Shown here: piece by piece, positions 1 to 46,402 of the stretch
Layout: each line of letters opens with the position of its first letter
Position numbering within the stretch: the first letter of the stretch is position 1
NCBI GenBank assembly: GCA_027491785.1
Contig: JAOZGJ010000068.1
Coordinates: 1 to 46,402, forward strand
Reading direction: 5' to 3'
Source: Thermoproteota archaeon
GTDB lineage: Archaea; Korarchaeota; Korarchaeia; Korarchaeales; Korarchaeaceae
Length of the DNA stretch: 46,402 bases
The notes under the pieces: generated by a model
Databases searched by the model: none
Told to the model about the DNA's origin: nothing
Seen by the model: only the letters and a program-made list of their open reading frames with translations
Program-made: the position numbers and the translations under genes

Positions 1-978
1 GTGACATGCCACAAATCTACCCTTCTCTACCTCTATAAGCTCAGGTTCCTCCTTATCACAAGGTTCAAATGCTTTTACACATCTAGGGTGGAACACGCAG
101 CCAGATGGCAAATTAATGGGGCTGGGCGGGTTACTTGGGATATACCTAAAATCCCCCCTCTTCCCTCCTATTCTAGGAACCGCTTCAATCAATGCCTTAG
201 TATACGGATGCAGGGGATCGCCAAGTATCTTGTCGGCAGGCCCTACCTCCACTATCCTACCTGCATACATCACAGCTATTCTATCGGTTAACTCCAATAC
301 CGTTGATATATCGTGACTTATGAAAAGCAAAGATAGCTCTCTCTTGCTCCTTAGCTCCCTGAAGAGATCAAGTATATGGGCCTGAACTACCACATCTAAA
401 GCCGTTGTAGGCTCATCCGCTACTATAATAGGGGGATCTAATGCTAACGCCATGGCTATCATCACTCTCTGTTTCTGACCACCAGATAGCTCATGAGGGT
501 AGCTCTTCGCCCTCTGCCTTCCAACTCCAACCATATCTAGGAGATCCTCGGCCTTGGATAGGGCATCCCTCTTGCTAATGTTTTCATGCTCCACTATAAC
601 TTCAGCTATTTGGTCTCCTATCCTATACACAGGATTGAGGGCATTCATTGCTGCTTGAGGAATTATGCTTATCCTCTTCCACCTAATTTTACGCATTCTA
701 TCCTCAGGAAGAGCTGTTACATCCTCACATTGGAGAAATATCTTCCCTTCAACGATCTCACCTGGATAAGGAACTTTTTTGAGGAGGGAATATGCCAATG
801 TACTCTTGCCGCTCCCAGATTCCCCAACAAGCCCGAGGAACTCTCCAGAATCTATATATAATGATACCTTAGAAACTGCTTCTATAATCCCTAGACTCGT
901 TTTATAAACTACTTTAAGGCCTTTAACCTCCAATGAATGTTTTGGGTTGCAATATCGAATATCTTCTGCTATTTCCAT
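1..978 (-). CDS. Oligopeptide/dipeptide ABC transporter ATP-binding protein (DppD/OppD type), 3' end beyond window
   Basis: Reading the minus strand from the ATG at 978 gives 326 codons open to the window edge, so the C-terminus is missing. It is the cytoplasmic ATPase that powers peptide import. Visible motifs are Walker A GESGSGKST (about residues 52-60), Q-loop IIPQ, signature LSGGQ (164-168), Walker B IIVADE (184-189) and the H-loop His 222. Near the edge, Cys residues follow an FHPRC motif, as in the C-terminal tail typical of Dpp/Opp ATPases. GGGAGG lies 7 bases before the ATG. It is divergent from the solute-binding protein gene, with 69 bases between them. A partner DppF, if present, would lie outside the window. 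Confidence 0.93.
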   Translation of the reverse strand, partial: MEIAEDIRYCNPKHSLEVKGLKVVYKTSLGIIEAVSKVSLYIDSGEFLGLVGESGSGKSTLAYSLLKKVPYPGEIVEGKIFLQCEDVTALPEDRMRKIRWKRISIIPQAAMNALNPVYRIGDQIAEVIVEHENISKRDALSKAEDLLDMVGVGRQRAKSYPHELSGGQKQRVMIAMALALDPPIIVADEPTTALDVVVQAHILDLFRELRSKRELSLLFISHDISTVLELTDRIAVMYAGRIVEVGPADKILGDPLHPYTKALIEAVPRIGGKRGDFRYIPSNPPSPINLPSGCVFHPRCVKAFEPCDKEEPELIEVEKGRFVACH

Positions 979-998
979 CAGTAAAGGCCTCCCGCAAT

Positions 999-1021
999 TC
1001 GATTAAAATGTTTTTTAACAG
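999..1021. promoter_or_regulatory. AT-rich shared promoter region between divergent transporter genes
   Basis: The short gap between the ATPase and binding-protein genes holds an A/T run (AAAATGTTTTTTAAC and its reverse) about 25-45 bases from each start. It could serve as a TATA box in both directions, so both arms of the transporter may be co-regulated. This is judged by eye only. Confidence 0.35.
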
Positions 1022-1047
1022 GTCAATCGTCTAATGCGAGACCTGAC

Positions 1048-2817
1048 ATGGCTAGAGTAAGGAATTTTCTTCTCATATCTCTCCTGATTTTAGTTTTAGC
1101 ATCTCCTAGTTACTCTTTAGCTGATGATAATAATTTTACATTGAGGATTGCCATACCTAGCCCACCACAAACCCTTAATGTTTGGTCAGGTACTTCTACG
1201 TGGACCATAATGGTCCTAGATCTCGTATATGAACCTCTAGCGGTTATAAGTCCGGAGTCTAGGTTTATACCTTGGCTAGCTGAATCATGGCAAGCTTCCC
1301 CTGATGGTAGGACATGGACTATCGAGCTAAGAAAAGGAATAAAGTGGCAAGATGGTTTTCCATTCACAGCAGAGGACGTGAAGTTCACTTTTGATTACTT
1401 CAAGAAGGATCCCACTGCCAGAAGGGGATATTATGATATGGAGTATCTGGACCGAGTAGAGGTAGTAGATAACTATACGGTGAGAATACACCTCATTAAG
1501 CCTTTTGTGGCGGTTGTTAGTACGATGTTCACCGATCCGATAGTACCAAAGCATATATGGGAGCCTATAGTAAGCGAAAAAGGATATGTCTCCTCAAAAT
1601 ATGAACCTAAGCTCTCCGAGATGGTGGGGACAGGGCCTTACAAGATCGTGGAGTATAAAACTAACGAGTATATAAAATTAGCCGTAAATGAAAACTACTG
1701 GAGGGGGGCGCCGGCTGTTAAGAACATAGTCATACAATTCGTTGGAGATGGGGATGTTCAGGTACTTATGATAAAGAAGGGCGAGATCGATGCTGCCATA
1801 CATTTAGCAATAAATCCAGCTGTTGAAAAGAGCCTAAAATCGTCGGGTATAAAGGTTCATAGGTATCTAAGACCCTACTTCTACCATTGGGGTTTCAACC
1901 TGAACAGGTTTCCATTCAATGAATCCGAGTTCAGGAAAGCTATGGCCTGTGCCATAAACCTGAGTGAGATAGTTAAGGTAGCTAGATTGGGAGCGGGCGA
2001 GATAGGAAGCTATGGAGTTATCCCTCCCGTGTGGAAGGATTGGTACTGTGAAAAAGCTGCAAAAATGTATTCCTATAACCCAGATAAAGCTAGAAGTATT
2101 CTAGATAAGCTTGGATGGATCGATAGAGATGGAGATGGTATAAGGGAAACTCCTGACGGCAGGAAATTATCGTTCGATATATACGTCCCAAGCTCTGATC
2201 CCGCAAGGATAAGAGCTGCTGGTATGATAAGGGAGTATCTAAAGGAGATAGGGGTTGAGGCTAAGGTCAGAGTTGGGGATTGGAGAGGAGTTATATGGCC
2301 CGGAATAAAGGCCCATAAATTCGATAGTTTCCTGCTTGGATCAGGCACATGGGCCGATCCGGATTTCATGAGAATCAGGTTTGAAACCAATGCCTCCGCT
2401 AATTACTACGGACTCTCTGATGCTGAGCTGGATAATCTGCTTGAAGAGCAGGCTATAACATTGAACTCGACGAAAAGGAAGGAGATAGTATGTAAAATAC
2501 AGGAAAGGTTAGCCAACATCCTTCCGCTAATAACCCTATATTATCCGGTGATAATAAATCCCTATAGGACCGATAGATTCGAGGGATGGGTGCCGGTAAA
2601 GTTCAACTGGATATTCAACAGGTGGACCATCTTAAACTTGAAACCTAAAGCCGGAGCTTCTCATACACTAACTGAAAGCTTCACTTTAAGCTCTAAAGCT
2701 GAGCAGAGAACGGAAGAAGCGTATACCCAATATAACTCAGCGATAATAATACTGTTCGCAGTGCTAGCTGCCGCTATAATAGCTATAATTCTCTGGATCC
2801 TTCTAAGAAAGCTGTAA
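1048..2817 (+). CDS. Peptide ABC transporter substrate-binding protein (SBP family 5), membrane-anchored
   Basis: This 589-residue extracytoplasmic solute-binding protein is of the DppA/OppA family and captures peptides or similar ligands for the permeases downstream. A Sec-type signal peptide occupies about residues 1-26 (hydrophobic LISLLILVLA, cut near YSLA). Family features include the early VLDLVYEPL segment, LAESWQ, KWQDGFPFTAEDVKFTFDY and GTGPY. A C-terminal hydrophobic helix (about 565-587) followed by RKL looks like an archaeal membrane anchor in place of a lipid anchor. The next gene starts 51 bases on, after a T-run, so this gene may be expressed more strongly than the permeases. 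The ligand cannot be read from sequence. Confidence 0.93.
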   Translation: MARVRNFLLISLLILVLASPSYSLADDNNFTLRIAIPSPPQTLNVWSGTSTWTIMVLDLVYEPLAVISPESRFIPWLAESWQASPDGRTWTIELRKGIKWQDGFPFTAEDVKFTFDYFKKDPTARRGYYDMEYLDRVEVVDNYTVRIHLIKPFVAVVSTMFTDPIVPKHIWEPIVSEKGYVSSKYEPKLSEMVGTGPYKIVEYKTNEYIKLAVNENYWRGAPAVKNIVIQFVGDGDVQVLMIKKGEIDAAIHLAINPAVEKSLKSSGIKVHRYLRPYFYHWGFNLNRFPFNESEFRKAMACAINLSEIVKVARLGAGEIGSYGVIPPVWKDWYCEKAAKMYSYNPDKARSILDKLGWIDRDGDGIRETPDGRKLSFDIYVPSSDPARIRAAGMIREYLKEIGVEAKVRVGDWRGVIWPGIKAHKFDSFLLGSGTWADPDFMRIRFETNASANYYGLSDAELDNLLEEQAITLNSTKRKEIVCKIQERLANILPLITLYYPVIINPYRTDRFEGWVPVKFNWIFNRWTILNLKPKAGASHTLTESFTLSSKAEQRTEEAYTQYNSAIIILFAVLAAAIIAIILWILLRKL

Positions 2818-2837
2818 ACTCCACTCACTTTACCTCA

Positions 2838-2850
2838 CTTACTTTTTTCA
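2838..2850 (+). terminator. T-rich partial terminator between binding protein and permease genes
   Basis: A CTTACTTTTTTC run lies 20-33 bases after the binding-protein stop and before the permease start. Archaeal termination often uses such T-runs. Here it would allow excess binding protein over permease. It has weak support. Confidence 0.3.
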
Positions 2851-2868
2851 AATGAGCACATCTGGGGC

Positions 2869-3852
2869 GTGAGGATGGGCAACTATACAGAATTCTTCAT
2901 CAAAAGAGTACTGGCTATATTTCTAACATTCATTGCAGCTATAACTCTCGTCTTTATCGTAATAAGGCTCACTGGTGATCCATTTAGTACTTTAGTTTTC
3001 GATGATCCTAGAATAACGCCTGAACAGATAGAGAGGATAAGGGCAGTCTATGGCTTGAATAAGCCATTATATGAGCAATATTTCCTCTTCCTTCTCAACG
3101 TCTTTAGAGGGGAGCTAGGATACTCTCTCTACTATCAAAAGCCTGTGATTGATGTGATAATGGAAAGGCTGCCTTGGACCCTTCTACTGCTTTTGCCAGC
3201 AATAACGATATCCACGATTCTCAGCATATATCTTGGTGCAAAGACGGCTTGGAAGCACGGCACTAAATACGATACTACCGTAACGACGTTAGCCCTTTTC
3301 TTGAGGAGCACTCCCTACTTCTGGCTGGCGCTCATTTTTCTTATGATATTCAGCTATTACTTAGGTATATTCCCCTTATCCGGCTCAGTTACACCTGCAA
3401 AGGAGTTCCACTCGCTCATTAGCTACCTAGTAGACATTCTCTGGCATGCATCATTACCAATAGCCGTTCTTGTCGTTAGGGAAGTGGGCATGTATATGCT
3501 CTACATGAGGAACTCGATGATTGAAGTATTAAGCCAAGATTTCGTTTGGATGGCTGGGTTAGAGGGCCTTTCAGAGAGTAAAATAATGCATGGAGCAGCA
3601 AGGGTAGCTGTTCTTCCCATGGTCACGGTCACGGCTCTCAGACTTGGTTTCATGATAAATGGGGCTGTACTAACTGAGACGGTATTTAGTTACCCTGGAA
3701 TGGGAAGGCTCATCTTTGAGGCCATAATGAATAGCGACTACTTTCTGATCCAAGGGGCTTTCCTTATAATGACAGCAACTGTTCTAATAGCTAATTTAGT
3801 GGCAGATATACTCTATGGTTTGCTAGATCCTAGAATAAGGATCTCTAGGTGA
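2869..3852 (+). CDS. Peptide ABC transporter permease (DppB type)
   Basis: The 327-residue inner permease has about six membrane helices and is the DppB/OppB half of a peptide importer. The N-terminal segment FFIKRVLAIFLTFIAAITLVF is the usual first helix. IRLTGDPF and the ERLPWTLLLLLPA stretch match the family, and the EAA loop lies around residues 220-250. The start is GTG at 2869 or the in-frame ATG at 2875; GGGGCG precedes. The second permease starts 4 bases after the stop, so the two are co-transcribed and form a heterodimer in the membrane. Confidence 0.93.
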   Translation: MRMGNYTEFFIKRVLAIFLTFIAAITLVFIVIRLTGDPFSTLVFDDPRITPEQIERIRAVYGLNKPLYEQYFLFLLNVFRGELGYSLYYQKPVIDVIMERLPWTLLLLLPAITISTILSIYLGAKTAWKHGTKYDTTVTTLALFLRSTPYFWLALIFLMIFSYYLGIFPLSGSVTPAKEFHSLISYLVDILWHASLPIAVLVVREVGMYMLYMRNSMIEVLSQDFVWMAGLEGLSESKIMHGAARVAVLPMVTVTALRLGFMINGAVLTETVFSYPGMGRLIFEAIMNSDYFLIQGAFLIMTATVLIANLVADILYGLLDPRIRISR

Positions 3853-3856
3853 TTGT

Positions 3857-4780
3857 ATGATTGCAAGGAAAGAGGAAATCAAGAAAGAATTGAAGAGAAA
3901 GGGATTAAGGAGGAAAATTAGAGGAATAAAGGAATTCTTCTTCATACTAAAGGGAAATAGGCTGACCCTTGCTGGTATGGTCTTATTCATGATGGTAGCA
4001 GCGATGGCACTATTTGCCCCCTACATAGCACCCTACAACCCTTATGTGAGAACAGGTGAGCCTCTAGAGCCTCCAAGCTGGAGACACTTACTTGGAACCA
4101 ACGATGCAGGTCAAGATATACTAAGCGAGCTCATTTATGGTGCTAGAATATCCTTAGCTGTGGGATTAGTGTCGGCAATATCTTCTGTATTCATAGGCAC
4201 GGTAGTAGGGATCACTAGCGGTTACATGGGCGGAGCCGTAGATGAAGTCTTAATGAGGATAGTAGATCTCTTCATGGTTATTCCTAGTCTCTTGCTTGTC
4301 ATATTCCTGGCTGTAACCCTTAAAGGAACTTGGCTTGGGGACCACATGTTCCTATTGATAATAACCGCCATAACCTTAACTAGCTGGCCATCGGTAGCTA
4401 GGGTCGTCAGGAGTGTTATCCTATCCTTAAAGGAAAGACCTTTTGTAGAAAGCGTGCGTGCGCTGGGAGCATCCAATATTTATGTAATGGTAAGGTATCT
4501 GCTTCCTTATGCATCTCCCATAATATTAGCTGAAACCCTGCTTAGAACTGCAAGCAATATGATAATGGAAGCATCCCTTAGCTTCCTAGGTCTCGGAGAT
4601 GTTACGCAGAAAAGCTGGGGAATGATGCTGCACTACGCCTTCTCTAGGCAAGCCATAGTACTCGGACTCTGGACATGGGTCATACCTCCCGGCCTGATGA
4701 TATCCCTGAGTGTGCTATCCCTATTCCTAGTCGGACAGGCCTTAGAGATATACGTGAACCCGAGGTTGAGGAGAAGATAG
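3857..4780 (+). CDS. Peptide ABC transporter permease (DppC type)
   Basis: This is the 307-residue DppC/OppC permease. Residues 1-30 are a lysine/arginine-rich cytoplasmic leader, followed by a first helix (MVLFMMVAAMALFAPYIAPY) and the family hallmark HLLGTNDAGQDILSELIYGAR. The EAA-type loop is near VRALGASNIYVMVRYLLP, and LSFLGLG plus WGMMLHYA are typical. It pairs with the upstream permease. The operon appears to end here, with no ATPase following; the ATPase is the divergent gene at the left edge. Confidence 0.94.
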   Translation: MIARKEEIKKELKRKGLRRKIRGIKEFFFILKGNRLTLAGMVLFMMVAAMALFAPYIAPYNPYVRTGEPLEPPSWRHLLGTNDAGQDILSELIYGARISLAVGLVSAISSVFIGTVVGITSGYMGGAVDEVLMRIVDLFMVIPSLLLVIFLAVTLKGTWLGDHMFLLIITAITLTSWPSVARVVRSVILSLKERPFVESVRALGASNIYVMVRYLLPYASPIILAETLLRTASNMIMEASLSFLGLGDVTQKSWGMMLHYAFSRQAIVLGLWTWVIPPGLMISLSVLSLFLVGQALEIYVNPRLRRR

Positions 4781-4979
4781 GCTTCTGCTAAGGAATAACC
4801 CTACTAACCATTTTTAGCTTCTTTTCTAGGTTATCCTGACTCAAGCGGGAGGAGAGGAGCTCCGAGGATTCGTCAATCATGATTATGTCCGGAGGGAGGC
4901 ATCGCGCAATGGCTGGTCATCACCGTAAGATCGATCGCGCGCAGTAATCACAGATCTCGAGAGAGTTCATGTGCTCTCC

Positions 4980-5423
4980 TCAAGCTGTCTTCCTTGAGAT
5001 GGTTCTAATCATCGCTTCGAAATCTCTCTGAATCTGTTTCACTATGAATCTCATGATGGAGATCATGCCAAGTGACCTTTCCAGCAGCACCTCTCCCTCC
5101 AGTACTTTCGCCCTGAACCAGGGTGGGGCGTAATCTATTACCCTCACATCCACAGGAATCCCTATGATGCGACTTAGCTCATCTGATAAGGTCTCCTCGT
5201 AGTAAGGCAGCTCCTCGTAAGGGACTCTGCCACCAGCGAGAACTCCGACATCTATATCCCTGAACACTGGCGATGAGACGAAGCTTCCGTAGATGAGGGC
5301 AGCTAGGATCTCTTCTTTGGGTAGGAGGGCCTCTAGCAACTTACGCTTAACTTCCCCTTTCTCGGAATCGGAAAGCCTGTAGAAGGTGAACCTCCGCCTG
5401 TCCTCACGGATCCTCAGAGACAT
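4980..5423 (-). CDS. Minimal nucleotidyltransferase (MNT), MntA-like antitoxin
   Basis: This 147-residue MNT-fold protein shows GS at 46-47, DID at 56-58 and a third acidic residue in VDV at 91-93, the metal-binding set of the DNA polymerase beta-like fold. The spacing between GS and DID is 8, a little shorter than the common 10. MntA proteins neutralise HEPN toxins by adding AMP groups to a Tyr of the toxin. The gene overlaps the end of the upstream HEPN gene by 20 bases, so the two are translationally linked. The pairing supports a HepT/MntA (type VII) toxin-antitoxin module. Function is inferred from motif and context. Confidence 0.82.
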   Translation of the reverse strand: MSLRIREDRRRFTFYRLSDSEKGEVKRKLLEALLPKEEILAALIYGSFVSSPVFRDIDVGVLAGGRVPYEELPYYEETLSDELSRIIGIPVDVRVIDYAPPWFRAKVLEGEVLLERSLGMISIMRFIVKQIQRDFEAMIRTISRKTA

Positions 5424-5838
5424 AAGCCCTCACCTCCTCCAAGAATGATTCTATCGCCTCTATCCCGCCACCTCTTGCCTCCTCATATAACCTGAGATCA
5501 TCCACCTCCCAGTACCTGTGAACCAGCATGTTCCTCAGCGATGCAAGTCTCTCCATTTTAGTACCCACGGATGGTCTCACGACTCCCTTCCTGTATAATT
5601 CGCTGAAGGACTCCCTGTATCCTCTGGGTAGCACCCCGAAATCCCTCTCCAATATAGAAACAGCGATTTTAGATAATGATTCGACAATTACTATGAGGAG
5701 ATACCTCAACGCGTACGGGTTTCTCCTATCCGACAGATATTCATCGATGGAGAGCTTACAGATTTCCTTTAGACTGGATAAATAATCTGAAACCTCTTCT
5801 ATTAAGCTCAGAACCATGTTCCTATCAACATTCGTCAT
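5404..5838 (-). CDS. HEPN-domain protein, HepT-like toxin (DUF86 type)
   Basis: This 144-residue all-helical HEPN protein carries RNMLVHRY at 102-109, an exact R-x4-H-x-Y motif. In characterised HepT toxins the Arg and His make the RNase site and the Tyr is the residue AMPylated by MntA. It lies upstream of and overlaps the MNT gene. The start is ATG at 5838 with a TATA-like TTTAAAA 28-39 bases upstream, so the message would be nearly leaderless. The target RNA is unknown. These pairs are common in thermophilic archaea. Confidence 0.82.
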   Translation of the reverse strand: MTNVDRNMVLSLIEEVSDYLSSLKEICKLSIDEYLSDRRNPYALRYLLIVIVESLSKIAVSILERDFGVLPRGYRESFSELYRKGVVRPSVGTKMERLASLRNMLVHRYWEVDDLRLYEEARGGGIEAIESFLEEVRAYVSEDP

Positions 5839-6159
5839 CTTGATCGGATAAAATGTGGGAGACTTCCTTTAAAATAGCTAGGATCTTCTACCCCATCAAT
5901 TACTGGCTAACGTTGAGTTTAGCACTAAGATCTGCAGAACAATCGCGAGAAAATCTGGCGTTCCCTCTAGAATAATCTATACAGGTGATCTCACCCATAG
6001 GTGTCAACCACATTTGCCGATGTATAGCTAAATACCAAGTGCAGTGGTAGCCGAATTGCTAAAACCTGCAAATGATTTCTTAAGATAAGGTGGTCTTCTA
6101 GTCTTTTTCGGCCTTCTTCATCAACATATCTCGCACGATGAACTAGTAAAGTATGAGTC
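5839..6159. other. 321-base intergenic region without a recognised gene
   Basis: The left end holds the likely promoter of the HEPN gene (TTTAAAA at about 5868-5876 on the plus strand). I see no SD-led frame of useful length, no tRNA and no strong hairpin in the rest. A minus-strand 14-codon tail ending near 6102 could be a remnant, but it is too short to support. Confidence 0.6.
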
Positions 6160-7461
6160 TCAGATCAAGCTAGCTGTTTCGTCTATCTTATCTGATTTCA
6201 GTCTGTCATATAAGGCTGCAACTACAGGAGAGGCTCTAACTTCGTGGACCACTTTCCTATATATATGCTCTAGGTTCGCAGGGTTCTCAGGATCTCCCGG
6301 TGGGTAATCTATTCTCTCATTCCTAGATACTTCCCCTCTGACCTCGACTATCGAGGACTGCTTCTCTGGAAACTCCACTGACAGCTCCGGGTTTATCACT
6401 ACTTCTACCTTCCTCTCTAGGGCCTTCACCCTAGTATCCTCGAGCCCCCTCTCCAGCTCCCCCAAACCTACCCTCCCATAAATGAGAGCGAGCGCCACCA
6501 GGTAGGTCAGACTGAACCTAGCCTGATCCACGCTCCTCGGTTCCTTAATGTTCGCGACCTTCGCCGCCTCTTCGAATATCTCCACCCTGACCCCACCCAC
6601 CTCCTCCGGTTTCACCTCATCGCTCAACATAATCGCAGCTGTTATAGCGGTATGCGTATGCCTACAAGTGGGAAAGAATTTATAGCCGTTTAGCGTTATC
6701 GCATAATCCCATTTAGGATTTAATGCTTTCTCTATATCGCAATCAGGTGCCATGTTCTTACATAAACCCCTTTCATCTTCTAAGGCATTTAAATTTGTTC
6801 TGATACCGTCCCTTGCCATTAAAGATGATGTTACTCCGAGGAAAGCCGCATGTCCGGGGCTGAATGGCTTAACTCCAGAACCATAGGATATGAATCCCCA
6901 GAGCCCCGATGTGTAGTACGCTGCTATGGCAACTGCGTGGGATGCTACCTCGTCATCTAATCCCAGTACTCTAGAGGCTGCCGCCGCAGCCCCTAAAGAT
7001 CCTGCTGTAGCAGTGGTATGCCATATAGCGTAGTGAGACCTACCAAAGGCCTTACCAAACCGTGCAGCAATCTCATATCCTACGATTACCGCTTCAAGGA
7101 GAGATTTCCAGCTTACATTCCCCTCACCCAATGCCAGAGCAGCAGGTACAACGGCGCTCCCAGCATGAACAAATCCCTGCCTTAGCCAATCGTCATATTC
7201 TAGGGAATGGGCCGCAAATCCATTAACCATGGCTGCCATGGAAGGTGAAGACCTCCACCAAGCTCCCAAGATGGAAGAGCCACTGTTGGTGGGATACGCT
7301 ATTGAAGCAAATCTCCTGACCCGTTCTTCTCTCTCGAATCCCATTATCGCTACACCGATGGTATCTAGGAGAGCTTTCTTAGATTCTTCCTTCACGTACT
7401 CAGGTAAGGAATCATACTCCCAAGACCATACTTGTGACACTACCTCCTCTATCGCCGACAT
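6160..7461 (-). CDS. MmgE/PrpD family protein (2-methylcitrate dehydratase / aconitate decarboxylase superfamily)
   Basis: This 433-residue MmgE/PrpD protein belongs to a family that includes 2-methylcitrate dehydratase, cis-aconitate decarboxylase and iminodisuccinate epimerase. Family signatures are LLDTIGVAIMG near the N-terminus, NGFAAHSLEYDDW (the dehydratase His-Asp region), HAGSAVVPAALAL, GYEIAARFG, WHTTATAGSLGAAAAA, FSPGHAAFLG and FFPTCRHTHT. It follows the CoA lyase gene by 85 bases and has its own TATA-like box (7482-7497), so it may be transcribed alone as well as with the cluster. It probably supplies or consumes the acid handled by the ligase and lyase. The exact substrate is not determined, and the prpD name is not justified. 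Confidence 0.88.
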   Translation of the reverse strand: MSAIEEVVSQVWSWEYDSLPEYVKEESKKALLDTIGVAIMGFEREERVRRFASIAYPTNSGSSILGAWWRSSPSMAAMVNGFAAHSLEYDDWLRQGFVHAGSAVVPAALALGEGNVSWKSLLEAVIVGYEIAARFGKAFGRSHYAIWHTTATAGSLGAAAAASRVLGLDDEVASHAVAIAAYYTSGLWGFISYGSGVKPFSPGHAAFLGVTSSLMARDGIRTNLNALEDERGLCKNMAPDCDIEKALNPKWDYAITLNGYKFFPTCRHTHTAITAAIMLSDEVKPEEVGGVRVEIFEEAAKVANIKEPRSVDQARFSLTYLVALALIYGRVGLGELERGLEDTRVKALERKVEVVINPELSVEFPEKQSSIVEVRGEVSRNERIDYPPGDPENPANLEHIYRKVVHEVRASPVVAALYDRLKSDKIDETASLI

Positions 7462-7481
7462 CTTGGATTTACCCTTGGAGA

Positions 7482-7497
7482 TGATAAAAATTATCTT
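7482..7497 (-). promoter_or_regulatory. TATA-like box for the PrpD-family gene
   Basis: On the minus strand, an A/T stretch reading TAAGATAATTTTTATC lies 21-36 bases before the ATG at 7461, close to the archaeal TATA position for a leaderless or nearly leaderless message. No SD precedes the start. Confidence 0.35.
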
Positions 7498-7546
7498 AAA
7501 GTAAAGGTCGCGCGTAAGTTGTCGGAAGTAAAGCTAAGAAGCTGTA

Positions 7547-8440
7547 TTAAGTGGCAGATCTCCTCTCTATCTCCTTTGCGACTTCTAAGAACGATTTTGC
7601 TTGCTCATAGCTCATTCTATCTATCATCATTCCCCTGAATGATGCCGCTCCTAGGCCATGCGAAATGGCCTCCTCATAGGCTTTTACTATCTCCATGGCT
7701 TCTTTCACCTCTGATTCGCTTGGTGTAAAGACTTCATTTATTATAGGAATATGAGAAGGATGTATTGCATATTTCCCCTTGAATCCCAATCTTTTAGCTA
7801 AAAGTGATTGTTCTCTTACCCCCTTTCTATCTATTATCATTCCTAAGAATGGCGTATCTATTGCTAGGATCTTAGCTGATGCGGCAGCTACGCTAACCTT
7901 AGATCTGGCATATAATAGCTCCATCTCATCGCTTGAAAGATCGGACACGCTCCTTCCCAGATCCCTAAGGAAATCCCCCATACCGAATGAGAGGGCTGTT
8001 ATCCTATCCGAGGATAAAGCTATATCCAAAGATCTCTCTACGCCCATAGCACTCTCTATCAGTGGAATTATCTTGACCTCATCTAAGCCTCTTTCATTTT
8101 CGAAGTGCAGTAATTTTTCCTCTAGCTTCCAAACGTCCTCCGGTACCTCTGCCTTAGGTAGAACTATACCATCAATCCCTTCCCTTATCACGAAGTCCAG
8201 ATCTTCATCCAACATTCCCGTTGTTAGAGAGTTTACTCTTGCAAATACCAGCCCTCTGAATCTTCCCCTCTCCTCCTTCAGGAATTCCCTAACTAACCAT
8301 CTAGCTGTTTCCTTCTCTCCTACAGGTACCGCATCTTCCATGTCAAGCACTATCACATCAGCTTTGCTTCTCAGCGAACTTAACATGAGCCTCCAGCTAT
8401 TAGCTGGAACGAAGAGCAGAGATCTAGCCAAAATTCCCAT
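7547..8440 (-). CDS. CitE-type CoA lyase (HpcH/HpaI family; malyl-/citramalyl-CoA lyase-like)
   Basis: This 297-residue TIM-barrel lyase of the CitE/malyl-CoA lyase family shows LDMEDAV (32-38), the substrate Arg in FARVN (68), the metal ligand Glu in IESAMGV (129) and Asp in FGMGDF (156), and IHPSHI near the C-terminus. Family members cleave 3-hydroxyacyl-CoA thioesters such as malyl-CoA or citramalyl-CoA into acetyl-CoA plus glyoxylate or pyruvate. Its ATG shares one base with the stop of the CoA-ligase alpha gene (TAATG), with a GAGGAGG site just before it. No citrate lyase alpha or acyl-carrier genes are near, so true citrate lyase is unlikely. The most economical reading is that the ligase makes the thioester and this enzyme cleaves it. 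Confidence 0.85.
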   Translation of the reverse strand: MGILARSLLFVPANSWRLMLSSLRSKADVIVLDMEDAVPVGEKETARWLVREFLKEERGRFRGLVFARVNSLTTGMLDEDLDFVIREGIDGIVLPKAEVPEDVWKLEEKLLHFENERGLDEVKIIPLIESAMGVERSLDIALSSDRITALSFGMGDFLRDLGRSVSDLSSDEMELLYARSKVSVAAASAKILAIDTPFLGMIIDRKGVREQSLLAKRLGFKGKYAIHPSHIPIINEVFTPSESEVKEAMEIVKAYEEAISHGLGAASFRGMMIDRMSYEQAKSFLEVAKEIERRSAT

Positions 8441-9330
8441 TACAGCACCTCCTCAAGCAAATTCGTTATTTGTTTTGGGGATTCTGCTACTAAGGCACCT
8501 GCTCCCTTCAGTGCCTTTATCTTGCTCTCTGCAGAGCCTTTACTTCCCGTCACAATAGCACTTGCATGGGAGAATCTTATCCCGGTTGGAAGCATCCTTC
8601 CAGCCACATAAGCTATTAGAGGCTTCGTGAAGCCACCCTTTTTCATGAATTCAGCAGCTTCCTCCTCTTGGACTCCTCCTATCTCTGCAAACAGGACTAC
8701 AGCTTCAGTTTCGTCATCCTTCTCAAATAACGCTAATAACTCTGCCTCTGTTAATCCAACCAAAGGTTCACTTCCGGTATGCACTGCTGTCGATATACCG
8801 AATCCCGCCTTACTTACGGCCCATGATGTAGTTGTAGTCTGACCGCCGCTTCTGGATATGATCCCAACCCTACCCGGAGCGAAAGCCTCATTGGCCAGCT
8901 CAAGCGAACCACCAACCCATCCCATTACGGCTTTTCCAGGACTTATAACTCCAAACGATCCTGGGCCCTGTATCCTTACTTCCTTCCTCCTTGCATATGA
9001 CAGGATGGCCATGGCATCATGGATAGGTACTCTCTCGGTTGGTATGAGGATATAACCTATTCCAGAGTCAATAGCTTCCATTACTGCCTCTCTTAAGTGG
9101 GCTGGAGGTACCAGAGCTATAGACGCATCTACTGGGCCCACTTCATCCATAGCCTCCTTTATACTATTGAACACCGGAACGCCCCATACCTCGGCACCTC
9201 CTCTACCTGGGGTTACACCTGCTACAACTTTAGTCCCGTACTCCAGCATATATCGGGTCGCAAACTCCCCAGTTCTTCCAGTTATTCCCTGAACTAGGAC
9301 CTTGGTCTCCTCATTTATGAGAATCGCCAT
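8440..9330 (-). CDS. Acyl-CoA ligase alpha subunit (SucD/MtkB-like, ADP-forming)
   Basis: This is the CoA-binding subunit of a succinyl-CoA-synthetase-like ligase, about 296 residues. QGITGRTGEFATRYM is the Rossmann CoA-binding segment and GVTPGRGG follows. The phosphorylated His is conserved in FSHASAIV near residue 255, followed by GSKGSAES. GTG at 9333 also fits, but ATG at 9330 shares a base with the ferredoxin stop (TGATG) and follows GAGGTG. It lies between the ferredoxin and CoA lyase genes in one transcript. The same arrangement (beta, alpha, lyase) occurs for malate-CoA ligase and malyl-CoA lyase in the serine cycle. A substrate of that type is inferred, not shown. Confidence 0.87.
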   Translation of the reverse strand: MAILINEETKVLVQGITGRTGEFATRYMLEYGTKVVAGVTPGRGGAEVWGVPVFNSIKEAMDEVGPVDASIALVPPAHLREAVMEAIDSGIGYILIPTERVPIHDAMAILSYARRKEVRIQGPGSFGVISPGKAVMGWVGGSLELANEAFAPGRVGIISRSGGQTTTTSWAVSKAGFGISTAVHTGSEPLVGLTEAELLALFEKDDETEAVVLFAEIGGVQEEEAAEFMKKGGFTKPLIAYVAGRMLPTGIRFSHASAIVTGSKGSAESKIKALKGAGALVAESPKQITNLLEEVL

Positions 9331-9593
9331 CACATCACCTCTAATGGGACCCTTACCTCTATGGCAGAGTTACCATACCACGAGCAGTAGATCTCACATG
9401 CCAGACATTCATTATCAAGTCTAACTGCCTCTTTTGGTGAAACAGCTAACTTAGGCTTCCCCCCTTCTATCTTGAGGACATTCCTACCGTATAACCTGCA
9501 TGCCTTAATACATGCGAATCCGCAGTCGGGAGCAATGCATTTATTGTAATCTATGATTACCTCAGCTGTCCTCGTCTTGAACCTTAACTCCAT
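9330..9593 (-). CDS. Small ferredoxin-like Fe-S protein inserted between CoA-ligase subunits
   Basis: This 87-residue protein has seven Cys: 19, 24, 28, 32 (C-x4-C-x3-C-x3-C) and 63, 66, 70 (C-x2-C-x3-C). The spacing resembles a 4Fe-4S ferredoxin but departs from the classic C-x2-C-x2-C-x3-C. One [4Fe-4S] cluster is likely and a second uncertain. It overlaps the beta gene by 10 bases and the alpha gene by one, so it is made in step with both subunits. That suggests a structural or redox subunit of the ligase complex. Known succinyl-CoA synthetases have no Fe-S subunit, so the role is unknown. Confidence 0.8.
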   Translation of the reverse strand: MELRFKTRTAEVIIDYNKCIAPDCGFACIKACRLYGRNVLKIEGGKPKLAVSPKEAVRLDNECLACEIYCSWYGNSAIEVRVPLEVM

Positions 9594-10849
9594 TCCCTTT
9601 CCCTCCTGTAATCCTCAACTAGCGACTTCATCCTGTCTGCTATATACTCTGTTTCGTATATGTAATCTCTACCATACAGCTCAAACCTTATAGGTAACCC
9701 TCTAATACCTCTCCTTATCAGCTCATGACTCTCCTTCTCCTTATTACCCGCCAATAGAATTATGGCAGGAAATCCCTTTCTATTCTCAAGCATCTCATTG
9801 AATGCCTTCACTACGGCATTGGCGTGATGCCATTGCTCTTGGCTGGCCATCACACTACCCATCATGATGTAGCCTTCTATTCCTGGGATGGAGAGAATCG
9901 TTTTGATGACCCTATAGACCTTAGAGGCTGGCGGATCTCCACTGGTATCAGCATAATTTGCGAGCTTAAGTCCCCTTCTTATGAGCGCATCGGCTGCGAG
10001 CATGGCACCTCCTCCCCCTATCCCATGGAATCCTATGTAACCTCCCTGCTCAGTATCAGTTGCTAATTGAACGAAGTATCCAGTTCCCCTCGGATCTCTA
10101 TCATCCCAATACCACATCCTCTTCTCCAGCTGGGTTGGTTCCCTGTTCAGATCCTTAGGAAGCTCAATGGTTAGATCAGAATGTCTGAAGAGAGCGTGAT
10201 CATCTACATCTATCCTAGCATCTAGGGCAACGAGCCCATCGTTAGTCAGGGCAATGGGATTTATCTCGACGCTCTTAGCATCATACCCCACGAATGCATT
10301 GTACATTTTTCTAGCTACCATGGCAGCTTCCTCTGGTAATGGCATACCTATTTTCCTGAAATCCTCCGATATTCTCTCCTTAACTAGGCCCTCGATATAG
10401 TCTATGGGTAGTCTAAGAACATCACTTGACCTCCTCTCAATCCCAGATCCTCCTACTGGACTTGCCAGTAGTTCTGGGGACCTGTAACTCATTGAATCAT
10501 TCACAATCACGCTGAGGAATGCTTCGGATTTTATCTCTAGCTTCCTCTCTATTAAAAGCTTTTTAGGCTTAAATCCCCTGAAATATGAGGACAACATCTC
10601 CTCTGCTATCTTCTCTACCTCCTCAGGCGAGGAAGAAAACCTTACGGCTCCTACCTCATATCTTCCAGTAAATGGAAGCTGCGCCTTGATCGCAACATGT
10701 CCACCTAATTCATAAGCAATGCTCCTTGCTTCTTCTGGAGAAGAAGCAACACGACCCTCGGGAACTCTAATTCCATATTCACTAAGTATCTCCTTCGACT
10801 GATATTCGAGAAGCTTGGCCCTAAAATCACCCCCAAACTTCCCTTCCAT
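9584..10849 (-). CDS. Acyl-CoA ligase beta subunit (SucC/MtkA-like, ATP-grasp)
   Basis: This 421-residue nucleotide-binding subunit is somewhat longer than E. coli SucC (388). The N-terminal ATP-grasp part opens with LLEYQSKEILSEYGIRVPEG and has the nucleotide Lys in VAIKAQ. ALDARIDVDDHALFRHSDL resembles the metal-binding region of SucC/MtkA. The C-terminal domain has GFHGIGGGGAMLAADALIRRG and GYIMMGSVMAS, analogous to the glycine-rich ligase core. It is the first gene of the ligase-ferredoxin-ligase-lyase transcript. A TATA-like box lies 29-41 bases upstream and no SD is visible, so the message may be leaderless. Confidence 0.87.
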   Translation of the reverse strand: MEGKFGGDFRAKLLEYQSKEILSEYGIRVPEGRVASSPEEARSIAYELGGHVAIKAQLPFTGRYEVGAVRFSSSPEEVEKIAEEMLSSYFRGFKPKKLLIERKLEIKSEAFLSVIVNDSMSYRSPELLASPVGGSGIERRSSDVLRLPIDYIEGLVKERISEDFRKIGMPLPEEAAMVARKMYNAFVGYDAKSVEINPIALTNDGLVALDARIDVDDHALFRHSDLTIELPKDLNREPTQLEKRMWYWDDRDPRGTGYFVQLATDTEQGGYIGFHGIGGGGAMLAADALIRRGLKLANYADTSGDPPASKVYRVIKTILSIPGIEGYIMMGSVMASQEQWHHANAVVKAFNEMLENRKGFPAIILLAGNKEKESHELIRRGIRGLPIRFELYGRDYIYETEYIADRMKSLVEDYRREREWS

Positions 10850-10877
10850 CTTTACTCATAAAAAGTTTGAATATTAC

Positions 10878-10890
10878 TTTTTATATCTTT
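10878..10890 (-). promoter_or_regulatory. TATA-like box of the CoA-ligase/lyase operon
   Basis: The minus strand reads AAAGATATAAAAA here, 29-41 bases before the beta-subunit ATG at 10849. That is a good match to an archaeal TATA box serving a leaderless or short-leader transcript. Confidence 0.45.
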
Positions 10891-10931
10891 AAGTAGGGAT
10901 AAATGAAATATATTAGCCGAAAAGGTCTACT

Positions 10932-11837
10932 TTACCTCGCTGGTTCTCCCCTCAATATCTCCTCTAAGGGCTTTTTCCATAGAAGATGGAAGACCCTCTT
11001 CGATCCTCTCTCGTATACTGCTTCGAAGTCTATGTAGCCGAGGGACATATAGTAGATCATTGCCTCAGCAGTGTACTTCCTCCATTGACTTACAGTTCCC
11101 TTGGATCTAGCATCATCCACGCTGTAGGGTATCTCAACAAGCACTAAGTCACTATTTACCTTCTTAAATCCCGAAGGAATATCTGAATCGAACTCTAGCA
11201 CTTCCACAGCCCCTGCTTCTAAGGCTTCCTGTAGACTAGGTGATCTCAGTTCTCCTTTAGCCTTTCTCCTTACCCTCTCGCTCTTTAGGAACCACCAAAC
11301 CTTAAGTCTGTCTGATCTCAATCCCCTATTTATGGCATCGTTCATCTCCCCATAGTAGTTGATAACATATTCCCAGCTTACAACTCCTAATTTACCCAAA
11401 TTAAAGCGAGTATTTAGCCCCTGAAGTGGATCGAACGTCCATCTCGCTCTATCTAATCCCTGAGCTAAAGCAACCTCTCTCTGCGCTTGCTTTATCCTGA
11501 ACCCTAGTCCAGAATATTTTAACTCCTCAATAACAGCGCTTTGATGTGAGTAGTGATATAATCCCCTTGAGTCCCTAGCCAGAAAACCCCAAGCGAATCC
11601 AACTACATTACCAGAATCTAAATCGAAGGCACCAATCACAATACCTGAGTTATCAGATGCAGCTCTGAGGACATGAGAAGGTGTTGCATCAGTTCTATCT
11701 TTTCCCATCCTCCAAGCGGATGCTTGGACCTCTACCAGCTGCCTAAACTCCTCCGGTTTCTCAATGTGCCTTATCTCTAGCCTCCTCACATTGCCACTTC
11801 TGTCCATCAATTCTATCCTACCGAGATACCCTGTCAT
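10932..11837 (-). CDS. GNAT-superfamily predicted acetyltransferase (COG3375-like)
   Basis: This 301-residue protein resembles the archaeal/bacterial COG3375 group of predicted GNAT acetyltransferases. It shows IRHIEKPEEFRQLVEVQASAW near the N-terminus, VVGFAWGF, the acetyl-CoA-side region HYSHQSAVIEELKYSGLGFRIK, and a conserved WTFDPLQGLNTRFNLGKLGV block. The C-terminal third is family-specific. The acceptor substrate is unknown. It is transcribed in the same direction as the CoA-ligase cluster but is separated by 82 bases that contain that cluster's TATA box, so it is probably its own unit. ATG at 11837 is used; 11807 is an alternative. Confidence 0.75.
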   Translation of the reverse strand: MTGYLGRIELMDRSGNVRRLEIRHIEKPEEFRQLVEVQASAWRMGKDRTDATPSHVLRAASDNSGIVIGAFDLDSGNVVGFAWGFLARDSRGLYHYSHQSAVIEELKYSGLGFRIKQAQREVALAQGLDRARWTFDPLQGLNTRFNLGKLGVVSWEYVINYYGEMNDAINRGLRSDRLKVWWFLKSERVRRKAKGELRSPSLQEALEAGAVEVLEFDSDIPSGFKKVNSDLVLVEIPYSVDDARSKGTVSQWRKYTAEAMIYYMSLGYIDFEAVYERGSKRVFHLLWKKPLEEILRGEPAR

Positions 11838-11971
11838 TTCTATCTCGACTAGGCTGTTCCCCTTACTTTTTAGCTTAATCGTATGTCATAGAAGATTGAT
11901 ATGGCTGAGTGATTATCTTGAGATAACGACTTAGATATATGAGGGGATGAAGGAAAGAAGGAAAGAAATGA

Positions 11972-12601
11972 TTAAGAGACGCTTTTAACTTTCCCGGCCT
12001 TAACATCAGCAAGTCCTCTCTCACTGAGAAGCTCTACGGCCTTTGAGATCCACCATCTCTCAATGTTAAGTTCCTTTGAAAGTTCCACTGTGCTCTTTTC
12101 TCCCTTAAGCCTCTCCATCACCTTATTAGCAATAGCTTCTATCAGGGGATAAGGATCTGAAGCAATCCTCTCATATATTATTGATGCTACCACTCTGCTT
12201 ACATCCAAGGTCTCCATGATATCCCTTATTGTGACCTTTTTCAGACCACCATTCACTTTTCTGCGGATATACTCTTCCATGAGTCTCTCCAGCTCATTTT
12301 CATCTGGAAGCTCGAGGAACGCCTGAAGATCTATCTCTAAAGTGAGCTTCTTCCTCGTTATGGCATAAAGCTTCGCAGGTCTCCCCCTTCCCCTCCTCTT
12401 CTCCATCATCCTTATCAGGCCCGCCTCTTCCAGATCGTGCAGATGGGATGTTATTGCCGGTAAAGTGAGCCCAAATTCCTCGGATAAATCTGTAGCTGAG
12501 GCAGGTGATTCTAACAGTCTCTTTAGTATTCTCAGCTTGCTATCGCTAGTCAAAGCATCTAGTATCTTCTTCGCTCTGTATATCCTTGATCTGACGTACA
12601 A
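11972..12601 (-). CDS. Winged-helix transcriptional regulator (ArsR-like, two HTH segments)
   Basis: This 209-residue cytoplasmic DNA-binding protein has an N-terminal ArsR-type wHTH (about 12-75: DSKLRILKRLLESPASATDLSEEFG, then ITSHLHDLEEAGLI) with an RGRGRP wing. A second HTH-like segment near the C-terminus reads STVELSKELNIERWWISKAVELL. The start is TTG at 12601, preceded by GGAGGGA at good spacing inside the end of the DUF4097-like gene, one base after that gene's stop. It therefore belongs to a three-gene operon with two membrane-associated proteins and may regulate that operon in response to an envelope signal. The ligand is unknown. Confidence 0.82.
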   Translation of the reverse strand: MYVRSRIYRAKKILDALTSDSKLRILKRLLESPASATDLSEEFGLTLPAITSHLHDLEEAGLIRMMEKRRGRGRPAKLYAITRKKLTLEIDLQAFLELPDENELERLMEEYIRRKVNGGLKKVTIRDIMETLDVSRVVASIIYERIASDPYPLIEAIANKVMERLKGEKSTVELSKELNIERWWISKAVELLSERGLADVKAGKVKSVS

Positions 12602-12602
12602 G

Positions 12603-13274
12603 TCAGTCCCTCCAAGTCCTAATATCTATCTCAGCAGAATAGGAATAGATATCCACATCTATGCTCCTACCCTCACCAAAAGTCCTTTCTATGATAGGGC
12701 CCTCCGCCTTCTCTCCATCGTAGTATAGAGAACCCTCCATACTCCTTATTTTAACATGAACCTGTGCATCCTTTGGTACATTCAGGGTAAGCTTTACACT
12801 TCCCCTATCCACCTTGATATTCACACTTCCCATGGAGTGAGCAGTTCCTTGCACTTCTCCCATCCCTATATTTACTGATAAACTTGAGAAGAAGGGGTCC
12901 CTAAGGATCAATGCTCCCATACCTATCTTCACCTTGAGATCTCCCTTCCAATTATCTGGTAGGTGAAGAGTCAAGTGACCAGCGGCCATTCTCACCAGTT
13001 GTTCATTTTCTATGGCAGGTAAGGTACCTTCGGCTTCTATGTAAGGCTTCTCTATTTCTGCCTCACTCGTGATATCTACTTGCCCAAAATCCACTACTAA
13101 GGTAATGTTTCCAGAAGATATCTCCCTATTGAGTACTCCTCTCCGTGTAAACAGACTAGGTAGCCATAATCTGCCGCTAGTCTCATGTTTCACCCTTACT
13201 GGTATTAAAGACACCGCTAAGGAGAATATCAGCAGTATTAGTAAGACGGCCCCAATTCCCTCTTCGATCTTCAT
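12603..13274 (-). CDS. Membrane-anchored DUF4097-like beta-helix protein
   Basis: This protein has about 223 residues, with one N-terminal membrane helix (GAVLLILLIFSLAVSLIPV) and an outside beta-rich repeat domain like the DUF4097/LiaF-type putative adhesin domain (MGSVNIKVDRGSVKLTLNVP, then VHVKIRSMEGSLYYDG). A GTG at 13292 is possible. The ATG at 13274 is preferred because it overlaps the Yip1 stop as ATGA and follows GGAGGAG. Such domains are often part of envelope-stress modules with small regulators, which matches the wHTH gene right after it. The biochemical role is unknown. Confidence 0.7.
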   Translation of the reverse strand: MKIEEGIGAVLLILLIFSLAVSLIPVRVKHETSGRLWLPSLFTRRGVLNREISSGNITLVVDFGQVDITSEAEIEKPYIEAEGTLPAIENEQLVRMAAGHLTLHLPDNWKGDLKVKIGMGALILRDPFFSSLSVNIGMGEVQGTAHSMGSVNIKVDRGSVKLTLNVPKDAQVHVKIRSMEGSLYYDGEKAEGPIIERTFGEGRSIDVDIYSYSAEIDIRTWRD

Positions 13275-13942
13275 GAGTACCATCTCCTCCACGCATACAG
13301 GGCAGCAAGTCCCAAGATCGCTATTATCAGACCTATTGCCCCAAGTTTAGCTGTGAGGCTTCCAGCAATCAGGCATATGATCACAGGTATGACAATTGAT
13401 GCTATCAATGCATGACCTAGAGAGATCTCATAGTTCACCGAGGTAGCTACGACTATCAGGTAAAGGGACCATAAACTGAACGGTATAATCAGAACTAGGG
13501 ACATTATAAGAAGGGAGAACCAAGACGCTACATACGATATAGCAGCTAGGGCTGCAGGGAACACTAGAGGTAGGCTAGAGTAGGATATTAAGCCAACAAG
13601 GTCATCCCATCTTCCCTCCCCATATCCCATGATCCTCACGGATATGTGAATGAGTGAGGCGTAAACAAGGAGGTTTATTAGGGATCCTGCAACTCCTATA
13701 ACACCGGAGAGATTTGCAATGAGTTCTAACATCCACCCTAGATTGTAAAGAGGTAAAGGTATGCTGCCAACCGCTTTCAGTATACCCTTTGTGACTATTG
13801 ATCCTAGAGAGAAGCTTATCGATATATAAATAGCTAACGGAAGAGCTGATGAATATTTCTCAGCAATGTGAGTATCAAAAGCCTCTCTAGAGGATGTCAG
13901 TACCTTTCCTAGTCTATATAGCGTGTCTTCAATCTCTCTCAT
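13271..13942 (-). CDS. Yip1-family polytopic membrane protein
   Basis: This 223-residue integral membrane protein has about five or six hydrophobic helices from residue 30 onward (for example ALAAISYVASWFSLLIMSLV and LGAIGLIIAILGLAALYAW). Helix pattern and length fit the Yip1 domain family, whose function in prokaryotes is not established. It is the first gene of the operon with the DUF4097-like protein and the regulator. ATG at 13942 follows GCAGGTGAGGT, and a TATA-like TATATTTATAA lies about 40-50 bases upstream. Confidence 0.7.
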   Translation of the reverse strand: MREIEDTLYRLGKVLTSSREAFDTHIAEKYSSALPLAIYISISFSLGSIVTKGILKAVGSIPLPLYNLGWMLELIANLSGVIGVAGSLINLLVYASLIHISVRIMGYGEGRWDDLVGLISYSSLPLVFPAALAAISYVASWFSLLIMSLVLIIPFSLWSLYLIVVATSVNYEISLGHALIASIVIPVIICLIAGSLTAKLGAIGLIIAILGLAALYAWRRWYS

Positions 13943-14306
13943 TACCTCACCTGCTCCATTACTAAACTTAGTATCTTAAGTAAGTTATAAATATATCTAT
14001 GATGATTGCCAACACCAAACTTGGGGCTATCATCAGAAGATATTCTTCGCTCTCCTTTAGTATTGCTGAGTGAGGGATCGCATATGTCCGTCGAGATTTA
14101 TTGTAAATTCATTAATATTTCAAGAGGAGGAACACAAGTTAAGATACTGCGCCCTCCCAAGAGTAAGCCCTTTTCTAGTTAATACTACCTCCACTGCCAG
14201 ATGGTCCCTTTCTTCGGCATCAGATAAGCCTCTCTCGGAGCATGTGTATGTAACATCGCATCCTGTAGTTAACTTTTTAATTACAACAAGTATCAGCCCA
14301 GATAAC
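13943..14306. other. Divergent intergenic region with promoters, no gene seen
   Basis: This gap of more than 360 bases separates the Yip1 operon from the regulator-lysC-asd operon. Likely elements are a TATA-like box near 13987-13998 (minus direction) and an A/T run CTTTTTTAATTAC near 14270-14282 (plus direction, about 30 bases before a possible leader start). A 103-codon frame on the opposite strand has a low-complexity GGTSP-type composition and does not look real. Confidence 0.55.
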
Positions 14307-14380
14307 GGGGGTTGAGGTGATGTCCAACCAATTTCAGGCGATGCCCCGCCAATGGGGGTTGAAGGCGATGTCCCGCCAAT
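14307..14380 (+). repeat. Near-direct repeats carrying duplicated SD-ATG modules before the regulator gene
   Basis: A 26-base unit beginning GGGGGTTGAGGTGATG (14307-14332) recurs as a 27-base unit (14354-14380). A shorter partial copy lies between them (14335-14353, GGCGATGCCCCGCCAAT). Each unit contains a G-rich ribosome-site-like stretch, an ATG and CC(A/G)CCAAT. The first ATG (14320) opens a 22-codon frame that stops at 14388 and overlaps the start of the regulator gene in another frame. Confidence 0.75.
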
Positions 14381-14681
14381 ATCTGTAGATGCCTCTTTGA
14401 GGGAATCCCTGGTTTTATTCGGACTGTTCAAATTAACTCAAAGACAGAAGGCTGTTCTCACGCTGGCTCTTCGCTTTAATGGGAAAATTTCAGCAAGTTC
14501 TATGGCAAAGATAGCTAGAGAGGAGTTTAACATACCCGTATCATCCTTCTGGTTCGCATTAAGGGATCTAAGAAGACTTAAACTCGTGGATTTCGGTGAT
14601 GGTAACCCAATAAGGCTTACGTTAGCTGGAAGAACTGTAGCTGAAGCTTTGGAGGGGGTTGCTTGGTGGGAAAGAGGGTAG
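14352..14681 (+). CDS. Small winged-helix protein, probable regulator of the lysC-asd operon
   Basis: This 109-residue protein has a core (about 28-105) that reads as a wHTH: TQRQKAVLTLALRFNG, an HTH pair (SASSMAKIAREEF, then SSFWFALRDLRRLKLV) and a wing GDGNPIRLTLAG. It overlaps the aspartokinase start by up to 19 bases, and the kinase SD (GGAGGGGG, 14651-14658) lies inside it. It is therefore made together with the enzymes and is a good candidate for their feedback repressor. The start is uncertain: ATG 14352 is the only standard start after an in-frame stop at 14313 until a TTG at 14397, and no clean SD precedes it. Confidence 0.65.
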   Translation: MGVEGDVPPISVDASLRESLVLFGLFKLTQRQKAVLTLALRFNGKISASSMAKIAREEFNIPVSSFWFALRDLRRLKLVDFGDGNPIRLTLAGRTVAEALEGVAWWERG

Positions 14682-15829
14682 TAGTCAAGTTAGGGGGATC
14701 TGTCCTCAATAGTCCAGAGGACTTCAGGGAAATGGCAAAAATAACTAAAAAGGAGTTCGATAATGGTCACGAGCTTTTACTCGTTGTTTCAGCCATGAAG
14801 GGATATACAGACAAGCTCATTGAAATGGCCAAGCTAGTTGGGGCAGAAGAGGAGCTACTAGACTCCATAGCTGGAATAGGGGAGATCCTATCTGCTAGGC
14901 TTATGGCAGCGGCTCTAAGTTCGGAAGGTGTTCCTTCTATAGCCATAGATCCCAGTTCACCGAAATGGTCTATATTCACGAATGATAGGTTCGGTGATGC
15001 AGATCCCGACCTTCCAAAGACCTGTGGAGCAGCTATATCGAATATAGAACCTCTCTTAAGGAAGTCAGTGCCGGTAATTTGCGGCTATATAGGGAAAACT
15101 CCTGATGGTAGGTTAACTACCCTAGGGAGAGGCGGGAGTGATACAACTGCTGTTACCCTAGCAAGGTGCCTAAATGCTGATGAGGTGGTGCTCGTCAAGG
15201 ATTCAAATATGATGGTCGCGGATCCTAATATTATGAAGGGTGTGGCTCAGCTAGAGGACCTTGAAGCTCATGAGGCTCTTACTATTTCCTTGGGAGGAGC
15301 AAGGATTTTACATCACAAGGCTTTACGCTACTTAGCACCTACGGTAAAGATGAGGATAGTATCCGTGAAGGAGGGGACGTTCACTCAGGGAGGAACCATA
15401 GTACATGGTCACATTCCAGATCTATACGTTGAAGTCCATGAAAGACCAATAAGCATGATTACTCTCCTGACCAATGGCCGTGAAGTGGATATAAACAGCA
15501 TCGAAGGGGCTCTTTCCATAGGAACATTAGATGGAGCTGCGATAATATACCTAGATAGAGATTCCAACGAGGTCAAGAAGATGCTTAATTCCATAATCAA
15601 TGAAGGGAAAGCTAAAGCAGTAGCAGTTAGGGAGAATGTTGCCATGATAAGGATCTGGGGTGCTGCCATAGAGGAGACCCCAGGTGTGATTTATAAGATA
15701 ACCGAGCCTCTAACCGCTATGGGAATAAATATACTGGGCTTTCAAACGGTTCATAACAGAATAGCCGTCTTCGTAGATTGGTCACAAAGGGATAGGGCAG
15801 CTGAGGAACTGAAGGCCATTTTAGGGTGA
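14666..15829 (+). CDS. lysC: Aspartokinase
   Basis: This enzyme of about 387 residues phosphorylates aspartate, the first step toward lysine, threonine and methionine. It starts KRVVVKLGGSV (kinase nucleotide loop) and has GRGGSDTTAVTLA and a KDSNMMVADPNIM segment equivalent to the family's DVDGVYTADP. The last 140 residues form two ACT domains (ISMITLLTNG and IRIWGAAIEETPGVIYKITEPL), implying feedback by an amino acid. TTG at 14663 is possible, but GTG at 14666 is 7 bases from GGAGGGGG and is preferred. The asd gene starts 4 bases after the stop. Confidence 0.93.
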   Translation: MGKRVVVKLGGSVLNSPEDFREMAKITKKEFDNGHELLLVVSAMKGYTDKLIEMAKLVGAEEELLDSIAGIGEILSARLMAAALSSEGVPSIAIDPSSPKWSIFTNDRFGDADPDLPKTCGAAISNIEPLLRKSVPVICGYIGKTPDGRLTTLGRGGSDTTAVTLARCLNADEVVLVKDSNMMVADPNIMKGVAQLEDLEAHEALTISLGGARILHHKALRYLAPTVKMRIVSVKEGTFTQGGTIVHGHIPDLYVEVHERPISMITLLTNGREVDINSIEGALSIGTLDGAAIIYLDRDSNEVKKMLNSIINEGKAKAVAVRENVAMIRIWGAAIEETPGVIYKITEPLTAMGINILGFQTVHNRIAVFVDWSQRDRAAEELKAILG

Positions 15830-15833
15830 GACT

Positions 15834-16871
15834 ATGAAAGTTGGCTTGCTAGGCGGAACTGGCATGGTCGGGCAGCGCTTCGTTCAAATGTTGTCTAATC
15901 ATCCATGGTTCGAGTTAACCGTGATAACGGGTAAGACTAGCGTGGGTAAGAACTATGGGGAGGCCGTCAAATGGACCCTAAATAGCGAAATTCCCGAGGA
16001 ATTCAGGGAACTAGAAGTGGTAGAGAACTCTTTAGAGAATCTGAGGAATGTAGATCTGGTATTTTCAGCCCTTCCATCTAAGGAAGCTAGGGAGTTCGAG
16101 ATGGAACTAGTGCATCGAGGGATACCTCTGGTGAGTAATGCCAGCGCGCTGAGAATGGAATCGTTAGTTCCTTTAGTAATCCCTGAAGTGAATCCAGATC
16201 ATCTATCCTTAATAAACAAGCAAAAGGAGCTCAATATTGGCCCCGTAGCTACCGATCCCAATTGCACGACCACCGTACTAACCTTACCTCTGAAACCACT
16301 TCACGATGCATATACCCTAAAGAAACTGAATGTCGCCAGCTATCAGGCCCTCTCCGGTGCTGGATATCCAGGTGTGCCCTCCTATGATATCTTAGATAAT
16401 GTGATACCATATATAGCAGGAGAAGAAGAGAAGATTAGAAAGGAGACGAGGAAGCTATTGGGAACAGTCGAGGAAAATGGAATAAAAATGGCAGATCTTG
16501 ATATTCAAGCTACGTGTGTAAGGGTTCCCGTGACAAATGGTCATTTAGTAGCTGTACATGCCGAATTCGATGAGGAGGTGGACGTCGACGCTGCTATGAA
16601 ACTATTGAAAGGTTTCAGCCCTGAGCCTCAGAGATTGGGTCTCCCGACCGCACCAGAGAGACCCATACATGTAAGGGAAGAGAGAGATAGGCCTCAGCCT
16701 AGATATGATAGGGATTCTGAGGGAGGAATGAGTGTTACTGTAGGTAGATTGAGAAGAGGAGCTAATTCAAAGTCCCTTCTATTCGTTGCTACTGGCCATA
16801 ACACGATTAGAGGAGCTGCTGGGCAGGCTATTCTTCTAGCTGAACTAATGAAAGCTAGGAAGTTGATATGA
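15834..16871 (+). CDS. asd: Aspartate-semialdehyde dehydrogenase
   Basis: This 345-residue NADP-dependent enzyme reduces aspartyl phosphate made by the preceding kinase to the semialdehyde. The N-terminal Rossmann motif GLLGGTGMVGQRFV binds the cofactor. The catalytic Cys is residue 144 in TDPNCTT. YQALSGAGYPGVPSYDI is the usual block of the archaeal/fungal-type branch, and an Arg/His-rich segment follows near residue 280. The tight spacing to lysC supports one transcript. Nothing looks odd. Confidence 0.95.
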   Translation: MKVGLLGGTGMVGQRFVQMLSNHPWFELTVITGKTSVGKNYGEAVKWTLNSEIPEEFRELEVVENSLENLRNVDLVFSALPSKEAREFEMELVHRGIPLVSNASALRMESLVPLVIPEVNPDHLSLINKQKELNIGPVATDPNCTTTVLTLPLKPLHDAYTLKKLNVASYQALSGAGYPGVPSYDILDNVIPYIAGEEEKIRKETRKLLGTVEENGIKMADLDIQATCVRVPVTNGHLVAVHAEFDEEVDVDAAMKLLKGFSPEPQRLGLPTAPERPIHVREERDRPQPRYDRDSEGGMSVTVGRLRRGANSKSLLFVATGHNTIRGAAGQAILLAELMKARKLI

Positions 16872-16902
16872 TCGAATAAATTTACCTGATCAAGAAAAAC
16901 CT

Positions 16903-16930
16903 TCTACTTTTTCTTCTTCCTTCGGGAAGT
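16903..16930 (+). terminator. T-rich run and UUCG-type hairpin after asd
   Basis: About 30 bases after the asd stop, a pyrimidine-rich CTACTTTTTCTTC run leads into a perfect 5-bp hairpin CTTCC-TTCG-GGAAG (16916-16929). The T-run precedes the hairpin, so this suits archaeal T-run termination better than a bacterial terminator. It has moderate support. Confidence 0.35.
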
Positions 16931-17050
16931 CCCGATCTAAGTTTAAGTCAGTTGCAAGTGAAACGAGTAATCGTTGAATTAGCTCATTCCCTCGGGATTT
17001 ATAGCTCCTTACCATACTTCCCGATAAAGCGAGATAGCATAGTAAGTAAT

Positions 17051-17067
17051 TTATATTAAATTTAAAC
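17051..17067 (+). promoter_or_regulatory. TATA-like box for dCTP deaminase gene
   Basis: The run TTATATTAAATTTAAA ends about 25 bases before the dcd ATG at 17091, with GAGAGGGG between it and the start as a ribosome site. Confidence 0.45.
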
Positions 17068-17090
17068 GAGACGAGAGGGGAAATTCTCCT

Positions 17091-17633
17091 ATGATACTCT
17101 CAGATAGTGTCATTAGTTCCCTGATACGTTCCGGTGATCTCAAGATAGAGCCTCTGTATAGCGATTCCATAAGAGAGAATGGTGTGGATATGAGAATAGG
17201 CCCGGAAATAGCCTTTCCCATAGTCATGGGGGAAGTGATAGATCCGATAAGGGACGATCCCTCCAAGCACTTCTCAATAAGGGAGATACCCGATAGCGGT
17301 ATAACGATACCGGGAAACACCAGTGTTTTGCTGGTTACCGAGGAATACGTGAAGATGCCCAAGGATGTCGCCGCCCTCTGCGGGTTGCGATCCTCCATAG
17401 CAAGGTGGGGATTTATAGCTCCTCCCACACTGGTAGATAGCGGTTTCGAGGGGCAGCTAACAATAGAGGTCATGTGGACGAGACCGGCGCCTGTTAAGCT
17501 CTACAAGGGAATCAGGTTCCTCCATGTCGTCTTCTTCAGGGTAGAAGGGAAGGTCGAGAAACCTTATTCCGGCGTATATCAGGGGCAGAAAGGTGTAACT
17601 CTGCCAAAGAAATTGGAAGCTAGAAACAAATGA
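17091..17633 (+). CDS. dcd: dCTP deaminase (dcd family)
   Basis: This 180-residue trimeric dCTP deaminase/dUTPase-fold enzyme makes dUTP (or dUMP) for dTMP synthesis. The family blocks present are MILSDSVISSLI at the start, ENGVDMRIGPEI, LVTEEYVKMP and the nucleotide-binding and catalytic segment GLRSSIARWGF followed by DSGFEGQLTIEV, with the catalytic Glu in FEGQ. It is a monocistronic-looking gene upstream of the ribonucleotide reductase, consistent with a deoxynucleotide-supply neighbourhood. The dual deaminase/dUTPase variant cannot be excluded. Confidence 0.92.
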   Translation: MILSDSVISSLIRSGDLKIEPLYSDSIRENGVDMRIGPEIAFPIVMGEVIDPIRDDPSKHFSIREIPDSGITIPGNTSVLLVTEEYVKMPKDVAALCGLRSSIARWGFIAPPTLVDSGFEGQLTIEVMWTRPAPVKLYKGIRFLHVVFFRVEGKVEKPYSGVYQGQKGVTLPKKLEARNK

Positions 17634-17778
17634 ACGATGGTGGGCCTAAGATCATGAAATGTTTATTAAGGTCTGAGTCTAGGCATTGCTGAGCTTCGCC
17701 TCACCTAGTTACAATAATTCACCCATTATCGTCTATTTGCTCTTAAATTATTTTGTAGCTACCGACATAATTACATAT

Positions 17779-17792
17779 AAAATTATATAAAG
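17779..17792 (+). promoter_or_regulatory. TATA-like box upstream of ribonucleotide reductase
   Basis: AAAATTATATAAAG lies in an AT-rich 220-base gap, about 70 bases before the nrdJ start. A transcript starting about 25 bases further on would have a leader of roughly 40 bases. No cobalamin riboswitch-like structure is evident in the leader. Confidence 0.4.
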
Positions 17793-17857
17793 CACATCAT
17801 AATAGACTGGAAATAAACCCTGATAGCTTATAGAGGTCCTCTCCCTTAATTAATCTG

Positions 17858-20800
17858 ATGGAAATGTCCGTTAGTAAGGTTGTCAAGAGAGATGGTAGGA
17901 TAGTCTCATTTGATGCCTCACGCATCAGAAGAGCTGTAGCAAAGGCGATGCTTGAGGTGGGGCAGTATAATGAGGCTACTTTAGATAAGGTTGTTAAATA
18001 CGTCCTTAGAGTGATAAATAGGACGTTTACCGATGAGAAGCCTCCTCACGTGGAGGAGATCCAGGATATAGTCGAGCTTGCGCTGATGAAATATGATCTA
18101 TTTGACGTCGCCAAAGCCTACATACTCTACAGGAAGGAGAGGGAGAAGATCAGGAAGGAGAAGATGGCGATACTGGGAAAGGACTATGTCGATGATGTGG
18201 ATAAGAGGCTCTCATTGAACGCAATAAGGCTACTGGCAGCCAGATACCTACAGAAGGACATGGAAGGGAAGCTCATAGAGGATCCGAAGGGGATGTTCAT
18301 AAGGGTAGCAGCTTTAGTCGTCATTCCAGACATACTCTACGATCCCAAGGTATTCGATCCCGAAGGTAAGCAGGAGGTTCATCCTACAGAGGAGTTCTCG
18401 CCCGAGGAATGGGAAGGGAAGGTGGGGCTTAAGAACGGTCATCCAGAGGACCATCTAGCCCCGTTCTTTACCTGGAACCGCTATCACTTGGAGAGGATGA
18501 AATCCCTCTACGACGAGCTGAACGGGCAGGGGAAGATGAAGGTCAGCTGGTCTCGGTTCTGGGAGATGCTGCTCAATGGGGAGTTCGATCACCATTACAA
18601 GGACTTTCTTCAATATTACAGGCTGATGGTCGATTTAAGGTTCATTCCCAACTCACCTACGCTGTTCAATGCTGGGGCTAAGCTTGGGCAGCTATCGGCG
18701 TGCTTCGTCTTGGACATAGAGGATAGCTTGGAGTCGATAATGAAGGCCGCTACTGATGCGGCGATAATATTCAAGTCTGGAGGGGGCGTAGGGATAAACT
18801 ACTCCAAGCTCAGGCCCCAAGGCGACATGGTTAGCTCAACTGGTGGACAAGCATCAGGCCCTGTGAGCTTCATGCGGATAATAGATGTGATAACTGACGT
18901 AGTTAAGCAGGGGGGTAAGCGCAGAGGAGCCAATATGGGAATACTGGAGGTGTGGCACCCTGATATATGGAAGTTCGTGGAGGCGAAGTCGAAGCCAGGG
19001 CAGTTCGAGAACTTCAACCTATCAGTGATGATAACCGAGGACTTCTGGTCTCATTTCGAGAGAGGGGATTCCTACCCACTGGTTAATCCTAGAAATGGCG
19101 AAGTTTGGGATACCCTGAACCCGAGGGAATTCTTCAGGAAGATCGCTGAGATGGCTTGGAGCACCGGTGATCCAGGCGTCCTATTCAAGGACAATATGAA
19201 CAGGAGGAATGTGATGAGGTCTTATTTAGGAGAAATATTTTCCACTAATCCATGCGTAGCTGGCGACTCTAGGGTGCTCACTCCCAGCGGATGGCTCAGG
19301 GCTTCTGAAATTTACCAACTGTCTAAAATGATGGGCCCCGTCAAGGCAGTGGCCGTCGATGAAGATGTCTTGGGTGAGGACGGTGAGCCTCAAGCCTATG
19401 AGACCGAACTGGTAACTACGGAGGGAGACGAGGTCATCTACAGGACGATACACGGAGATGAGCTGAGGCTCCCAGCTCCGAGGAGGGTCAAAGCTTGGGT
19501 CTGGCATGTTGGAAGGAAGCCCGGTCTTAAGATAGTTACGAAGGAGGGATACGAGTTAACACTCACTCCCGAGCATAAGGTCCTCACACCTGAAGGTTGG
19601 GTCGAGGCGAAGGATCTCAAGCCCGGGAATAAGATCAAGATAGCTAGGCTCCACCCTTGGTTCTTGGATGAGGCCTACGAGGGACAATACGATCTGGACG
19701 AAGATATAGCCTTTGCGCTGGGCTGGCTGGTCGGTGATGGAACCCTGAGCAAGCACTACGTAGCGTGGTTCTTCAGCCAAGGAGATGGCGCTGCCGAGGA
19801 AAGAGTTAGGAGAGGTATAGAGAAGCTTGGAGGTAATCCCCTCTCCCATACCTACGTACTCAGTGAGAGCGAGCACAAGGTACAGTATAATAGGACTACA
19901 ACAGTCTACAAGAATGTAATGAAGCTGATGGGCCAAATAATGGACAGGAGCAGAGAGAGACGTCTGCCTGAGATCGTATGGAGCCTCTCTCCCAAAGCTC
20001 TCACATCATTCCTCAGGGGTCTTTTCACAGCGGACGGATACGTGGATTCCGATAGAGCGGTGAGGCTGACGAGCGCTAGCTTAGGCCTTTTGAAGGATGT
20101 GCAGACGATACTTACCACCTTCGGCATATACTCGGTTATTTACGAGAGGCCATACGAGGGAGAGCTCCATTACACTACCAAGGATGGGGAGGAGAGGACT
20201 TACAAGGCCGGCGGATACTACGAACTTATAGTTAAGGACTATAGTAGGAAGATATTAAAGGATCTAATAGGATTTGAGAGCGTAAACAAGCTAGAGAAGC
20301 TCCTCCTAAGGAAGACGAAGAGGGATCCTGTGTGGGCTACAGTATCATCGATAGAAGATGCTGGATTAGTGGATTTCTATGACTTCACAGTTCCAACATA
20401 CCATAAATATGTGGCAAATGGCTTACTGAACCATAACTGCGGCGAGGAGCCTTTATATCCATATGAGTCCTGTAATCTAGGTAGTATTAACCTTTACTCC
20501 TACATAAGATTTAGTTCTGATAATGAGGAAGTCTCTTTCGATTGGGATTCATATGCTAGGGATGTGAGGTTAGCCCTGAGGTTCCTAGATAACATCATAG
20601 ACGTAAACAAGTTCCCAATATTGGAGATAGAGAGGCATACGAAATCTACAAGGAAAGTAGGACTGGGTATGATGGGTCTGGCCGATACCCTATTCGCTCT
20701 GGGCATCCCTTACAATAGTGAGGAGGGCTTCGAATTCATGCGTAAGGTCGCTGAATACCTGACATACTACGCTATGATGGAGAGCGTCGAGCGGGCTAAG

Positions 20801-21700
20801 GAGAGAGGAACCTTCCCGCTTTATCCTAACTCAGGCTACGTTAGGGGAGAGATGCCTATAGAAGGTTTCTATCATCCCGAATGGTGGCACCTTGACTGGG
20901 ACGAGCTGAAGGATCTCATAATGAAGCACGGGATAAGGAACGCCGAAGTAACGACAATAGCTCCGACAGGCTCCATATCAATGATAGCCGATGTTTCCTC
21001 TGGAATCGAGCCACAGTTCGCCCTAGTTTACGAGAAGAGGGTCTCCGTCGGCTCATTCTTCTACGTGGACAGGGAACTGGAGAGGCAGTTAAAGGAGAAC
21101 GGGCTGTATAACGAGAGGCTGCTTAAGGAGATAGCGGATAATGGGGGGTCCTTGCAGGGAATAAACTCCCCAGAAGGAAAAGAGGAGGTGTTCAAGAAGC
21201 TTCAGGAGGTGTTCCTCGTGGCCTACGACATACCGTGGTGGGATCACGTCAGGGCTCAAGCTGAGATAACGAAGTGGATCTGCGCAGCAGTGAGCAAGAC
21301 GATAAACATGCCCAACTGGGTCTCAGTGAGCGATGTGGAGAAGGCTTACCTCTTCGCATACAAGCTTGGCTTGAAAGGTATTACCGTTTACAGGGATGGT
21401 TCGAAGGCTGCTCAGGTTCTCATAACACCATCTCAGAGGAAGGGCGAATACGTGGTCAAGATGGAGAATCAGACCCTGAAGATGATGGAGATGTTGGGCA
21501 TAGAGAGGCCTCAGATGAAGAAGGCACCACCAGTTGAAGAGAAGAAAAAACCCGTTCAACCAGTTTTCAAGCTTCCAGCCACAGCTCAAACGACGAATCA
21601 CATAGAGAGGTGCCCCGAATGCGGGAGCACTAGGCTAGTGTATAAGGAGGATTGCGTCACGTGCCTTGACTGCGGTTGGTCTGCGTGCGTGGTGTCCTAA
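17858..21700 (+). CDS. nrdJ: Adenosylcobalamin-dependent (class II) ribonucleotide reductase with in-frame intein
   Basis: The precursor has 1280 residues; about 885 remain after removal of a 395-residue intein. It reduces ribonucleotides using a thiyl radical made from adenosylcobalamin, so no oxygen or small subunit is needed. An ATP-cone covers about residues 3-95 (VVKRDGRIVSFDASRIRRAV). The N-terminal redox Cys is in GQLSACFVL. The active-site loop is NPCGE (split by the intein), followed by ESCNLGSIN and APTGSIS. A C-terminal zinc-ribbon-like tail has CPECGS and CLDCGWSAC, the re-reduction region. The start is ATG at 17858, or 17864 two codons on. The adenosyltransferase gene overlaps the stop. 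Confidence 0.95.
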   Translation: MEMSVSKVVKRDGRIVSFDASRIRRAVAKAMLEVGQYNEATLDKVVKYVLRVINRTFTDEKPPHVEEIQDIVELALMKYDLFDVAKAYILYRKEREKIRKEKMAILGKDYVDDVDKRLSLNAIRLLAARYLQKDMEGKLIEDPKGMFIRVAALVVIPDILYDPKVFDPEGKQEVHPTEEFSPEEWEGKVGLKNGHPEDHLAPFFTWNRYHLERMKSLYDELNGQGKMKVSWSRFWEMLLNGEFDHHYKDFLQYYRLMVDLRFIPNSPTLFNAGAKLGQLSACFVLDIEDSLESIMKAATDAAIIFKSGGGVGINYSKLRPQGDMVSSTGGQASGPVSFMRIIDVITDVVKQGGKRRGANMGILEVWHPDIWKFVEAKSKPGQFENFNLSVMITEDFWSHFERGDSYPLVNPRNGEVWDTLNPREFFRKIAEMAWSTGDPGVLFKDNMNRRNVMRSYLGEIFSTNPCVAGDSRVLTPSGWLRASEIYQLSKMMGPVKAVAVDEDVLGEDGEPQAYETELVTTEGDEVIYRTIHGDELRLPAPRRVKAWVWHVGRKPGLKIVTKEGYELTLTPEHKVLTPEGWVEAKDLKPGNKIKIARLHPWFLDEAYEGQYDLDEDIAFALGWLVGDGTLSKHYVAWFFSQGDGAAEERVRRGIEKLGGNPLSHTYVLSESEHKVQYNRTTTVYKNVMKLMGQIMDRSRERRLPEIVWSLSPKALTSFLRGLFTADGYVDSDRAVRLTSASLGLLKDVQTILTTFGIYSVIYERPYEGELHYTTKDGEERTYKAGGYYELIVKDYSRKILKDLIGFESVNKLEKLLLRKTKRDPVWATVSSIEDAGLVDFYDFTVPTYHKYVANGLLNHNCGEEPLYPYESCNLGSINLYSYIRFSSDNEEVSFDWDSYARDVRLALRFLDNIIDVNKFPILEIERHTKSTRKVGLGMMGLADTLFALGIPYNSEEGFEFMRKVAEYLTYYAMMESVERAKERGTFPLYPNSGYVRGEMPIEGFYHPEWWHLDWDELKDLIMKHGIRNAEVTTIAPTGSISMIADVSSGIEPQFALVYEKRVSVGSFFYVDRELERQLKENGLYNERLLKEIADNGGSLQGINSPEGKEEVFKKLQEVFLVAYDIPWWDHVRAQAEITKWICAAVSKTINMPNWVSVSDVEKAYLFAYKLGLKGITVYRDGSKAAQVLITPSQRKGEYVVKMENQTLKMMEMLGIERPQMKKAPPVEEKKKPVQPVFKLPATAQTTNHIERCPECGSTRLVYKEDCVTCLDCGWSACVVS
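19253..20437 (+). mobile_element. Intein in NrdJ with LAGLIDADG homing endonuclease
   Basis: The 395-residue insert (precursor residues 466-860) starts with Cys in CVAGDSRVL (block A) and ends VANGLLNHN before the +1 Cys of the extein. Block B is LTLTPEHKVLT. The two LAGLIDADG-type motifs are LGWLVGDGTL and LRGLFTADGYVDS. Block F is DFYDFTVPTYHKYVANG. All splicing residues (Cys1, block B Thr and His, penultimate His, terminal Asn, Cys+1) are present, so it should splice. Both acidic LAGLIDADG residues are present (GDG, ADG), so the endonuclease may be active. It sits immediately before the NPCGE catalytic Cys. Confidence 0.93.
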
Positions 21701-22215
21701 TGGTGGGGCTGGTCCATCTCTACACGGGAAACGGGAAGGGAAAAACATCCGCAGCGTTTGGTCTCGCCTTGAGAATGGCTGGGCATGGAGGGAAGGTTCT
21801 CATTGTGCAGTTCCTCAAGGGCATGCCTACAGGTGAGGTGATAGCTGCTAAGAAGATACCCGAGATAGAGGTCATGAGGTTCGGCTCTAAGGAATTTGTT
21901 AATCCAAAAAAACCCAGACCAGAGGATTTAGAGATGGCTAGGAAGGGATTGTATGCAGCTAAAGGGGCGATGTCCTCGGGAGAGTATAGATTAGTGGTAC
22001 TGGATGAGATCAACGTAGCTGTCTCCTTCAACCTGCTATCAGAAAATGATGTTATTGCAGCCGTGAAAGAGAGACATCCCTCTACTGAGGTAGTACTCAC
22101 GGGCAGATATGCACCTAAATCATTCTACGATCTGGCAGATTACGTTACTGAATTCAAAGAAATAAAGCATCCATTTTCTAGAGGGGTCCCGGCTAGAGAA
22201 GGGATAGAATTCTGA
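21700..22215 (+). CDS. cobO: ATP:corrinoid adenosyltransferase (CobA/CobO/BtuR family)
   Basis: This cytoplasmic enzyme of about 171 residues transfers the adenosyl group of ATP to reduced corrinoid, making adenosylcobalamin. It has the family P-loop TGNGKGKTSAAFGLALRM at the N-terminus, VLIVQFLKG and the acidic LVVLDEINVAVSF. An upstream in-frame ATG at 21676 exists, but the ATG at 21700 shares its A with the nrdJ TAA stop and places the P-loop where the family has it. The overlap implies translational coupling with the enzyme that needs the cofactor. The gene may be bacterial-type cobO or archaeal cobA by nomenclature. Confidence 0.9.
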   Translation: MVGLVHLYTGNGKGKTSAAFGLALRMAGHGGKVLIVQFLKGMPTGEVIAAKKIPEIEVMRFGSKEFVNPKKPRPEDLEMARKGLYAAKGAMSSGEYRLVVLDEINVAVSFNLLSENDVIAAVKERHPSTEVVLTGRYAPKSFYDLADYVTEFKEIKHPFSRGVPAREGIEF

Positions 22216-22284
22216 CATCTTGCGATCCCTAGTTCTCCATCATTATTTTAACGTGTGCATTCCATTTAATCCCTAGGTGGTGGC

Positions 22285-22590
22285 ATGCTATCGGAGAACC
22301 CCATTAATCTACCTAAAGGAAGAAAGATGAATAGGGAAGAGCTGCTTCAAGCTCTTAGGTATGCGATAGTGGCAGAGTTAGATGCGATAAATCTCTATGT
22401 GCAATTCGCTGAGGCATGTGAGGACGAGGGAGTTAGAGAGGTATTTCTAGATATAGCTAGAGAGGAAAAAACCCATGCTGGTGAATTCTTAGAAATGCTA
22501 GTGAGGATGGATCCTCAACAGGCTAGGGAATTGGAGAATGGGAGAAAGGAGGTGAAAGAGCTCCTTGAAGGTAGTTCTAAGGACATGTAA
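22285..22590 (+). CDS. Free-standing encapsulin-type ferritin-like protein (EncFtn domain)
   Basis: This 101-residue helical protein resembles the N-terminal ferritin-like domain that is fused to the shell protein in the Pyrococcus furiosus encapsulin. The same opening MLSENP, AELDAINLY, AREEKTHAGEFL and MDPQQA blocks are seen. Iron ligands are likely Glu 31, Glu 61 and His 64 within ELDAIN and EEKTH. EncFtn proteins oligomerise to build a ferroxidase site at subunit interfaces and act inside encapsulin nanocompartments. Here the frame ends with TAA after the ferritin part, and no shell gene follows in the window. The ATG at 22285 is supported by the matching N-terminus. Confidence 0.82.
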   Translation: MLSENPINLPKGRKMNREELLQALRYAIVAELDAINLYVQFAEACEDEGVREVFLDIAREEKTHAGEFLEMLVRMDPQQARELENGRKEVKELLEGSSKDM

Positions 22591-22638
22591 ATATTTCTTA
22601 AATATACCTTTTCATATATTAATTTTACCTGGAAATTA

Positions 22639-22746
22639 GTTAAAGATTTATATGAAGTGATCCGATGAAAGGGCAGAAACGGCGTGCTCTCAGGATATTA
22701 CTTCCTGCAAGGAGCGTTAGCTCATCAACGTAAAATTTTCTTTATA
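22639..22746 (+). ncRNA. Possible small structured RNA between ferritin-like gene and complex I operon
   Basis: A TATA-like AAAGATTTATATG (22639-22651) is followed after about 25 bases by a GC-richer patch that can fold as a two-part hairpin. GCTC (22686-22689) pairs with GAGC (22712-22715), and CAGGA (22691-22695) with TCCTG (22703-22707). AAAATTTTCTTTAT follows as a T-rich end. It encodes no evident protein. This is a by-eye proposal with no family match. Confidence 0.22.
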
Positions 22747-22823
22747 GTTGTAACGGGGATCTTACAATAAATTAATCTGGCTATTCCCTTCTATTCTCTT
22801 ATAAAGTTAACTATATAGGCGGT

Positions 22824-22842
22824 AATTATATAAAAATTTTTA
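22824..22842 (+). promoter_or_regulatory. TATA-like box of the complex I operon
   Basis: AATTATATAAAAATTTTTA lies 37-55 bases before the first nuo start (22879). A transcript starting near 22860 would have a leader of about 20 bases. No other comparable promoter is seen inside the operon. Confidence 0.45.
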
Positions 22843-22878
22843 TCTAGGAAAGCTTTTAACTAATATTTCGATTTTCGA

Positions 22879-23280
22879 ATGGGGCAAGGAGAAATGGAAG
22901 GTCTCGGCTTGGCGAACAATGTGATCATTACATTTTCTCTAGGCCTAGCGATAGGTATTGGTTTAGGAATTATTGGGCTAATCTTGGGAAAATTACTTGC
23001 TCCTTCTAAGGACCTTCCTAGGAAAAAAGAGCGATATGAATGCGCTAATCCACCACGTGGAAGAGCAAGAGGTCTTTTCATGATGCAATACTATCCTTTC
23101 CTTATCCTATTTCTAACACTAGAACCTATAATGATATACTCGTTCTTATTTCTCCTAGAAGCTCACAGATACATCTTCAATGTCTCCTTCCTTTTCACGG
23201 CTATGATAGCGATTCTTGCATCTCCTCTCATCTTCGGTATATATTACGCGAGGAGGCTTGAACTATGGTCTGCGCATTAG
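22879..23280 (+). CDS. nuoA: Complex I subunit A (NuoA/FpoA)
   Basis: This 133-residue small membrane subunit of complex I has three helices and the conserved loop KERYECANPPRGRARGLFMMQYYPF, then LEPIMIYSFLFLLE. Subunit A links the membrane arm to the peripheral arm near the quinone site. It is the first of eleven tightly packed nuo genes. ATG at 22879 is used; 22894, after GCAAGGAG, is an alternative. It overlaps nuoB by 16 bases. Confidence 0.9.
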   Translation: MGQGEMEGLGLANNVIITFSLGLAIGIGLGIIGLILGKLLAPSKDLPRKKERYECANPPRGRARGLFMMQYYPFLILFLTLEPIMIYSFLFLLEAHRYIFNVSFLFTAMIAILASPLIFGIYYARRLELWSAH

Positions 23281-23789
23281 AAGGTAGCATGTGGGTTGCT
23301 AATCTAGATAAGGCCGCCAGGAAGGCGGCTGCTTGGTTGGTGAATAAAACCCCAATCAGGAGCATAAGGGATTGGGGCATCGCATTCTCCCTATGGCCAG
23401 TCCACTTTACTACAGCCTGTTGTGGTGCTGAGTTCGCTGCAGCGGCAGCTCCGAAGTTCGATGCCGAGAGATTTGGTTTCCTTCCCTTCATAGGAATAAG
23501 GCAATGTAACGTTCTCTTCATAGAAGGGACATTAAGCAAGAAAATGGCTGAAGCAGCTAAATGGGTGTATGAGCAGATGCCAGAACCTAAATTCGTTGTG
23601 GCAATGGGTGCATGCGGCATAGATGGGGGTATATTCTGGAACAGTTACAATATAGTGAGGCCAAAGGACATACTTCCCGTCAGTGTCTTTATTCCTGGAT
23701 GTCCTCCAAGGCCGGAGGGCATAGCTCAGGCCATAATAATGCTGCAAAGGAAGATAAGGAAGGGGGAGCTGGTGAAATATGAATTTTGA
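23265..23789 (+). CDS. nuoB: Complex I subunit B (NuoB/FpoB), N2 cluster
   Basis: This 174-residue peripheral subunit carries Fe-S cluster N2 beside the quinone site. The N2 ligands are visible as the tandem Cys in TTACCGAEF, the Cys in VAMGACGIDGG and the Cys in VFIPGCPPRPEG. An extra Cys sits in GIRQCNVLF where relatives usually have Ala or another small residue. ATG at 23265 lies 7 bases after GGAGG within the end of nuoA; 23289 is a later option. It lacks the extra features of [NiFe] hydrogenase small subunits. Confidence 0.94.
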   Translation: MVCALEGSMWVANLDKAARKAAAWLVNKTPIRSIRDWGIAFSLWPVHFTTACCGAEFAAAAAPKFDAERFGFLPFIGIRQCNVLFIEGTLSKKMAEAAKWVYEQMPEPKFVVAMGACGIDGGIFWNSYNIVRPKDILPVSVFIPGCPPRPEGIAQAIIMLQRKIRKGELVKYEF

Positions 23790-24255
23790 GGAGCTTAAAA
23801 GTAAAATAGAGGACAAATTAAAGGATCTAAATGTAGAGGTTAGCGGGAAGGAACCCAACGTAGTAAACATTAAGGTACCTAGGGAGAACATTGTAGAAGC
23901 AGCAAAAAGGCTTAAGATCCTAGGGTTCGACCATGTAAAGGCAGTAACAGCAATTGATTACCCTAAAGACAGATTTGAAGTTGTCTATATAGCTTCTTCC
24001 TACTCAGATCTCAACTTAGCGTATTTCTTGGTTAATCTAAGGACCAATCTACCGTATGATGATCCCAGGACACCATCTCTCATAGAGGTATGGCCCAGTG
24101 CTCTCTACCAAGAGCATGAGGAACATGACCTCATGGGCATAACGTTCGAGGGACATCCGAGGATGGGAGAGAGGCTTCTCCTACCTGAGACCTATGAAGG
24201 CCTGCCTCCCCTTAGGAAGGAGTTCAAAGTTAAGACGGAGGGGATAAATGCATGA
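23779..24255 (+). CDS. nuoC: Complex I subunit C (NuoC/FpoC, 30 kDa type)
   Basis: This 158-residue peripheral subunit carries the 30-kDa-subunit signature EEHDLMGITFEGHPRMGERLLLP followed by GLPPLRKEF. It contacts subunits B and D in the connecting module. The preceding region FEVVYIASSYSDLNLAYFLVNLRT is the usual fold. It overlaps nuoB by 11 bases and nuoD by 4, so expression is coupled. C and D are separate genes here, unlike the fused NuoCD of E. coli. Confidence 0.92.
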   Translation: MNFEELKSKIEDKLKDLNVEVSGKEPNVVNIKVPRENIVEAAKRLKILGFDHVKAVTAIDYPKDRFEVVYIASSYSDLNLAYFLVNLRTNLPYDDPRTPSLIEVWPSALYQEHEEHDLMGITFEGHPRMGERLLLPETYEGLPPLRKEFKVKTEGINA

Positions 24256-25421
24256 GCTTAGAGGAGAGGGAACTTGAGGTATTGATAGGACCTCAGCATC
24301 CAGCATCAGGTCACATGAGGATGGTCGCGAAGATAGATGGAGATATAGTAGTTGAACTTAGGCCCAATATAGGTTACGTTCATAGATCTGTTGAAAAGTT
24401 GGCTGAGGTGAAAAAGTTTCTCCAGATAATACCCCTAGTTGAGAGACCTTCCCTCGCCGATACCACCGCCAATAATCTAGCCTATGTGATGGCTTTAGAG
24501 AAGCTCTTAGGAATTGAGGCTCCGCCTAGAGCCCAATACCTGAGAACACTGCTTGCTGAGATAAACAGGATACACAGCCATCTATATGGTCTCGGGATCC
24601 ATGGAGTGATGATAGGATCTTCAACTGCTTACATGTGGTGCTTTGGCGACAGGGAACCGTTTATCGAGCTTGCTCAGGAGTTAACTGGCGCGAGACTCAC
24701 CTACTCCTACATAATACCGGGAGGTGTGAGGAGGGATTTACCCGGGGGATTCGCTGATAGGGTAGAGAAAGCGTTGAGATATATGGAAAATAGGATGAAG
24801 GATTACTTCGACCTCTACTTCAATAATCCAGTTACAAGGGCGAGACTCGAAGGAGTAGGAGTTCTATCGAAGGAAGATGCCATAAGGTTAGGGGTAGCCG
24901 GGCCCAACCTGAGGGCCAGTGGAGTTCCTTACGATGTCAGGAAGGTTGAACCCTACGCCGCTTATCCGGACCTAGATTTCGATGTTATAACAGAAAAGAC
25001 GGGTGATGCCTTCGCTAGGGTGATGGTGAGGGTGAGGGAGATACAAGAGAGTATGAAGATAATTAGACAGGTCCTAAAGAAGATACCAGAGGGCCCGATA
25101 CTTCATGAGAAATACATGAAGGTAATCCCGCCGAAGCTCAGGGAGTATATGAAGGAAACAGGTGAAGTAAAATTCCCCGGAGTGTTTGCTAATCTAAGGG
25201 TGCCAGCGGGGGAGGCGATAAGCAGGGTTGAGGGAGGTAGAGGAGAGGTAGTTTTCCACATAATCAGTGATGGTAAGATGACCCCCTACAGGATGAGGAT
25301 GGTCACACCATCGTTTAGGAATGTGGTGTTGTTTGAGCACCTTAACAGGGGGGTGAGGGTTGCGGACATACCTGCAATCTACGGTAGTTTGGATTACTTC
25401 CCACCGGAGGCTGATAGGTGA
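24252..25421 (+). CDS. nuoD: Complex I subunit D (NuoD/FpoD, 49 kDa type)
   Basis: This 389-residue subunit forms the quinone pocket with subunit B. It has GPQHPASGHMRM (family GPQHPA-HG region), GYVHRSVEK with the quinone-site Tyr and His, and LPGGFADRVEK. The C-terminus reads DIPAIYGSLDYFPPEADR. Neither the N- nor the C-terminal CxxC pairs of [NiFe] hydrogenases are present, so this is a quinone- or phenazine-type complex I and not a membrane-bound hydrogenase. ATG at 24252 overlaps the nuoC stop (ATGA). Confidence 0.94.
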   Translation: MSLEERELEVLIGPQHPASGHMRMVAKIDGDIVVELRPNIGYVHRSVEKLAEVKKFLQIIPLVERPSLADTTANNLAYVMALEKLLGIEAPPRAQYLRTLLAEINRIHSHLYGLGIHGVMIGSSTAYMWCFGDREPFIELAQELTGARLTYSYIIPGGVRRDLPGGFADRVEKALRYMENRMKDYFDLYFNNPVTRARLEGVGVLSKEDAIRLGVAGPNLRASGVPYDVRKVEPYAAYPDLDFDVITEKTGDAFARVMVRVREIQESMKIIRQVLKKIPEGPILHEKYMKVIPPKLREYMKETGEVKFPGVFANLRVPAGEAISRVEGGRGEVVFHIISDGKMTPYRMRMVTPSFRNVVLFEHLNRGVRVADIPAIYGSLDYFPPEADR

Positions 25422-26440
25422 TGCAAGACCTATTGAGTTCCCTGATAAGTCTGCTACTTAAACCCTACATATTCGTCCCTCTTATATTCCCCGGACTGGT
25501 GGTTGTATTCTTAGTCTTACTAGTAATCATTTGGCTTGAGAGAAAGATAGCAGCGAAGGTTCAACTCAGATATGGACCCTTGTACATATTGAAGCCATTA
25601 GGAGGAATCATACAGACGATAGCCGATCTCCTGAGATACCTCTTCCAGGAGCCGATAATCCCCAATTCTGTTGACAAGATAGCCTTCCTTCTCGCTCCTG
25701 TTATGCTATTTGGCTTGGCTTACTTACCTACAATAGCTATACCGGTCAGTCCAACGTTCTATGCATTCAAGAGCGATCTCAGCCTCCTGATAGTGCTGGC
25801 TCTGACGACTTTAGCACCGATATTCACAGTGGTTATGGGATGGGCCAGTAACAACAAGTTTTCCCTAATTGGTGGCCTAAGAGAGGGTTATCTCGTAATT
25901 TCGTATGAAATACCGATGTTCCTCTCGGCTCTATCCATGGCCGTTCTCTATGGGAGCTTGGACCTAGTAGATATAGCTGAAGCCCAGAAGGGGATATGGG
26001 GCTTCTTCCTCAATCCCGTAGCAGCAATATCGATGCTTGTGCTTATGTACATGTCAACTAGCAAGTTCCCATTTGAGATACCTGAGGCAGAAAGCGAGAT
26101 AGTAGCCGGGGCATACACGGAGTATAGCGGCATAATATACGGGCTGGTGATGGGAGCATCCTACGTGAAGCTCTACGTCCTGAGCCTAATCTACGCGATA
26201 TTATTCTTGGGTGGATGGAATCCTTTACCAGCATTCATGGCAAATGATCCACTGCTGCCGGGAATAATGCTGTTTGTAAAGGCTTTCATCCTCGTTGTCA
26301 TAGGAGCATTCCTCAGGGCCGTCTATCCAAGGTTTAGGATAGACCAAGCCATGAATATAGGTTGGAAAATGGCCCTTCCAGCATCCATTCTGGCCATATT
26401 CATCTCTTTAGGAGTTGTTATGTTTACGGGAGGTATGTGA
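25418..26440 (+). CDS. nuoH: Complex I subunit H (NuoH/FpoH)
   Basis: This 340-residue membrane subunit has about eight helices and links the quinone chamber to the proton channels. Conserved blocks are IWLERKIAAKVQLRYGP, GIIQTIADLLRYLFQEPIIP, SLIGGLREGYLVISYEIPMF and KFPFEIPEAESEIVAGAYTEYSG. The start is GTG at 25418 or ATG at 25421, which shares a base with the nuoD TGA; ACCGGAGG lies just upstream. It is followed at one base by nuoI. Confidence 0.94.
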   Translation: MMQDLLSSLISLLLKPYIFVPLIFPGLVVVFLVLLVIIWLERKIAAKVQLRYGPLYILKPLGGIIQTIADLLRYLFQEPIIPNSVDKIAFLLAPVMLFGLAYLPTIAIPVSPTFYAFKSDLSLLIVLALTTLAPIFTVVMGWASNNKFSLIGGLREGYLVISYEIPMFLSALSMAVLYGSLDLVDIAEAQKGIWGFFLNPVAAISMLVLMYMSTSKFPFEIPEAESEIVAGAYTEYSGIIYGLVMGASYVKLYVLSLIYAILFLGGWNPLPAFMANDPLLPGIMLFVKAFILVVIGAFLRAVYPRFRIDQAMNIGWKMALPASILAIFISLGVVMFTGGM

Positions 26441-26441
26441 G

Positions 26442-26933
26442 ATGTCTGTTGATAGAACCATTCGTCACGTTAAAGCCCTAGCAACGGGAGTCAAGTACCT
26501 AGTCTCGAGTAAGAGGATGACGCTGATGTATCCTGATGAGATAGAGGATCTTCCTAATGGATACAGGGGCATGATAGAGTACGACTGGGACACCTGCATA
26601 AAATGCGGCCTCTGTGCTATGGTATGCCCAGCTGATGCCATGAAGATGTACGTATCTAAGGAGGAATCGGAAGAGGGAAAGAAGCCCGTGAGGAGACCCG
26701 GCATCAACTACACTAGATGCGTCTTTTGCGGGTTCTGTGTAGCAATATGTCCAACGAACTCGCTGAAATTTACTAAAGTACATGATGTCGCATACTATAC
26801 ATTTGAGGAGCAGATATATCCGCCTGGGAAGTTCAGAGAGGGAGTTCCCAAGCCTCAATATAGGAAAGAACCTAGGAAGATGAGAGCAATATTGGATGAG
26901 AAGAGGGGATTGAGGTATGAGCCCGTTGAGTGA
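26442..26933 (+). CDS. nuoI: Complex I subunit I (NuoI/FpoI), two [4Fe-4S] clusters
   Basis: This peripheral subunit of about 163 residues carries clusters N6a and N6b: CIKCGLCAMVCP and CVFCGFCVAICP, each followed by the usual helix. It passes electrons to N2 in NuoB. The ATG at 26442 follows GGAGGT near 26431-26436 and begins right after the nuoH stop. An in-frame ATG at 26415, 27 bases upstream inside nuoH, is less likely. With E, F and G missing, this subunit is the probable docking point for an external ferredoxin. Confidence 0.94.
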   Translation: MSVDRTIRHVKALATGVKYLVSSKRMTLMYPDEIEDLPNGYRGMIEYDWDTCIKCGLCAMVCPADAMKMYVSKEESEEGKKPVRRPGINYTRCVFCGFCVAICPTNSLKFTKVHDVAYYTFEEQIYPPGKFREGVPKPQYRKEPRKMRAILDEKRGLRYEPVE

Positions 26934-27399
26934 TCCTGTAGTGATAACTTTCCTGCTCTCTTCCATACTATCAGTAGTAGCAGCTTTGTTTGTGGTATAT
27001 CACAGGTCGATAGTATACTCAGCATTCTTCCTCTCCATGCTAGGGGTTGGAAATGCCATCCTATTCACTCTACTTGGTTTTCCCATAATAGCTCTATTCC
27101 ATCTCTCCGTTTACGTCGGTGCCGCCGTTACATTCATCCTATTCTCCGTAGTTATGCTTAAAGAAGCCCCTTCAGTTGAGCCGCCTACTAAGGCTCTAGC
27201 GGTAATATCCGTAGTAGTGCTCGCCATAATTCTCATAAAGGCATTCTCCTCCTTCTCCGCCGAACCAACCTTCTTCCTCAGCTATAGAGAGCTAACTTCC
27301 CTCTTAGTCACCAAATACTGGTTCGCCCTGATAGTCGCCGCTATAGCTCTAGTTACTACCCTAATAGAAGCCATAACTCTCGCAAGGAGGGAGGTGTGA
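26917..27399 (+). CDS. nuoJ: Complex I subunit J (NuoJ/FpoJ)
   Basis: This 160-residue membrane subunit has five helices. It shows RSIVYSAFFLSMLGVGNAILF and the typical LFHLSVYVGAAVTFILFSVVML (family helix with the pi-bulge, near A-VTFLF), then an LIEAITLARR end. It overlaps the end of nuoI by 17 bases, with GAGG before the ATG. It is full-length, whereas methanogen FpoJ is often split. Confidence 0.9.
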   Translation: MSPLSDPVVITFLLSSILSVVAALFVVYHRSIVYSAFFLSMLGVGNAILFTLLGFPIIALFHLSVYVGAAVTFILFSVVMLKEAPSVEPPTKALAVISVVVLAIILIKAFSSFSAEPTFFLSYRELTSLLVTKYWFALIVAAIALVTTLIEAITLARREV

Positions 27400-27402
27400 G
27401 AG

Positions 27403-27708
27403 ATGGAGGTGTTCTGGTACTTAGTCGTATCTTCCATACTCTTCGCTATTGGTGTTTACGGGCTTCTCACAAGGAGAAACATAATAAGGATGCTCCTTTC
27501 TGCTGAAGTTATTTTTAATGCCGCGCTCCTGGCCTTCCTCTCCCTAGCATCATTAAATGCAGCCTACGGGGCTATGGGGGGTGCTATTGTTATAATAGCA
27601 ATATCCCTATCGGCTGCTGAAGTTGGTGTCATAGTCTCCATAGCCATAATGATGTTCAGGATGAGGAAGGCCCTAGATGTGTATGGATTGAGAAAATTCA
27701 AAGGGTGA
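27403..27708 (+). CDS. nuoK: Complex I subunit K (NuoK/FpoK)
   Basis: This 101-residue three-helix subunit of the Mrp-like channel set has GVYGLLTRRNIIRMLLSAEVIFNAALL, with the conserved membrane Glu in SAEV, and a second membrane Glu in SLSAAEVGVIVSIAI. These two Glu residues are part of the proton path. GGGAGGTGTGAG precedes the ATG. It is spaced 3 bases after nuoJ. Confidence 0.92.
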   Translation: MEVFWYLVVSSILFAIGVYGLLTRRNIIRMLLSAEVIFNAALLAFLSLASLNAAYGAMGGAIVIIAISLSAAEVGVIVSIAIMMFRMRKALDVYGLRKFKG

Positions 27709-27712
27709 TCGT

Positions 27713-29254
27713 ATGATACTGGAAATTCCCTACATGTTCCTGTCGATAGTAATACCCATGATAATATCACTGGTGTTCCCCTTCCTGAACTGGGGGAAGA
27801 AGGCCTTCGCGGCTATCAGCACGATCTTGCTTCTCATACCCCTAGCAGTAATTTCATGGCTCTCAATCATCAGCGGGCTGAAGGAACCAGTCCTAGACCC
27901 GGTGTTCTTCTCAAATCCTGCAATAGGTAACTTCTCTATGTTACTTGACTCAATAAGCGCTCCTCTCGCCATATCTATTGGACTAGTCACCTCAATGATC
28001 GCTTGGTACTCCCTGAAATACATGGATCATAGATTTGAGGAAATGGAAGAGGAAGGACATAAACCAGCGAGTTGGGGAGTTTATTACATGCTCTACATCC
28101 TCTTCTCTGCTGCCATGATGGGAACTGTCCTCTCTAACAACCTTATAGAGTTCTACATATTCTTGGAAGTATCCCTTCTACCTAGCTTCCTCCTAATAGC
28201 TTTCTATGGATATGGAAAGAGGGAAAGGATAGCCCTGCTCTACCTAATATGGACTCACGTTGGGGCTCTATCATTCTTAGTCGGTGCATTGGTCCTTGGA
28301 CTCAATGTTGGGACGTTCGACTACTTCAACCCGATAAAGATAGTCGCGAACCTAGGATTAGGTGAAGCTTTACCTGAAACTATAAGGTTCGCGGTCTTCA
28401 TGGCCATAGTAATAGGGCTCTTCGTGAAGATGGCTGTCTTTGGAGTCCATATATGGTTGCCCTATGCACATGCAGAGGCTCCAACGCCTGTTTCAGCACT
28501 ATTATCCCCTAATCTGATAGGTATAGCAGGATATGCTCTAATAAGGATAGCCTACGTCCTATTTCCAACTGATTTTAGGGCTATAGCACCCTATATGCTT
28601 GGATGGGCACTTCTTACGATAATATACGGTGGCCTGATGGCCCTCGCTCAAGACGACTTCAAGAGATTTCTTGCATATTCGAGCGTATCCCAGATGGGAT
28701 ATCTCCTTATGGGAGTAGCGAGCGTATCCGCAATTGGCATGGCTGGTGCTCTAATGCACTATGCTGCCCATGCAGTTGGTAAGGCCCTGTTATTCGCCAC
28801 CGCTGGTGTACTGATAACCCAACTTCATGGACTGAGGAGCTTGAGTAAGATGGGAGGTCTGGCCTCCAAGATGCCGATAACGGCTTCTCTAGCCCTCATA
28901 GGTTTCATGCACATAACTGGAGTTCCTCCATCTCTAGGGCTGTGGAGCGAGGTTCTGATATTAACAGGCGTGGCCAATTTCGCGGTTAAGATAAACCAGT
29001 TCGTATCAGTTACGATATTCCTCCTGATAGGGATAGGCCTGTCTACTGCCTACTCCTTCATCACCATGAGGAGAATATTCTTCGGTAAGACAACGGAGTC
29101 AACAGAGCACGCGACCGAGGCTGGATGGACCTTGCTGATACCCATGATAGTAATTGCTGCAGCCGGCATGATATTCTTCCTCGTACCTCAGTTCCTAGTG
29201 AACCCGATGATCTCCAGCTTAAGCAGGTTGCTTAAGCTGCCTGCTCCAGGGTGA
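27713..29254 (+). CDS. nuoM: Complex I subunit M (NuoM/FpoM), antiporter-like
   Basis: This 513-residue proton-channel subunit has about 14 helices. It shows the membrane Glu in FYIFLEVSLLPSFLLI, the channel Lys near LFVKMAVFGVHIWLPYAHAEAPTPVSALL, and the second half-channel Lys in FKRFLAYSSVSQMGYLLMG. The protein is assigned to NuoM because it has the AHAEAPTP block and lacks the long C-terminal lateral helix of NuoL. It stands before nuoL, not after it as in the common L-M-N order. Confidence 0.92.
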   Translation: MILEIPYMFLSIVIPMIISLVFPFLNWGKKAFAAISTILLLIPLAVISWLSIISGLKEPVLDPVFFSNPAIGNFSMLLDSISAPLAISIGLVTSMIAWYSLKYMDHRFEEMEEEGHKPASWGVYYMLYILFSAAMMGTVLSNNLIEFYIFLEVSLLPSFLLIAFYGYGKRERIALLYLIWTHVGALSFLVGALVLGLNVGTFDYFNPIKIVANLGLGEALPETIRFAVFMAIVIGLFVKMAVFGVHIWLPYAHAEAPTPVSALLSPNLIGIAGYALIRIAYVLFPTDFRAIAPYMLGWALLTIIYGGLMALAQDDFKRFLAYSSVSQMGYLLMGVASVSAIGMAGALMHYAAHAVGKALLFATAGVLITQLHGLRSLSKMGGLASKMPITASLALIGFMHITGVPPSLGLWSEVLILTGVANFAVKINQFVSVTIFLLIGIGLSTAYSFITMRRIFFGKTTESTEHATEAGWTLLIPMIVIAAAGMIFFLVPQFLVNPMISSLSRLLKLPAPG

Positions 29255-29260
29255 ACCTAA

Positions 29261-31366
29261 ATGGTAATGGACTACGCTTTCCTAACTTGGCTAACTCCCT
29301 ATCTGGGTGCTGTGCTGGCGCTTCTCCTAAATAGAGCAGGAAAGATCAGAGATGTCATAGCGGTCTTAGCGATCTTCGGCTCAGCGATATTCTCTACATT
29401 CGTCCTCCAAGAGGAGATGGCAGCCAATCAAGCCATACATATATCGTATCCTTGGATATCCTCGTTAGGAGTTACTTTTGGCGTATATGTTGATTCGCTA
29501 TCCGCCTTTATGGCATTGATCGTAGCTTGGCTCAGCTTTCTAATATCCGTCTATAGCCTGAAATATATGGAGGGAGATTCAGGCCTCACAAGATACTGGT
29601 TCTTCTTCGATTTCTTCGTAGGAAGCATGCTCCTGCTCGTACTCGCCGATAATCTAGTACTCATGTTCCTTGGATGGGAGGGTACTGGGCTTGCCTCCTA
29701 TGCTCTAATAGGTCACTGGTATACCGACGAAGATGAGAGGTGCGTAGGGGATATAGGGAGAAAAGCTTTGGGAGAACCCATGTGGTTCCCTCCAAGTCAT
29801 GCAGGGCTTAGAGCTATAGTATTTACAAGGCTAGGAGATGTGGGTTTCATTGCAGGCATAGGGGCTCTCTACTACCTAACTGGAACCTTCTCAATCCCAG
29901 GAATAGCACAGAGAGTTGCTCAATGGGCTGGTCCACTAGCTCACGCAGGCTTACTCTTCCCGTTCCTTCTACTGTTCTCCTTAGGGGCTTTCGCTAAGTC
30001 AGCTCAGTTTCCATTCCACGAATGGCTCGTCACAGCAATGACAGGTCCTACCTCAGTTAGCGCTCTCATACATGCAGCAACGATGGTAAAGGCAGGAGTA
30101 TACTTCCTGCTCAGATTCTCCCCAATATTCGTCTTAGCAGCTCAGGAAATACCTGCAGCTGGACCTCAGGTGCATGCGTTCTTCTCGACAGTAGCCATAA
30201 TTGGAGGGTTTACTGCTTTCTTTATGGCAACTCAGGCGTTGGTTGCTAGAGAATTAAAGCTCATACTTGCTTTCTCAACAGCCTCTCAGCTTGGATATAT
30301 GTTCCTAGCTCTAGGTTCAGCTGGTCTAATCACAGAGTTTCCACTAGGCTTCCTCGCAGGATTCTCCCATCTGATGAGCCATGCCATATTCAAAGCATCC
30401 CTATTCCTCGTAGCTGGAGCGGTGCTTCACGTAGTTCATTCCAGATTCGTAGATGATATGGGAGGCCTCTGGAAGTTTATGAAATGGTCCTTCTTGGCCA
30501 TGAGCCTTGCAGCTCTGAGCTTAATGGGAGTACCCCCATTCATGGGATTCTGGACTAAAGATACCATTATAGAGGTAGCCCATGAATCAGGCGTATTCTT
30601 AGGCTACTTCTTCGGGGTTATAACAGCAATGCTCACTGCCTTCTATTCAACTAGAATGGTAATCAGGACATTCCTGTATGAAAAATCCGAGAATGTCCTC
30701 CACTTGGAGGAAGAGCATCATCTCCATGAGGCTCATCCGCTCATGTTACTGCCCTACCTTACCCTAGCTCTTCTAGCATTGATAGTGGGCTTGATATGGC
30801 CCTTCTATGGTACAAGCCTTCTCGAGGCAATGGTGAGCAATGTACTCGGTATAACGGAGAAGTTCCACCCTGAACTTGAGTTCAATTTAGGGATGCTCGC
30901 TATCTCACTCACTATGGTATTCGCGGGCATCTTGATAGCGATAGGCCTCTATTACACTTCAGGTGGTAGGAAGTGGATCCACTCAGCCATAAAGAACCCC
31001 TCCGGCAAGGCGCTTCACGACTTCCTCTACGATAGATGGTACATAAACTCGATATATTACATAGTGATAGTGAAAGGTTTCGCTTGGCTTTCCAGAGTCA
31101 TATTCAAGTACTTCGATACCCTGCTCATAGACGGATTCTATCATCGCTTCATACCTTGGCTGACCGATAGGCTCAGTGTCCTAGGCTTCAAGTACTTCGA
31201 AACGGATGTGATTGATGAGACATACAACAACAGGATCGTGAGGGCATTCAAAGCGTTCGGCTCCGCTGTAAGGAAGATTCAGACAGGTCTAATAAACCAG
31301 TACCTTCTGATATTCTTCCTAGGGCTGATGCTGATTCTACTCTACCTGCTGTTATGGGTGGGATGA
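29261..31366 (+). CDS. nuoL: Complex I subunit L (NuoL/FpoL), antiporter-like with lateral helix
   Basis: This 701-residue distal proton-channel subunit shows LVLMFLGWEGTGLASYALIGHWY, FAKSAQFPFHEWLVTAMTGPTSVSALIHAATMVKAG (two channel Lys residues) and ARELKLILAFSTASQLGYM. The last 150 residues contain the long lateral helix and the final membrane anchor. Between GHWYTDEDE and FTRLGDVGF there is an insert of roughly 15-20 residues with Cys and an MWFPPSHAG segment not found in E. coli NuoL. It sits between nuoM and nuoN with gaps of 6 and 3 bases. Confidence 0.93.
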   Translation: MVMDYAFLTWLTPYLGAVLALLLNRAGKIRDVIAVLAIFGSAIFSTFVLQEEMAANQAIHISYPWISSLGVTFGVYVDSLSAFMALIVAWLSFLISVYSLKYMEGDSGLTRYWFFFDFFVGSMLLLVLADNLVLMFLGWEGTGLASYALIGHWYTDEDERCVGDIGRKALGEPMWFPPSHAGLRAIVFTRLGDVGFIAGIGALYYLTGTFSIPGIAQRVAQWAGPLAHAGLLFPFLLLFSLGAFAKSAQFPFHEWLVTAMTGPTSVSALIHAATMVKAGVYFLLRFSPIFVLAAQEIPAAGPQVHAFFSTVAIIGGFTAFFMATQALVARELKLILAFSTASQLGYMFLALGSAGLITEFPLGFLAGFSHLMSHAIFKASLFLVAGAVLHVVHSRFVDDMGGLWKFMKWSFLAMSLAALSLMGVPPFMGFWTKDTIIEVAHESGVFLGYFFGVITAMLTAFYSTRMVIRTFLYEKSENVLHLEEEHHLHEAHPLMLLPYLTLALLALIVGLIWPFYGTSLLEAMVSNVLGITEKFHPELEFNLGMLAISLTMVFAGILIAIGLYYTSGGRKWIHSAIKNPSGKALHDFLYDRWYINSIYYIVIVKGFAWLSRVIFKYFDTLLIDGFYHRFIPWLTDRLSVLGFKYFETDVIDETYNNRIVRAFKAFGSAVRKIQTGLINQYLLIFFLGLMLILLYLLLWVG

Positions 31367-31369
31367 AAT

Positions 31370-32770
31370 ATGGAAGCTGTGATATGGTCCCTGATAGTCC
31401 TGCTGGGCGGCCTTGGGCTCATACTTCCAACTATAGATTACCTGAAGAGGACCAAGATAAGCCCTTACCTAACGATCTTGGCAACGGCCATAGCTTTCGG
31501 ACTTCTCACTACCCTAGTAGGAAAGAGCGGATCTCTCTTCAATGGAGTGATAAGAATAGGTCCGTTGGCTACATATATAGCACTTATCGCTACATTAGGT
31601 GCTTTCTTAGTTAGCTTAGCCTCTCTAGTTCAAGCTAAGGAATGGAACACCTCTCCAAGCCTTTATTCTCTTATGCTCTTGGCTCTCCTTGGTGTTTACT
31701 TCGTCTTATATGTGGCTGACGCATCAGTGCTCGTCTCCGCTTGGGCTCTCGTGGCAGTTGCCTCATATGTACTGGTAGGCATAAAGAAGGACGATAACTC
31801 CCTAGAAGCTGCGGCAAAATACGCCCTAATGGGAGTTGCATCTTCATCCCTTCTAATATTTGGTTTAGCTCTAATCTTGGGCGTGACTAGGACAAGCGCC
31901 TTCGCTCCATTCACGGATGTTCCTTACTCACTTAAGGCAACATTTCTCATAGGAGTTCTAATGCTCATAGCAGCTTTTGGCTTCAAGTTAGGCGTTGTTC
32001 CCTTCCACGGATGGTTGCCCGATGTTTATGGAGGGGCTCATCCTCTAGTCGTCTCGTTCGTCGCTGGTGTTATAAAGCTCATAAGTATAGGAGCATTCCT
32101 CCGAGTCCTTCAGCCTCTAATTCCATCAATTCAAAATGAATGGTTCTGGATAATGGCTTTTCTCTCCATAATAACTATGTTCTATGGTAATCTAGCCGCC
32201 TTAGTGCAGAAGAATGTTCAGAGAATGATGGCTTATTCCAGCATAGGACAAGCAGGTTATTTTCTCATAGCATTCGCTGCTCTGTCCTTCTCTAGTACTA
32301 AAACGATCGCTCTTCAGGGAATAGGACTTCATGTCACGACGTATGTACTAGCCAAGGTCGGGATATTCGTTGGGCTGGCTTACTTCGCTAGGAAGGGCTT
32401 CGATCTGACTCTTGAGGGATTGAGTGGTGCTGGGAGGAAACTACCGCTCTCCGGGACCTTTATGACAGTGTTGGTGCTGAGCCTAATGGGAATGCCCCCT
32501 CTAATAGGGTTCTGGAGCAAGTTCATGTACATCTTTTACTCTGTGATGGATGTGGCCCCGTGGCTGGCCTTCCTAGGTATAGTGAACAGCGGTATCTCCG
32601 TAGGATATTATGCTCAAGTGATAAGATACCTATTCTTCGCCGATCCGCCAAAAGTGGATGTCAGAGAGGAAGGGCCAGATCTGGAGATCTACGTGCTCAT
32701 GGTCACAGCAGTGTTGACGATTCTCCTAGGACTAGGACTCGTTAATGTGCTTATACCTCTCCTAACATAA
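31370..32770 (+). CDS. nuoN: Complex I subunit N (NuoN/FpoN), antiporter-like
   Basis: This 466-residue third antiporter-like subunit is the last gene of the operon. The channel region reads AAFGFKLGVVPFHGWLPDVYGGAHPLVVSFV, followed by VQRMMAYSSIGQAGYFLIAFA and PLIGFWSKF. It has 13-14 helices, like NuoN. The ATG at 31370 is 3 bases after nuoL. No nuoE, F, G, fpoF or fpoO follows. A T-run comes soon after its stop. Confidence 0.91.
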   Translation: MEAVIWSLIVLLGGLGLILPTIDYLKRTKISPYLTILATAIAFGLLTTLVGKSGSLFNGVIRIGPLATYIALIATLGAFLVSLASLVQAKEWNTSPSLYSLMLLALLGVYFVLYVADASVLVSAWALVAVASYVLVGIKKDDNSLEAAAKYALMGVASSSLLIFGLALILGVTRTSAFAPFTDVPYSLKATFLIGVLMLIAAFGFKLGVVPFHGWLPDVYGGAHPLVVSFVAGVIKLISIGAFLRVLQPLIPSIQNEWFWIMAFLSIITMFYGNLAALVQKNVQRMMAYSSIGQAGYFLIAFAALSFSSTKTIALQGIGLHVTTYVLAKVGIFVGLAYFARKGFDLTLEGLSGAGRKLPLSGTFMTVLVLSLMGMPPLIGFWSKFMYIFYSVMDVAPWLAFLGIVNSGISVGYYAQVIRYLFFADPPKVDVREEGPDLEIYVLMVTAVLTILLGLGLVNVLIPLLT

Positions 32771-32772
32771 CC

Positions 32773-32790
32773 ATCTTTTTTCTCCCTCAC
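32773..32790 (+). terminator. T-run after complex I operon
   Basis: CATCTTTTTTCTCCCTCAC lies directly after the nuoN stop, in the 44-base convergent gap before the PIN-domain gene. A T-run of this kind is the usual archaeal terminator. Confidence 0.4.
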
Positions 32791-32814
32791 TTTCGGTTCA
32801 GCAGAAGAAGTATG

Positions 32815-33300
32815 TTACAGCTGACGGAGAAGACTTGACCAGCTGAGCACTTCCTTCGGCCTAAAATCTACATTTAGCTTCAATAACTCATCATCCTCGG
32901 TAAGAAGGCGATATCCCCTCACGGAAGCTGTGGCATATATCATCCTGTCAAAGTAATCCCTCACTCCGGCATCTAACAGACTATCTGAAGCTCTCTCTAC
33001 ATCCGGATCGGTCAGCTCAACTTGGGAAATTCTCTCTTCAGAGAGCAATGCCTTCAAACCATATATGAAAGCCCAAGCAAGCTTATTCCTCCTCTCTGGA
33101 TGTCTCTTCATGAGTCTAAGGGATATCCACTTGGCCTCTACCAAGGAAATTGGATTGTAGAGAACCCTATAGATATCGAGCACCCTTGGAAACTTGCTAT
33201 AATCCTTGAGACCCATATCGATTCCGAATATGGGAAGTAAATAGGTGGTATCCAGCAGGAGTTCACTTATAGATACCTTCCTCCCTTTGGGCCTCCTCAC
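32815..33300 (-). CDS. PIN-domain ribonuclease, VapC-like toxin
   Basis: This protein of up to 161 residues has the PIN-domain acidic residues: Asp in LLLDTTYLL near the N-terminus, Glu in SLVEAKW, and a later Asp cluster GVRDYFDRMIYA and TEDDELL. It is a Mg-dependent RNase toxin by family. It overlaps the VapB-like gene by 38 bases if GTG at 33300 is the start. The expected PIN N-terminus is about 13 codons further in, so the true start may be later and non-standard. The RNA target is unknown. Confidence 0.82.
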   Translation of the reverse strand: MRRPKGRKVSISELLLDTTYLLPIFGIDMGLKDYSKFPRVLDIYRVLYNPISLVEAKWISLRLMKRHPERRNKLAWAFIYGLKALLSEERISQVELTDPDVERASDSLLDAGVRDYFDRMIYATASVRGYRLLTEDDELLKLNVDFRPKEVLSWSSLLRQL

Positions 33301-33517
33301 TAATTCTCTCCGCTTCTTCGGGGGTTATCCTGACCACTGGATTCCTTATAACGTCCTCTATTGCAGGAACGGGTTCCACTATTAGCTTCCCTTCCTCAAT
33401 CTTGGCCCTCACCATGCTTCCTTTCCTTATCCCTAGCATTTTCCTGATCTCCTTTGTAGTGTAGATCTCTCCCCTCTTTCCGACTTTAAGTAATATTTCA
33501 GACATATTTTGATTCAC
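33263..33517 (-). CDS. AbrB/SpoVT-type antitoxin, VapB-like
   Basis: This 84-residue DNA-binding antitoxin has the swapped-hairpin AbrB fold: LLKVGKRGEIYTTKEIRKMLGIRKGSMVRAKIEEGKLIVEPV. The acidic C-terminal tail (RISEEAQREEG) should fold on the PIN toxin. It precedes and overlaps the toxin gene. A TATA-like TTTTTATTTT lies 22-35 bases upstream of the ATG, consistent with a leaderless, self-repressed unit. Confidence 0.85.
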   Translation of the reverse strand: MNQNMSEILLKVGKRGEIYTTKEIRKMLGIRKGSMVRAKIEEGKLIVEPVPAIEDVIRNPVVRITPEEAERISEEAQREEGIYK

Positions 33518-33960
33518 CGAATTAACAGCAAATACGGAAAATAAAAATATGTCCGAAGTTCGAGTCTCTTTGAACTCTAAGCGAAAATAGGATAAGGCAG
33601 TATTGAGTTACGCTAGAGTCATTCTCTGAATTTTTGATTGAGCCCGTTCTAAAGCCATGAGAAAACAGAGTATTGAATCTGACTGAATTGATTAAAGGAC
33701 TACTCACCTCTTTCAAACTCACGACATTGGGGCCGCTATCTTCTAATATACGCGAACTCTATCTGAACTCGTGGAAGCATTGTAATATTTTCTCATTCCC
33801 CTATCTGCGCTAATCCAATCTCTTACCTCTAACTTTAGTTCGTTTTCCCCTCTCTATTGTCTCTTTAATGGGACCTTATGAATAGCTGAACTATAATTGT
33901 AATCCTACATTTATTTCAATATTAAATAGAAATAATTAAATTTGTAGGATAGTAGAAAGG
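33518..33960. other. AT-rich intergenic region with promoter elements, no gene
   Basis: This stretch holds the VapB promoter near 33539-33552 and, at its right end, an A/T-rich tract (AATAATTAAATT, 33932-33943) that could drive the hairpin element starting near 33960. A short frame on the minus strand (about 66 codons) lacks an SD and protein-like composition. No tRNA is found, although a T-loop-like GTTCGAGTC occurs at 33558. Confidence 0.55.
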
Positions 33961-34030
33961 ATACCCCGCACTCGGATGGATGGCACTGCGGGGTGTTGGG
34001 GCCCATCGATGGGCCCCAACAGAGCTCTAT
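33961..34030 (+). ncRNA. Candidate structured RNA: two adjacent GC-rich hairpins
   Basis: In an AT-rich gap there are two perfect hairpins in a row. The first is an 8-bp stem ACCCCGCA (33963-33970) with TGCGGGGT (33987-33994), around a 16-base loop. It is followed at once by a 26-base perfect palindrome (33995-34020) with arms GTTGGGGCCCAT and ATGGGCCCCAAC around CG. A TATA-like box ends about 17-20 bases before it. High GC in an AT-rich flank is typical of structured RNA in hyperthermophiles. It lies between divergent genes, so it is not a terminator for either. The strand is assumed, and no RNA family is recognised. Confidence 0.45.
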
Positions 34031-34143
34031 GATTAGATATGTGCCATTATGGAATATCACTATTAGTATTTGGCTAAAATAACCTAGTTAAAGTTGGAGA
34101 AAGCGTAAATACTTCTAAGAGATTAGTTCTAAAGGTGAGCCCA

Positions 34144-34683
34144 ATGCTCCTACCTTGGAGCAGGGTCAGCGATTTCACATGCTACGAATGTGGATTATGC
34201 TGCCTTCACTTCAAAGTACCCCTCAAATCCTACGAGGCTCTGAAAATTGCGAAGGTGTTCGGACCGGATAAAATAACAATAATTAAAGGGAAGGAATATT
34301 TAGCGAAAGAAGAGGGAGAACCCTGTCCATTTCTTATAAATAGATATGGTAAGCTCATATGCTCCCTTCAGGATATAGGACTTAAACCTCTGGCTTGTAA
34401 ATTATGGCCCTTCCACATATACAAGAGACCAGAGTATGGGAGGGACGAAGAAGCTTACTTTCAACATAGGCTTGGCAGTTTCTACGTATATGTGGATCAA
34501 AGATGCCCAGGAATCTCTCTGGGAAAGCCCACATATAGGTTAATAAAGACCATTGAGGAGGCGATAGATCTATGGCTGGGAGTTAGAAAGGAGCAGTTAC
34601 TAACAACCTCGACCAACGTGGCTTCTAGGGATTATCTGATGTCGCTGATCGGCGGTGAAAGAAAAATACCAAAGGTTTATTAG
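34144..34683 (+). CDS. YkgJ-family Cys-rich protein (UPF0153, zinc/iron-chelating domain)
   Basis: This protein of about 179 residues has the Cys pattern of the YkgJ/UPF0153 family: CYECGLCCLHFKVPL at the N-terminus, CPFLI, and PLACKLWPFHIYK. A last Cys is in DQRCPG. These Cys residues are thought to bind a metal or Fe-S cluster. The function is unknown. GTG at 34135 is open, but the ATG at 34144 has GGTGAG just before it and is preferred. No partner gene adjoins it. The next gene is convergent. Confidence 0.78.
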   Translation: MLLPWSRVSDFTCYECGLCCLHFKVPLKSYEALKIAKVFGPDKITIIKGKEYLAKEEGEPCPFLINRYGKLICSLQDIGLKPLACKLWPFHIYKRPEYGRDEEAYFQHRLGSFYVYVDQRCPGISLGKPTYRLIKTIEEAIDLWLGVRKEQLLTTSTNVASRDYLMSLIGGERKIPKVY

Positions 34684-34880
34684 CTACCACTTCCTAGAAA
34701 GGTTGTCGGGAAAGGGAGGAGTAGGTAACTAAGGTCAGCCTTGGTTGCTGAAATTCCAATACGTCTCGAAAGGGTCGAATTGGAGAAAACTCGGCTAATG
34801 GCCGAGGATCCCCCCGAAAACTTCTTCTTACAGCTCTATATTGCAATGCACTACACTCAAGAACACTTTCCAATGATCTG
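34684..34880. other. Convergent gap with several short inverted repeats
   Basis: The 197 bases between two gene ends contain a 6-bp hairpin CTCGGC-TAATG-GCCGAG (34790-34806) followed by GATCCCCCC. They also hold a 5-bp pairing CCAAT (34756-34760) with ATTGG (34779-34783), and AAGG-TCAG-CCTT (34731-34742). These may act as terminators for either gene or form part of a small RNA. Confidence 0.35.
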
Positions 34881-35501
34881 TTAGAAACACAACCTGATGT
34901 AGGATTCAGTACTTAGTTCTATTACCCTTCCCTCGTCTACGTATGTAACAAAAACTCCATTTAATTTAGCGATCCTCAATAAATTCAATGGTATAGGAGG
35001 GTTCCTATAATACTTATCCAGCAGCTCTTTCCACCTCCTTAGCTCAATTTCAGAGCGAATATCAGGTGGAGTTAGCAGAAAAGGTGGTATTTCCATGAAA
35101 TACGTGGGCGGAGCTGCGAGATAAAACCTATCAGCGTACTGGCTATACCTAGCTATTTTACTCGCTATTCTAGCCCTACAGAAACTATCCGGATCTAGAG
35201 CATGATCTGGCGGGACGAAACCTGTCTCAACTTCCACAATTACCTTCTCACCATTTATTCCCATTACATCACATCTTAAATCATCTAGAGGAACTTCTAC
35301 GTCTACAAAATACCCTTTTTCCATTAGATAGGCAGCTATGACAAGTTCCATAGCGGAGTGGTTGATCTTCACAGCTCCCATTCTATAGAGGTCTGTAAGC
35401 TTATCTATGAGGGGTGAAAGTCTCTGTTTCGCCACACTTATCTCAGCTATGCGATCGGCTAACGTCTCTAGGTCTGATCTGAATGCCTTTGGGTTCGGCA
35501 T
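34881..35501 (-). CDS. Uncharacterised protein with PD-(D/E)xK-like nuclease signature
   Basis: I do not recognise this 206-residue protein as a named family. The middle reads AAYLMEKGYFVDVEVPLDDLRCDVMGINGEKVIVEVETGF, an arrangement (helix, Asp, then hydrophobic-E-x-E) seen in restriction-endonuclease-like folds, though the usual Lys is Glu here. This is followed by a helix with ARIASKIARYSQYADRFYLAAP, typical of such folds in archaeal hypothetical proteins. It may bind or cut nucleic acid. ATG at 35501 follows a TATA-like TAATAAATTATAG 17-30 bases upstream, so it is probably leaderless. Confidence 0.55.
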   Translation of the reverse strand: MPNPKAFRSDLETLADRIAEISVAKQRLSPLIDKLTDLYRMGAVKINHSAMELVIAAYLMEKGYFVDVEVPLDDLRCDVMGINGEKVIVEVETGFVPPDHALDPDSFCRARIASKIARYSQYADRFYLAAPPTYFMEIPPFLLTPPDIRSEIELRRWKELLDKYYRNPPIPLNLLRIAKLNGVFVTYVDEGRVIELSTESYIRLCF

Positions 35502-35651
35502 AAGGAATGGGGCATCTATAATTTATTAACCGTCAGGTAAGCTAGATACCAAGGGGAAGGAAAACCCATCCTTTACATGGCATTTGCAGGTGTAAATTAT
35601 CGATTAGGTAGAACCGTTAGCCTTTTTTCAGTTACACGATAAGAAGTATAC

Positions 35652-35999
35652 ATGCCGATAGTGAACAGGTTCAACAATAGGAAATATTCAGCTCCTTGGG
35701 GATATGATAGAGCCATTCTAGGGTTTAGTAATTCGAGAAGCGTTGAAGTAGTGGAGATAATAATGAAAAGTGGGCAGAAAACAAAGCCTCATTATCATAA
35801 AGAGGTAGAAGAGCTATTTTATCTGATAGACGGTAGCGCTACGGTTATAGTAGAAGGAGAACCCATACATCTAGTCAAGGGAGATTTCTTGGCAGTTACT
35901 CCCCCGGAAAAGCATCAAATAATAGCAGGTGATGAGGGAGTCCATTTAATAGCTATAAAGACCCCTGGATCTGAGAAAGATAGGATCTTCCTTGAATGA
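35652..35999 (+). CDS. Cupin-domain protein
   Basis: This 115-residue single-domain cupin shows motif 1 as HYHKEVEELFYLIDGSATV (metal-binding His, His, Glu) and motif 2 as GDFLAVTPPEKHQI with the final His. Such small cupins are often sugar-phosphate isomerases, dioxygenase-like proteins or metal/ligand-binding proteins. Nothing in the context selects one. It is monocistronic and its end converges with the pyrimidine operon's last gene, with 33 bases between. Confidence 0.8.
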   Translation: MPIVNRFNNRKYSAPWGYDRAILGFSNSRSVEVVEIIMKSGQKTKPHYHKEVEELFYLIDGSATVIVEGEPIHLVKGDFLAVTPPEKHQIIAGDEGVHLIAIKTPGSEKDRIFLE

Positions 36000-36032
36000 G
36001 CATGCTCAGGCATCCGATGGCTACCTCCTAGC

Positions 36033-37298
36033 TTATCTCCGAGTTTTACGTTTTATTGCTGGAACCCCGAACCCTTCCTCTACTACAGGGCCTTCATCAT
36101 ATGCCAATACTCCCCTCAGAAATACCCTCTCGACCTGCCAACCTAGCTCCATACCTTCTATTGCTGTGGATTTCGCCCTAGTATATAATTCATCGCCATG
36201 AACTCTCCATCTCCTCTTCTTGAGGATCACTAGATCTGCTGAATTGCCCACGGCTATACTTCCTCTCCCCAATCCCATATGCATGGCGGGTTTCGAGCTG
36301 TACATATCTATGACCTCGGCAGGTAACTTTCCATCAGCTATTAGGGTCATCAGGAAAGGCGCCATCACATCAAGCCAAGGTATCCCAGAGGGCATTTCCT
36401 CATAAGGCCTTGATTTCTCCTCTAAGCCGTGAGGTGCATGATCCGTCGCTAAGAAGTCTATCATGCCTGCCCAAAGCATGGATTTAAGCTCATTAACTAA
36501 TTCCTTAGGTCTCAAGGGAGGATTGACCTTTGCTAATGATCCGAGTTTCCCAGCATCTTCTCTGCTAAAGAGAATGTGATGGGGAGTCACCTCTACACTC
36601 GCATCTACTCCCCTAAGCTTCGCCTCCTGAACCAAGCTTACAGTGATGGGGAGAGTGGCATGTGCTATTCTGACCCTAGAAGAGTGCCTCTCCGCCATCC
36701 ATAAGACCCTCCTCACGGCAATCTCCTCAGCTAACTCTGGATGAGCGATCCAATGATCCTCAACTTTGTCAGGAATATCCGCCTCCTTCAGTACTAATGG
36801 ACTTTCAGCATGTACAACTACAATCTTTCCCATTTTCGAGGCCTTCCTGAACACCTCATTTAAGTTATTCATCAGATCTTCAGGGTAGAGCTTTATTCCA
36901 GCAACGTAGTCATCCTCTGGTAGGTAAGGATAAGCTGTGTAAAGCAAGAAGTCCACATAACTTTCCCTATTAGCTTCCTTTAACTTCTCCTCAAGTATCT
37001 CCCTACTATCTACCTTAGGGATATTATTAGGCATGTCTGCAACCACAGCAATCCCTCCTCTAAGGGCAGCCAACGATTCAGTTCTCCATTCACCCTTTTG
37101 CCTCTGATTAAGTCCTCTCATATGTACATGTAGGTCCACAAAGCCCGGTAGTACGATATCAGCTCTCATGCAGGAGGATGAGGGTGGTGGGATCCTAAAT
37201 ATTCTAGTGATGAGACCCGATTCCATCTCTATGCATGCTTCTCTAAAGCCAAGGGAAGGCAGGAAGGTAAGTCCGCATATGCAGGTCACATAGCTCAC
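36033..37298 (-). CDS. pyrC: Dihydroorotase
   Basis: This 421-residue zinc amidohydrolase closes carbamoyl-aspartate to dihydroorotate. Metal-site motifs are DLHVHMRG near residue 55, a Lys in GIKLYPEDL, VVHAES, RIAHAT and TDHAPHG. A DIVLPGFVD block precedes the first motif, as in the PyrC class I/AllB-like group. The start is GTG at 37298 after GGGGTAG. It is the last gene of the pyrimidine operon, 40 bases after pyrK. Allantoinase is the main alternative, but the operon decides for dihydroorotase. Confidence 0.93.
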   Translation of the reverse strand: MSYVTCICGLTFLPSLGFREACIEMESGLITRIFRIPPPSSSCMRADIVLPGFVDLHVHMRGLNQRQKGEWRTESLAALRGGIAVVADMPNNIPKVDSREILEEKLKEANRESYVDFLLYTAYPYLPEDDYVAGIKLYPEDLMNNLNEVFRKASKMGKIVVVHAESPLVLKEADIPDKVEDHWIAHPELAEEIAVRRVLWMAERHSSRVRIAHATLPITVSLVQEAKLRGVDASVEVTPHHILFSREDAGKLGSLAKVNPPLRPKELVNELKSMLWAGMIDFLATDHAPHGLEEKSRPYEEMPSGIPWLDVMAPFLMTLIADGKLPAEVIDMYSSKPAMHMGLGRGSIAVGNSADLVILKKRRWRVHGDELYTRAKSTAIEGMELGWQVERVFLRGVLAYDEGPVVEEGFGVPAIKRKTRR

Positions 37299-37338
37299 CT
37301 ACCCCATTATACCCTCCTTCTTTCTTTCCTCACGACTT

Positions 37339-38139
37339 CTAATAATGGACTTCAGGAGGAATTTTCCTCCCATCGAAGCTCCTCTTATAATTACCGAAAT
37401 CCCTCGTATTAACGAGGATTTTTCCCTTGAAGACGGGCCCGTCTTTGCATACCAGTAAGCCAAGAGGATCCAGTGAACATGCTCCGCAGAGACCTACTGC
37501 GCATCTTATTAACCTCTCTAGTGACGCCTCGACGTCTTTTCCCCTCTGGACACCTCTCCTCACCACATTAACTAGCATCCGTTCGGGACCTGCCGTGTAT
37601 ATGTGGTCAGGCCAATCGAAATCGACATGCTCTGTTATGAGACCCCTCAGTCCGTGAGATCCATCGTTCGTGCTCAGTATCAACTCATCAGATAGCTCCC
37701 TGAGGAGATCTTCCATTAGAACTTCTTCTTTTTCCCTAAAACCAGCATAGAACCTGATCTTCACATCTCTAGACTTCAGGTTTTCGGCTAGAAATATCAA
37801 AGGAGCTATCCCATAACCTCCCCCTATCAACGCTACTTTTCCCCTGACGTTCAAGGAGAATCCATTACCGTAGGGTCCTCTGATCCAAAGCTTATCCCCC
37901 TCACTCAATGAATGAATTGCGGAACTTACCTTTCCCACCTTGGATATTAGGAACCAAGTCTCATTGTTCCTTTCCCTTGCTATGCTTATGGGTATCTCAC
38001 CTATTTTAGGTACCCATATCATGACGTACTGTCCAGGCTTAGCTCCTATCCTACCTTCCACTACTATCCTTTTAACTCTTGGACTCTCTATCCTTATTTC
38101 CGATATTTTAAAGGTCCTATGTCCCTGTGAGCTGAGCAA
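37339..38139 (-). CDS. pyrK: Dihydroorotate dehydrogenase electron-transfer subunit (PyrK-like)
   Basis: This 266-residue flavin reductase-type protein has an FAD-binding segment around [11 protein letters not shown], the flavin/NAD domain [11 protein letters not shown] and [16 protein letters not shown], and a [2Fe-2S] ligand set at the C-terminus ([20 protein letters not shown]). PyrK links the PyrD flavoprotein to NAD. No pyrD gene is in the window. The start is TTG at 38139, overlapping pyrI by 23 bases with a weak ribosome site. It is in the middle of the pyr operon, which supports the PyrK role over other ferredoxin-NADP reductase-like proteins. Confidence 0.87.
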
Positions 38140-38590
38140 TTACTTCATCCTCCGTTAAATACTCGCCGCAATATTCGCATACGAGCTTCAATGGTTTCTC
38201 CGAGATCACAGTGAAAGTAGATATGACTGCTTCCCTAGGGGCATTAGTGATGCACTTGGGATTAACGCACCTCAATATCCCCTCTATCTTCCTTGGGAGC
38301 TCTACTCTCCTCTTATTCACGACCTCGTAGTTCCTTATTATATTTATCGTGGCTGTAGGAGCAACGAGGGCTATCTTATCCACCTCCTCCTTGCTCAGCT
38401 CCTTTCCTTCCACCTTCACTATATCCTTCTTTCCAAGCTTCCTACTAGTCGCGTTCATAACGAGAGAGACCATTAATCCCTCATCCCCAGTTATTCCCAG
38501 AATCTTGAGGACCTTCAGAGCTCTTCCAGCTGGTATATGATCTATCACGGTCCCATTACTTATCCTCCTTACCACAAGCTCCTCACTCAT
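38117..38590 (-). CDS. pyrI: Aspartate transcarbamoylase regulatory chain
   Basis: This 157-residue regulatory chain binds CTP/ATP at its N-terminal domain ([21 protein letters not shown]) and holds a zinc ion with four Cys at the C-terminus (CVNPKC and CEYC). It assembles with PyrB into the allosteric dodecamer. The ATG overlaps the pyrB stop as ATGA. A separate regulatory chain implies feedback control of the pathway at enzyme level. Confidence 0.96.
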
Positions 38591-39477
38591 GCTATCACCT
38601 CGCTAAGGAGAGCCATCCTGATAGGAACTCCATTGGCCGCTTGCTTGAAGTAAAGGGCATGCTTTGTTTTATCTACATCTAAAGCAATCTCATCAACTCT
38701 AGGAAGAGGATGCATTATGATGAGGGACTCCTTGGAGTCCTTGAGCAAGTTGGCATCTATCCTATAACTTCCCTTCACCCTCTCATACTCCGCAGGATCA
38801 GGGAACCTCTCCTTCTGTATCCTAGTTACATACAATACATCTAGTTCTGGGAGAACCTCATTAAGACCAGCAAACTCCCAAGGCATCTTTAGGGAATCTA
38901 AAAGCTCTTCCTTTGGTCTGAGGCTTTCTGGAGCTATTAGATATACCTTTCTTGGCGAATAGAGATTAAGGGCCCTAAGGAAGCTTCCAGCAGCTCTCCC
39001 ATATCTTAAATCACCCAAAACACCATAAATCTTATTGTCTATGCCTCCCTTCTCCCTCCAAATCGTGTAGAGATCTATCATAGCCTGAGTGGGATGCCTC
39101 TTAGATCCATCTCCTGCATTTATCACTGGTGATTCGGCAAGCTCGGCTGCCAGCTTCGCAGCGCCTTCCAAACTATGCCTCACTACTATGGCATCTGCGT
39201 AAGCATCCAGCATCCTGACAGTGTCAGAGAAACTTTCTCCCTTAGCTATGGACGTTGCCTGGGCGGCGTCGAATCCTATATAGCCCCCACCCAGCCTTAG
39301 AGTGGCCGTCTCAAAGCTCATCCTCGTTCTAGTGCTCGGTTCAAAGAACGCAAGAGCAACAACTTTTCCCCTTAATTCATCTCCTTCGAATTTGGAGGAT
39401 GCTATTCTGAACAATCTTTCTAGATCATTCCGAGTAAAATCCAGGATACAGAGAACATCTTTACCCCTAAAACTCAA
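38587..39477 (-). CDS. pyrB: Aspartate transcarbamoylase catalytic chain
   Basis: This 296-residue catalytic chain joins carbamoyl phosphate and aspartate. Carbamoyl-phosphate motifs [12 protein letters not shown] and [11 protein letters not shown] are intact, and HPLPRVDEI is the aspartate-side motif. Short by E. coli standards (311) but normal for archaea. The start is TTG at 39477, read as TTGA with the pyrE stop and preceded by GGAGGTGA at ideal spacing, so this TTG is well supported. Confidence 0.96.
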
Positions 39478-40067
39478 TATCTCACCTCCATAAGGTATCT
39501 TGATGCGTAGGACCTCTCTTTATCCGAGAGATCCTCATATATCGCTCTGACTATATCGGGGAGGGTAGCTAGGCTGTTTAACCTCACACCTTCCTTCTCA
39601 AGAGATTCCCTAGCTCCCTGAACTCTATCAATGACAACCCAAGCGTCAACAACATCAGCTCCCCTCTCCCTAACGGTTCTCACTGCCCTAAGGAGGGATC
39701 CGCCCGTAGTAGCTACATCATCTATAACGACGTATCTTTCCATGTTTACCTCTCCCTCAAGCTTACTCATGGTTCCATGCTCCTTCTTCTCCTTTCTGAC
39801 ATAGATGAGAGGCCTTGATAGAATCATGGAAACAGCTGTAGCCAGTGGAAGACCCCCAACTGCAACCCCGCAGATTCCGGCATCTCCCTCGCCTATACCG
39901 TCAGAGATCTCCTCTGCTAGCAGTCTGAACTCCTCCGGAAAAGATGGGAGTGGTCTCAGATCAACATATATGCTGCTTCTTTTCCCTGATGTTAGGAGGA
40001 AATCCCCGAACCTAAGCATTTTCCTCCTAATTAGGAGCTTCCCAATCTCATCGGCTTTCATGACCAT
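39474..40067 (-). CDS. pyrE: Orotate phosphoribosyltransferase
   Basis: This enzyme of about 197 residues makes OMP from orotate and PRPP. It has the type I PRT signature [13 protein letters not shown], an upstream [16 protein letters not shown] loop and [10 protein letters not shown] (flexible catalytic loop Lys residues). The window allows GTG at 40076. The ATG at 40067 has GAGGGG 8 bases before it and is preferred. It overlaps pyrF by 20 bases. Confidence 0.94.
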
Positions 40068-40722
40068 GAATGACACCCCTCTGGGCTGATACTATTTCTT
40101 CTGCCGCTTTAACCGGATCCTCACTCCTAAGGATGGATCTCCCAACTATCTCAAAGTCAGCTCCCGCTTTAAGAGCAGATCCTGGCTTAGCCCCTTGAAA
40201 TCCCACGCCTGGAGAGAAGATCTTGACCCTAGGCAGGCGTCTCCTAGCCTCTCTAATCATCTCAGGCCTCGTTGCCCCCACGACTATTCCCCAGGTATCT
40301 AGTAGGTCAGCCATTTCCAAGAGCTTGACGAAGTTCTCTCTGATCAGTTTAGCTTCAGGATGACTCATCCCAGCAACCCCTATCAAATCTAGCCTGCTAT
40401 CGTATTTTCTGTGTCCAGTGAATATGTGGATAATAGCTCCGTCTAGATTCATTTCCTCGAACTTCCCCAGTATATGCTGTACCACGTCAGGTATATCCGC
40501 TAGCTTGAAGTCAGCTATCCAGTAATACTCAGGATGTTTCCTCACTAGCTCGGAAATGCCTTCCCATCCTATCAGCAAGCTCAGCGGAAAACCTACTTTA
40601 ACGCCAGCCACTAGGTTCTTTAAGCCATCTAGAATCTTATTCACATCTCCAGACGGAAAATCAAGGGCTAAAATGAGCCTAGAATCCAGATAAGAAGATC
40701 TTTCTAGAAGCTTGTTCTCTAT
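40048..40722 (-). CDS. pyrF: Orotidine 5'-phosphate decarboxylase, with an unusual start
   Basis: This protein of about 224 residues decarboxylates OMP to UMP. The catalytic set is intact: Asp in LILALDFP, Lys in GVKVGFPL, and WIADFKLADIP with its Asp-x-Lys-x3-Asp. The first standard start (GTG 40644) would cut off the LALD strand, so translation must begin earlier. An in-frame TAA at 40737-40735 limits it. Between the two lies no ATG, GTG or TTG. The best candidate is ATA at 40722, 5 bases after GGAAGGG; CTG at 40689 is the other. It is the first gene of the pyr operon. Confidence 0.87.
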   Translation of the reverse strand: MENKLLERSSYLDSRLILALDFPSGDVNKILDGLKNLVAGVKVGFPLSLLIGWEGISELVRKHPEYYWIADFKLADIPDVVQHILGKFEEMNLDGAIIHIFTGHRKYDSRLDLIGVAGMSHPEAKLIRENFVKLLEMADLLDTWGIVVGATRPEMIREARRRLPRVKIFSPGVGFQGAKPGSALKAGADFEIVGRSILRSEDPVKAAEEIVSAQRGVIHGHESR

Positions 40723-40747
40723 TGGAACCCTTCCTTAAGCAAGGCTT

Positions 40748-40769
40748 CCCCCTTATAAACTCTAGGGGG
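40748..40769 (-). promoter_or_regulatory. Inverted repeat enclosing the pyr operon TATA box
   Basis: On the minus strand CCCCCT and AGGGGG flank AGAGTTTATA, so the likely TATA box (TTTATAAG) overlaps a 6-bp inverted repeat, about 25-35 bases before the probable 5' end of pyrF. A repressor bound to the repeat would cover the TATA box. The same repeat could fold as a hairpin at the end of the purA transcript. Confidence 0.45.
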
Positions 40770-40845
40770 TTGAATTGAGGTCCGTTTTCTCTCTTTCAGC
40801 GACTGTTATGGCAAAATGGACCATAAGGTAGTTCAGTTGGCTGAC

Positions 40846-42144
40846 TTATAGGGGAATTATCTCTCTAAGATGAGGAGTAGGTATGGTCATCTCCCTATCA
40901 GGTCCAACTCCTATGAGAATAGCCTTAGCTTCAACTTCCCTCTCTATGAATGAAACGTAATTCTTAACTTCCTCAGGCAGGGAGCTCCATCCCCCTTTCA
41001 CGAATTCATTCCAATCATTCACCTTCCATCCTTCCAATTCCTCATATATGGGCTTGGCCTTTTCCAGCTCATCCACATATGGAGGAGCTATCCTCACTTC
41101 CTCGCCATCTATCTCATATGCAACGGCTACCTTAACCCTATCTAGCCCAGAGAGAACATCCAGCTTCCTTATGGCTAGATAGCCTATCCCGTTGATCATC
41201 GCAGAGTACCTGAGCATGGGCAAGTCGAGCCATCCCACCCTCCTAGGCCTACCGGTAGTGGTTCCATACTCACCGCCCCTATCTCTTATGTAATCAGCTA
41301 TATCACCAGATAGCTCAGTTGGGAAGGGCCCCTTCCCAACTCTAGTAGTGTAAGCCTTCATAACTCCAACTACGAAATCTATTGCGAGGGGACTTACCCC
41401 AGCACCTGTACAGGCTCCCCCTGCTACGGGGTTAGAGGAAGTAACGAAGGGATAAGTCCCATGATCGACATCAAGCATGGTTCCTTGTGCTCCCTCGAAT
41501 ACAACGAATTTGCCCTCGGCAATTGCTTCATTTACCTCCAGATGATCATCGCCGATGAATGCTGATAGAGAGTTCCTCCATTCCTCTGCTTTAGCCAGTA
41601 ACTTCAAGTAGTATTCTTCAACATCACCGGTAAGTATACCTGCATTCCTAAGTTCATTCTCCTTTATCTCCAATACTTCCTTCAACCTTTGGGGAAATCT
41701 TGGGCTAAATAGATCTGCAACCTTTAAACCTGTCACTCTAGCCATCTTATCTTGATAGGCAGGTCCTATTCCCCTCTTGGTCGTTCCCAGTCTCCCACCG
41801 GAGATAGCAGAGTCGAGTTCCTTGTGGTAGGGTAAGAGAAGTGCGGCTTTAAGCGAGACCAAAACATCTATATTCCTACCTCTGGACTTCAGATCCCTCA
41901 GCTCCTCTAGAAATACCTCCGGATCGAACGCAACCCCCGCACCTAAGACACCCCTCTTCCCCCTGACGACGCTTGAGGGCATCAAATGGAGCTTATACTT
42001 CTCACCGTTAGCTACCACTGTATGACCAGCGTTACTCCCACCATTGTACCTTACCACAAGATCAGCCCATTCTGCGAGATAGTCCACTACAGCACCCTTG
42101 CTCTCGTCGCCAAATTGCATGCCAACGACAACCACAGCAGGCAT
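40846..42144 (-). CDS. purA: Adenylosuccinate synthetase
   Basis: This 432-residue enzyme joins IMP and aspartate with GTP on the way to AMP. It shows GGSNAGHT with the catalytic His, TTKRGIGPAYQDKMAR, FEGAQGTMLDVDHGTYPFVTSSNP and TTGRPRRVGWLDLPMLRYS. The length is of bacterial type, longer than the about 340 of many archaeal forms. The first P-loop reads FGDESKGAVVD where most family members have GDEGKGK, a change worth noting. It is transcribed toward the pyr operon. No other purine-synthesis gene is in the window. Confidence 0.94.
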   Translation of the reverse strand: MPAVVVVGMQFGDESKGAVVDYLAEWADLVVRYNGGSNAGHTVVANGEKYKLHLMPSSVVRGKRGVLGAGVAFDPEVFLEELRDLKSRGRNIDVLVSLKAALLLPYHKELDSAISGGRLGTTKRGIGPAYQDKMARVTGLKVADLFSPRFPQRLKEVLEIKENELRNAGILTGDVEEYYLKLLAKAEEWRNSLSAFIGDDHLEVNEAIAEGKFVVFEGAQGTMLDVDHGTYPFVTSSNPVAGGACTGAGVSPLAIDFVVGVMKAYTTRVGKGPFPTELSGDIADYIRDRGGEYGTTTGRPRRVGWLDLPMLRYSAMINGIGYLAIRKLDVLSGLDRVKVAVAYEIDGEEVRIAPPYVDELEKAKPIYEELEGWKVNDWNEFVKGGWSSLPEEVKNYVSFIEREVEAKAILIGVGPDREMTIPTPHLREIIPL

Positions 42145-42371
42145 GGTCCATTACCCTCATCTTCACCAACTCCTAGATATAAGGGGAACTATCAACCATT
42201 ATTACTGAAATTGTGTGCATATATTAAGAAATTAGAGTTATTATCGCTACAGACTGGTACTATGCTACTCTTCAATTTGGATCTCTGTCATGAATTATGT
42301 CTAATGAGCAGTGATCGATATACGGTAAATAATGTACTTTTAGCTTAGTACGATCTCTCCACAAGGGGTAT

Positions 42372-42920
42372 ATGAGTTCATCGGATGGAAAGAAAGAGTT
42401 GATCAAGGAGATAGTTGATGAGGAGTATAGGATGTTTAAGTCATTATTTATTAAAAACTCAGATAGATGCAAAGATAACCCTAAAACATTTAAGCTTGTT
42501 AGGTGGGCCTATTTCTCGGTTCTTTCTAATGAAACCCTTCAATCATACTTGAACGATTTGAAAGAAGCAAGGAAGCATGGTAGGAATCTGTTAGAGGAAA
42601 AATATGCCAGAATGGATGAACTGATCCCTCAAATTAAAGAAAATCCGCTAATAGATGAGATAGTGACAATAAGATTGAATTGGATGAAGGAACTTGCCTC
42701 TAAATATCCTCATGTATTTGAAATGAACGAAAAGAGCTTTGCTAACTATCTCAGAAGCGAATTAGAGACCTATTCTGATAGGACTCTAGAGCTAATTTAT
42801 AAGGACCTCAAGGAGGCTTTAAAAAGAGGAAGTAATCTCTTAAAAGATCAATATGAGTACATCTTCATTAAGATAGGCTATAATTCCCTAGAAGAGGTCG
42901 AGAGAAAGAAAGCTAGATAA
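42372..42920 (+). CDS. DUF4125-family helical protein
   Basis: This 182-residue all-helical protein resembles DUF4125: LIKEIVDEEYRMFKSL, a PKTF-LVRWAYF stretch, SYLNDLKEARKHGRNLLEEKYARM, and a C-terminal YNSLEEVERKK. The second half repeats the first (TLELIYKDLKEALKRGSNLLKDQY), so it is an internal duplication. The function is unknown. Its stop codon is one base from the stop of the convergent glycyl radical enzyme activase. The start is ATG at 42372, in the 227-base gap shared with purA. Confidence 0.72.
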   Translation: MSSSDGKKELIKEIVDEEYRMFKSLFIKNSDRCKDNPKTFKLVRWAYFSVLSNETLQSYLNDLKEARKHGRNLLEEKYARMDELIPQIKENPLIDEIVTIRLNWMKELASKYPHVFEMNEKSFANYLRSELETYSDRTLELIYKDLKEALKRGSNLLKDQYEYIFIKIGYNSLEEVERKKAR

Positions 42921-42921
42921 T

Positions 42922-43821
42922 CTAACCACCCACTTTAACCAGCAAGCCATATTCCTCTAATATGTTCATGATCTTATCTATAAGCTGCCGATTTGGTTTT
43001 TCAAATCTTTTCTGTTCTTTACCAAGTCTCTCTGCTTTACTCACTCCTAATGGATGATATGGGAGAATATTTAGCTGCTCTACGCCCTTAAGATTGGAAA
43101 CAAACTCGCCCATGGCTCTAACGTTAGCTTCATCGTCATTCACTCCTGGGATGAGAGGGAATCTCACCCATATTCTAGCTCCAAGTTCATCTAGCAATTT
43201 TAGATTGTTTAATATAATGTCATTTCTAACTCCTGTGTATAGTAAATGCTTCTGTGGATCCATTACCTTTAAATCATATAGGAATAGATCAGTAAACCTA
43301 CTTACATTCTTCATGATTTCCTTACTAACATAGCCAGATGTATCGACTGCAGTATGAATTTCTACACGCTTAAGCTCTTCGAGGAACCTTATAACAAATT
43401 CGTGCTGCATTAGGGGTTCTCCACCAGAAATAGTAACACCGCCTCCCGATTCTTCGTAAAAAGGCCGATCTGCTTCTGCCTCTTCGAGAAGCTCTTGAAT
43501 AGTATACCATTTTCCAGCGAGCTCTCTAGCTCCAGTTGGACAATACTCTACACATACGCCACAATTATCGCAGAGCTTTCTATTCGTAACTACCCTTCCA
43601 TCTACTATACTCACAGCCTTCAGAGGGCACACTTTCTCACATGTACCACATATGATGCATCTATTTTCATAGTACATCATCTCTGGATATGGCTCCTGTC
43701 CCTCCGGATTATGACACCACCAGCATCTAAGCGGGCATCCTTTAAAGAAAATAGAAGTCCTTATACCAGGCCCATCATGTATCGCATACCTCTTTATGTC
43801 GAATACCAAAGCTTTGATCAT
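42922..43821 (-). CDS. Glycyl radical enzyme activating enzyme (radical SAM)
   Basis: This protein of about 299 residues generates the glycyl radical on its partner with S-adenosylmethionine. The radical SAM cluster motif is GCPLRCWWCHNPEG. Two ferredoxin-type motifs, CIICGTCEKVCP and CDNCGVCVEYCP, make it the clustered-insert type found with non-PFL glycyl radical enzymes. GGGVTISGGEPLMQ is the SAM-binding region. ATG at 43821 is preferred (DIKRYAIHDGPGIRTSIFFKGC follows); TTG at 43845 is also open. It starts about 37 bases after the glycyl radical enzyme stop. Confidence 0.94.
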   Translation of the reverse strand: MIKALVFDIKRYAIHDGPGIRTSIFFKGCPLRCWWCHNPEGQEPYPEMMYYENRCIICGTCEKVCPLKAVSIVDGRVVTNRKLCDNCGVCVEYCPTGARELAGKWYTIQELLEEAEADRPFYEESGGGVTISGGEPLMQHEFVIRFLEELKRVEIHTAVDTSGYVSKEIMKNVSRFTDLFLYDLKVMDPQKHLLYTGVRNDIILNNLKLLDELGARIWVRFPLIPGVNDDEANVRAMGEFVSNLKGVEQLNILPYHPLGVSKAERLGKEQKRFEKPNRQLIDKIMNILEEYGLLVKVGG

Positions 43822-43858
43822 GAAACCACACCGATTTAGATACAAAAAGGAGATCAGG

Positions 43859-46243
43859 TTAGATGGACTCGTGCTCCATTCTAGATATTATCTCATCCTG
43901 TAAGTCTTTACCTATAGTTACAAAGAAATCGCTGTATCCTGCAACCCTTACTAACAAGTTTCTATATCTCTCCGGCTCCTTCTGAGCATCCCTTAAAGTA
44001 TCAGCATTCACTACATTGAATTGGATATGATGTCCTCCTAGTTTAAAGAACGTTCTTATGAGATAAGCTAGCTTTCTTATGTCCTCTTCAGTCTTGAGGG
44101 CTTGCGGGGAGAACTTCATATTAAGGAGAGTTCCTCCTGTCTTTACATGATCCCATTTAGCTACGGATTTTATTACGGAGGTCGGCCCCTTTCTATCCGC
44201 TCCTTGAACTGGGGAAACTCCTTCGGAGACAGGTTCGCCTGCTTTTCTACCATCCGGTGTAGCGCCCGTTACCTTTCCAAAATATATGTGTACAGTGGTT
44301 GGGAGCAAGTTAGCCCTATAAAAACCACCTCTCGTGTTAGGCCTTCCATCTAAAAGTTCAACGTACGTATCGACAAGTTTTATAGCAATTTCATCAGCAT
44401 AGTCATCGTCATTACCATATTTAGGGGTTTTATTCCGAAGAATTTGCCTTAATATCCCATATTCTCCCTCAAAATTATTGGACAATGCCTTCAGTAGGGT
44501 ATCCATACTAAATGTCTTCCTATCGAACACATGATACTTTATAGCAGTCAAGCTATCTGTTACAGTTCCTAATCCAGTTCCTTGAATGTAGCTGGTGTTA
44601 TACCTCGGACCTCCATTGTTATAATCCTTACCCTTCTCTATGCAGTCATCTATTAGTAAGGAGAGGAATGGCTGAGGAATGTATTTAGCGTACAGTCTCT
44701 CTATAATGTTATTTCCAATTATCTTAAGATCAATGAAATACTTAAGCTGCTTCCTGTAAGCCTCGAAAAGTTCATCGAAGGACTTGAACTTTCTAGGATC
44801 TCCAGTCTCTATTCCTACCTTAACCCCGGTTCTTGGATCAAATCCGTTGTTTAGGGTAATCTCCAAAATCTTTGCCCAATTCATGTAACCAGTAAGTCCA
44901 ACGGTCTCCTTACCAAATGCCCCTATTGTAACGCAACCACTAGGTCCGCCTAGCCTAGCATCCCTCAGAGTTTTGCCTTGCCTTAGGTGCTCCATTATTA
45001 TCACATCTGTATTGAATATCGCTGGCTTAGGGTGTCCTGTAGCTATTATCCTGAGAGCTTTAAGGAGGAGCCAATCCGGAGTTTTCTCACTTATCTGAAC
45101 GCATAGGTTAGGCATCATTATTCTAAGCTCGCCTTCGACCTCCAATATAAGGTCTGAGAGTTCATTAGCCACAGGTCTACCATATTCATCTAATCCACCG
45201 AGATTCGGTGTGCTGAAGTCTTGGTAGGTGTTGCTTTGCTCCTTAGTTACTCCTACCTTTGGTGGGGCAGGCTGATTATTTACTTTTATCCAGAAACAAG
45301 CTAACAATTCCTTAGCTTGTTCTCTTGTCAATCTACCCTCTTCTAAATCTCTCTTATAGAAGGGATACCACCATAGGTCGATTCTTCCAGGATTAAAGGA
45401 GTCCCAGACGTTTGTCTCAAGAGTGACCCCCAAATGAATGAACCAGTACATCTGTAATGCTTCCCAGAAAGTTCTAGGAGCGTGAGCTGGAACCCAGTTG
45501 CAAACTTCAGCTATCTGCTCTAGCTCCTTCCTTCTCTGGGGATCTGTCTCCTCCTCTGCCATTTTTCTTGCGAGATCTGCATACCTCTTGGCAAAGTTTA
45601 TCATGGCATCTATCGTTATTTCCATGGCCAGAAGCTCCTGATCCTTCTCCCAAGCTTCAGGATCATTCAACCAGTCTATTCTCTTTCTTCTCTCTTGGAT
45701 TTTCTTCTTAAAATCTAGGAGGCCCATTTTGTAAATTTTATCATCCATTATAGCATGGCCCATAGCCCTCTGCTCCATGAACTCTGTGAATACACCGGCC
45801 TTGAAAGCCTTCATCCACGCCTCTGGCATGTTCCTGAAAACTATACTCCTCATATCTTTATTCTTCCAGAAAGGAATTATCTCTTCCTCATATATCCTCT
45901 TAACCTCGTCAGCGACTGTATACGGATTATCTTTCATAGAATTAAGGTTCTCTAGGTCTTCTAAGGAGTGAAGGCATTGTTCTGGATATGTAGGAACTGC
46001 TCTTGGACCTCTTCCCTTTTCACCAACTATAAGTTCGCCATCTTCTATACTTATAGTTCTATGCTCTAGGTAATACTTGAAGGCCATAGCCCTAAGAACC
46101 GGAGGGGTGAGGCCTCTCGCTTGATCGCTTTTATAAAATTGCGTTACAAGGATAGCTCGCTCAGGATCTATAAAAGGAGTTCTTAAGCTTTGCTCTCGCA
46201 GTTTAGATATTCTCTCGTTGAGGCCTGTAAGGATAGTTACCAT
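43859..46243 (-). CDS. Glycyl radical enzyme of the PFL-like superfamily, substrate unknown
   Basis: This 794-residue anaerobic enzyme has its radical Gly at 769 in RVAGYSDFF. The expected thiyl Cys is residue 437 in GGPSGCVTIG, followed by Thr 439. In diol and choline-type eliminases the residue two after this Cys is a Glu, and here it is not. PFL itself has two adjacent Cys, also not seen. So it belongs to the PFL2-like group, but the reaction (dehydration, C-C lysis, decarboxylation or fumarate addition) is open. The partner activase follows. ATG at 46243 has no clear SD, and a TATA-like box 33-45 bases upstream suggests a short leader. Confidence 0.93.
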   Translation of the reverse strand: MVTILTGLNERISKLREQSLRTPFIDPERAILVTQFYKSDQARGLTPPVLRAMAFKYYLEHRTISIEDGELIVGEKGRGPRAVPTYPEQCLHSLEDLENLNSMKDNPYTVADEVKRIYEEEIIPFWKNKDMRSIVFRNMPEAWMKAFKAGVFTEFMEQRAMGHAIMDDKIYKMGLLDFKKKIQERRKRIDWLNDPEAWEKDQELLAMEITIDAMINFAKRYADLARKMAEEETDPQRRKELEQIAEVCNWVPAHAPRTFWEALQMYWFIHLGVTLETNVWDSFNPGRIDLWWYPFYKRDLEEGRLTREQAKELLACFWIKVNNQPAPPKVGVTKEQSNTYQDFSTPNLGGLDEYGRPVANELSDLILEVEGELRIMMPNLCVQISEKTPDWLLLKALRIIATGHPKPAIFNTDVIIMEHLRQGKTLRDARLGGPSGCVTIGAFGKETVGLTGYMNWAKILEITLNNGFDPRTGVKVGIETGDPRKFKSFDELFEAYRKQLKYFIDLKIIGNNIIERLYAKYIPQPFLSLLIDDCIEKGKDYNNGGPRYNTSYIQGTGLGTVTDSLTAIKYHVFDRKTFSMDTLLKALSNNFEGEYGILRQILRNKTPKYGNDDDYADEIAIKLVDTYVELLDGRPNTRGGFYRANLLPTTVHIYFGKVTGATPDGRKAGEPVSEGVSPVQGADRKGPTSVIKSVAKWDHVKTGGTLLNMKFSPQALKTEEDIRKLAYLIRTFFKLGGHHIQFNVVNADTLRDAQKEPERYRNLLVRVAGYSDFFVTIGKDLQDEIISRMEHESI

Positions 46244-46275
46244 ACTAAGTCGCCGTAACTACTATCAAGTAACAT

Positions 46276-46288
46276 CTATTAATCTTTT
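46276..46288 (-). promoter_or_regulatory. TATA-like box for glycyl radical enzyme operon
   Basis: The minus strand reads AAAAGATTAATAG 33-45 bases upstream of the start, in an AT-rich tract that continues to the window edge. No palindromic operator is obvious near it. Confidence 0.35.
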
Positions 46289-46402
46289 GGTACGCTATTC
46301 CTGCAATTAATTATTAAAATGTTAAGATAGAAAAACATAAATCAGAAAATAAATTAAATAAGAATAATAAGAATTACCAGGAAATAATTTGAGATAGGAG
46401 TC

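Follow-up and report, generated by a model that had tools for sequence, protein, structure and literature searches.

The closest described relatives of the ligase studied here include CoA synthetases. Citryl-CoA synthetase (CCS; CcsA/CcsB) of Hydrogenobacter thermophilus (PDB 6hxq) has the alpha/beta fold, the phospho-His and the NPPA-type loop in common with it, and is the nearest characterised enzyme in our tree. It has no Fe-S domain, and its partner, citryl-CoA lyase, has a citrate synthase fold. Succinyl-CoA synthetase (SCS; SucCD) has the same overall fold and gives the best whole-length PDB match (3ufx, Thermus SucC, for the whole beta chain). ATP-citrate lyase (ACL) shares the citrate-binding-type C-terminal domain, and an ACL of low similarity has been reported in Nitrospina (PMC3578206). 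Searches of open-access literature found no description of an Fe-S subunit in citryl- or succinyl-CoA synthetase and none of a citramalate-CoA ligase. The earlier note on this DNA knew of no characterised succinyl-CoA-type ligase with such a subunit.

The window, a stretch of 46,402 nucleotides at positions 1 to 46,402 of contig JAOZGJ010000068.1 of a Thermoproteota archaeon, carries five genes on the minus strand, all of them open in the ORF check. The ligase beta subunit (positions 9584 to 10849, 421 aa) combines an ATP-grasp domain (ATP-grasp_2, PF08442, 3e-35) with a citrate-binding-type C-terminal domain (Citrate_bind, PF16114, 4.6e-8). Its gene overlaps by 10 bases that of a ferredoxin-like Fe-S subunit (9330 to 9593, 87 aa), which in turn overlaps by 4 bases the gene of the CoA-binding alpha subunit (8440 to 9333, 297 aa, GTG start; CoA_binding and Ligase_CoA, PF02629/PF00549). 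The alpha gene shares one base with that of a CitE/HpcH-type CoA lyase (7547 to 8440, 297 aa; HpcH_HpaI, PF03328, 3.7e-40), and after a gap of 85 bases the gene of an MmgE/PrpD-family protein begins (6160 to 7461, 433 aa; MmgE_PrpD N and C, PF03972 + PF19305). The overlapping genes, the Fe-S gene that overlaps both ligase genes and the PrpD gene on the same strand are all as the earlier note had described them. NCBIfam returns an equivalog call for none of the five proteins.

The association of the Fe-S protein with the ligase is recurrent. Searched with the Fe-S protein, 11 of 29 genomes of the phylum contain it; an independent search with beta matches these 11 genomes strongly (433-937 bits) and gives no more than weak hits at SCS level in the others, the Fe-S gene and beta being jointly missing from 18 genomes. 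Beta, Fe-S and alpha are contiguous in all 11 cassette-bearing genomes. The CitE-type lyase comes next after alpha in each of the ten cassettes whose contig runs on, and PrpD is found in most. When the Fe-S alignment was run against GTDB genomes, 89 relatives came up, 80 of which were retained, from Archaeoglobi, Thermoproteota, Geothermarchaeota, Deltaproteobacteria, Chloroflexota, Acidobacteriota, KSB1, Planctomycetes, Kiritimatiellae, Calditrichota, Bacillota and others. In nearly all of these the Fe-S gene is flanked by beta and alpha, and in 40 of the 80 loci beta and the Fe-S domain form one fused protein, with the Fe-S domain at the beta C-terminus. The predicted fold of one such fused relative, L037 (pLDDT 90, pTM 0.82), has a ligase part that matches SCS, CCS and ACL. 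These 40 natural fusions support the proposal of the earlier note that the Fe-S protein belongs to the ligase; a chance insertion of a ferredoxin gene in one genome is ruled out by the fusions together with the 11/11 co-occurrence in the phylum. The gene order, for which a search in other archaea had been suggested, also recurs in bacteria, so that the system is not confined to archaea.

The GTDB scan began from the Fe-S protein, and a profile of beta only served as the reverse check. On the genomes of 15 known loci this profile separates family members (above 490 bits) from other ligases (below 320 bits). The family was rare among 301 and 295 genomes sampled from two other phyla, where it was detected in 2 and 6 genomes. 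Among the examined loci above 490 bits, the beta-led searches found no family member lacking an Fe-S domain or gene. A ligase scoring 319 bits, L135, has a lyase, a PrpD and an SdhA-like gene as neighbours, and no Fe-S match was found at its locus.

The ligase tree places the Fe-S ligases in one clade (support 100/99). CCS, L135 and this clade are grouped together (100/99), apart from the SCS sequences including the genome's own; L135 groups with CCS, outside the Fe-S clade. The tree contains a single CCS sequence, on a long branch, which makes the exact placement of CCS less sure. By descent, beta groups with citryl-CoA synthetase (CcsA) and not with SucC, in place of the succinyl-CoA-type ligase named in the earlier note. 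The C-terminal domain of beta matches 6hxq (1e-11), ACL (1.4e-8) and SucC 3ufx (9e-7), in this order. The family signature of beta, SGDPPASKVYR ... GSVMASQEQWHHA, covers residues 303-343 (9821 to 9943, minus strand); in the alignment against SCS, CCS and ACL references, the family has SG[DN]PPASKVYR and ASQEQ-x-H as its own loop, in place of the GGIVRCD-type sequence of SCS. Both subunits miss the NCBIfam cut-offs for succinate--CoA ligase, beta with 173.8 versus 370 bits and alpha with 295.8 versus 336 bits; against TIGR01019, alpha likewise stays below the cut-off, with 298 versus 353 bits. An ordinary succinyl-CoA synthetase is ruled out by these scores and by the separate SCS gene on contig C81 of the same genome, which also encodes citrate synthase, aconitases and an SDH operon, with fumarase fragments at contig ends. 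The alpha subunit keeps His256 (codon 8566 to 8568, minus strand; FSHASAI), conserved across the aligned alpha subunits, which we take to be the phospho-histidine of the SCS family.

The Fe-S protein itself falls under every Pfam cut-off, and its sequence has no match among PDB sequences or plasmids. Seven Cys are present, at residues 19, 24, 28, 32, 63, 66 and 70, the number counted in the earlier note. Their spacing, which had been called unusual, is that of a modified dicluster ferredoxin: against the family consensus from 80 loci, C-x2-C-x4-C-x3-C ... C-x2-C-x2-C-x3-C, it reads as a 2[4Fe-4S]-type pattern in which one predicted ligand has turned to Asp. Motif 1 (9498 to 9539, minus strand) comprises C19, C24, C28 and C32. 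In motif 2 (9384 to 9416, minus strand), Asp60 occupies the column where most relatives carry the first Cys and is followed by C63, C66 and C70, which gives Cys at seven of the eight positions and Asp at the eighth. The predicted fold (pLDDT 92) has a ferredoxin-like shape, and Foldseek matches it to the T. maritima ferredoxin 1vjw (TMt 0.65), but weakly (E 0.17).

Across the 80 sequences, Cys is kept at 94-100% in six of the eight ligand columns. The second Cys of motif 1 stands at 70%, in part through a two-residue displacement of this Cys in the close kin of the window. Both the fourth Cys of motif 1 and the first of motif 2 are present in 52 sequences; Asp replaces the latter in 23 and the former in 5. 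A double replacement is never seen, against about 1.4 expected, an exclusion that is not significant alone. In the classical ferredoxin fold these two positions ligate the same cluster. In the part of the family to which the window belongs, one cluster should therefore be held by three Cys and one Asp, and the fact that Asp is the sole replacement at the two positions suggests that iron binding is maintained.

The ligase tree further divides into two branches. The one that includes the window lies beside CitE-type lyases, the other beside citrate-synthase-type citryl-CoA lyases, and the type of lyase partner tracks the tree with one change. In the sister branch, neighbouring genes pass an NCBIfam citryl-CoA lyase cut-off and are accompanied by aconitase-family and isocitrate-dehydrogenase-family genes, and in a Chloroflexi member alpha itself is fused to a citrate-synthase domain. 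These neighbours and the fusion suggest that citrate is the substrate of many sister-branch members. Three Bacillota loci of the same branch (L060, L061 and L076) have methylaspartate ammonia-lyase.

Recurrent neighbours in the CitE branch are PrpD homologues, class I fumarase and SdhA/SdhB-like genes. In two operons of this branch, methylaspartate-pathway genes lead directly into the cassette. That of L056 encodes a GlmS-like B12 protein, MutE, methylaspartate ammonia-lyase, beta-FeS, alpha, a CitE lyase and a class I fumarase; that of L073 encodes MutL, MutE, MAAL, beta-FeS, alpha and a lyase. Every step from glutamate to citramalate is encoded in one of the two. In the methylaspartate pathway (PMC4682846), (S)-citramalate is made via mesaconase, which is homologous to class I fumarase. 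Because these genes lead into the cassette and their pathway makes citramalate, citramalate is the best-supported candidate substrate of the L056/L073 sub-branch and, by extension, the leading candidate for the window. Within the CitE clade, L056 and L073 fall outside the sub-branch of the window, so the substrate may have shifted, and the window operon has no mesaconase gene, no methylaspartate gene and no dehydrogenase gene, methylsuccinyl-CoA dehydrogenase included.

The lyase of the window is of the HpcH/CitE type, whereas the citrate-synthase-fold partner typical of citryl-CoA synthetase is found in the sister branch. It scores 138 bits against PF03328 (cut-off 25), and R68, E129 and D156, the catalytic Arg/Glu/Asp set, stand together with D274 in motifs usual for acyl-CoA lyases. 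The nearest solved structures are a malyl-CoA/methylmalyl-CoA lyase (5ugr) and CLYBL (5vxc), and the scores stay under the NCBIfam equivalog cut-offs (citE, 198 versus 443 bits; RipC, 155 versus 375 bits).

The PrpD homologue retains the carboxylate-binding residues conserved in the family, along with both Pfam domains, its nearest solved structure being IDS epimerase (2hp3). The family residues H85, D88, H99, H150, K198 and K266 in IDS epimerase numbering (PMC12290011) correspond to H85, E88, H99, H148, K198 and K261 in the window. H99 and Y144 align with H99 and Y145 of IDS, a two-base His + Tyr set; such a pair has been proposed for the two-base isomerases and epimerases of the MmgE/PrpD family, and in pseudomonads the MmgE/PrpD protein beside citramalyl-CoA lyase was shown to be methylsuccinate isomerase (PMC12290011). 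The retained pair and this precedent weakly favour a dicarboxylate isomerase, acting on methylsuccinate or a similar acid. The call is weak because BsIRG1 shares the Tyr, which is thus non-specific. The earlier note had framed this protein by the dehydratases and decarboxylases of its superfamily; the His + Tyr pair seen is the one proposed for isomerases and epimerases, with no clear dehydratase signature. A 2-methylcitrate dehydratase is unsupported by score (TIGR02330, 44.5 versus 458 bits).

Taken together, the cassette probably performs a two-step, ATP-driven C-C cleavage of a hydroxy-diacid, most likely (S)-citramalate. The alpha-beta ligase, with its integral Fe-S domain, would form the CoA thioester via phospho-His256, and the CitE-type lyase would split it, if citramalate or a close analogue is the substrate, into acetyl-CoA and pyruvate. 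A ligase and C-C lyase pair dedicated to a hydroxy-diacid, already proposed in the earlier note, is thereby supported as a prediction. The PrpD homologue probably supplies this pathway through isomerisation of a 2-substituted succinate, for instance methylsuccinate. SdhA-like and fumarase/mesaconase enzymes would carry out oxidation and hydration; their genes often share the operon in relatives and lie elsewhere in this genome.

Citrate or 2-methylcitrate is an unlikely substrate, although several lines point to it: the closest characterised ligase is citryl-CoA synthetase, beta has the Citrate_bind match, the top score of the lyase is citE and the sister branch adjoins genes of citryl-CoA lyase, aconitase and isocitrate dehydrogenase. 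The cassette would then be a two-enzyme ATP-citrate lyase, made of an Fe-S citryl-CoA synthetase and a CitE-type citryl-CoA lyase, with PrpD acting on the matching tricarboxylate. The branch of the window, however, lacks citrate-synthase-type lyase, aconitase and isocitrate dehydrogenase neighbours, residues near the pocket differ between the branches (GNKE versus R-GGN in the alignment) and the methylaspartate operons are found among relatives of the window's own branch. These operons indicate a C5 acid and thereby also speak against malate, or a larger 2-substituted malate derived from an alkyl- or arylsuccinate, which we judge somewhat less probable still. Such a general module for substituted-succinate degradation would fit the malyl-CoA/methylmalyl-CoA lyase as nearest solved structure, the SdhA/SdhB-like genes that adjoin cassettes and the deltaproteobacterial loci, where branched-chain-type ABC transporters occur along with PrpD homologues of two or three different kinds. 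Cleavage of citramalate is retained as the preferred reading.

As to the Fe-S domain, its most likely role is to stabilise or regulate the ligase. For the putative cluster, a structural or regulatory function looks more probable than a redox reaction, as ligation takes no electrons. The cluster also seems dispensable for the basic chemistry, because motif-1 Cys are gone in L096 and L097, and L135, with no Fe-S match, has the same lyase and PrpD neighbours. That the domain is purely structural, without any part in redox or in substrate handling, has a little less than an even chance; the ferredoxin-like domain in subunit D of archaeal RNA polymerase may be such a case. The Sulfolobus subunit D is among the top Foldseek matches of the Fe-S model (E 0.14-0.23, weak), and the Cys losses point the same way; the near-complete retention of Cys at six positions and Asp, a possible iron ligand, as sole replacement at the two cluster-II positions argue against it. 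It is rather doubtful that the domain is active in the ligase, with an Asp-ligated cluster that binds the hydroxy-acid at a labile iron, as in aconitase, or gates the ligase by redox. The succinyl-CoA synthetase superfamily would then have its first iron-sulfur members in these proteins.

The family is a clade of ADP-forming-type CoA ligases of archaea and bacteria that carry an Fe-S domain as a subunit or fusion, and would offer an ATP-dependent route of citramalate cleavage in anaerobes and thermophiles, with citrate as the probable substrate in the sister branch. This would affect the calling of carbon-fixation and C5-dicarboxylate pathways in genomes without recognised ATP-citrate lyase or CoA transferases. 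In comparison with citryl-CoA synthetase, the window has a different (SQEQ) loop, the Fe-S subunit and a CitE-type lyase. SucCD is set apart by the missed NCBIfam cut-offs, the replaced GGIVRCD-type loop and the organism's own SCS. Unlike ATP-citrate lyase, the window has an Fe-S domain, no citrate-synthase domain and no ACL-type GGSIANFT, although in the Chloroflexi relative alpha carries a citrate-synthase domain as a fusion, as ACL does. The pseudomonad itaconate/methylsuccinate cluster (Ict, Ich, Ccl, Mcd, Msi; PMC12290011) likewise groups a citramalyl-CoA lyase with an MmgE/PrpD protein, but in that cluster a transferase attaches CoA at an early step, whereas the window would add it late through an ATP-driven Fe-S ligase. 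The clostridial methylaspartate pathway (PMC4682846) likewise ends in the cleavage of citramalate; its CitDEF-type citramalate lyase yields pyruvate and acetate, whereas the ligase and lyase of the window would yield acetyl-CoA.

The cassette of ligase beta subunit, ferredoxin-like Fe-S protein, alpha subunit and CitE-type lyase is found within a complete operon at a related locus, L136 (genome G498, contig C1, 808000-824000), ordered beta-FeS-alpha-lyase-PrpD-DUF1847-unknown-SdhA. Its host is an archaeal genome contained in one contig of 2,076,931 bases.

In the window, the operon is accompanied by plus-strand genes of a peptide-type ABC transporter, encoding a binding protein (1048-2817) and two permeases (2869-3852 and 3857-4780), beside which lies a minus-strand ATPase gene (1-978). 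This transporter may import the substrate of the pathway, because in the related locus L016 a permease homologue (10065-10988 of that locus) also adjoins PrpD. The products of two overlapping minus-strand genes (4980-5838) resemble a nucleotidyltransferase paired with a HEPN-type protein, the combination seen in minimal toxin-antitoxin pairs. On the other side, a minus-strand gene (10932-11837) encodes a 301-aa protein without a match in Pfam or NCBIfam, which looks acetyltransferase-like when judged by eye. Six congeneric relatives also have it close to their cassettes, at 76-79% identity.

The Fe-S domain itself varies, as the first of its two Cys motifs is lost in L096 and L097, while the second is retained. 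At L135 (G040:C158:2000-8000), a citryl-CoA synthetase-like ligase is neighboured by a CitE-type lyase, PrpD and an SdhA-like gene, and no Fe-S gene was found at the locus. The same genome also harbors a member of the Fe-S family, providing a natural comparison of what the Fe-S domain contributes.

An HD-domain protein of ~180 aa (cluster c2) occurs at 15 loci, among them L062, L063, L075, L084-L090 and L095, the majority in the citryl-CoA lyase branch. The alpha subunit reaches ~570-770 aa at eight loci (L067, L071, L078, L081, L093, L098, L100 and L101). L078, the one checked among these, carries a fused citrate-synthase domain. This architecture resembles that of ATP-citrate lyase and is combined with a beta subunit of the Fe-S type.
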